Source: a virus. From it: a DNA stretch of 30,602 nt. Under the pieces are notes generated by a model. That model was not told the DNA's origin and did no database searches. It saw only the letters and a list, made by a program, of their open reading frames with translations. The position numbers were made by a program, and so were the translations under genes. The stretch is taken from positions 1 to 30,602 of IMG/VR virus record IMGVR_UViG_3300020162_000556; one strand, given 5' to 3'. Shown one piece after another: positions 1 to 30,602 of the stretch; position 1 is the first letter of the stretch, and each line of letters begins with the position of its first letter.

Positions 1-1026
1 AGTGAATCTACTGCTACGTCAGGTGCAATTTACTCAATTGGTGGAAGTTATGTGCCTGGCACAACATCTCTTGGTAATATGTATGGCATTGGATATGGGT
101 ATTCAGGCAATGCGGGAATAACAGCAACCGGAGTGCCGATTAACTTATGGGGAATGTATGTCGCTGATGCTGGCATATCGAGGATTTTCTTATCCTCGGG
201 TTCTGGTAACGGTTATTTTAATAACATGGTATTGGCAGGAGGTGATATGCGAGCGCCGATCTTCTATGATTATAATGACACCGGTCGTTACCTAGATCCA
301 AACGGAACTTCGTATTTAGGTACAATTTATTGTAGCGACATTTACAACCACCTAGGCGGATGGTTCCGTAACTATGGTGCAACTGGTATCTATAACCAAA
401 GCTATGGTAACCATTTTTATTCTAGAGCCGGTACTACTTGGGTAATTACTGGCGCCGGTGACAACGTAGAATTACAATTTAGATCTAACCACGAATCGAC
501 TATTCGTGGTTACGTTTACGCAGACACCTCAAACAACATGGGATTCTTGAATTCAGCCGGCAGTTGGCGTTTGCGTGTTGTTGGAGATGATTACTCACTA
601 GCCGATGGTAGCTCAATGCGAGCACAAATCTTCTATGATAGTAATAACACTACCTATTACGCCAACTTGGATGGAACAACTTATTGTTATTACTTACAAT
701 CAGCAACCACGATACAAGCCGATTCTGACAGAAGAATCAAAGACAATATTGAAACAATTCCAAATGCATTAGACAAAGTTTTGAGACTTAGAGGAACCAC
801 TTTCACCAGAACCGACTTACCAGATAAAAGTAAAAAATACATGGGTTTGATTGCCCAGGAAGTTCTAGCTGTTATTCCAGAAGTTGTTGGAGGATCAGAA
901 GAAACCAGATACTCAGTGAGTTACGGAGAAATTGTGGCGGTACTTATTGAGTCCATTAAAGAACTAAATGCAAAAGTTGATACCTTGCAAAAAACAATCC
1001 AAACGTATGAAACAGGTGATAAATAA
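1..1026 (+). CDS. Tail fibre / receptor-binding protein C-terminal part with S74 intramolecular chaperone (5' end outside window)
   Basis: The frame is open from base 1, so this is the 3' part of a longer gene; the GTG at 52 is only an internal codon. The body has fibre-like repeats: RAPIFYDYNDTGRYLDPNGT and, about 120 residues later, RAQIFYDSNNTTYYANLDGT. Between them lies a segment of the GNTGWYN-like type common in phage fibres (GATGIYNQSYGNHFY). The C-terminal ~100 residues match the peptidase S74 chaperone: SDRRIKDNI begins at the serine codon at 724, followed by the GLIAQEV and SVSYGEIVAVLIESIKEL segments and a terminal coiled coil. In this family the chaperone trimerises the fibre and cleaves itself off just before that serine. 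The neighbouring adhesin genes support a distal-tail role. The S74 call is firm; the type of fibre is not known. Confidence 0.88.
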   Translation, partial: SESTATSGAIYSIGGSYVPGTTSLGNMYGIGYGYSGNAGITATGVPINLWGMYVADAGISRIFLSSGSGNGYFNNMVLAGGDMRAPIFYDYNDTGRYLDPNGTSYLGTIYCSDIYNHLGGWFRNYGATGIYNQSYGNHFYSRAGTTWVITGAGDNVELQFRSNHESTIRGYVYADTSNNMGFLNSAGSWRLRVVGDDYSLADGSSMRAQIFYDSNNTTYYANLDGTTYCYYLQSATTIQADSDRRIKDNIETIPNALDKVLRLRGTTFTRTDLPDKSKKYMGLIAQEVLAVIPEVVGGSEETRYSVSYGEIVAVLIESIKELNAKVDTLQKTIQTYETGDK

Positions 1027-1047
1027 TTCTAAATAGGAACTGAATAG

Positions 1048-1707
1048 ATGGCAGTTAGATTATCCGGCACCAGTATTACATTTAATGATAACTCTGTACA
1101 AACGTCTGATACGTCAGATTCTGGCGGACTTATCAATGTAACTTCCTTTACTGCTAGCGGTACCTATACCGCACCAACAGGTACAACTAGAGTATTTGTA
1201 AAATGTACTGGTGGTGGTGGTGGATCTGCTGGATATTTAGAATCAGGTGGTGCATCAGGATATACTGAAAAAATGATCACAGGGTTATCTGGGGGCCATA
1301 CAACAGCCGTTACTGTGGGTGGGGGTGGCGGTGGAGTAGGATATTATGGTGGTGGTGGAGTGGGTGGAACCAGTAGTTTTGGCGCTTATTGTAGTGCAAC
1401 TGGTGGTAGTGGTGCAAATAATCACTGGACTCACACTGGTGGACATGGTGGCGGTGCAACTGGTGGAGATTTAAACATAAATGGTGGAAGCGGCAGCGGC
1501 CACGGCAATCACCATGGCTCCGCCGGACTTGGTAAAGGTGGCAGTAGTTATTGGGGTGGAGCACCAGCAAGACGACATAGTGGTGGTGAACTTATTGGGC
1601 CAGGAGCACCAGGATGCGGCGGATCAGGTAGTCCAACAGATGGCGGTGGTGCAGCCACTGGGCAACCTGGTGTGGGTGGAATAGTAGTAGTATATGCGTT
1701 TAGATAA
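1048..1707 (+). CDS. Glycine-rich tail adhesin, paralogue 1 of 3
   Basis: A 219-residue protein with a short N-terminal segment (SGTSITFNDNSVQTS), then a beta-rich stretch (TSFTASGTYTAP), then a long Gly/Ser/His domain with runs such as GGGGGSAGY, GGTSSFG and GGHGGG, closing with the hydrophobic strand GGIVVVYAFR. This layout fits the glycine-rich domain found in phage tip adhesins; T4 gp38-like tip proteins are a functional parallel, with polyglycine helices presenting variable loops to the host receptor. It lies 21 nt after the S74 fibre gene, with AGGAAC upstream of the ATG. Two paralogues follow directly. Host recognition is inferred from family and position; the receptor is unknown. Confidence 0.75.
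   Translation: MAVRLSGTSITFNDNSVQTSDTSDSGGLINVTSFTASGTYTAPTGTTRVFVKCTGGGGGSAGYLESGGASGYTEKMITGLSGGHTTAVTVGGGGGGVGYYGGGGVGGTSSFGAYCSATGGSGANNHWTHTGGHGGGATGGDLNINGGSGSGHGNHHGSAGLGKGGSSYWGGAPARRHSGGELIGPGAPGCGGSGSPTDGGGAATGQPGVGGIVVVYAFR
1363..1382 (+). repeat. 20-bp direct repeat in the adhesin genes, copy 1
   Basis: The sequence GGTGGAACCAGTAGTTTTGG encodes part of the GGTSSFG motif. Near-identical copies lie in the other two paralogues, each with one or two changes. They give short homology for recombination between the tandem genes. Confidence 0.7.
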
Positions 1708-1716
1708 GGACACAAA

Positions 1717-2367
1717 ATGGCTGTAACGTTGAGCGGAACTACAGTAAACATAAATGGTAACAGTCTTACCACGTATCCCAACGATGCAGGTACTATAGTT
1801 TCAGTCACTATGTTTACCAGCAGTGGTAATTATACGGTCCCCAGTAATAGCAAGATGGTTTTGGTTCAAGTTGTGGGTGGTGGAGGTGGATCTGCTGGTT
1901 ATTGTGAATCGGGTGGGGGTGGTGGATATGCAGAAGGCGCTTATACAGTATCAACAGGGCAGGTCATATCCGTCACAATAGGTGGTGGTGGAGGTGCTGT
2001 GGGATATTACGCTGGTGCCGGCACCGGCGGAACCAGTAGTTTTGGAAGTTATATAAGCGCAACCGGCGGTTATGGGGCAAATGTTAATTTTAGTCATGGT
2101 GGTGGTCATGGTGGAGTAGGTAGCGGTGGACAAGTTAATACAGCCGGCGGGGTTGGAACTGGTCACGCAAATCACGGAAGTCACTCACAAGCCGGGCAGG
2201 GTGGTGCTAGTTTTTTTGGCGGTTGTGGCGGTGTTCAACGCGGCAATGGCGGATTAAATTACGGCGGAAGTTGTCCAGGAGCAGGAGCACCGGGTGCAGT
2301 ATGTGATGTAGGGAGTACTGGTGCCGCTGGCACCGGCGGAATGGTAATAGTTACAGCTTACACATAA
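1717..2367 (+). CDS. Glycine-rich tail adhesin, paralogue 2 of 3
   Basis: A 216-residue paralogue of the preceding gene, starting 9 nt after its stop, with AAGGA upstream of the ATG. It keeps the same order: N-terminal SGTTVNINGNSLTT, the strand TMFTSSGNYTVPS, then GGGGGSAGYCESGGGGGY, GGTSSFGSYISATGG and SHGGGHGGVGSGG, and the terminal strand GGMVIVTAYT. The core is closer to paralogue 3 than to paralogue 1 (both have AGYCESGG and GGHGGVGSGGQV). The last third, from about residue 150, differs from both, as expected for receptor-facing loops. The role in adsorption is inferred; the domain type and the paralogy are seen directly. Confidence 0.73.
   Translation: MAVTLSGTTVNINGNSLTTYPNDAGTIVSVTMFTSSGNYTVPSNSKMVLVQVVGGGGGSAGYCESGGGGGYAEGAYTVSTGQVISVTIGGGGGAVGYYAGAGTGGTSSFGSYISATGGYGANVNFSHGGGHGGVGSGGQVNTAGGVGTGHANHGSHSQAGQGGASFFGGCGGVQRGNGGLNYGGSCPGAGAPGAVCDVGSTGAAGTGGMVIVTAYT
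2026..2045 (+). repeat. 20-bp direct repeat in the adhesin genes, copy 2
   Basis: GGCGGAACCAGTAGTTTTGG, one base different from copy 1 in the first paralogue. It encodes the same GGTSSFG motif in the same frame. Confidence 0.7.
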
Positions 2368-2382
2368 AAGAGAAACAAACGG

Positions 2383-3081
2383 ATGACAACTAGTATAACT
2401 GGCACCACATTAACTTTCAATGATAGTACCACTATGACCACGGTTCCGGACCGATCATTGGGTCAACCACTGGGAATTTCTACCTATACAGCCGCAGGGA
2501 CATATACCTGGACACCACCCGTTGGATGTAATAGGGTATTGGTCAGGGTAGTTGGTGGGGGTGGAGGTGCCGCTGGCTATTGTGAATCTGGTGGTGCAGG
2601 TGGATATGCAGAAGGATATCATACTACCAGTGCGGCACAAACTGTGGTTGTGGGTGCTGGTGGTGCTGGTACTGGATATTATAGTGCATCCGGTGTGGGT
2701 GGCACCAGTAGTTTTGGCGGATTTATAAGTGCAACCGGCGGCCAAGGGGCAAATAATAACTACAGTCACGCGGGTGGTCATGGTGGAGTAGGTAGTGGTG
2801 GACAGGTTCAAACGATTGGGGGGGCTGGCAGTGGTCATACCAACAGTGTGAACCATTGGCCTGGTGGTACCGGAGGCAAAAGTTATTTTGGTGGTGCTAC
2901 TGCAAAGATACGATCACATGGTGCAACGACAAACGTAGGCCAATTACCAGGCGGTGCGCCAGGGTCAGGTGGGCCAGGACAAGTAACAGATCATTCGCAT
3001 GGAGTAACACTCTTTGGCACCGCTGATTACTATAACAATCGTGGTGTAGCAGGTTGCGTGGTAGTTTATGCGTTTAAGTAA
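2383..3081 (+). CDS. Glycine-rich tail adhesin, paralogue 3 of 3
   Basis: The longest of the three tandem copies, 232 residues. The N-terminal part (ITGTTLTFNDSTTMTTVP, then STYTAAGTYTWTPPVG) lines up with the others. The Gly core has GGGGGAAGYCESGGAGGY, GGTSSFGGFISATGG and GGHGGVGSGGQV, and the end is GVAGCVVVYAFK. Its C-terminal third is extended and carries its own inserts (GKSYFGGATAKIRSHG and VTDHSHGVTLFG), making this region the most divergent of the set. The start is preceded by an A-rich stretch with AAGAGAAA, a weak ribosome site, so translation may be coupled to the gene before it (15-nt gap). A tip-adhesin role is inferred from domain type and position. Confidence 0.73.
   Translation: MTTSITGTTLTFNDSTTMTTVPDRSLGQPLGISTYTAAGTYTWTPPVGCNRVLVRVVGGGGGAAGYCESGGAGGYAEGYHTTSAAQTVVVGAGGAGTGYYSASGVGGTSSFGGFISATGGQGANNNYSHAGGHGGVGSGGQVQTIGGAGSGHTNSVNHWPGGTGGKSYFGGATAKIRSHGATTNVGQLPGGAPGSGGPGQVTDHSHGVTLFGTADYYNNRGVAGCVVVYAFK
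2698..2717 (+). repeat. 20-bp direct repeat in the adhesin genes, copy 3
   Basis: GGTGGCACCAGTAGTTTTGG, one base different from copy 1. The change (GGC for GGA) is silent, so the DNA differs while the GGTSSFG motif is kept. Confidence 0.7.
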
Positions 3082-3089
3082 TATAAATA
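3082..3089 (+). promoter_or_regulatory. T4-type late promoter octamer TATAAATA
   Basis: An exact match to the T4 late-promoter consensus directly after the third adhesin stop and 21 nt before the next ATG. By the T4 rule transcription would start near 3095, leaving a short leader with AAGGAAA as ribosome site. The octamer is seen; use by a gp55-like sigma factor is inferred. Confidence 0.65.
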
Positions 3090-3110
3090 GATAAAATAAG
3101 GAAAAATTCA

Positions 3111-3506
3111 ATGTTAAGAGCACTATTACATGCACAAGAACCAGGCAGAATCTGCGAGGTGGTGTCACCTGGTGCAGAATTTCCAGTTCATGAAAGTTTT
3201 TCGTGGGTTGATGTGCCAGACGGCACCACAGCAGTTGATACATACAATTCTGATGGTAGCATTACTAAATGGGATCCATTGACACAACCTGGATTTGCTG
3301 AGACTGCATATCGAATTGCCAGAGGTATAGCATATACGTCCATTGGTGACCAATTGGATATGTTGTATAAAGAATTAAAAACCAATGGAACTATTAGTAA
3401 TACCGGCCCCTGGGCACTCCATATTGCCAACGTAAAAGCAACCATACCCAAAGATGATCCAGCCGCGGTATTGGCTTGGAATAGACGGCAGGGCGGGTTA
3501 GAGTAA
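3111..3506 (+). CDS. Small conserved tail-associated phage protein
   Basis: A 131-residue protein with no signal peptide or membrane segment. Its middle carries the pattern AYTSIGDQLDMLYKEL (about residues 74-89), followed by WALHIANVKATIPKDDP. I associate the GDQLDMLY...VKA.IPK arrangement with small proteins encoded beside tail fibre genes in many phages, some annotated as tail assembly chaperones, but I cannot assign a function. It follows the three adhesin genes behind an exact TATAAATA octamer and has a good ribosome site (AAGGAAA), so it is probably a late gene made with the tail proteins. The N-terminal half (residues 10-60) looks beta-rich and has no pattern I recognise. Confidence 0.6.
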   Translation: MLRALLHAQEPGRICEVVSPGAEFPVHESFSWVDVPDGTTAVDTYNSDGSITKWDPLTQPGFAETAYRIARGIAYTSIGDQLDMLYKELKTNGTISNTGPWALHIANVKATIPKDDPAAVLAWNRRQGGLE

Positions 3507-3523
3507 TATATCCAGAAAAAGTC

Positions 3524-3552
3524 TTTACTATTTTTTTCATCCATGCTAGACT
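3524..3552 (+). promoter_or_regulatory. Sigma70-type promoter for the halogenase cassette
   Basis: TTTACT (3524-3529), a 17-bp spacer, then TAGACT (3547-3552) preceded by TGC, giving an extended -10. The gap between 3506 and 3586 holds no gene, and the promoter lies just before the three-gene redox cassette. The ribosome site AGGA follows at 3572-3575. Confidence 0.5.
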
Positions 3553-3585
3553 TGCTGATAAGTAAGTTTAACAGGACGAAATTAC

Positions 3586-4830
3586 ATGGACTTCAATAAT
3601 CGATTTTCCGTAGCACACTGGGATCGCTTTCCAGTAGGGCACGAACACGTTTTTTATGATACTATGAAAAATGCTGATCCCAGATATTTGGCCAATATAC
3701 ACGATGTATATTTTGGAAAATATTTCAATTATGTATACAATGGTCAGAACCGTCGCTGTGGAAATCCCATGGGAGTTGAGGCAAGTGACAAACAAATAGA
3801 TTATTTGTTCAAATTACAAGAAGAAACTGGTGTTCAAATCAGCTTAACCTTCAACACAGTAGAAGTTCCGCACGAAGTAGCATTTGATTATAATATTACA
3901 AAACAGTTTGTGGAATGGATTGGCAGTTATTACGATCGTGGTATGCGTAGTTGTACCATCAGTTCAGAACATATTATGCGATTGGGTTGGTTGCAAGAAC
4001 GATGTCCTGATATGCGTTGGAAAAGCACAGTGAATCAAATTGTGGCAGATGCACAGCAATTTATTGACTATGCATATCTGGGCTACAATAGTATCAATCT
4101 AGATCGCAGTTTAAATCGTAATCTCAAAGAACTAAAAAGAATTAAACGAGCACAAGATTACCTCAACAGTAAAAACCCCAAAAAGAAAGTTATAACCTTC
4201 CTGCTGGTTGCAGAGGCATGTATATATCATTGCCCATTTAAGAAAGAACATGATAGTGTGGGTGAAGTTATTAGTACTGATTACTTCCATGATTATGCAG
4301 ATCTTAGTTGTAATGCTTGGCGTAGTGTTCCAGAATTTGCCGCAAGTCCCAGGTCAGGTATTAACGTAGTAGCTAATGATATTGCCACATTTAACCAATT
4401 TGCCAGTTTAGTTGATGTGTTTAAATATTCAGGACGATTAACATCACCAGTGGCAGATCCAGCTGATTCTAAATTTATGAAGGCAGCTTGGTTTTATGCA
4501 CCCCCCAGTAAGTTTACACAAGCAAGGACTGATCCTGAAGATACAATTTATGCAAATGACTTTAATGAAATTGCAGACAATAACCTAGCGCCACTGCACA
4601 ATTGGATACCTGGATGGATTGATACACGGTATGGAGTGGGGGATTGGAGACATACTTATAAACCATACGATGGCATTTGGTCAACCGCTCCAGGAAAGAA
4701 ACTTGAAAAGTTGTTGTTGAATTGCCGTAGTCAATGCTGGGATTGTCATGAATGTGAAAGAACATTTGGTATGGCTGATGTGGATTCTGCATTGCAGATG
4801 AGGAAAAACTATGTTGAACTCCGACGTTAA
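3586..4830 (+). CDS. Peptidase U32-like TIM-barrel protein with two cysteine clusters, probable Fe-S enzyme
   Basis: A 414-residue protein. The middle shows a motif like those of the U32 family: E210-A-C212-x3-C216-P-x4-H222 after a hydrophobic strand (VITFLLV), and later VDVFKYSGR (277-284), which resembles the family's D-x-x-K-x-x-GR signature. U32 members TrhP, RlhA, UbiU and UbiV are TIM-barrel proteins that work in RNA or quinone hydroxylation, and the Ubi pair bind a 4Fe-4S cluster. The C-terminus adds a tight cluster, C380-x3-C384-x2-C387-x2-C390, which could hold a second metal site. It is first in a three-gene set and overlaps the next gene by 20 nt, which suggests coupled expression with the oxygenase and halogenase. 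Membership of U32 is my reading of motifs; a radical-SAM or other TIM-barrel Fe-S family is the main alternative. Confidence 0.6.
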   Translation: MDFNNRFSVAHWDRFPVGHEHVFYDTMKNADPRYLANIHDVYFGKYFNYVYNGQNRRCGNPMGVEASDKQIDYLFKLQEETGVQISLTFNTVEVPHEVAFDYNITKQFVEWIGSYYDRGMRSCTISSEHIMRLGWLQERCPDMRWKSTVNQIVADAQQFIDYAYLGYNSINLDRSLNRNLKELKRIKRAQDYLNSKNPKKKVITFLLVAEACIYHCPFKKEHDSVGEVISTDYFHDYADLSCNAWRSVPEFAASPRSGINVVANDIATFNQFASLVDVFKYSGRLTSPVADPADSKFMKAAWFYAPPSKFTQARTDPEDTIYANDFNEIADNNLAPLHNWIPGWIDTRYGVGDWRHTYKPYDGIWSTAPGKKLEKLLLNCRSQCWDCHECERTFGMADVDSALQMRKNYVELRR

Positions 4831-5410
4831 ACTTATTGACAATATAATTTCCAAATCGTATGCAGATGAAATTGAAAATGATATATTGCATTCTAAGTTT
4901 CCATTTTATTATATCAGTGATGTAACCAACGCAAACTATGGCGATAATTCAGGATGGACTCATTTACTATTCAATTTTGGTAACGAACCCACCCCATGGT
5001 TTCCGTTTATGAAACCGTTGGCACTGGCAGTAGCTGATGCTATTGAACAGCCCATATCCCAATTACTACGTATGCGGATAGGATTGCTAACACCAGGAGG
5101 TACAAAAGAATTTAATACTCCACATATTGATTTTGCCACACCACATCATACTGTTTGCTATTATGTCAATGATTCAGATGGTGATACAATAGTATTTGAT
5201 CAGACTATGCATGGGGCACCAACTGATCAGTTTACAGAAAAAGCATTATTTGAACATGTAGCAGAAACAAACTTCACTATTGCGGCCAGAGCAACCCCCA
5301 AGAAGGGTAGTATATGTTCGTTTGATGGAATGCGATTTCATGCAAGTAGTACCCCGAAAATTTCTAAAAGGCGTGTAGTTATCACGATAAATTATGTACC
5401 ACAACATTAA
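4811..5410 (+). CDS. 2-oxoglutarate/Fe(II)-dependent oxygenase-like protein
   Basis: A 199-residue single-domain protein of the double-stranded beta-helix type common in marine phages. The iron-binding triad is visible: H105-x-D107 in NTPHIDFAT and the distal H177 in GMRFHASS, with R187/R188 placed to bind the carboxylate of 2-oxoglutarate. RMRIGLLTPGG before the HxD and VCYYVNDSDGDTIVFD after it are typical of this group. Such enzymes use O2 and 2-oxoglutarate to hydroxylate or otherwise oxidise a substrate. The ATG lies inside the end of the U32-like gene and the gene overlaps the halogenase start by 17 nt, so the three are probably co-translated. The substrate is unknown; relation to prolyl 4-hydroxylases is likely only at fold level. 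Confidence 0.75.
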   Translation: MLNSDVKLIDNIISKSYADEIENDILHSKFPFYYISDVTNANYGDNSGWTHLLFNFGNEPTPWFPFMKPLALAVADAIEQPISQLLRMRIGLLTPGGTKEFNTPHIDFATPHHTVCYYVNDSDGDTIVFDQTMHGAPTDQFTEKALFEHVAETNFTIAARATPKKGSICSFDGMRFHASSTPKISKRRVVITINYVPQH

Positions 5411-7004
5411 ATCTATATTAATAGTAGGTGGCGGCACCAGCGGTTGGATGACCGCGGCCGCAATAGCAAAACGTTTACCACACATAAAACTTTCCCTGGT
5501 AGAAAGCCCAGATGTTCCTGTGATTGGAGTGGGAGAAAGTACTCTGGGACACATTAACCAATACTTCCATTTGTTGGGGTTAACTGATGAAGAATGGATG
5601 CCGCATTGTAATGCCACATATAAAACCAGTATCAAGTTTATAGATTTTAGAGAAAATCCCACAGAAGTTCCACACAAGTTTCATTACCCGTTTGGGAAAT
5701 ATGATGTGACGGATAAACCACGAGAAATTATGGATTGGTTTTTATATAAAGCCAAACATCCAGAATTAGATCCATACAATTTTGCTGAATTCTTTCATGA
5801 TTCAATATTAATGACAGATCGCAATAAGTTAACTAGCAATGCTGATCGTAAAATTCGTGGATTTAATTTTGCATCTGATACAGCATATCATTTTGAAGCA
5901 TCATTGTTTGGTATATATTTGCGTGATCACATTTGTTTGCCATCTGGCATGACTCATGTATTAGACCATGTTGTGGACATTGCTCAAAATGAAGATGGTA
6001 GTATCAAAGAAATAAACACCAAAAATAACGGTGCCTTAACCGCAGATTTGTATATTGATTGTACTGGTTTTAAATCCATGTTGTTGGAACAAAAGTTAGG
6101 GGTAGAGTTTGTTTCGTTTAAAGAAACATTGTTAAATGATCGTGCAGTAGCTACAGTAATTCCATATATTGATAAAACGACAGAAATGGAAAACTACACC
6201 AGTTGTACGGCTATTGAATGTGGCTGGGTGTGGAATATACCGTTATGGCATCGTATTGGCACAGGATATGTGTATAGTAGTCAATTTGCTACCGAGGAAC
6301 AGGCCGAGGAACAATTTAGAAAACATTTGGCCAGTAACCGAATGATTTTTCCCGACGCAGATCGAGCCAAAAATGCAGAATTTAGACATATAAAGATCAA
6401 GCATGGAGTACATAAACGTGCTTGGGAAAAGAATGTTGTGGCAGTGGGATTGTCTAATGGCTTTATTGAACCATTGGAAAGTACTGGGTTAATGTTGACG
6501 CATGAATGCATCATTAAAATCGTTGCCATGTTAACAATGCGTAATGGGTTTGTGAATCAGCATGAAGTAGATATGTTTAACCATGCATTTTTTGAACAAA
6601 CAATTGGTATGAAAGAATTTGTTTCAGAACATTATGCGTTAAGTGGTCGGCATGATACTCCATACTGGAAAAAAGTTGCTGGGGATATAACATATAGTCC
6701 CTCAATGCGAGATTTTACACCAGAAATGTACAACCAATATAATTCAATGGCACAAAGTATGCACCGTTCCAGATCATTTACCATTGGTACTGCTGGCATT
6801 ACATATATTGCTGCCGGTATGGGATTTAACCCCATGGATGCTGTGAATAAAAAGTTTAAAGATGCTGGATATGGTGAGATCGACGGATATGAAGAAGCAG
6901 TATATGCTATGTGGACAGCACATCGTGATGAAGTATTGAAAGTAATCGATACTTTGCCTACTCATTATGAATTTCTTAAAAACAATATTCACAAGAATCG
7001 TTGA
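5394..7004 (+). CDS. Flavin-dependent halogenase (tryptophan halogenase family)
   Basis: A 536-residue protein, the usual size of the family. Residues 10-18 (IVGGGTSGW) form the GxGxxG FAD site. VGVGEST (about 44-50) and K77 in the TYKTSIKF segment match the region of the catalytic lysine (K79 in PrnA). WVWNIP at 278-283 is the W-x-W-x-I-P hallmark, and GFIEPLESTG (356-365) carries the conserved acidic residue. The enzymes take FADH2 from a reductase, make HOCl or HOBr and pass it along a tunnel to the lysine. A cyanophage homologue, VirX1, has been shown to iodinate many substrates, so a broad range is possible. No flavin reductase gene is in the window, so a host reductase would be needed. 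It is last in the cassette, and its stop codon falls inside the -35 box of the primase promoter. Confidence 0.92.
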   Translation: MYHNIKSILIVGGGTSGWMTAAAIAKRLPHIKLSLVESPDVPVIGVGESTLGHINQYFHLLGLTDEEWMPHCNATYKTSIKFIDFRENPTEVPHKFHYPFGKYDVTDKPREIMDWFLYKAKHPELDPYNFAEFFHDSILMTDRNKLTSNADRKIRGFNFASDTAYHFEASLFGIYLRDHICLPSGMTHVLDHVVDIAQNEDGSIKEINTKNNGALTADLYIDCTGFKSMLLEQKLGVEFVSFKETLLNDRAVATVIPYIDKTTEMENYTSCTAIECGWVWNIPLWHRIGTGYVYSSQFATEEQAEEQFRKHLASNRMIFPDADRAKNAEFRHIKIKHGVHKRAWEKNVVAVGLSNGFIEPLESTGLMLTHECIIKIVAMLTMRNGFVNQHEVDMFNHAFFEQTIGMKEFVSEHYALSGRHDTPYWKKVAGDITYSPSMRDFTPEMYNQYNSMAQSMHRSRSFTIGTAGITYIAAGMGFNPMDAVNKKFKDAGYGEIDGYEEAVYAMWTAHRDEVLKVIDTLPTHYEFLKNNIHKNR

Positions 7005-7030
7005 CTTGTAAGGTAATGAAATGTTACACT
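7001..7030 (+). promoter_or_regulatory. Sigma70-type promoter for primase, placed for a leaderless start
   Basis: TTGACT (7001-7006), an 18-bp spacer, TACACT (7025-7030). The TGA inside the -35 is the halogenase stop. A start site 7 nt after the -10 falls at about 7037, which is the A of the primase ATG. Confidence 0.6.
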
Positions 7031-7036
7031 ATATAG

Positions 7037-8050
7037 ATGCAAAATCTTATTCAACAGGTGTTGTTATCACATCTGCCGTCAAAACGTAAACAAACTGCCA
7101 GCGGCTGGATTAGCTTTAATGCAGTATGTTGCACACATCGTGGCGAATCAATTGACAAACGGCAACGTGGTGGTGCGATAGCCACTGCTCGTGGTGGCAT
7201 TACCTATCATTGTTTTAATTGTCATTTCAAAGCTGGGTGGCAACCTGGTTGGGTTCTGAGTCCAAACTTTAAAGAGTTATTAACTTGGCTTAACGTATCA
7301 ACTGAAAATATTGATGAGTTGAGATTAGAAACGATTCGGCTAAAGCAAGGGTTACCATCAGAATATAAAAGACATATACAGTTACCAAAGTTTGAAGCTC
7401 GTGCCTTGCCAGAGCAAACACGTACATTTGAAGAAATGGTAATATGGCACGAACTGGCTGGAACTATACCACATGATTTTTTCCAAGTGGCTGATTATGT
7501 ACTAGAACGCAAGATTGACCCTGTTGCGTATGGGTTGTCTTGGAGTGATGCAGACTCGTTTGCACGTAGAGTAATTGTTCCAATGATATATCAAAATGTC
7601 ACTGTGGGTTACACTGCCAGAAGCATAGACCGTAAAGATAAACTCAAGTACTACAGCAGCCAACCTGCCAATTTTGTGTTTAATATGGATAGGCAAGGAC
7701 ATGACAGAGTATTTGCAATTCTGTGTGAAGGTCCATTTGATGCAATGAGTGTTGATGGTATATCTATCATGGGTAGTAACCTTAGTGAAGGTCAGGCACG
7801 ACTAATTAATACATTACAACGACAAATTATTGTTGTGCCTGACAATGATAAAGCCGGTGCGGCATTAGTGGATGCGGCCCTGGAACAACAATGGTCAGTT
7901 AGTTTTCCTGATTGGTGGGAAACTTGTAAAGATGTCAACGAAGCAACAATAAAATATGGTAAATTATTCGCATTTAAAAATATCTTGGACCGTACAGAAA
8001 CCAATCCGGTCAAGATTGAATTGATGAGAAAAAAGTACTTTAAAACTTAG
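7037..8050 (+). CDS. DNA primase (T4 gp61-like, zinc finger plus TOPRIM)
   Basis: A 337-residue primase that makes RNA primers for lagging-strand synthesis. The N-terminal zinc-binding site is C32-x-H34 ... C59-x2-C62 (CTHRGE, then YHCFNCHFK). The TOPRIM core has E231 and D235 in LCEGPFDAM and D269/D271 in VVPDNDKAG, the acidic residues that bind Mg2+. Length and order fit T4 gp61, which works as a complex with the gp41 helicase, and a helicase gene follows 15 nt downstream. No ribosome site precedes the ATG; the upstream promoter would start the RNA at or next to this codon. An in-frame ATG at 7016 is closed by a stop, so the start at 7037 is the earliest ATG possible. Confidence 0.9.
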   Translation: MQNLIQQVLLSHLPSKRKQTASGWISFNAVCCTHRGESIDKRQRGGAIATARGGITYHCFNCHFKAGWQPGWVLSPNFKELLTWLNVSTENIDELRLETIRLKQGLPSEYKRHIQLPKFEARALPEQTRTFEEMVIWHELAGTIPHDFFQVADYVLERKIDPVAYGLSWSDADSFARRVIVPMIYQNVTVGYTARSIDRKDKLKYYSSQPANFVFNMDRQGHDRVFAILCEGPFDAMSVDGISIMGSNLSEGQARLINTLQRQIIVVPDNDKAGAALVDAALEQQWSVSFPDWWETCKDVNEATIKYGKLFAFKNILDRTETNPVKIELMRKKYFKT

Positions 8051-8065
8051 GGGATACATATACAC

Positions 8066-9466
8066 ATGGCTAGTGATTTTAATGTAGATGTTCAAAAGTT
8101 ATTCTTGGGAATAATGCTAAGTGATGCTGAGAGTTTTGTCAGAGTGCAAAACATCTACAATGCAGATAACTTTGACAAGAGCATCAAAGCGGCCGCAAAA
8201 TTTATCAAAGAGTATTCGGATGAACATAAAGTATTACCAGATGTTAAAACTATCCAGGCAGTTACTAGGGTTCAGTTAGATGTTATTACCGAGATTAACG
8301 AAGGACATACTGCTTGGTTTTTAGCAGAGTTTGAAAACTTTACACGACGTAAAGAATTGGAACGAGCCATTCTTAAAAGTGCAGACTTGCTGGAGAAAGG
8401 TGATTATGATCCAGTAGAGAAACTTATCAAAGACGCGGTACATATCAGTTTAACCAAAGACATGGGTACAGATTATTTTGCTGATCCACGTGCCAGACTT
8501 ATGGCATTAAAGAATAGCAATGGACAAGTCAGCACAGGTTGGTTGGATTTAGATAGAAAACTATTTGGTGGATTTAACCGAGGTGAGTTGAATATATTTG
8601 CTGGTGGTTCGGGTAGTGGTAAGAGTTTGTTTATGCAAAACCTAGCCATCAACTGGGCAACGCAGGGATTGAGTGGTGTATATATTACACTAGAGCTCAG
8701 TGAAGGGTTAACTGCTATGCGTATAGATAGTATGTTGACCAGTATCCCCAGCAAAGAGATTTTCAGAGATCTAGATACGGTGGAAATGAAGATCAAGATC
8801 ATGGGCAAGAAAGCTGGCGAGTTGCGTATTAAATATTTGCCAGCACAAAGTAATATCAACCATATGCGAGCTTATATCAAAGAAGTACAAATACAAACTG
8901 GTATGAAAGTAGACTTCATATTGGTAGATTATTTGGATTTGGTGATGCCAGTCAGTGCCAAGGTTAGTCCCAATGATTTGTTTGTTAAAGACAAGTATGT
9001 TAGTGAAGAATTGCGTAACTTTGCCAAAGAGCAAAATGTATTGTTTGTAACAGCATCGCAATTGAATCGTGGTGCGGTAGAAGAAGTAGAGTTTGACCAC
9101 AGCCATATAGCTGGGGGATTAAGCAAGATCAATACAGCAGATAACGTGTTGGGAATTTACACCAGTCGCTCGATGAAAGAGCGTGGGCGTTATCAATTGC
9201 AGTTAATGAAGACACGTAGTAGCAGTGGGGTAGGAACCAAGATAGATTTGGAATATGACATCAACACTCTGCGTATCAGAGATGCAGAAGGTGTTGACGA
9301 TGACGAAACCCCAGCAGCAACCAACAGCAATATTATGAATCGTATAAAAGCCAATTCAGTGGTGACCAGTTCTGTTGCCACTGACTCAGATAACAGCAAG
9401 GTCACCAGTGAAATACAGCGTGACAAGATTAAAGATATGCTGAGTGGATTGCGTACAGTTAAGTAA
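8066..9466 (+). CDS. Replicative DNA helicase, DnaB/T4 gp41 family
   Basis: A 466-residue RecA-fold helicase. Residues 1-130 form a helical N-terminal domain. The P-loop is GGSGSGKS at about 180-187, preceded by GGFNRGELNIFAG as in DnaB-like proteins. The Walker B strand is DFILVDYLDL, and a downstream ASQLNRGA segment matches the sensor region of the family. The last ~70 residues are polar and low in conserved features. It unwinds the fork 5' to 3' and works with the primase encoded just upstream. The ribosome site AGGGGAT lies rather far (about 11 nt) from the ATG. No helicase loader is visible nearby. Confidence 0.92.
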   Translation: MASDFNVDVQKLFLGIMLSDAESFVRVQNIYNADNFDKSIKAAAKFIKEYSDEHKVLPDVKTIQAVTRVQLDVITEINEGHTAWFLAEFENFTRRKELERAILKSADLLEKGDYDPVEKLIKDAVHISLTKDMGTDYFADPRARLMALKNSNGQVSTGWLDLDRKLFGGFNRGELNIFAGGSGSGKSLFMQNLAINWATQGLSGVYITLELSEGLTAMRIDSMLTSIPSKEIFRDLDTVEMKIKIMGKKAGELRIKYLPAQSNINHMRAYIKEVQIQTGMKVDFILVDYLDLVMPVSAKVSPNDLFVKDKYVSEELRNFAKEQNVLFVTASQLNRGAVEEVEFDHSHIAGGLSKINTADNVLGIYTSRSMKERGRYQLQLMKTRSSSGVGTKIDLEYDINTLRIRDAEGVDDDETPAATNSNIMNRIKANSVVTSSVATDSDNSKVTSEIQRDKIKDMLSGLRTVK

Positions 9467-9471
9467 TTATG

Positions 9472-9479
9472 TATAAATA
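9472..9479 (+). promoter_or_regulatory. T4-type late promoter octamer TATAAATA
   Basis: An exact TATAAATA six bases after the helicase stop. The expected start near 9485 gives a leader of about 18 nt with GGAGAG (9492-9497) before the TTG at 9503. Confidence 0.65.
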
Positions 9480-9502
9480 TTCGTATATATTGGAGAGACA
9501 GG

Positions 9503-9760
9503 TTGCTAAGAAAAACAAAAAGTCTACTATCTGAATTAGACTCACATTTAATAGAACGTGAACCACACAACTTTGTGGAATCACGGGCTAATAATATTAT
9601 TCAGGGGGCGATTCATCTGCTACAATACATCAAGGAAAACTTTGATGCTGAAGTGTCAGACGAATTAGAACGACGAATGTTAAACAGCATCAAGGCTCAT
9701 GATCCCACTAAATTTACTAGGGCAATTCATAGATTACGTGAATCAAAATCGCAGGATTAG
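9503..9760 (+). CDS. Small helical protein of unknown function
   Basis: An 85-residue charged protein predicted by eye to be almost all helix, with heptad-like stretches (LLSELDSHLIE and VSDELERRMLNSIKAH). The start is TTG, supported by GGAGAG five bases upstream and the late-type octamer just before that. No ATG lies near the beginning in this frame. It has no signal peptide, membrane segment or known motif. The next gene starts 3 nt after the stop, so the two are probably one unit. Its position after a late promoter suggests a virion or assembly function, but this is a guess. Confidence 0.6.
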   Translation: MLRKTKSLLSELDSHLIEREPHNFVESRANNIIQGAIHLLQYIKENFDAEVSDELERRMLNSIKAHDPTKFTRAIHRLRESKSQD

Positions 9761-9763
9761 GTT

Positions 9764-10333
9764 ATGAATTTCATACAAGACTTAATTGAGGCGAGAGTTT
9801 TTAGATACACGGATAACTTCGATAATAAGCCCATTAGCGACATTGCTACTACATTATTCTTCTTGTTGCTTTTAATAGAGGTAATGCGTAGATTCGACGC
9901 AGATTATGCTCAAAGATACTGTAAACAGACGTTTACCATGGGTGATTTCGATGGTATTAGAAGCTATGCTACTGACGTACATAATATCATTGCCGTGTTA
10001 AATAACAAGCAGTTACGAAGCAAATTACAAGATGATCGCAATGTTCATTTGCCTGAGTTTGCCATCAAGAGATATTTTCGTGACATGATGTTAGGGCAAC
10101 GTGATCACAATATAAATCGTGCATTTTTCATTCAGTTGGGTAGCGACTTGGGAATTACAGATAGCAATGCCAAAGCCGCACGAAGAAACATCATTGATTT
10201 CTCGTCGTTAACCCAACAAGAATACTTTGATACTGCTGAACGTATCAATCGTAAGCTGAACGACCTGGCAATTAACTGCGATCTACAGTGGTATTATAAA
10301 TCCAATGTTCGGCTGTTAATTCCACACAATTAG
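9764..10333 (+). CDS. Hypothetical phage protein, 189 residues
   Basis: Not recognised. The N-terminus MNFIQDLIEARV resembles the short amphipathic start seen on several virion proteins of marine T4-like phages (another appears at 12945, MRLFEFAG). A hydrophobic stretch, IATTLFFLLLLIEVM (about 27-41), is interrupted by charge right after and could be a buried helix rather than a membrane span. The rest is mixed alpha with many Asn and Asp. It is read from the late-type promoter at 9472 together with the preceding small gene, and the next late promoter begins 19 nt after its stop. A structural or assembly protein is the most likely class. Confidence 0.65.
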   Translation: MNFIQDLIEARVFRYTDNFDNKPISDIATTLFFLLLLIEVMRRFDADYAQRYCKQTFTMGDFDGIRSYATDVHNIIAVLNNKQLRSKLQDDRNVHLPEFAIKRYFRDMMLGQRDHNINRAFFIQLGSDLGITDSNAKAARRNIIDFSSLTQQEYFDTAERINRKLNDLAINCDLQWYYKSNVRLLIPHN

Positions 10334-10351
10334 CTGGTTTTTTGCTTTCGG

Positions 10352-10359
10352 TATAAATA
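10352..10359 (+). promoter_or_regulatory. T4-type late promoter octamer TATAAATA before a structural gene
   Basis: An exact octamer in the gap after 10333. The expected start near 10365 places a GNRA-type hairpin at the very 5' end of the RNA. The ribosome site AGGAG is at 10389-10393. Confidence 0.7.
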
Positions 10360-10369
10360 ATTACATGTA

Positions 10370-10379
10370 CGCGAAAGCG
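10370..10379 (+). promoter_or_regulatory. 5'-terminal leader hairpin with GAAA tetraloop
   Basis: CGC-GAAA-GCG: three G-C pairs closed by a GNRA tetraloop, about five bases from the expected RNA 5' end and ten bases before the ribosome site. Such hairpins can protect an mRNA from 5'-end-dependent decay; that role is inferred. Confidence 0.5.
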
Positions 10380-10402
10380 ACAAACAATAGGAGATTTAAA
10401 TC

Positions 10403-10789
10403 ATGGCAATCGGAACAACTAAAGTTAATGGTCAAGCAGTCGCAGGTAGTTTCATTGGGTACCCACTGTTGGTGGTCAAGGTAGCTTGCACCGCAGGTTT
10501 CACTGCATCAACTGGCGGCTCAGGTTCTGCTATCGTTGAAAATGGATACGACAAAGCAGTTAAAGTAGCACAGACATTGGGAACAATCCTGTGGCTTGGC
10601 ACACAGAATGATGACATTTTCACATTCATTACTGAAGCCAGCACATTTAACGCTGGTGTTGGCCCAACAACTAATGCGGCATATGGTTTGTTAAAAGATC
10701 AAATCACAGCAGTACGTGATGGATCAGGTTCAGTGACAGTAACAACCAGCTCAGCCCTAAACGGTGCTGGTTCATTTACTTTTGCTTAA
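10403..10789 (+). CDS. Probable virion structural protein, small and Gly/Ala/Thr-rich
   Basis: A 128-residue protein rich in Gly, Ala, Ser and Thr and low in charge, with alternating beta-like stretches (SFIGYPLLVVKVACTAG and SGSVTVTTSS). It has its own late-type octamer, a leader hairpin, a strong ribosome site (AGGAG nine bases from ATG) and a rho-independent terminator just downstream. This single-gene unit looks built for high expression, as for a major capsid decoration or tail component. No family is recognised. Cys residues are nearly absent (one, in KVACTAG). The call as structural is inferred from composition and expression signals. Confidence 0.65.
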   Translation: MAIGTTKVNGQAVAGSFIGYPLLVVKVACTAGFTASTGGSGSAIVENGYDKAVKVAQTLGTILWLGTQNDDIFTFITEASTFNAGVGPTTNAAYGLLKDQITAVRDGSGSVTVTTSSALNGAGSFTFA

Positions 10790-10809
10790 TCAGTAATTGT
10801 AAACGGATT

Positions 10810-10835
10810 AAAGGCAACTTCATGTTGCCTTTTTT
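10810..10835 (+). terminator. Rho-independent terminator
   Basis: A 9-bp stem (10810-10818 with 10824-10832, core AAGGCAAC/GTTGCCTT), a five-base loop TTCAT and a T run to 10835, 20 nt after the stop of the structural gene. It closes that single-gene late transcript. Confidence 0.85.
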
Positions 10836-10852
10836 CTTGACTACTGTTTCTT

Positions 10853-10860
10853 TTTAAATA
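10853..10860 (+). promoter_or_regulatory. Late-promoter-like octamer TTTAAATA (one mismatch)
   Basis: One base away from TATAAATA, 21 nt before the next ATG. A TATAAT also lies at 10873-10878, but it is only three bases before that ATG and has no -35 at a suitable distance, so I prefer the late-type site. Confidence 0.35.
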
Positions 10861-10881
10861 AATAAATGATAATATAATCCC

Positions 10882-11391
10882 ATGCAAAAATTTCACGGAA
10901 CAACACTTGGTACTAATGAAAACAGCAATTATCAGAACATGATATCTTGCCACACTCTGGTGGATATAACAAAGACCGGGGTGATTAGTGTATACCGTAA
11001 AGAGATTCCCATGTTTATGGATGATGCAGAACAGATAGTTAGAGATCAATCCACTTGGGAACGTAGTAGGAATCAACAAAGAAACTTTGAAACTATCATA
11101 CAAACTATTAGTTTACGAGCACAGCCAATCTACTTGGATGTGCCTAAAAGAGCCACAGTGGATTTGGCTGTTCATAAGTTTGGATCAGAATTTACAGGTG
11201 ATCAGACTGTCTGGAGTTTCAATTTTACAGTAGAACACACCGCGGTGTTTGACAAGAATGATCAGCCATTATGGGCATTGAATCAGGATATGAATAACAT
11301 CCCTTGTATCGCTAACTTGAGGGAAACAGTGGATATGTCGTCTCCCATATTTAAAGTTGGCTCAAATATATACTTTGAAAAATTAATTTAA
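10882..11391 (+). CDS. Hypothetical phage protein, 169 residues
   Basis: Not recognised. It reads as a soluble mixed alpha/beta protein. The middle is hydrophilic with RDQSTWERSRNQQRNFETII, and the second half is beta-rich with VWSFNFTVEHTAVFD. The ending SSPIFKVGSNIYFEKLI is a likely paired strand. No ribosome-binding sequence precedes the ATG and no alternative start lies within the first 19 codons, so initiation is unusual. It follows the terminator at 10810 and a late-like octamer. Its place among late genes suggests a structural role, without direct proof. Confidence 0.6.
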   Translation: MQKFHGTTLGTNENSNYQNMISCHTLVDITKTGVISVYRKEIPMFMDDAEQIVRDQSTWERSRNQQRNFETIIQTISLRAQPIYLDVPKRATVDLAVHKFGSEFTGDQTVWSFNFTVEHTAVFDKNDQPLWALNQDMNNIPCIANLRETVDMSSPIFKVGSNIYFEKLI

Positions 11392-11392
11392 A

Positions 11393-11400
11393 CATAAATA
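11393..11400 (+). promoter_or_regulatory. Late-promoter-like octamer CATAAATA (one mismatch)
   Basis: Starts two bases after the stop of the previous gene. A start near 11406 would give a leader of about 100 nt before the ATG at 11505, containing an 18-codon open frame (11414-11470). Confidence 0.4.
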
Positions 11401-11504
11401 ATACTTGATATCTATGCAATATTGGATACAACAATCGGCTCCTTTTGGCACATCCAGAACCCTGTTTTAGCGTAATTTGTCCTTCACCCATAGGAATACT
11501 TAAA

Positions 11505-11810
11505 ATGCCGACTGTAACAGAACGAGTAAGTGTATTAGAAATCAAGATTGAGGCTGTCGATAGCAAATTGACTGATCTCAAATCTGATATTAAAGAAGTA
11601 CACGACTGTCTTCATAAGACCGGACAAGAACTTACGAACCATATAGAGAAATTGCATCTGGCATCATCAGAGCAACATATAGTATTAGCAAGTAAAATTA
11701 GTGAATTAGAGAAATTTAAGCACAAATGGACATACATGGTGCTGGGCGGGCTAGCAGTTGCAGGTTGGGTATCCGGACACATAAACGTATTGGCTAATAT
11801 AATAAAATGA
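11505..11810 (+). CDS. Coiled-coil protein with C-terminal membrane segment, possible holin (XhlA-like)
   Basis: I choose the ATG at 11505 (101 residues) because AGGAA lies eight bases upstream; an in-frame ATG at 11445 has no ribosome site and adds a non-conserved-looking segment. From the chosen start, residues ~5-70 are a long heptad coiled coil (VSVLEIKIEAVDSKL, then LEKFKHKW). A single hydrophobic span follows (TYMVLGGLAVAGWVSG) and a short tail. This build resembles XhlA-type proteins, which associate with holins in some phages. The gene overlaps the next by four bases (ATGA). A tail-to-membrane role is an alternative. No lysis gene is adjacent; the SleB enzyme lies 12 kb away. Confidence 0.6.
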   Translation: MPTVTERVSVLEIKIEAVDSKLTDLKSDIKEVHDCLHKTGQELTNHIEKLHLASSEQHIVLASKISELEKFKHKWTYMVLGGLAVAGWVSGHINVLANIIK

Positions 11811-12277
11811 CCCCAGGAGATTTTGATAAGATATCTAAGTTTGCATCACGCGAATTAGATGCATTAAAGCGTACTGGTTCCCAGTTGATATTTCAGCATG
11901 GGGACTCCAGTTACGTAATTAAAGACTGGACTATTACAGTTGACCCGGATGGGCAATCAATATGCAAAAAACCATTACGTGATCCAGTAATTTTCTTTAG
12001 TAAAACATGTGCAATTATATATGTATTAAGCGAAATTTCAAATAGATGTATGTGGGCTATATCCATTTCTAGACTAGATAAAGAGGTTTGCCGATATACT
12101 ACTGATGCTGAGATTTTACAGCATAAGATGCGAAAAAACTTAAAAAGTCAGAACTTTGACCGGTTTGGACTACTAAGTAGTAAGTATACCGAAACCAAGT
12201 CACGCTTGGATCAAGCGGTTCTCAATGTTAAAAAATATTGCCGGTTAACTAAATATAATAAAGGAATGATGTCATGA
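11807..12277 (+). CDS. Hypothetical phage protein, 156 residues
   Basis: Not recognised. The first half alternates short strands (QLIFQHGDSSYVIKDWTITV, then DPVIFFSKTCAIIYVLSEI), with one hydrophobic run too broken to be a clear membrane span. The second half is helical and strongly basic (KMRKNLKSQNF, KYTETKSRLDQAVLNVKKY). Five cysteines are spread without a metal-site spacing. ATG overlaps the preceding stop and its own stop overlaps the next ATG, so the three genes from 11505 to 12945 form one coupled unit. Function unknown. Confidence 0.6.
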   Translation: MTPGDFDKISKFASRELDALKRTGSQLIFQHGDSSYVIKDWTITVDPDGQSICKKPLRDPVIFFSKTCAIIYVLSEISNRCMWAISISRLDKEVCRYTTDAEILQHKMRKNLKSQNFDRFGLLSSKYTETKSRLDQAVLNVKKYCRLTKYNKGMMS

Positions 12278-12945
12278 AACTATCAGATTTAAAATCGTTT
12301 TCCACCGCGGATCTTAACAAGAAACTGGATCAGAAGTACGGTTTCAAAATTAAAACTGCTGGCTTAAGCGAGAGCAAAGCCCGTGATTTATTGGCGAAGG
12401 TTCAAGAGAACATTGTTGCCTACAAGAGAAAATTTGGTCATGTACTAAGTGAAAAAAATGGCCAATTCATGCAGTTGTTGGTAATGAAAGAAGGTCTACA
12501 ACGTTGGCTGGTAGAAAACAATCATGTAATTATCAATGAAGGTGAAATGCAACAAGCAGAAACTATTCTTGCCGCAAAAGACATCGTTGATCGTTTACAA
12601 AAAATGGTTGAAGACATCAGCAGTATAGTTAATGAAGACATTCCACCATTGTTAGACAGTATGAGAGACCAATTGGGTAGCGACAAAGCCGCAGCCTATA
12701 ACGGTAGCGTAAACAATACATTGAGCAGTTTGTTAGACACACTGAAGCAAGCTAGAGAAAGTGTTAACACTGCCACTATGTCATTGTCTGGCGAAGCAGC
12801 CGCTCCAATGGCTGCTCCTGGTGCTGAGATGCCTGCTGTACCAGGTGCTGAAGTTCCTGGTGCCGATCTTGGTGCTGGTGATGCGATGGGTGCAACTGAC
12901 GCAGCCGCCGGTGGCGAAGCTGAGTTGGGCCGTGAAGCTAGATAA
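12274..12945 (+). CDS. Helical protein with Ala/Pro/Gly-rich tail, possible capsid-assembly or virion protein
   Basis: A 223-residue protein. Residues 1-165 are predominantly helical and charged (for example LSESKARDLLAKVQENIVAY and VKDMV-like repeats around ILAAKDIVDRLQKMVED). From about residue 168 it becomes a low-complexity tail of repeated AAPMAAPGAEMPAVPGAEV-type units, ending in GGEAELGREAR. Helical proteins with disordered acidic tails are frequent among phage scaffolds and virion accessory proteins, so that class is proposed without sequence proof. It is coupled to the genes on both sides: ATGA upstream, TAATG downstream. The short repeats may vary by slippage. Confidence 0.55.
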   Translation: MKLSDLKSFSTADLNKKLDQKYGFKIKTAGLSESKARDLLAKVQENIVAYKRKFGHVLSEKNGQFMQLLVMKEGLQRWLVENNHVIINEGEMQQAETILAAKDIVDRLQKMVEDISSIVNEDIPPLLDSMRDQLGSDKAAAYNGSVNNTLSSLLDTLKQARESVNTATMSLSGEAAAPMAAPGAEMPAVPGAEVPGADLGAGDAMGATDAAAGGEAELGREAR

Positions 12946-13331
12946 TGAGACTGTTTGAGTTTGCTGGACAAGAAGTTGAACCCGAGGGTGTAGCCGACGA
13001 TTTAGAAGCTACATTACTTGGGGTCATCAGCCAATTACGTGGTCGCAGTCATGACTTTGGCCACATTGGTGACTTCGGCACAGATGCTTTCATCCAGATT
13101 GTACACAAAGCTGGTGTACCATTTAATTACAAAGCATTGGTCAGAATGTATGAAAAATCCAAAACATTAAAAAATGTCATTTCTGGCATTAATAGAGATA
13201 CAATCAAATTTTCAGATTATGGTGACGAAATAGATGCCGCACCAGACGAAGAAGTACCAGACACAGTCGGTATTGACCCACAAGCAAAAGTATCTCAAAT
13301 GGCGAACAGGGCATTGAATAACCGTTCGTAA
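12945..13331 (+). CDS. Small acidic phage protein paired with the preceding gene
   Basis: A 128-residue protein starting at the last base of the preceding stop (TAATG). The N-terminus MRLFEFAGQEVEP is of the short hydrophobic-lead type seen on several proteins of marine T4-like phages. Residues 18-75 read as a helical bundle (VADDLEATLLGVISQLRGR, then DAFIQIVHKAGVPF). The last 50 residues are acidic (DEEVPDTVGIDP). No family is recognised. The tight link with the helical, low-complexity protein upstream suggests that the two act together, probably in the virion. The sigma70-type promoter of the next gene overlaps its last codons. Confidence 0.6.
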   Translation: MRLFEFAGQEVEPEGVADDLEATLLGVISQLRGRSHDFGHIGDFGTDAFIQIVHKAGVPFNYKALVRMYEKSKTLKNVISGINRDTIKFSDYGDEIDAAPDEEVPDTVGIDPQAKVSQMANRALNNRS

Positions 13332-13342
13332 TCTGTTATAAT
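13314..13342 (+). promoter_or_regulatory. Sigma70-type promoter for the PD-(D/E)XK nuclease, near-leaderless
   Basis: TTGAAT (13314-13319), a 17-bp spacer, TATAAT (13337-13342). The -35 lies in the coding end of the previous gene. The expected start near 13349 is only two or three bases before the GTG at 13352. Confidence 0.65.
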
Positions 13343-13351
13343 AGTTGTTTA

Positions 13352-14047
13352 GTGAGAATAAACTTGTTAATACAACGACATAACTACCAACCCATTTCCC
13401 GTGAAACAATTGCAGGTAAACGACATTACTGTTTGCCTGATGGAAGCCGAGTGGCCAGCGTGACCACCATTTTAGATGCGACCAAATCAGAAGAATCAAA
13501 ACAAGCATTAAACAATTGGCGCAAACGTGTGGGTCCACAAAAGGCACAAGAGATTACTACTGAAGCAGCCGGACGTGGTACTCGTATGCACAAGTGGTTG
13601 GAGGATTATGTTAAAACCGATGTACTGGGAGAGCCTGGCTCCAATCCCTACAGCCAGCAAAGTCATAAGATGGCAAAAACCATTATTGCAGAAGGGTTGG
13701 CACATGCCGACGAGATCTGGGGTATGGAAGTACCACTGTATTATACCGGACTATATGCTGGCACTAGCGATTGTATTGGTCGTTGGAAGCAGAACCCAGC
13801 AATCATGGACTTTAAACAAACTAATAAACTAAAAAAACGTGAATGGATTGGTGATTACTTTATTCAGTTAGTGGCTTATGCCCTGGCACACAACAACATG
13901 CACGATACCGACATCAAGACTGGTGTTATTTTAATGTGCAGTGCAGACAACGTATATCAGGAATTTGTTATAGAAGGGGCAGAATTTGACATGTATGAGC
14001 AACAATGGTTAGATCGAGTAGAGAGGTATTACCGCATAAATACCTGA
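13352..14047 (+). CDS. PD-(D/E)XK nuclease, Cas4/RecB-like exonuclease
   Basis: A 231-residue nuclease with the full motif set of the superfamily: GTRMHKWLED (H80 and E84 region), E126 in GMEVPL, D140 in GTSDCIG, D153-x-K155 in IMDFKQTNK, and Q172-x2-A-Y-A (QLVAYA), the QxxxY-type helix. Proteins of this type are common in T4-like and other phages, where they act as DNA exonucleases in recombination, repair or host-DNA breakdown. No ribosome site is visible. The GTG at 13352 lies almost at the expected RNA start; an in-frame TTG at 13364 is the alternative. The true N-terminus is therefore uncertain by four residues or more. Confidence 0.85.
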   Translation: MRINLLIQRHNYQPISRETIAGKRHYCLPDGSRVASVTTILDATKSEESKQALNNWRKRVGPQKAQEITTEAAGRGTRMHKWLEDYVKTDVLGEPGSNPYSQQSHKMAKTIIAEGLAHADEIWGMEVPLYYTGLYAGTSDCIGRWKQNPAIMDFKQTNKLKKREWIGDYFIQLVAYALAHNNMHDTDIKTGVILMCSADNVYQEFVIEGAEFDMYEQQWLDRVERYYRINT

Positions 14048-14053
14048 TAAATA
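14035..14053 (+). promoter_or_regulatory. Paired late-promoter-like octamers CATAAATA and GATAAATA
   Basis: Two one-mismatch octamers, 14035-14042 and 14046-14053, flank the nuclease stop. From the second, RNA would begin near 14059 and carry AAGGA (14067-14071) before the tailspike ATG at 14079. Confidence 0.5.
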
Positions 14054-14078
14054 TCACGCAGGTATAAAGGACAACGTT

Positions 14079-15797
14079 ATGGCCATTGTAAGTATTTCGC
14101 AAATCAAACATCGCAGGGGTAAACTAGAAGATTTACCTCAATTAGCTTCCGGAGAACTGGGGTGGGCCACTGACTCACGCAGATTATTCATTGGTAATGG
14201 ACTTACCAATGCTGAAGAAAATGCTCCAGAAATAGGCAATACTGAGGTATTAACAGAATACAGTAATCTACTGGACCAGTTGGAAACATATACCTACAAA
14301 GGTGCGGCTGCCGGATACAATGTGTTTACTGGTCGCAATCAAGCTACTATTGTACGAACAATGCAAGAGAAGTTTGATGACATGGTAAATGTCAAAGACT
14401 TTGGTGCAGTTGGCGATGGCTCAACTGACGACACTGCGGCTATTAATCGTGCATTGAATGAATTATTTTGCCGAGAGTTAAACGTAGAAATTAGACGTGC
14501 ATTATATTTTCCGGCTGGAACATATTTAATTGGAACAGCCGCGTATCAGGCGCTGTTCCCATTCGAAACTCTTTACATTAAAATCCCAACTTATGCAACT
14601 ATGATTGGGGATGGTATGGATTGTACATTTATTAAACAAAGCACCACCGCTTCGACCTATACAGCTATACTAAGCGACAACCGACAACAGATAGGCACGG
14701 CACAGGGCCTGGGTGGTGGAGTAACTTCTAAATATATCGATATACGTGATATAACATTTCAACAAGAACTTGGTAGTAACCAAGATGTATTCTTAATGGA
14801 TTATGCAATTGAAACAAGTTTTTCCCGTGTAAAATTTCAAGGACCATTTACCAGTACTGTTGATACCTCATACATAACTTCATCTTCATCAAGCAAGGCT
14901 TGTTTGAGAATTAACTCATTAACTGATGGTGCTCCGATCAATGTGAGATTTACTGATTGTGAATTTAACGGGCATACGTATGGAGTAGTTGGTATTAAAT
15001 CACACAATGGTATAAAGTTTGATCATTGTTATTTTAATTATCTTTACACTGGGTGTAAGTTTGGTGAAAGTCCTACTAGTACCGAAACCGCTCGTGTTAA
15101 TATTACAAACAGTGTATTTGATAAAATATTTAATGAAGGTATACACGGTTATGTAGCGGCTAATGTTGCGGTTACATCAGCATTCAACACCTTCCTGGAT
15201 GTGGGAACGCAATTAGCGGGTGCGGCGGCATCTACAGCCACAACGTCTGTTATTAAATATGAATCTGGTAACTGTGCCAGCTTTGGTGACTTCTTTGCTA
15301 GAACAGATGCTTGCGTCACTACAAGTAAATTACCAAGAGTTGATCACACTACAGGTGCAAACTTTTCAGTAATACCAGGCAATGGATTACAGACTGGATA
15401 TTATCATATACAAGCAGGTAAGTCAATTACATTACTTAATAATATATCTGCTGCCACCACAACTGGTATAACTTTTATTCCATATGCAACAAATGGATCA
15501 GACCCTACTTCAGTTATTGGTGCCTGGATTGATTATGCTATTATTAGATCTGGTAGAGGTGTTCGAGCTGGTACATTAATACTTGCTATGGATACCAACG
15601 GGGTTCAACTTGTTGATAATGTATTTGCCAACAGCAATGGATCAGCATTTCAAACTGGTATCGACAGCACCAACTCTACTCCTGTGGGTGTAACGTTCAC
15701 TGCCACGATTGCTAGTGGTGTAACTACCGTGTACTATACTACCACCAGCACTGGTCAACCCGCTACTATGCGATATCAAATTCGATATTTTTCATAA
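14079..15797 (+). CDS. Tailspike with Mtd-like N-terminus and pectate-lyase-type beta-helix
   Basis: A 572-residue tailspike. Residues 1-41 match the phage-particle-attachment type domain seen at the start of the Bordetella phage Mtd and many tail fibres (QIKHRRGKLEDLPQL, then GELGWATDSRRLFIGNG). A linker follows, then NVKDFGAVGDGSTDDTAAIN (about 104-123), the classic opening of a pectate_lyase_3 parallel beta-helix. Repeated coils run to about residue 430 (for example ITFQQELGSN, FTDCEFNG, ITNSVFDKIF). The C-terminal ~140 residues are a separate beta domain. Such spikes bind and often cleave surface polysaccharide; catalytic acids cannot be placed with confidence. It has its own late-type promoter. 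Confidence 0.87.
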   Translation: MAIVSISQIKHRRGKLEDLPQLASGELGWATDSRRLFIGNGLTNAEENAPEIGNTEVLTEYSNLLDQLETYTYKGAAAGYNVFTGRNQATIVRTMQEKFDDMVNVKDFGAVGDGSTDDTAAINRALNELFCRELNVEIRRALYFPAGTYLIGTAAYQALFPFETLYIKIPTYATMIGDGMDCTFIKQSTTASTYTAILSDNRQQIGTAQGLGGGVTSKYIDIRDITFQQELGSNQDVFLMDYAIETSFSRVKFQGPFTSTVDTSYITSSSSSKACLRINSLTDGAPINVRFTDCEFNGHTYGVVGIKSHNGIKFDHCYFNYLYTGCKFGESPTSTETARVNITNSVFDKIFNEGIHGYVAANVAVTSAFNTFLDVGTQLAGAAASTATTSVIKYESGNCASFGDFFARTDACVTTSKLPRVDHTTGANFSVIPGNGLQTGYYHIQAGKSITLLNNISAATTTGITFIPYATNGSDPTSVIGAWIDYAIIRSGRGVRAGTLILAMDTNGVQLVDNVFANSNGSAFQTGIDSTNSTPVGVTFTATIASGVTTVYYTTTSTGQPATMRYQIRYFS

Positions 15798-15819
15798 CTA
15801 ACCAGAATACGAGATATAA

Positions 15820-16278
15820 TTGAGTGAGTCTATTTGGTTTCAAAAACCCGATGTCAGGATGGCAATCTGGCGTGAACTACGGCAACAATTGGATACCCTA
15901 TCACTGTGTGATGCCTTGAAAGAAACCTCCAATCTCTGGAGTTTCGCCCCCTACGTCGACCACTATTTGGATTCCCATGATGTTAGCCGGTGGCCAAGTC
16001 CTTGGGAATTATTGACTGAAAATTATTATTGCGACCTTGCAAAAACGCTAGGAATGTTATATACTGTAGCACTAAGCAAACACAACGTTAATCAGTTGGA
16101 ATTGCGTGTATTATATGATGAACATAAGAAAGAACAAGTGAATATAGTAGTGGTTAATAATAAACATGTTATAAATTATCACTTCAATGAAGTTGTAAAT
16201 ACGACTGTTATCGGTGCTCACTGTATTACTAAGCACTGCTATACTCCCACTGATTTAAATATTGAACAATACTACTAA
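15820..16278 (+). CDS. Conserved-looking hypothetical protein, 152 residues, TTG start
   Basis: The frame begins with TTG at 15820, with only a weak purine stretch (GAGAT) upstream; no ATG is available nearby. The protein has a Trp-rich first half (SIWFQKPDVRMAIW, then RWPSPWELLTENYYCDLAKT). In the second half VLYDEHKKEQVNIVVVNNK and YHFNEVVN could be beta strands. I have an impression of similar WPSPWELL...YYCDLA segments in other phage proteins, but cannot name a family. It sits between the tailspike and the NrdA gene, 12 nt before the latter, so it may share a transcript with the reductase operon. Function unknown. Confidence 0.6.
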   Translation: MSESIWFQKPDVRMAIWRELRQQLDTLSLCDALKETSNLWSFAPYVDHYLDSHDVSRWPSPWELLTENYYCDLAKTLGMLYTVALSKHNVNQLELRVLYDEHKKEQVNIVVVNNKHVINYHFNEVVNTTVIGAHCITKHCYTPTDLNIEQYY

Positions 16279-16290
16279 TGGAGCCAGTCA

Positions 16291-18597
16291 ATGAGTCAAC
16301 AACAGATTTTAGTCACTAAAAGAAACGGCAATAAAGAGCCGCTCAACATCGAGAAGTTACACAAGGTTGTATTTTGGGCCACTGAGAATTTAAACAATGT
16401 CAGTGCCAGCGAAGTAGAAATTAAAAGTCATATACAATTCTATACTGGTATCAAGACTGGTGTCATTCAAGAAACTCTTATCAAGAGTGCGGCTGATTTA
16501 ATTAGCGAAGAACATCCTGGATATCAGTATGTGGCTGGGCGGTTGATCAATTATCATCTGCGTAAGGAAATTTACAATAGTATTGAACCGTGGCCACTAC
16601 TACAACTGATCAAACGCAATGTAGAGATTGGTTACTATGACAAAGAAATCTTAGAGTTATATACCGAAGATGAAATTAACAAGTTGGACAAATATATTGA
16701 TCACGAACGTGACATGAAGTTTACCTATGCCGCTATGGAACAATGGCGCGGCAAATATCTGGTTAAGAATCGTGTTACTGGAGAGATGTATGAAACTCCA
16801 CAAGTGGCTTACATGATGATTGCGGCCACATTGTTTGCTGACTATCCGGCAGAAACTAGATTGACTTGGATTAAAGATTACTATGATGCGGTAAGTCAAC
16901 ATTACATTAGTTTGCCTACTCCCATGATGGCCGGCTTGCGAACTCCACAACGTCAATTCAGCAGTTGTGTGTTAATTGAAACTGATGACAGCCTGGACAG
17001 CATCAGTGCTACCAGTGCCAGCATTGTTCGTTATGTGAGTCAGAAAGCCGGTATTGGTATTGGTGCTGGCCGTATTCGTGCCTTGGGTAGTCCAATTCGT
17101 CGCGGGGATGCATACCATACTGGCGTTATTCCTTTCTACAAGGTATTCCAAGCAGCCACACGTAGTTGTAGTCAAGGTGGGGTACGTAACGGTGCAGCCA
17201 CACTATACTATCCAATTTGGCATTTAGAAGTAGAAGACTTGTTGGTATTGAAAAACAACAAAGGTACCGACGACAATCGCATCCGTCACATGGATTACGG
17301 TGTGCAGTTTAACAAACTCATGTATGAACGTTTGTTAACTGGTGGTGACATTACATTGTTTAGCCCACACGACGTGCCTGACATGTATGATGCATTTTTT
17401 GCAGATCAAGATAAGTTTAAAGAGTTATACGAACGTGCTGAACGTAATACTAGACTTAAGAAAAAGACCATCAAGGCAGTGGATTTGTTCACTGCATTTA
17501 TGAATGAACGCAAAGACACTGGACGTATCTACTTAATGAATGTGGATCACGCCAATACTCATGGATCATTCAAACCTGACCTTGCCCCAATCAAAATGAG
17601 CAATCTATGCTGTGAGATTACATTACCCACAGTGCCGTTGACTGACATTAACGACGAGAATGGCCGTATCGCATTATGCACATTGTCAGCAATTAATTGG
17701 GGATTGATCAAAGACCCACGAGATTTTGAGAAATACTGTGCGTTAGCGGTACGTGGATTAGATAGTTTGTTAAGTTATCAAAATTATCCCATCAAGGCAG
17801 CACAGATAGCAACCCAAGAGTTTAGGCCATTGGGTGTGGGTATTGTTAACTTTGCGTATTGGTTGGCCAAGAATGATGTTAGCTACACTGATCCAGCGGC
17901 ATTAGATCTAGTTAATCAGTATGCTGAAGCCTGGAGTTATTATCTAATCAAAGCAAGTGCAGATCTTGCAGTAGAGAAAGGTGCCTGTACTCGTAGTAAA
18001 GATACCAAGTATGGCGATGGAATTTTGCCGGTAGATACATACAAGACAGAAGTAGATGAACTAATTACTGATAAGTTAACAATGCCATGGGAAGAATTAA
18101 GGAAACAGTTACGTACCACAGGAATTCGCAATGCTACATTGATGGCGTTAATGCCCAGTGAAACCAGTGCTCAGATCAGTAATAGCACCAACGGTGTAGA
18201 ACCACCACGTAGTTATGTAAGTATCAAACAAAGTAAAGATGGATCGTTAAAACAAGTGGTACCAGAGTATCGTAAGTTAAAAAACAAATATGAGTTGTTG
18301 TGGGATCAAAAGAGTCCAGAAGGATACTTGAAGATCATGGCTGTATTGCAAAAATATATTGATCAAAGCATCAGTGTTAATACCAGCTACAATCCCAAGT
18401 TCTATGAGGAAGAAAAGATCCCCATGAGTGAAATGTTTAAGCACTTGGTTATGTGCTATAAGTATGGTATCAAGACATTGTATTACTTCAACACATATGA
18501 TGGGCAAGGTGAGATGGATGTTGGTAGTATAGTAATTGAAGCATCAGCGCCTGGCATCAACGAATCAGAAGAAATATGTGACAGTTGCGCCATTTAA
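16291..18597 (+). CDS. nrdA: Ribonucleoside-diphosphate reductase class Ia, large subunit
   Basis: A 768-residue NrdA, close to the E. coli length. The N-terminal ATP-cone begins with ILVTKRNGNKEPLNIEKLHK. Active-site residues match the E. coli enzyme with a shift of one: C226 (SSCVL), N438 and C440 (SNLCCEI), E442, and C463 (LCTLSAINW). The radical-transfer tyrosine pair is in TLYYFNTYDG. The C-terminus ends CDSCAI, giving the shuttle dithiol that reloads the active site, here in CxxC spacing. It reduces NDPs to dNDPs for phage DNA synthesis with the NrdB encoded 12 nt downstream. The ribosome site is GGAG upstream of the ATG. Confidence 0.97.
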   Translation: MSQQQILVTKRNGNKEPLNIEKLHKVVFWATENLNNVSASEVEIKSHIQFYTGIKTGVIQETLIKSAADLISEEHPGYQYVAGRLINYHLRKEIYNSIEPWPLLQLIKRNVEIGYYDKEILELYTEDEINKLDKYIDHERDMKFTYAAMEQWRGKYLVKNRVTGEMYETPQVAYMMIAATLFADYPAETRLTWIKDYYDAVSQHYISLPTPMMAGLRTPQRQFSSCVLIETDDSLDSISATSASIVRYVSQKAGIGIGAGRIRALGSPIRRGDAYHTGVIPFYKVFQAATRSCSQGGVRNGAATLYYPIWHLEVEDLLVLKNNKGTDDNRIRHMDYGVQFNKLMYERLLTGGDITLFSPHDVPDMYDAFFADQDKFKELYERAERNTRLKKKTIKAVDLFTAFMNERKDTGRIYLMNVDHANTHGSFKPDLAPIKMSNLCCEITLPTVPLTDINDENGRIALCTLSAINWGLIKDPRDFEKYCALAVRGLDSLLSYQNYPIKAAQIATQEFRPLGVGIVNFAYWLAKNDVSYTDPAALDLVNQYAEAWSYYLIKASADLAVEKGACTRSKDTKYGDGILPVDTYKTEVDELITDKLTMPWEELRKQLRTTGIRNATLMALMPSETSAQISNSTNGVEPPRSYVSIKQSKDGSLKQVVPEYRKLKNKYELLWDQKSPEGYLKIMAVLQKYIDQSISVNTSYNPKFYEEEKIPMSEMFKHLVMCYKYGIKTLYYFNTYDGQGEMDVGSIVIEASAPGINESEEICDSCAI

Positions 18598-18609
18598 TCA
18601 AAGAGAGCT

Positions 18610-19755
18610 ATGACAAATTCGGTATTCCCATTAAACAAGAAAAAATCTCATTTACAAGCATTAGCATTTTTAGATCCTGATGGTGGAGTTGCTATACAAC
18701 GCTATGAAGAACTAAAATACAAACAGTTTGAGAAGTTAACTGAACGACAAATTGGATTCTTTTGGCAACCCACTGAGGTAGATGTGTTGCGTGACGCCAA
18801 GGACTTTAAAGACCTCAACGACCATGAGCAACACATCTTCACTAGTAATCTGAAACGACAAATTTTGTTGGATAGTGTGCAGGGTCGCAGTCCCAACTTG
18901 GCTTTTCTGCCTTTGGCGTCCATACCAGAGATTGAGACCTGGATTGAGACTTGGAGTTTTAACGAAACCATTCATAGTAGAAGTTATACACATATTATCC
19001 GCAATATCTATTCTGATCCTGGTAAAATATTTGATGAGTTAACTGACATCAAAGAGATTATGGAATGTGCCAAAGACATCAGTAAGTACTATGATGAACT
19101 AATTGAATACAGTTTGTGGTATCGTTTATTTGGAGTTGGTACACATACTGTTACCAATAAACGCGGTACTCAAACTAAAGAGATCAAAATGTATGAGCTA
19201 AAGCGATTGCTTTGGCTTGCCATTAACAGTGTTAATGTATTAGAGGGTATTCGTTTCTATGTGAGTTTTGCGTGTAGTTGGGCGTTTGCTGAACTTAAAA
19301 AGATGGAAGGCAATGCCAAAATTATCAAACTAATCTGCCGTGATGAAAATTTGCATTTGGCCAGTACACAGACATTGCTTAAAATATTACCCAAAGATGA
19401 TCCTGTATTTGAAAAGATTGCAGAAGAAACCAAAACTGAATGTGAAGCAATGTTTATTGCGGCCGCAGACCAAGAGAAGGCTTGGGCAAAGTATCTGTTC
19501 AAGGATGGTAGCATGATTGGACTTAATGAACAATTGTTATCAGAATATGTAGAATGGGTTGCTCATAGACGTATGACTGCCGCAGGATTGAAAAGTCCGT
19601 TCAAAGTCAATGGTGATCCATTGCCCTGGACTGCCAAATGGATCAGCGGTGGTGAAGTTCAAGTGGCTCCTCAGGAAACCGAAATAAGTAGTTATATTAT
19701 TGGCGGAGTAAAACAAGATATAGATACAAATACGTTTAAGGGAATGTCACTATAA
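18610..19755 (+). CDS. nrdB: Ribonucleoside-diphosphate reductase class Ia, small subunit
   Basis: A 381-residue NrdB. The di-iron and radical site is intact: D88 (ILLDSVQGR), E119 and H122 (FNETIHSRSY), the radical tyrosine Y126 (SRSYTHI), and the later E/H pair in CRDENLHLAS. The numbers run four higher than in E. coli R2 (D84, E115, H118, Y122). It generates the tyrosyl radical that starts catalysis in NrdA. It follows NrdA with a GAGAG ribosome site. Its stop overlaps the glutaredoxin ATG by one base (TAATG), so the three redox genes are coupled. Confidence 0.96.
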   Translation: MTNSVFPLNKKKSHLQALAFLDPDGGVAIQRYEELKYKQFEKLTERQIGFFWQPTEVDVLRDAKDFKDLNDHEQHIFTSNLKRQILLDSVQGRSPNLAFLPLASIPEIETWIETWSFNETIHSRSYTHIIRNIYSDPGKIFDELTDIKEIMECAKDISKYYDELIEYSLWYRLFGVGTHTVTNKRGTQTKEIKMYELKRLLWLAINSVNVLEGIRFYVSFACSWAFAELKKMEGNAKIIKLICRDENLHLASTQTLLKILPKDDPVFEKIAEETKTECEAMFIAAADQEKAWAKYLFKDGSMIGLNEQLLSEYVEWVAHRRMTAAGLKSPFKVNGDPLPWTAKWISGGEVQVAPQETEISSYIIGGVKQDIDTNTFKGMSL

Positions 19756-20003
19756 TGCTAACGATCTACAGTAAAGCCAATTGCCCATATTGCACCATGG
19801 CTAAAACTTATTTAATCAACAAGAACATTAATTTCACAGAAGTCAAGATTGATGAGAATCTGGAAGCTCGTGAATTTATGTTAAGTGAGGGGCACAGATC
19901 AGTGCCGCAAATTTATAAAAACGGGCAACTATTTGTGGCTGGTGGATATCAAGGGCTAATTGGGCTTACTGAATCCGTATTACTTTCTAAATTGGAGATA
20001 TAA
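19755..20003 (+). CDS. Glutaredoxin
   Basis: An 82-residue single-domain glutaredoxin. The active site is C10-P-Y-C13 after the first strand (LTIYSKANCPYC), and RSVPQIYKNG holds the cis-proline; GGYQGL is the glutathione-site loop typical of the family. It reduces the C-terminal dithiol of NrdA, as E. coli Grx and T4 NrdC do. Overlap of one base with NrdB upstream and one base with the next gene downstream ties it to the operon. Whether glutathione or a thioredoxin reductase is its electron source cannot be told. Confidence 0.93.
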   Translation: MLTIYSKANCPYCTMAKTYLINKNINFTEVKIDENLEAREFMLSEGHRSVPQIYKNGQLFVAGGYQGLIGLTESVLLSKLEI

Positions 20004-20293
20004 TGTTATTAATCAAAACTGGATATAAAGTGGGTGATTTAGTCAGCGTGAAGATCGTTACTGCTGAGGAAATTATTGCTAGACTTAAAGAAGAAACTGA
20101 CACATCATACACATTTGAACGCCCGGTCAGCCTGGTTCCTGGCCCTAAAGGTATGTCAATTGTTCCTTACTTAATGACTGCGGATGTAGCTGAAGCTATG
20201 ACCCTAGACAAAACCAAAGTAATCACTGTGGCAAAAACCAACAAAGAAATCGAAACCTCTTATATACAGGCCACCACTGGTATTTCCATATAA
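20003..20293 (+). CDS. Small beta-barrel protein, Sm-like (tentative)
   Basis: A 96-residue protein that starts on the last base of the glutaredoxin stop. GYKVGDLVSVKIVTAEEIIARLKEE reads as the beta1-beta2 region of a small barrel of the Sm/SH3 kind, followed by a strand with FERPVSLVPG and a loop with KGMSIVPYL. Small Sm-like proteins are encoded by several marine T4-like phages, usually near structural genes. RNA binding or a virion role are both possible. I am moderately sure of the fold and unsure of the function. The late-type octamer of the next unit overlaps its stop codon. Confidence 0.5.
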   Translation: MLLIKTGYKVGDLVSVKIVTAEEIIARLKEETDTSYTFERPVSLVPGPKGMSIVPYLMTADVAEAMTLDKTKVITVAKTNKEIETSYIQATTGISI

Positions 20294-20296
20294 ATA
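20289..20296 (+). promoter_or_regulatory. T4-type late promoter octamer TATAAATA
   Basis: An exact octamer overlapping the TAA of the Sm-like gene. The start near 20302 gives a leader with GTGAGG before the PAAR ATG at 20320. It separates the redox operon from the baseplate module. Confidence 0.65.
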
Positions 20297-20319
20297 CTAA
20301 TACAGTGAGGTAATAATGT

Positions 20320-20595
20320 ATGCCAGCAGTAGTCAGGAAGGACGATCAAAATAACGCAGGTGGGTTAGCCACATCAATGGTAGTGCCATCTGTTCTTATT
20401 AACGACAAACCATGCGCGGTAGTCGGTACGATTATATCTCCACATTCACCCTTTGGTACATCACATGCAGCCGCGGTTATTACTGTGGGAAATAGTACAG
20501 TATTAGTTGAAGGTAAACCAATTGCTTATGTAGGTAGTCCAAATTCATGTGGACACAGTATGGCAACTGGTAGCCCTGACGTAATGGTAGGATAA
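20320..20595 (+). CDS. PAAR-motif spike-tip protein
   Basis: A 91-residue protein of the PAAR type: MPAVVRKDDQNNAGG at the start, VPSVLINDKPCAVVG, then VEGKPIAYVG and a final CGHSMATGSPDVMVG. These repeated short strands fold into a sharp cone that caps the central spike of contractile tails and type VI systems and holds one metal ion by His and Cys; H444-type numbering cannot be given, but candidate ligands here are the His residues of SPHSPFGTSH and the C/H of SCGHS. It heads the baseplate module and is followed four bases later by the peptidase gene. The call is firm. Confidence 0.88.
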   Translation: MPAVVRKDDQNNAGGLATSMVVPSVLINDKPCAVVGTIISPHSPFGTSHAAAVITVGNSTVLVEGKPIAYVGSPNSCGHSMATGSPDVMVG

Positions 20596-20599
20596 CGTT

Positions 20600-21334
20600 A
20601 TGCCTTGCTCGGTTGTTTCCCCATCTTCTACCACTGGTTTTACACCAGTGGTGGTGCCACCAGCGAACAGTACCACACCAGGAGTCTCTAGCGGAGCAGA
20701 TTCACCAACAGTTGGTGGCCCCCCATATTCTCCGCCTGGTAGTTGTGATATGCCAGCTGATGGATATGACGGTACTGAAGTATATGCAAAACAAATTAGT
20801 AAAAATTTTACATTAGGTCAATTTTCAACTAAGGCCGTCGTTCGCGGCCACAAAATTGTAACTAGTCGATGCGCTGGACCACCAACAGCATTCACACCAC
20901 AACAGATAGCTTGTAATTTATCATATCTAGCAAAAACATTAATGGATCCTATCAGTGATAAAATGAAAGCAGATGGGCGTACTGGTTTTATAATTACTAG
21001 CGGATTTCGTCCCGGCACTGGCGGCGACACCAGTGATCATGCTAGAGGAATGGCTTGCGACTTCCAACCATCTGGCGGATGGTTGGAATCTTATAGAGTA
21101 GATTTAATTAAATGGATAATGTCAACACTGGGTACAAGTGTTAGACAAGTAATTTTTGAAAAGTCTGTTCCTAATGGTGCATTGGGATGGATACATGTGG
21201 CTGTAGTTGTGCCAGGATACCCAAAGCACTCAGGCCAAATTCTGACCTGTGTTGATGCTGACAAGCAAAAACTCGCAACATACACCCCTGGTCTGCCAGG
21301 ACAGGCTGGTGTTCCTTATACGGTGAGATCATGA
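20600..21334 (+). CDS. M15-type peptidase domain protein, probable tail-associated cell-wall enzyme
   Basis: A 244-residue protein. Residues 1-55 are a Pro/Ser/Thr-rich, probably flexible lead. From about 60 on, it has the D-Ala-D-Ala carboxypeptidase layout: ITSGFRPGTG (R137), SDHARGMACDF with H147 and D154 as zinc ligands, and GWIHVAV with H199 as the third. M15 enzymes cut peptidoglycan peptides. Sitting between the PAAR gene and a large hub-like gene, it may be the counterpart of the T4 gp5 tail lysozyme, opening the wall during injection; an endolysin role is the alternative. Its stop overlaps the next ATG (ATGA). Confidence 0.82.
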   Translation: MPCSVVSPSSTTGFTPVVVPPANSTTPGVSSGADSPTVGGPPYSPPGSCDMPADGYDGTEVYAKQISKNFTLGQFSTKAVVRGHKIVTSRCAGPPTAFTPQQIACNLSYLAKTLMDPISDKMKADGRTGFIITSGFRPGTGGDTSDHARGMACDFQPSGGWLESYRVDLIKWIMSTLGTSVRQVIFEKSVPNGALGWIHVAVVVPGYPKHSGQILTCVDADKQKLATYTPGLPGQAGVPYTVRS

Positions 21335-23295
21335 GTTATACTCCTGCAAGTATTATAGCTAGTTTGGGATTGATCAAAGGTGATGGATTAAATCTCGATA
21401 GCATTACTAACTCTACAACAAGTTTTAGTTCTTCTGCTTTGCCGGCAAAATTTAAACTATGTGTTACTGCGGCTGCGGCCGCAGGTACAGCAAACAGTAC
21501 CGCAGTATTGGCCATTGGTGGAGACTTATTGCCTGGTATGCTGGGTAGTGTGCCAGTAGATGCTGCCGCATCATTAGCTAGTTCGGGATTTACTGGAAAA
21601 ACATTTGCCGAAGCCGCACAAGGACAAGCTGAGAAGATATTTCCCAGTGGCGATATCAGTAGTTTTGTACAAAATATGGGTAAAGCGTCTGGTGCGGCTG
21701 CGATGGCTGGTGATTTACTCAAAGCCGCACAGACAGTAAGCACAATGGGATTTAATGAGTTTGGTGCTGGTATTACTAAAATTAGCGACCTGGCAACTGG
21801 TGGGCTAGGAAAACTAAGCATGGTGGCTGGTGTTGGCCTTAAAGAGCTGGGCACACAAATGCAAAAATTAGGATCTTCTGAAAACTTATCAGCCTTGACA
21901 GACGCAAAATCAGCTATCTCTACTGGATTAAACACACTAACCACACAAGCCGGTGCGGCATTGGATGGGGTTACATCCATGGGCAGTAAGTTAAGTGGGT
22001 TAGCCGGTGGCGCAATGGGTGAAATCAGCAAGGCAGTAAGTGGTGCAACTGGGGCTTTGGGCGGTGCAATGAGTTCAGTAACTGGTGCGATAGGCGGCAG
22101 TGCTAACATGCTTGGTGCCGCCGGATCGTTAATGACCAATGCTCAAGCGCAACAAGTACAGGGTCTATTGGATTTTAAAAACAATGTAGGAAATGCCATC
22201 AATGTATCGGCTAATTTAATAGGCAAAGGTCTGGGAGCAGTTGGTGGGTTAATGCCAAAATTATCAGATGCTGGATTGCCTACCATACCAGCAGACCTAA
22301 AAGAATTTGCTGGTAATACGTTTGCTGTAGGCAAAGCCAGCAACATATTGAGCACTATTAATGCACCAACAGACTTGGCGTCAATTAAATCTGCATTAAA
22401 TATTGATCCATCAGTAATAATGACCAGTGCTAAAGATTTACTTGACCCTGTTGCAATGGTGCCAGAACTAAACAACTTTTTAGATACCAACATCTATGGG
22501 CAGATGCCTAAATTGTTAAACAGTATACCAGGTGGAGAGAATATAGCTGACCCGCAACAGTTGGGTGAAATGTTAGCTCAACTGGAAGATGTGCCAGCAA
22601 CAGATGCATTAGATGCCGCCCCTAATTTTGTTGAAATTGAAGATTTGACTGATTTAGCGGATGTTTTGCCAGAAGCAGATTCACCAGATGGGAATATTAC
22701 TACCGCAGATTTAATAGGTATAGTCGGTGGCGGACCAATTGCAGTAATCTTAAATGCGGCAAAAACTGCCAATGATAAGTTAGCGAGTACCACACAAGCA
22801 CAAACGATTTCAACATTGTTAACACAATTACAGTCTGATTTGGCTGCCGCTGGTGCCGGTAATTGGACTACTACGGCCATGGGGGTTGCGTATTCTGGAT
22901 ATCCAAGTGGTAGATCCATAGCTGATTATAAGACATTGATAGAAACCCAGATGAACTCAATCTTATCCAGTAGCAGTGGAGAAGTGGCAGAGTTAGCAAC
23001 AACATTGGGAGAAAGTTTTAGCAGAGCGGCTGGGAAATTAACTAAACAAATTTCTGGACTAAGTAAGATGGGGGTTGATTTAACAGAAGTACAAACTGGT
23101 AGCCTAATGCCAGTTATTGGTTTTGGTCGTGGTTTAGCCGACATGGCCAAACAACCAGGCAACGAAGCTATTTTGGTTGCCATGTGTAGTGATGATGCAG
23201 TGGGTCAAGCATTAAAATTGCACATAGTAGAGAAGAAAAACCTAGCAGTTTTGGAGAAATTTGGCATGAGCCCGCCAAATGTTTTTAAATTTTAG
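21331..23295 (+). CDS. Large Ala/Gly/Ser-rich protein, probable baseplate or tail structural protein
   Basis: A 654-residue protein with very few aromatic or cysteine residues. The first 310 residues are small-residue rich, with repeating helical segments (LAGGAMGEISKAVSGATGALG and similar); the C-terminal half is more ordinary, ending in LHIVEKKNLAVLEKFGMSPP. There is no signal peptide. Gene order (PAAR, M15 peptidase, this gene, all overlapping or close) supports a baseplate-hub or spike-associated role. The Ala/Gly-rich helical first half could also suit a short tape-measure-like or injected protein. No catalytic motif is seen. Reverse frames opposite are long only because of this composition. 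Confidence 0.55.
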   Translation: MSYTPASIIASLGLIKGDGLNLDSITNSTTSFSSSALPAKFKLCVTAAAAAGTANSTAVLAIGGDLLPGMLGSVPVDAAASLASSGFTGKTFAEAAQGQAEKIFPSGDISSFVQNMGKASGAAAMAGDLLKAAQTVSTMGFNEFGAGITKISDLATGGLGKLSMVAGVGLKELGTQMQKLGSSENLSALTDAKSAISTGLNTLTTQAGAALDGVTSMGSKLSGLAGGAMGEISKAVSGATGALGGAMSSVTGAIGGSANMLGAAGSLMTNAQAQQVQGLLDFKNNVGNAINVSANLIGKGLGAVGGLMPKLSDAGLPTIPADLKEFAGNTFAVGKASNILSTINAPTDLASIKSALNIDPSVIMTSAKDLLDPVAMVPELNNFLDTNIYGQMPKLLNSIPGGENIADPQQLGEMLAQLEDVPATDALDAAPNFVEIEDLTDLADVLPEADSPDGNITTADLIGIVGGGPIAVILNAAKTANDKLASTTQAQTISTLLTQLQSDLAAAGAGNWTTTAMGVAYSGYPSGRSIADYKTLIETQMNSILSSSSGEVAELATTLGESFSRAAGKLTKQISGLSKMGVDLTEVQTGSLMPVIGFGRGLADMAKQPGNEAILVAMCSDDAVGQALKLHIVEKKNLAVLEKFGMSPPNVFKF

Positions 23296-23324
23296 TTGAT
23301 TTTTGCTAAAATATCTGCTATTAT
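23296..23324 (+). promoter_or_regulatory. Sigma70-type promoter for the SleB lysis gene
   Basis: TTGATT (23296-23301), a 17-bp spacer, TATTAT (23319-23324), directly after the preceding stop. The RNA would start near 23331 with a 95-nt leader that can fold. Confidence 0.5.
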
Positions 23325-23327
23325 AAC

Positions 23328-23396
23328 CAAGATATGTGCTAACATATTGTAGTTTAACACTACGTTTACTATAAGTTCAGTACTTTAAATATCTTG
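23328..23396 (+). promoter_or_regulatory. Structured 5' leader (multi-stem fold)
   Basis: A perfect 8-bp pairing, CAAGATAT (23328-23335) with ATATCTTG (23389-23396), encloses GTAGT-TTAAC-ACTAC (23349-23363) and TACT...AGTA (23367-23382). An alternative hairpin, ATATG...CATAT (23332-23347), excludes the closing stem. The ribosome site AGGAG follows at about 23409. The pairings are seen; regulatory function is inferred. Confidence 0.4.
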
Positions 23397-23425
23397 TCAA
23401 CCGTGAAAGAGGAGAAACAATCATA

Positions 23426-23995
23426 ATGTCTAATAAACTTATGCGAAGCACTACCGCATTATTCTTTACCATGGCCATCATTAGTATGATGTTCAATGTG
23501 AAGCTGTTCACTGATTTGGAATCTATAAAAAGTTCCTATCAAAACATCAGTATCAATTCAGTTTTTAAAAATTTAAATTTTGGTACCAAGGTTGACCAAG
23601 CTGAACTAAAATGTTTAACCGAAAACATATATTATGAAGCAGGTGGTGAAAGTTATGCGGGCAAAATCGCTGTAGCAAATGTAACTATGAATCGTCTTAA
23701 TAGTGGTCGCTATCCGAAAACTATTTGCGGTGTAGTATATGAGGGCAGTAATAACCCACGTAATATTGCATGTCAATTTAGTTGGACCTGTGATGGCTCT
23801 GCTAACCGTCCAAAAAATCCAGTTACCTGGAGTCAGAGTCAAAGCATCGCCAAGATGATGTTATCTAATGATAAAAAAGTTGCAGATATTACTGATGGAG
23901 CAGAATTTTTCCATGCCAATTATGTCAAACCAGACTGGAGTCGTGTATATACTCGTGTAGCCACAATTGATAATCATTTGTTTTACCGTAGATAA
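23426..23995 (+). CDS. SleB-type cell wall hydrolase with N-terminal membrane anchor
   Basis: A 189-residue lysis enzyme. Residues 7-24 (RSTTALFFTMAIISMMF) form a single hydrophobic helix after a basic start, so the protein is secreted or held as a signal-anchor endolysin. The catalytic domain from about 60 matches Hydrolase_2/SleB: LTENIYYEAGGES with the likely catalytic E71, then GKIAVANVTMNRL, FSWTCDG, and the end motif FFHANYVKPDWSR...NHLFYRR. SleB-like enzymes cut the glycan strands of peptidoglycan. It has its own promoter and a structured leader, so timing may be controlled separately from the tail genes. No spanin or clear holin lies next to it. Confidence 0.87.
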   Translation: MSNKLMRSTTALFFTMAIISMMFNVKLFTDLESIKSSYQNISINSVFKNLNFGTKVDQAELKCLTENIYYEAGGESYAGKIAVANVTMNRLNSGRYPKTICGVVYEGSNNPRNIACQFSWTCDGSANRPKNPVTWSQSQSIAKMMLSNDKKVADITDGAEFFHANYVKPDWSRVYTRVATIDNHLFYRR

Positions 23996-24017
23996 TATCT
24001 AGATTGCTTAAATACGA

Positions 24018-24041
24018 ATACTGTGTGCAAACATACAGTAT
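24018..24041 (+). promoter_or_regulatory. Operator-like inverted repeat
   Basis: ATACTGT (24018-24024) and ACAGTAT (24035-24041), a perfect 7-bp dyad with ten bases between. The right arm runs into the late-like octamer TATAAATT (24039-24046) before the next gene, so a bound protein would cover it. Confidence 0.4.
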
Positions 24042-24046
24042 AAATT
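24039..24046 (+). promoter_or_regulatory. Late-promoter-like octamer TATAAATT (one mismatch)
   Basis: One base off TATAAATA, 16 nt before the ATG at 24063, overlapping the right arm of a dyad. AAGGAG (24051-24056) is the ribosome site. Confidence 0.35.
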
Positions 24047-24062
24047 CACTAAGGAGCGTAAT

Positions 24063-24314
24063 ATGACTACGGCCGCAAAGAAACAAGTTCAAGAACAAGA
24101 GGTTGAAAGTGAATTAGAAGATGAGTTTGATGAGGATGAAAGTATTACTGGTGATGATTATGTTTTTATATTGCGAAGTGATGGCAGTATAAAAGGAATA
24201 ATTACACCAGATAATGATCCATTTGATGCTCCTAAATCTGTTAAGAAAATCTGTAAGATATTGGGATTAGAAAATCCCAATATGATTGGTATGGATGTGG
24301 GTCCGTTACACTAA
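24063..24314 (+). CDS. Small acidic protein of unknown function
   Basis: An 83-residue protein with a strong ribosome site (AAGGAG). Residues 1-32 are a charged, very acidic lead (VESELEDEFDEDES). The remainder is a small folded part: YVFILRSDGSIKGIITPDN, then KSVKKICKILGLENP. The RSDGSIKG strand resembles the RDGSIKFM end of the small protein at 25055. No family is recognised. A dyad lies just upstream, so the gene may be regulated. An acidic small phage protein could be a DNA mimic or a partner-binding protein, but nothing here proves it. Confidence 0.65.
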   Translation: MTTAAKKQVQEQEVESELEDEFDEDESITGDDYVFILRSDGSIKGIITPDNDPFDAPKSVKKICKILGLENPNMIGMDVGPLH

Positions 24315-24317
24315 CAC

Positions 24318-24953
24318 ATGTTGAAGGTATTACTGTTAGGGGATAGTTTTAGTGATCCAACTTGGGCAAAGAATGATTATAGTTCTTGGCCTGAGTTGTT
24401 ATCCCATAACTACACAGTCACAAATCTATCAAGACCAGGGACTAGTACTTGGTGGAGTTTTCAACAATATCAAAAATTACATAATGATTTTGACTATATA
24501 ATTTTTACCGTTACTTTACCTGATCGATATTATGCCGAGCCTGTAGATAAACATCTAAATGGTCATAGTGTCAACTATCACAGGAATGTTATATTGGAAG
24601 AAATGTATTACGAAGTCTTCCATTCACCAGCACTGAGCAATTATTTACAATCTAATATTGTAAACGATCTTACTGCGGCAAGCAATGTATTACTAGTACC
24701 TGCATTTTACGAAAGTATTCCGGCCTATACAGGGTTGAGTTTATGCTACCTAGCTGACTTGGAATCAGATTTTTACAAGGTACCCAAGCCAATTATCAAC
24801 GACAGAAAACGGAAATGCCATTTGGGTAGAGAAAATAATATTATGGTATACAACAAAATTGTATCAGCCATTGCCACTGGCACCCATATTTTAAGCCTAA
24901 ACTTCACAGATTACATAACCCCCACTGATCCCCCAGAGTTTTACTGGACGTAA
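24318..24953 (+). CDS. SGNH/GDSL hydrolase-like protein
   Basis: A 211-residue protein that begins with the family's block I: MLKVLLLGDSFSDP, with S10 as the candidate nucleophile. Block II-like LSRPGTSTWWSFQQY gives the glycine for the oxyanion hole, and the strand DYIIFTVTLPDRY follows. A late His (CHLGRENNIMVYNKI) is a possible member of the triad. Family members are esterases or acetyl-hydrolases acting on lipids, sugars or cell-surface acyl groups. There is no signal peptide. It starts four bases after the acidic protein gene. In a phage it might modify surface polysaccharide or capsule, or a host metabolite; the substrate is unknown. Confidence 0.7.
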   Translation: MLKVLLLGDSFSDPTWAKNDYSSWPELLSHNYTVTNLSRPGTSTWWSFQQYQKLHNDFDYIIFTVTLPDRYYAEPVDKHLNGHSVNYHRNVILEEMYYEVFHSPALSNYLQSNIVNDLTAASNVLLVPAFYESIPAYTGLSLCYLADLESDFYKVPKPIINDRKRKCHLGRENNIMVYNKIVSAIATGTHILSLNFTDYITPTDPPEFYWT

Positions 24954-24993
24954 GTTGTTGATTTCATTGAAGAAATTTATTTGCCTGTTTTGG

Positions 24994-25021
24994 TTGACTT
25001 CTTGATCAAATAGCGTATAAT
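24994..25021 (+). promoter_or_regulatory. Strong sigma70-type early promoter 1
   Basis: TTGACT (24994-24999), a 16-bp spacer, TATAAT (25016-25021). The -10 and leader share a spaced pattern with the promoter at 25421: TATAATA, 3 bases, ACATACA, 7 bases, AACGGAG. Confidence 0.8.
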
Positions 25022-25054
25022 AGCTACATACAGTTAGATAACGGAGCAAAGCAA

Positions 25055-25150
25055 ATGTCGTATAAAACAGTTGATGCAATTTTCATATACTGTTATGCAA
25101 TGGAAGGGTTCATCCGTATCGGACGTGATGGTTCAATTAAATTCATGTAA
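25055..25150 (+). CDS. Small protein of 31 residues
   Basis: A very short gene with strong support from signals: a near-consensus promoter, GGAG (25043-25046) eight bases before the ATG, and a following ribosome site (AAGGAG) and ATG 9 nt after its stop. The product begins MSYKTVDAIFIYCYAMEGF and ends IRIGRDGSIKFM. The first part is a hydrophobic stretch of about ten residues; the end resembles the RSDGSIKG strand of the protein at 24063. It may be a small host-takeover protein or a leader peptide for the next gene. Function unknown. Confidence 0.6.
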   Translation: MSYKTVDAIFIYCYAMEGFIRIGRDGSIKFM

Positions 25151-25159
25151 GGAGAAGTT

Positions 25160-25414
25160 ATGTTAGAAATTACTACGCAAGAGATTACCAAAGTATACGA
25201 AGAAATCGGTATTCCGCAGTATGATCGTGAGCGTCATGGTTCGCTGTATGACCGCGGCAGTGCAGATGCGTATTACAGCCGTAACGCCACACCACATTGG
25301 TATCCTGCGGGGTCTTACAACGGCGTCGCAGTGACGGACTTGGATCAAGACGAAATTGCTGAATATATGCGTGGATACAACGAATGCACGGATCGCAAAG
25401 ATTGGGGTGAATAA
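25160..25414 (+). CDS. Conserved-looking small protein, 84 residues
   Basis: A soluble small protein with a strong ribosome site (AAGGAG). The pattern GSLYDRGSADAYYSR, PHWYPAGS, VTDLDQDEIAEYMRGYNE and a final DRKDWGE resembles small proteins of unknown function in phages and proteobacteria. The mix of Tyr, Arg and Asp with a final DWG suggests a compact fold; I considered relation to ribosome modulation factor, which has a similar size and a Y-x-x-GY element, but this is weak. It is in the unit led by the early promoter at 24994. Function unknown. Confidence 0.7.
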   Translation: MLEITTQEITKVYEEIGIPQYDRERHGSLYDRGSADAYYSRNATPHWYPAGSYNGVAVTDLDQDEIAEYMRGYNECTDRKDWGE

Positions 25415-25420
25415 TAGTAG

Positions 25421-25449
25421 TTGACACCGTGATCAGAAGGCTGTATAAT
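25421..25449 (+). promoter_or_regulatory. Consensus sigma70 early promoter 2
   Basis: TTGACA (25421-25426), 17-bp spacer, TATAAT (25444-25449): a perfect match in boxes and spacing, and the second copy of the shared promoter-leader pattern. It drives the small genes from 25481. Confidence 0.88.
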
Positions 25450-25480
25450 ACACACATACACTAAAGAAACGGAGAAATAA

Positions 25481-25786
25481 ATGAACCTCGAAGCTTACAA
25501 CAAATTGGTTGCGGTAGAAGCTGAAATGGCTAAAAAACTTTCCGAAATGGAAACTGAGTTTTACTCAGCTCAAAAGGCAGTTGAACGAGCCCGTAAAGAA
25601 ATTCGCAATCAGGTCCGATCTACGTTTAAGAAAGACAAGGCCACCGCAGTTATGGAATACAATGGTCGCGTTTTGAAACTGCGTATCAATAAGTTCTCGG
25701 TTGTGGTCACTGAAAACAGCAAAGAAATTGGACGTTTCCGCAATGGATATTCCGCAGAGTTTGCTTTCGCTACTGGCCAAATTTAA
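25481..25786 (+). CDS. Small coiled-coil plus beta protein of unknown function
   Basis: A 101-residue protein. Residues 1-50 form a charged helix with heptad character (LVAVEAEMAKKLSEMETEF, then AVERARKEIRNQVRS). Residues 55-100 look like a small beta unit (ATAVMEYNGRVLKLRI, then FSVVVTENSKEIGRFRNG). GGAG (25471-25474) precedes the ATG, and the RNA leader is only about 25 nt from a consensus promoter, so expression is probably early and high. No family is recognised. Confidence 0.68.
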   Translation: MNLEAYNKLVAVEAEMAKKLSEMETEFYSAQKAVERARKEIRNQVRSTFKKDKATAVMEYNGRVLKLRINKFSVVVTENSKEIGRFRNGYSAEFAFATGQI

Positions 25787-25803
25787 TTACAGGAGATCAT
25801 ACT

Positions 25804-26079
25804 ATGATGTTCACCCTAGAAATTTACAAGAAAGATGCTCGTAAAAAAACAGGCGAGCGACTTGTTGGGAAATATGATTATGATCGCAAAGATAGTGCCG
25901 CTATGGAACGTGAGATCAAAGACCTTTATCCCACTTATAAAAAAGCCGACGGTTACCGTTTTGAAATCCATGAAACGTATGTGACTAAAACAAACCTAAT
26001 GGGTGGCCGAGAGTTTACTGAGCGTTATGATACTCCTTACTATTGCAGTCCGTCCTCAGAAACTTATTGGAGCTCGTGA
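25804..26079 (+). CDS. Small basic protein of unknown function, 91 residues
   Basis: Seventeen bases after the preceding stop, with AGGAG in the gap. It is rich in Lys, Tyr, Asp and Glu. FTLEIYKKDARKKTGERLVG reads as a beta hairpin, and REIKDLYPTYKKADGYRFEI as helix then strand; the end, YYCSPSSETYWSS, is likely unstructured. There is no signal peptide, metal site or known motif. It belongs to the early-type unit led by the promoter at 25421, so a role in host takeover is possible but unproven. Confidence 0.65.
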   Translation: MMFTLEIYKKDARKKTGERLVGKYDYDRKDSAAMEREIKDLYPTYKKADGYRFEIHETYVTKTNLMGGREFTERYDTPYYCSPSSETYWSS

Positions 26080-26080
26080 G

Positions 26081-26356
26081 ATGAACAAGAGAATTGAAAA
26101 ACTTATAGTGCAGGCTGGTAACTATGTGAATGAAACATATACTGGACCGGTCCCTACAACGTTTACCGGCAACCCTGTATGGCATAAAGAGTTTGACAAA
26201 TGGACACAGTTTAACGTACAGTTCGCCGAGTTGATTGTGAGAGAATGTTTGAGCATTGTGGATGATGCTGAACGAGGTGGTAGCAATGAAGTCTGGGATA
26301 ATGCTGTAAAGTTTATTAGACGAGATTTGAAAGAACATTTTGGAGTTGAAGAATGA
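26081..26356 (+). CDS. Small protein of unknown function, 91 residues
   Basis: I place the start at ATG 26081 rather than the in-frame ATG at 26003, because GGAG (26069-26072) stands eight bases before 26081 and the longer frame would overlap the previous gene by 77 bases. The product is helical and soluble: MNKRIEKLIVQAGNYV, FDKWTQFNVQFAELIVREC, and DNAVKFIRRDLKEHFGVEE, with several Trp. The stop overlaps the next ATG by four bases. No family is recognised; it is one of the small early-type genes. Confidence 0.65.
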   Translation: MNKRIEKLIVQAGNYVNETYTGPVPTTFTGNPVWHKEFDKWTQFNVQFAELIVRECLSIVDDAERGGSNEVWDNAVKFIRRDLKEHFGVEE

Positions 26357-26565
26357 TGTGGGCATTAATGATTATTACTGCAACTGGATTACAATTCGCA
26401 GGTAACTATACCAACAAGGAATTGTGCGATCAAGCAGCCAAAGAGTGGCAAAAGCAAGCGGTTAAAGCAGCCTGTAGTCAAGTAGAATCTCCAGAGGTCG
26501 CTATGCAAAAAATGGTATCCATGATGAAATCAATGATGAAGTCTATGGATGAACGAAAAGAGTAA
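26353..26565 (+). CDS. Small protein with a hydrophobic N-terminus, possibly exported
   Basis: A 70-residue protein overlapping the previous gene (ATGATG; either ATG at 26353 or 26356 may be used). The start MMWALMIITATGLQFAGNYT is a hydrophobic stretch with small residues near TATG, which could be a signal peptide or a short membrane anchor. The rest is a helical, Met-rich segment with two Cys (LCDQAAKEW and KAACSQV), which might form a disulfide outside the cytoplasm. It ends in a Lys/Met repeat (MMKSMMKSMDERKE). Function unknown. Confidence 0.6.
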   Translation: MMWALMIITATGLQFAGNYTNKELCDQAAKEWQKQAVKAACSQVESPEVAMQKMVSMMKSMMKSMDERKE

Positions 26566-26586
26566 ACAACATTTGGGAGTTGAAAA

Positions 26587-26901
26587 ATGACAACAATTAA
26601 TCTTGAAGAAATTCCGCAAGGGGTATTGGATGACATCGCTGATTCTTTTGAAGTAGTTACCTTTGAAAATTATATGAAACCGGTAACTGCTGAATGTGAA
26701 TTCAAACGATCAAACTATCGTAGGTTCGTTGCCGACAATGTTGAAGGCTGGGTGTTAGATAGTAAAACTTTTGAATCTAAATTAATTACAGGAACTAAAA
26801 TGGAATGTTATCTTGTTCGAGGTGTTTTTGCTGCCGATACCGCAGATATCTATTCTATCCAGTCTGGTGGTATTGGGGTATCGAATTTTGGAGTTAAATA
26901 A
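26587..26901 (+). CDS. Small acidic protein of unknown function, 104 residues
   Basis: Twenty-one bases after the previous stop, with GGGAG upstream of the ATG. It is soluble and mixed: an acidic start (INLEEIPQGVLDDIAD), then alternating strands such as EVVTFENYM and GWVLDSKTFESKLITGTK, ending in a Gly-rich strand (SIQSGGIGVSNFG). No motif is recognised. Its stop overlaps the RtcB ATG by one base (TAATG), so translation of the ligase is probably coupled to it. A partner or regulator of RtcB is a possible reading, without other support. Confidence 0.6.
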   Translation: MTTINLEEIPQGVLDDIADSFEVVTFENYMKPVTAECEFKRSNYRRFVADNVEGWVLDSKTFESKLITGTKMECYLVRGVFAADTADIYSIQSGGIGVSNFGVK

Positions 26902-28100
26902 TGACTTTTAAGCAAATAATTATCGACGATACGTTACGTGTTCCGATCAAAGCGTGGACTGATCATATCGAAGACAGTGCCCGGACTCAGGCGATGAATC
27001 TGGCCAAAATGCCGTTCATACACAAGAACGGTGTGGCACTGATGCCGGACGTTCATGCCGGAATTGGTTCCACTGTGGGAAGTGTGATTGCGACTGAACA
27101 TGCGGTGATTCCTGCGGCTGTGGGTGTAGATATCGGCTGCGGAATGAACGCAGTTCGCACCAGCTTGCGAGCAGAGGATTTGCCGGATTCATTGCGTGAC
27201 ATTCGTTTACAAATTGAACGCGATGTGCCGTTGGGTGCGGGTGGAAAACATTCTGGATTTGCTTGTATGCCTGATGGATTACCCTACCCGCCTGAGCAAG
27301 TAATAGATGTGTTGTATAAAGGTGATCGTACAAAGGCGTGGGACAAGTATGGCACTCAACTGGGAACTCTGGGTTCAGGTAACCACTTTATCGAACTGTG
27401 TTTGGATGAATCGGGTGATGTTTGGATTATGTTGCACTCAGGAAGTCGCGGCATTGGTAACATGATTGGTCGTTACTTTATTGAACGTGCCAAGACTCTG
27501 ATGGAACAATATTTCATCACGTTGCCGGATCGTGATTTGGCTTATTTGCCTGATGGAACTAAGGACTTTGAGGATTACATTGCGGCGATTGGTTGGGCAC
27601 AAGCATACGCGAAAGAGAATCGCGCACAGATGATGACTACGGTTATTGCGGCTTTGCGACGACATGTTGCCAAAGAGTTTGTGATTACGCAAGAAGCGAT
27701 CAACTGTCATCATAACTATCTGGAGATTGAGAACCACTTTGGCACTAACATGTATATTACCCGCAAGGGTGCGATACGTGCCCGCAAAGGTGATTTGGGA
27801 ATCATTCCTGGTAGCATGGGAGCCAAGTCGTTTATCGTTGAAGGTTTGGGAAGTGCGGAATCCTATTGCTCTTGCAGTCACGGTGCTGGGCGTAAAATGT
27901 CACGCACTGAAGCCAAGAAGACCTTTACGGTGGCAGACTTACAAGCGCAGACGTTAGGTGTAGAGTGCAACAAGACTTCAGCGGTGCTGGATGAGATTCC
28001 TGGTGCGTATAAGGACATTGATGAGGTCATGGCGAATCAACAGGATTTGGTTATGATTCGTCATACCCTGAAGCAGGTTATGTGTGTAAAAGGAGCCTGA
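26901..28100 (+). CDS. rtcB: RNA-splicing ligase RtcB
   Basis: A 399-residue RtcB, close to the 408 of E. coli. It joins 3'-phosphate or 2',3'-cyclic-phosphate ends to 5'-OH ends with GTP and Mn2+. The metal ligands are present: D77 and C80 (GVDIGCGM), H162 (GSGNHFIE), H179 (MLHSGSRG), and the INCHHNYLE segment (H270/H271). The guanylylated H327 lies in SCSHGAGRKMSR. A role in mending tRNAs cut by host anticodon nucleases, or other RNAs cleaved as defence, is an inference; T4 does this with Pnkp and Rnl1 instead. No archease or RtcA gene is visible. Confidence 0.95.
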   Translation: MTFKQIIIDDTLRVPIKAWTDHIEDSARTQAMNLAKMPFIHKNGVALMPDVHAGIGSTVGSVIATEHAVIPAAVGVDIGCGMNAVRTSLRAEDLPDSLRDIRLQIERDVPLGAGGKHSGFACMPDGLPYPPEQVIDVLYKGDRTKAWDKYGTQLGTLGSGNHFIELCLDESGDVWIMLHSGSRGIGNMIGRYFIERAKTLMEQYFITLPDRDLAYLPDGTKDFEDYIAAIGWAQAYAKENRAQMMTTVIAALRRHVAKEFVITQEAINCHHNYLEIENHFGTNMYITRKGAIRARKGDLGIIPGSMGAKSFIVEGLGSAESYCSCSHGAGRKMSRTEAKKTFTVADLQAQTLGVECNKTSAVLDEIPGAYKDIDEVMANQQDLVMIRHTLKQVMCVKGA

Positions 28101-28113
28101 GTAGTGCGCCATC

Positions 28114-28121
28114 GATAAATA
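28114..28121 (+). promoter_or_regulatory. Late-promoter-like octamer GATAAATA (one mismatch)
   Basis: In the 39-nt gap before the aminotransferase ATG. A start near 28127 would leave a 13-nt leader beginning at the ribosome site AAGGG, a very short leader. Confidence 0.35.
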
Positions 28122-28139
28122 TTTAAAAGGGTGGATAAA

Positions 28140-29081
28140 ATGACCAATCGAATAGCCTATGTCAACGGAGAATATGTTGATGAATCTAAGGCAGTAGTAT
28201 CAATTTTTGACTCTAGTCTATGGTATGGGGATATGGTGTTTGACATGTGCCGTACCTATGACAGGAAATTCTTTAGACTACGTGAGCATTTAAATCGGCT
28301 ATATGATGGGTTAAAGATCCTGCATACAGATCCGAAGCTTTCTATAACCTCACTAGAGGATGTTTGCTATAAATTGGCAGAGTTAAATAGTTCAATGATG
28401 GATGCCGATGATGAGCATAGGATCATGGTATCGATTAGCAATGGGTTACTAGATGTTGGACAGGGTCAGTTTGATTCGTCAAGTAAAAGATCTACGGTCA
28501 TTGTCAACGATCTCAGCATCAAGCGTAGGATAGGGGAATTAGCACCGTTGTTAGATAGCGGGATTAATGTAGTGATCCCATCCCAACGATCCATGCCTGC
28601 ATGGATGATAGATCCCAAGATCAAAAATCGTTGCCGTCTATGGATGAAGATGGCTGATATGGAAGTAGCCCAACATCCAGGAAAAAATAATTGGGCGTTG
28701 ATGCTTGACATTGATGGATTTATCAGTGAAGGCAATAATAGTAATTTCTTCATGGTTAAGAATGGTACCATCTATACGCCCGAAGGAAGAAATATATTAC
28801 GCGGAGTTAACCGAAATTATATTTTTGAAATATCCGAATTGTTAGGTATCCCTTGTATTGAGAAGAATATAGAACCTTATGATGTTAAACTAGCCGACGA
28901 AGCTTTTGTAACAGGAACATCGTTAACCATGCTACCAGTTACAGGGATTAATCATTATCCCATTGGATCTGGCACACCTGGACCTGTTTATCGTCGATTA
29001 CTGACCCACTGGTCCGAGAGTGTAGGAGTAGATATAGAAGCCCAACTTCGGTCCTACGGCACACAGTTAGGTCTGATGTGA
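28140..29081 (+). CDS. PLP-dependent class IV aminotransferase
   Basis: I start at ATG 28140 (313 residues) since AAGGG stands eight bases upstream; the GTG at 28131 lies inside that site. The fold IV family pattern is clear: NGEYVDESKAVVSIFDSSLWYG near the start in two pieces, FRLREHLNRL, and later DGFISEGNNSNFFMVK, the phosphate-binding EG..SN motif, then FVTGTS near the end. K160 (in PKIKN) fits the catalytic lysine position, with K162 as second choice. Members include branched-chain and D-amino acid aminotransferases and aminodeoxychorismate lyase; the substrate cannot be told. Possible uses are host amino-acid metabolism or making a modified sugar or surface group, given the glycosyltransferase-like gene downstream. 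Confidence 0.85.
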   Translation: MTNRIAYVNGEYVDESKAVVSIFDSSLWYGDMVFDMCRTYDRKFFRLREHLNRLYDGLKILHTDPKLSITSLEDVCYKLAELNSSMMDADDEHRIMVSISNGLLDVGQGQFDSSSKRSTVIVNDLSIKRRIGELAPLLDSGINVVIPSQRSMPAWMIDPKIKNRCRLWMKMADMEVAQHPGKNNWALMLDIDGFISEGNNSNFFMVKNGTIYTPEGRNILRGVNRNYIFEISELLGIPCIEKNIEPYDVKLADEAFVTGTSLTMLPVTGINHYPIGSGTPGPVYRRLLTHWSESVGVDIEAQLRSYGTQLGLM

Positions 29082-29177
29082 CCACAGTTAATAGATGGAT
29101 TCCAACCAATAATCAAAGAGGATTTTTCAAAGTATATAGTAGAGAATAATTCATACCAAGAATGGATCTAAAATGAG

Positions 29178-29206
29178 TTGACACTAATCTTTATTGATAG
29201 TATAAT
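29178..29206 (+). promoter_or_regulatory. Consensus sigma70 promoter 3
   Basis: TTGACA (29178-29183), 17-bp spacer, TATAAT (29201-29206), perfect boxes and spacing. It lies in the 155-base gap 29082-29236, which holds no convincing gene. It does not share the leader pattern of the promoters at 24994 and 25421. Confidence 0.87.
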
Positions 29207-29225
29207 ATTATATCGTTATTGATAG
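29191..29225 (+). repeat. Direct repeat pair around the promoter -10
   Basis: TTATTGATAG occurs at 29191-29200, directly before the -10 box, and at 29216-29225, after the expected RNA start. The copies are 25 bases apart, which could place a bound protein on the same DNA face roughly two and a half turns apart. Confidence 0.5.
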
Positions 29226-29236
29226 AAAGATGAAAG

Positions 29237-29428
29237 ATGAAAGATTGGATGGGATATATCATAGTCGGTGCATTATGTTTTTTCTTGTTGTATCATGTGC
29301 TGATTTTCTTCAGCAGTCAGCGGAGAGGATACGATTGTACGTGGGTCGAGATTAGTCCAGACATACCGCCCTACGTAAGAGAAAAGTGTAGAGAACTACG
29401 CAGTAAGCCCAACGCCAACGAAAAGTAA
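29237..29428 (+). CDS. Small single-pass membrane protein
   Basis: A 63-residue protein. Residues 5-25 (MGYIIVGALCFFLLYHVLIF) form one membrane helix close to the N-terminus, followed by a basic stop (SSQRRGYD) and a short polar domain (EISPDIPPYVREKCRELRS). The ribosome site is weak (GAAAG). It follows a consensus promoter, so early expression is likely. Small membrane proteins in this position may act on host membranes or exclude other phages, but nothing shows which. No family is recognised. Confidence 0.65.
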   Translation: MKDWMGYIIVGALCFFLLYHVLIFFSSQRRGYDCTWVEISPDIPPYVREKCRELRSKPNANEK

Positions 29429-29439
29429 TTAAATACAGT

Positions 29440-29634
29440 ATGAGCTCAACACCGTTGACAGACAAAGAAGAACGATTTATGTATTCCGAGACACATCAGG
29501 CGCCTAGGGATAGGGAAACCCTATTACCTGACTCTGATCGTAGAGTTGGATTCGTATCGTCCGACTTTGCAAGAAAGCTTGAACTACGTATCAAAGAACT
29601 TGAATCTCAACTACAACCCAAGGACCCTGAATGA
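29440..29634 (+). CDS. Small charged protein, 64 residues
   Basis: Eleven bases after the previous stop. No clear ribosome site; TTAAATAC precedes the ATG. The protein is very polar: TDKEERFMYSETHQAPRDRE at the start, then SDFARKLELRIKELESQLQ, a helix with heptad spacing, and a short Pro-rich end. It overlaps the next gene by four bases (ATGA), which supports it being translated. No family is recognised. The coiled-coil part may pair with itself. Confidence 0.55.
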   Translation: MSSTPLTDKEERFMYSETHQAPRDRETLLPDSDRRVGFVSSDFARKLELRIKELESQLQPKDPE

Positions 29635-29792
29635 AAATCGAATTAGATCGTGAGACCATGCCCGACGAACTTTACAATCAATTACTATTGAACTTTGTCC
29701 ATACTGCGGTAGCAGAAGGTGTGCCTGTTAATAAACATAGCCAGTTTAAGAATTGGACCATATCCTGTGAGGTCGAAGCGACGCCGCATTAA
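29631..29792 (+). CDS. Small protein, 53 residues
   Basis: The ATG overlaps the previous stop by four bases (ATGA), and the next gene starts two bases after its own stop, so it fits the coupled run. The product is acidic and soluble: MKIELDRETMPDELYNQLLL, then AEGVPVNKHSQFKNWTISCE. The helix followed by NWTISCEVEA suggests a small alpha/beta unit. No family is recognised. Codon choice and gene packing make this a real gene rather than chance. Confidence 0.6.
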   Translation: MKIELDRETMPDELYNQLLLNFVHTAVAEGVPVNKHSQFKNWTISCEVEATPH

Positions 29793-29794
29793 CC

Positions 29795-30602
29795 ATGGCC
29801 CAGTTCCAACGCATAGCAGTGATCCTAGCGGGAGAGTATAGGACTTGGCCTATAGCCAGTAGATACCTATTTGAACTTTTCCAGGATAGGGCAGAGCAGG
29901 TAGATTATTATTTTGTCACGTGGAACTACGTGGGTATACCGCAGGATGTTGGGTCTATGTTAGCAGTAACAGATTCCAAAATCCTGCAACCATTTCAACA
30001 GTATGGTAAGACGCTGGTAGACTATCGTATACTGGAGCCCATCGGGAAGAAAGCAGCCACGTTCTATAACCAAGCATATCTAGCCAAGGTGGCCAATCTA
30101 CTTAAACGACAGCAGGAACGTAAGGAAGGATTTGTCTACGATCAAGTAGTGGAAACAAGACACGACATATTCCTCTACAAAGGTGCAAGGACCCCGTGGG
30201 AGCCCTGCAGGGAGTATGAGATAGAATCTAGGGGAGTGTATGATAGAAATCCAGTGGAAGACGGATTCGCTTATATGGATGATTTCTATTATAGATCCAC
30301 ATCCTTTACCAATGACATCATGGCCAATAGATACAGTTTCAGGAACGATGTGGAATACTACAATACTTCTAAACTGGTCGATTCCATAGATAGATTCCAT
30401 AGCAATCATTATCTGCTACGCAAATATATAGACCTCAAACACATCACTGTTCGATCGCAAGGTGATAGAGACTATGATACCATGACTGCCATCAGACCCA
30501 ATTTCCCCACAAGCGTAGATTTTAACTCGCTACCATGGGATCAATTACATCTGCTATTTGATAGCTATGGAAGACCTAACGAAGAAAAATTCTTTAACGT
30601 GG
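29795..30602 (+). CDS. Glycosyltransferase-like protein (3' end outside window)
   Basis: An open frame from ATG 29795 to the right edge, at least 269 residues, with no stop. The start RIAVILAGEYRTWPIASRYL followed by DYYFVTWNYVGIP resembles the first beta-alpha-beta unit of a family of capsule/LPS-type glycosyltransferases and related nucleotide-sugar proteins (ISGxxRT...HTW). Further on are VVETRHDIFLYKG, where the RHD resembles a DxD-like acidic site, and DGFAYMDDFYYRS. Arginine is often AGG here (at least six times), unlike the tail and reductase genes. Translation is probably coupled to the gene before it (TAACCATG). The family call is tentative; sugar transfer to host surface or to phage DNA or protein is open. 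Confidence 0.5.
   Translation, partial: MAQFQRIAVILAGEYRTWPIASRYLFELFQDRAEQVDYYFVTWNYVGIPQDVGSMLAVTDSKILQPFQQYGKTLVDYRILEPIGKKAATFYNQAYLAKVANLLKRQQERKEGFVYDQVVETRHDIFLYKGARTPWEPCREYEIESRGVYDRNPVEDGFAYMDDFYYRSTSFTNDIMANRYSFRNDVEYYNTSKLVDSIDRFHSNHYLLRKYIDLKHITVRSQGDRDYDTMTAIRPNFPTSVDFNSLPWDQLHLLFDSYGRPNEEKFFNV

Follow-up and report, generated by a model that had tools for sequence, protein, structure and literature searches.

A VirX1-type halogenase gene and its linkage to glycine-rich tail adhesins in a viral genome

Genes of the tail-fibre and enzyme region

The window, which is the whole stretch of DNA analysed, from an aquatic virus of bacteria (30,602 nucleotides; IMG/VR record IMGVR_UViG_3300020162_000556), contains three consecutive plus-strand ORFs, P0001 (414 aa), P0002 (199 aa) and P0003 (536 aa). 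As a preliminary description had stated, the three genes overlap (20 nt for P0001/P0002 and 17 nt for P0002/P0003) and, by annotation of the neighbouring genes, lie between tail adhesins and replication genes. Dozens of viral contigs keep all three, which rules out chance ORFs. P0001–P0003 come at the end of a series made up of three glycine-rich tail adhesins and their chaperone (Table 1). This wider pattern sits upstream of positions 3524–7004, to which the preliminary description was confined.

Table 1. Features of the adhesin and enzyme region, in window coordinates
Feature	Position	Strand	Evidence
Tail-fibre C-terminal part with S74 intramolecular chaperone	52..1026	+	PF13884, 53 bits; PHROG tail fibre families
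Glycine-rich tail adhesin 1 (31% Gly)	1048..1707	+	phrog_863 tail family, E=9.5e-39
Glycine-rich tail adhesin 2	1717..2367	+	PF21722, 22.6 bits, just under cut-off 24.3
Glycine-rich tail adhesin 3	2383..3081	+	PF21722, 42.1 bits, cut-off 24.3
phrog_1787 protein, probable adhesin assembly chaperone	3111..3506	+	phrog_1787, E=1.3e-22
P0001, divergent U32-like TIM-barrel protein	3586..4830	+	AlphaFold fold, hhalign profile
P0002, 2OG/Fe(II) oxygenase, peptidyl-hydroxylase-like fold, facultative	4811..5410	+	Fold and motif
P0003, VirX1-type FAD-dependent halogenase	5394..7004	+	PF04820, PDB 6qgm, motifs

The three adhesins align mutually and with cyanophage gp38-type proteins, and adhesin 1 had no match to PF21722 (Gly_rich_2). 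They share a signature, which is Y63, E65, E74, Y99, N124, H129 and H152 in adhesin 1, Y62, E64, E73, Y97, N122, H127 and H150 in adhesin 2 (codons at 1900, 1906, 1933, 2005, 2080, 2095 and 2164), and Y66, E68, E77, Y99, N124, H129 and H152 in adhesin 3. Its E/E/(Y)/N/H/H part is nearly invariant, and the signature tyrosine is replaced in a few adhesins. As an adhesin motif, 'GAGYCESGG' was rejected as too narrow, its core varying Y/H/V. A PDB sequence search with the adhesin gave no match. The phrog_1787 protein sits between the adhesins and the enzymes in most lineages, and its family HMM has a match next to the halogenase in most lineages, as it does in every isolate checked. By analogy with the adhesin–chaperone pair gp24–gp25 of Pam3 (PMC9608196), it is a probable adhesin assembly chaperone.

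An extended -10 promoter had been placed ahead of the three enzyme genes. This was not supported, as a sigma-70 scan lists no site in 3507–3585; in the same scan, sigma-70 sites were scarcer than in shuffled DNA (13 vs 17.7). In relatives, mostly 2–39 nt separate the U32-like gene from the gene upstream of it, and a private promoter for the U32-like gene is therefore not conserved. A T4-type late promoter, TATAAATA, was dropped with 4 matches against 2.8 expected; the matches ahead of the chaperone overlap the last codons of the adhesin.

Identity and association of the three enzymes

P0003 is a VirX1-type flavin halogenase, for which halogenating activity is predicted from its sequence. The HMM search proposed in the preliminary description gave 353 bits for PF04820 (E=2.4e-105), and the best PDB match is VirX1 (6qgm, 469 bits). 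GxGxxG, GWVWNIP, EPLESTG and the lysine K77 are conserved in P0003, and the motif set is invariant in 44 homologues; GxGxxG, GWxWxIP, the catalytic Lys and EPLESTG align with the ORF of cyanophage Syn10.

The assignment of P0002 as a 2OG/Fe(II) oxygenase was likewise confirmed by its DSBH fold and HxD...H motif. H105, D107, H177 and R188 are invariant in an alignment of its family, and in structure comparison the protein folds like PHD2, Pseudomonas putida P4H and PiuC. The 2OG oxygenase Pfam HMM scored 18.9 bits, below its cut-off of 27. PHROG 274 names the P0002 family 'DNA endonuclease V'.

For P0001, the U32-like assignment, made earlier from sequence alone, holds by fold and profile and lacks a PF01136 match: the Pfam search gave none for P0001 and none for its 39 homologues, and direct sequence searches of Pfam, NCBIfam and the PDB with P0001 returned nothing usable. 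The AlphaFold model (pLDDT 89.8) has 5d88 as its top fold match (Z 16.6, rmsd 3.2 Å over 227 residues), and the next unrelated barrel fold reaches Z 12.1. Profile alignment by hhalign matches P0001 to a divergent bacterial U32 group at 99.2% (E 1.1e-19, 242 columns); the group counts as U32 by its members L180 and L181, which exceed the PF01136 cut-off. C212-X3-C216, C242 and C380-X3-C384-X2-C387-X2-C390 are invariant in the 39 homologues. Because the four-Cys motif of U32 oxidases, CX6CX15CX3/4C, was absent from P0001 in the alignment, the protein is classed just as a divergent U32-like protein, with a putative Fe-S cluster and putative hydroxylase activity.

The preliminary description suggested that the three enzymes could hydroxylate and then halogenate one substrate. 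Only the pairing of the U32-like gene with the halogenase stood, as it is found in 54/54 related viral loci; the oxygenase is present in 27 of the 54 and underwent at least 4 gains or losses, with the other two still paired, and the idea of a fixed trio acting in sequence on one small substrate holds poorly. That the trio hydroxylates and then halogenates one shared substrate other than a protein, for instance a quinone or an RNA base, would agree with this constant pairing and with the chemistry of known U32 enzymes, whose hydroxylation targets are RNA bases and quinones (PMC6599085, PMC6747719). However, the oxygenase is facultative, VirX1-type halogenases of cyanophages occur without a neighbouring U32-like gene yet still with adhesins, and U32-like proteins without a halogenase exist (L103, L105, L113 and L176), so that the U32-like substrate may differ. 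The shared-substrate reading is thus considered very improbable. Among the substrates suggested earlier, only a peptide is favoured, read as the tail-adhesin protein, and not an indole, quinone or tRNA base.

Co-occurrence of halogenase and adhesin

The strongest conserved partner of the halogenase is the upstream glycine-rich adhesin. VirX1-type halogenases were grouped into clusters less than 60% identical to the window and less than 75% to each other, each with at least 12 kb of DNA, and glycine-rich ORFs lie within 6 kb in 15 of 20 clusters. NrdB control loci had such ORFs nearby in 0 of 20 cases (1/80 overall). A DNA-pattern scan for the adhesin alone yielded two homologous classes, split by H127 and H150 (adhesin 2 numbering). 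Adhesins with both signature histidines are accompanied by a halogenase in 35/38 loci with at least 2 kb downstream and in 20/20 with at least 4.5 kb, whereas homologous adhesins without them are accompanied by one in 0/12 and 0/7, respectively. The window's adhesin 2 gave no tblastn match, and the Syn10 adhesin therefore served as query. The adhesin type was found in 20 of 50,697 phage records, all 20 of which carry a VirX1-type halogenase; conversely, the adhesin is present in 18/18 phage records whose halogenase is at least 41% identical.

Syn10, from which VirX1 comes, is among the 8 cyanophages whose adhesins, 21 in all, have the signature; in P-TIM40 one residue is changed from E to Q. 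In the adhesin alignment the signature is absent from Syn19, S-H25 and an S-RIM44 isolate that lacks the module. Of the S-RIM44 isolates, four possess both adhesins and halogenases and another four lack both. Comparison of one pair shows three adhesins, the chaperone, two halogenases and further small genes at the fibre locus where the other isolate has a different gene set; the whole module is exchanged allelically within one phage species.

These data bear on the reading given in the literature, where it is speculative (PMC2984593, PMC9964418, PMC10452541), namely auxiliary metabolism: the halogenase would have a small host molecule as its substrate, such as free tryptophan or an indole, for example to make or detoxify an antibiotic, and would sit at an adhesin locus that merely tolerates insertions. 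VirX1 has a large, open active site and accepts in vitro a broad range of aromatic substrates, many free small molecules among them (PMC8407142). Moreover, glycine-rich ORFs are missing from the vicinity of 5 of the 20 halogenase clusters, and in S-B64 the halogenase (37% identical) is placed among recombination genes. Against this stand the strong tie to one adhesin class, the joint replacement of halogenases and adhesins in S-RIM44 and a cassette in which no other small-molecule biosynthesis genes were recognised. Auxiliary metabolism is accordingly judged unlikely, though it is the foremost of the alternatives.

The signature adhesins form one clade with one change on the tree, so the match between signature and halogenase counts as a single evolutionary association. 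Tight linkage within a tail-fibre hot spot could by itself hold adhesin and halogenase together without a direct reaction. The invariant E/H/H could also bind a metal and have no part in halogenation; the nearly invariant pairs of His and Glu residues resemble metal ligands. The signature might then be a metal-binding or folding site of one adhesin lineage, with a co-inherited halogenase that acts on another virion or host-surface target. This leaves unexplained why adhesin and halogenase remain paired across deep divergence while other neighbours change, and why the module also acquires peptidyl-hydroxylase-like 2OG genes, and it appears improbable. None of the papers found in a search of mostly open-access literature connects phage halogenases with tail adhesins.

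Proposed modification of the tail tip and comparison with known systems

The best explanation, held with somewhat better than even confidence, is that the module enzymes modify the phage's own tail adhesins, as synteny, signature and co-occurrence suggest; the peptidyl-hydroxylase-like fold of P0002 and the large, open active site of VirX1 also speak for it. Positions 1048–7004 would form one module of three tail-tip adhesins, an assembly chaperone and adhesin-modifying enzymes, and the adhesins would be chemically changed before or during tail assembly. The halogenase would use host-supplied FADH2, O2 and halide to form an enzyme-bound hypohalite that would place the halogen on an aromatic residue of the adhesin. 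Candidate residues are the signature tyrosine (Y97 of adhesin 2) and the variable Y/H at position 62; the two invariant histidines are chemically less likely targets. In phages that have it, the 2OG enzyme with its peptidyl-hydroxylase-like fold would hydroxylate these adhesins too, and the U32-like Fe-S protein may do so as well. The modified tip may have altered receptor binding or fibre stability.

That the halogenase travels with one special version of the adhesin across many phages suggests that such phages chemically alter their host-gripping tips. A wider statement may or may not hold, with about equal chances: that tailed phages have a dedicated module of adhesin, chaperone, VirX1-type halogenase, peptidyl hydroxylase and, in some cases, a U32-like Fe-S enzyme, with which they halogenate and hydroxylate the adhesins of their own tail tips, that the native substrate of the VirX1 family is a virion protein and not a metabolite, and that host recognition needs non-standard residues made post-translationally. 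Phage 'tryptophan halogenases' and many cyanophage 2OG oxygenases have long been labelled auxiliary metabolic genes with no substrate assigned. To our knowledge, no native substrate of VirX1 is known. The tie to a defined tail-adhesin class offers a concrete, testable substrate for these enzymes. If the proposal is true, halogenase and oxygenase genes become virion-maturation genes instead of metabolic genes, and protein halogenation joins the known ways in which phages shape receptor-binding tips.

Among known systems, VirX1 of cyanophage Syn10 (PDB 6qgm; PMC8407142) is a full-length homologue of P0003, about 44% identical, with the same FAD and catalytic motifs. Its gene likewise comes after signature adhesins and the same chaperone family; unlike VirX1, the window's close relatives have a U32-like gene immediately 5' of the halogenase. 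The flavin halogenases MibH (PDB 5uao) and SrpI (PMC10858898), which act on ribosomal peptides, are a precedent for peptide substrates, but theirs are secreted natural products, whereas the substrate proposed for P0003 is a virion protein.

PHD2/EGLN1, P. putida P4H (which acts on EF-Tu) and PiuC share with P0002 the double-stranded beta-helix (Z about 14–16) and HxD...H plus Arg, at 10–18% identity. Mk0906 (5d88), UbiU/UbiV, TrhP and RlhA have the TIM-barrel fold and the conserved CX3C then His of P0001. In contrast, the cysteine spacing of P0001 is not CX6CX15CX3C, and its additional C-terminal CX3CX2CX2C is common to the divergent bacterial U32 group. Finally, S16 gp38, T2-type gp38 and Pam3 gp24 with its chaperone gp25 (PMC9608196, PMC12892980) resemble the window in the glycine-rich tail-tip domain and in the gene order of adhesin then chaperone. 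Between the glycine-rich motifs, those phages have hypervariable loops, whereas the adhesins of the window have the nearly invariant E/E/Y/N/H/H; the window also differs in the enzyme genes attached 3' of its adhesins and chaperone.

Composition of the cassette

The 30.6 kb fragment of an IMG/VR virus carries three ORFs whose previously described positions, with overlaps of 20 nt and 17 nt, are borne out by the ORF coordinates. Upstream lie an S74-type fibre end, three glycine-rich adhesin genes and a phrog_1787 gene, and downstream are genes for a primase and a DnaB-type helicase. The tail-spike gene, containing Mtd_N and pectate-lyase-like domains, is distant from the other fibre genes, and the RNA ligase and aminotransferase genes are possible auxiliary genes.

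Coordinates of the features discussed
Feature	Sequence	Position	Strand
Adhesins 1-3	window	1048-3081	
phrog_1787 gene	window	3111-3506	
Gene 1, U32-like (P0001)	window	3586-4830	+
Gene 2, 2OG/Fe(II) oxygenase (P0002)	window	4811-5410	+
Gene 3, halogenase (P0003)	window	5394-7004	+
Tail-spike gene	window	14079-15797	
RtcB RNA ligase	window	26901-28100	
Class IV aminotransferase	window	28131-29081	
U32-like gene	L103	5989-7299	
U32-like gene, first	L113	5962-7317	
U32-like gene, second	L113	12249-13320	
Adhesin match, SCREM1_66 region	S-CREM1, OP535465.1	54494-55291	

Gene 3 encodes a VirX1-type flavin-dependent halogenase, which matches PF04820 (353 bits) and the PHROG tryptophan halogenase (492 bits). 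Its best solved-structure match is VirX1 of cyanophage Syn10 (6qgm, ~44% identity), and all known halogenase motifs are invariant across 44 relatives. In Syn10, S-RIM44 and P-TIM40 (L056, L488, L491), the adhesins are followed by tandem overlapping halogenase genes, the first Syn10 copy being 39% identical to P0003; two different halogenases may thus act on one or several adhesins.

Gene 2 encodes a 2OG oxygenase with HxD...H and Arg invariant in the alignment of relatives. The closest folds to its model (pLDDT 86.9) are PiuC, PHD2 and bacterial P4H, a group rich in peptidyl hydroxylases. PHROG 274 and numerous cyanophage entries name the family 'DNA endonuclease V'. Both fold and motif identify the members considered here as 2OG/Fe(II) oxygenases, and the annotation seems to be an error that has spread between records.

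Gene 1 has no match in Pfam. Its structure model (pLDDT 89.8) retrieved the solved U32 domain 5d88 first, with a Z of 16.6 versus 12.1 for the next fold. In profile comparison it matches, at 99.2%, a divergent bacterial group passing the PF01136 cut-off; the two have in common the CxxxC...H stretch and, at the C-terminus, a Cys4 motif. Across 39 homologues, with identities down to 33%, seven cysteines are invariant, and two Fe-S sites are plausible. A similar C-terminal Cys4 motif is also found in divergent bacterial U32 genes that, like UbiU/UbiV, stand side by side in pairs (L191, L203, L190, L201).

Association of the three genes

The preliminary description suggested that the trio could act together on one substrate. 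A halogenase follows in all 54 contigs with close gene 1 relatives, and gene 2 is found in 27 of them. On a tree of 44 halogenases, the gene 2 state changes six times, at least four of these being strongly supported. More distant gene 1 relatives lie directly beside a halogenase (L106, L107, L109), one gene away (L160-L163), or in loci without one (L103, L105, L113, L176). Gene presence, the tree and the distant relatives therefore make gene 1 and the halogenase the core pair within this clade, and the oxygenase is facultative.

The L103 gene lies between transglycosylase-like and QueD-like genes with a polynucleotide kinase nearby, and these neighbours suggest that some gene 1 relatives may have a different role, one involving nucleic acids. 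The phage contig L113 has two U32-like genes, both lying downstream of a large tail-fibre gene.

Adhesins as companions of the halogenase

Beyond the 3524-7004 stretch of the preliminary description, the steady companion of the halogenase is a glycine-rich adhesin. A glycine-rich ORF is present in 18 of 29 halogenase clusters less than 60% identical to that of the window, and in 15 of 20 when restricted to DNA of at least 12 kb. For control loci surrounding homologues of the window's own NrdB ribonucleotide reductase, the count is 0 of 20 (1 of 80 overall); this gauges the base rate, and halogenase and adhesin may still simply share a preference for the fibre locus. The remaining 5 of 20 clusters have no such neighbour. 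The S-B64 halogenase is surrounded by recombination genes. In the cyanophage isolates checked, the gene separating adhesins from halogenase belongs to the phrog_1787 family, and its product is probably a chaperone comparable to Pam3 gp25 (PMC9608196).

In adhesin 2 numbering, E64, E73, N122, H127 and H150 are common to all 67 aligned cassette adhesins, and Y97 to 64. A DNA-pattern scan with GSGGDxNxYGG, which contains none of these signature residues, recovered two homologous adhesin classes. With both histidines, a halogenase is in the locus in 35/38 cases (at least 2 kb downstream) and 20/20 (at least 4.5 kb), the three exceptions having short downstream DNA; without both histidines, the counts are 0/12 and 0/7. 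This adhesin type occurs in 20 of the 50,697 phage records scanned. Every one of the 20 also encodes a VirX1-type halogenase, and they include all 18 records in which halogenase identity is 41% or more. The signature recurs in 21 adhesins from eight cyanophages including Syn10, with one E to Q change in P-TIM40, although its positions were picked after viewing the alignment and the isolate adhesins, being related sequences, do not provide an independent check. Syn19 and S-H25 have a gene 1 relative, no VirX1-type halogenase, and adhesins without the signature. Since signature adhesins form a single clade, their match with the halogenase represents one retained evolutionary event, not repeated independent gain. 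In S-CREM1, the annotated CDS SCREM1_66 ends at 54862 and the adhesin match continues, possibly marking an interrupted adhesin copy.

The S-RIM44 isolates provide a natural exchange. KX349291, 293, 294 and 296 have both adhesins and VirX1-type halogenases, whereas KX349292, 295, 297 and KU594607 have neither. In the one pair of loci compared, the interval from the long fibre gene to gp13 of ES_42_0910 contains the genes for three adhesins, a chaperone and two halogenases, plus other small genes. The same interval of Np_05_0604 contains four genes, none a signature adhesin or a halogenase; one is 2OG-type oxygenase-like by eye, and another is a weak chaperone-family relative.

Proposed modification of the adhesins

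Modification of the adhesins by halogenase and oxygenase is the most likely mechanism. The adhesins would be produced late in infection together with their chaperone, and the halogenase, with host FADH2, and the oxygenase would act on exposed residues that lie between the adhesins' glycine-rich motifs, prior to attachment of the tip. The corresponding loops of gp38-type adhesins are hypervariable and carry receptor specificity (PMC12892980, PMC9608196). In contrast, certain residues between these motifs are near-invariant in the cassette adhesins, a sequence pattern that would suit a site of chemical function better than a surface tuned to the host.
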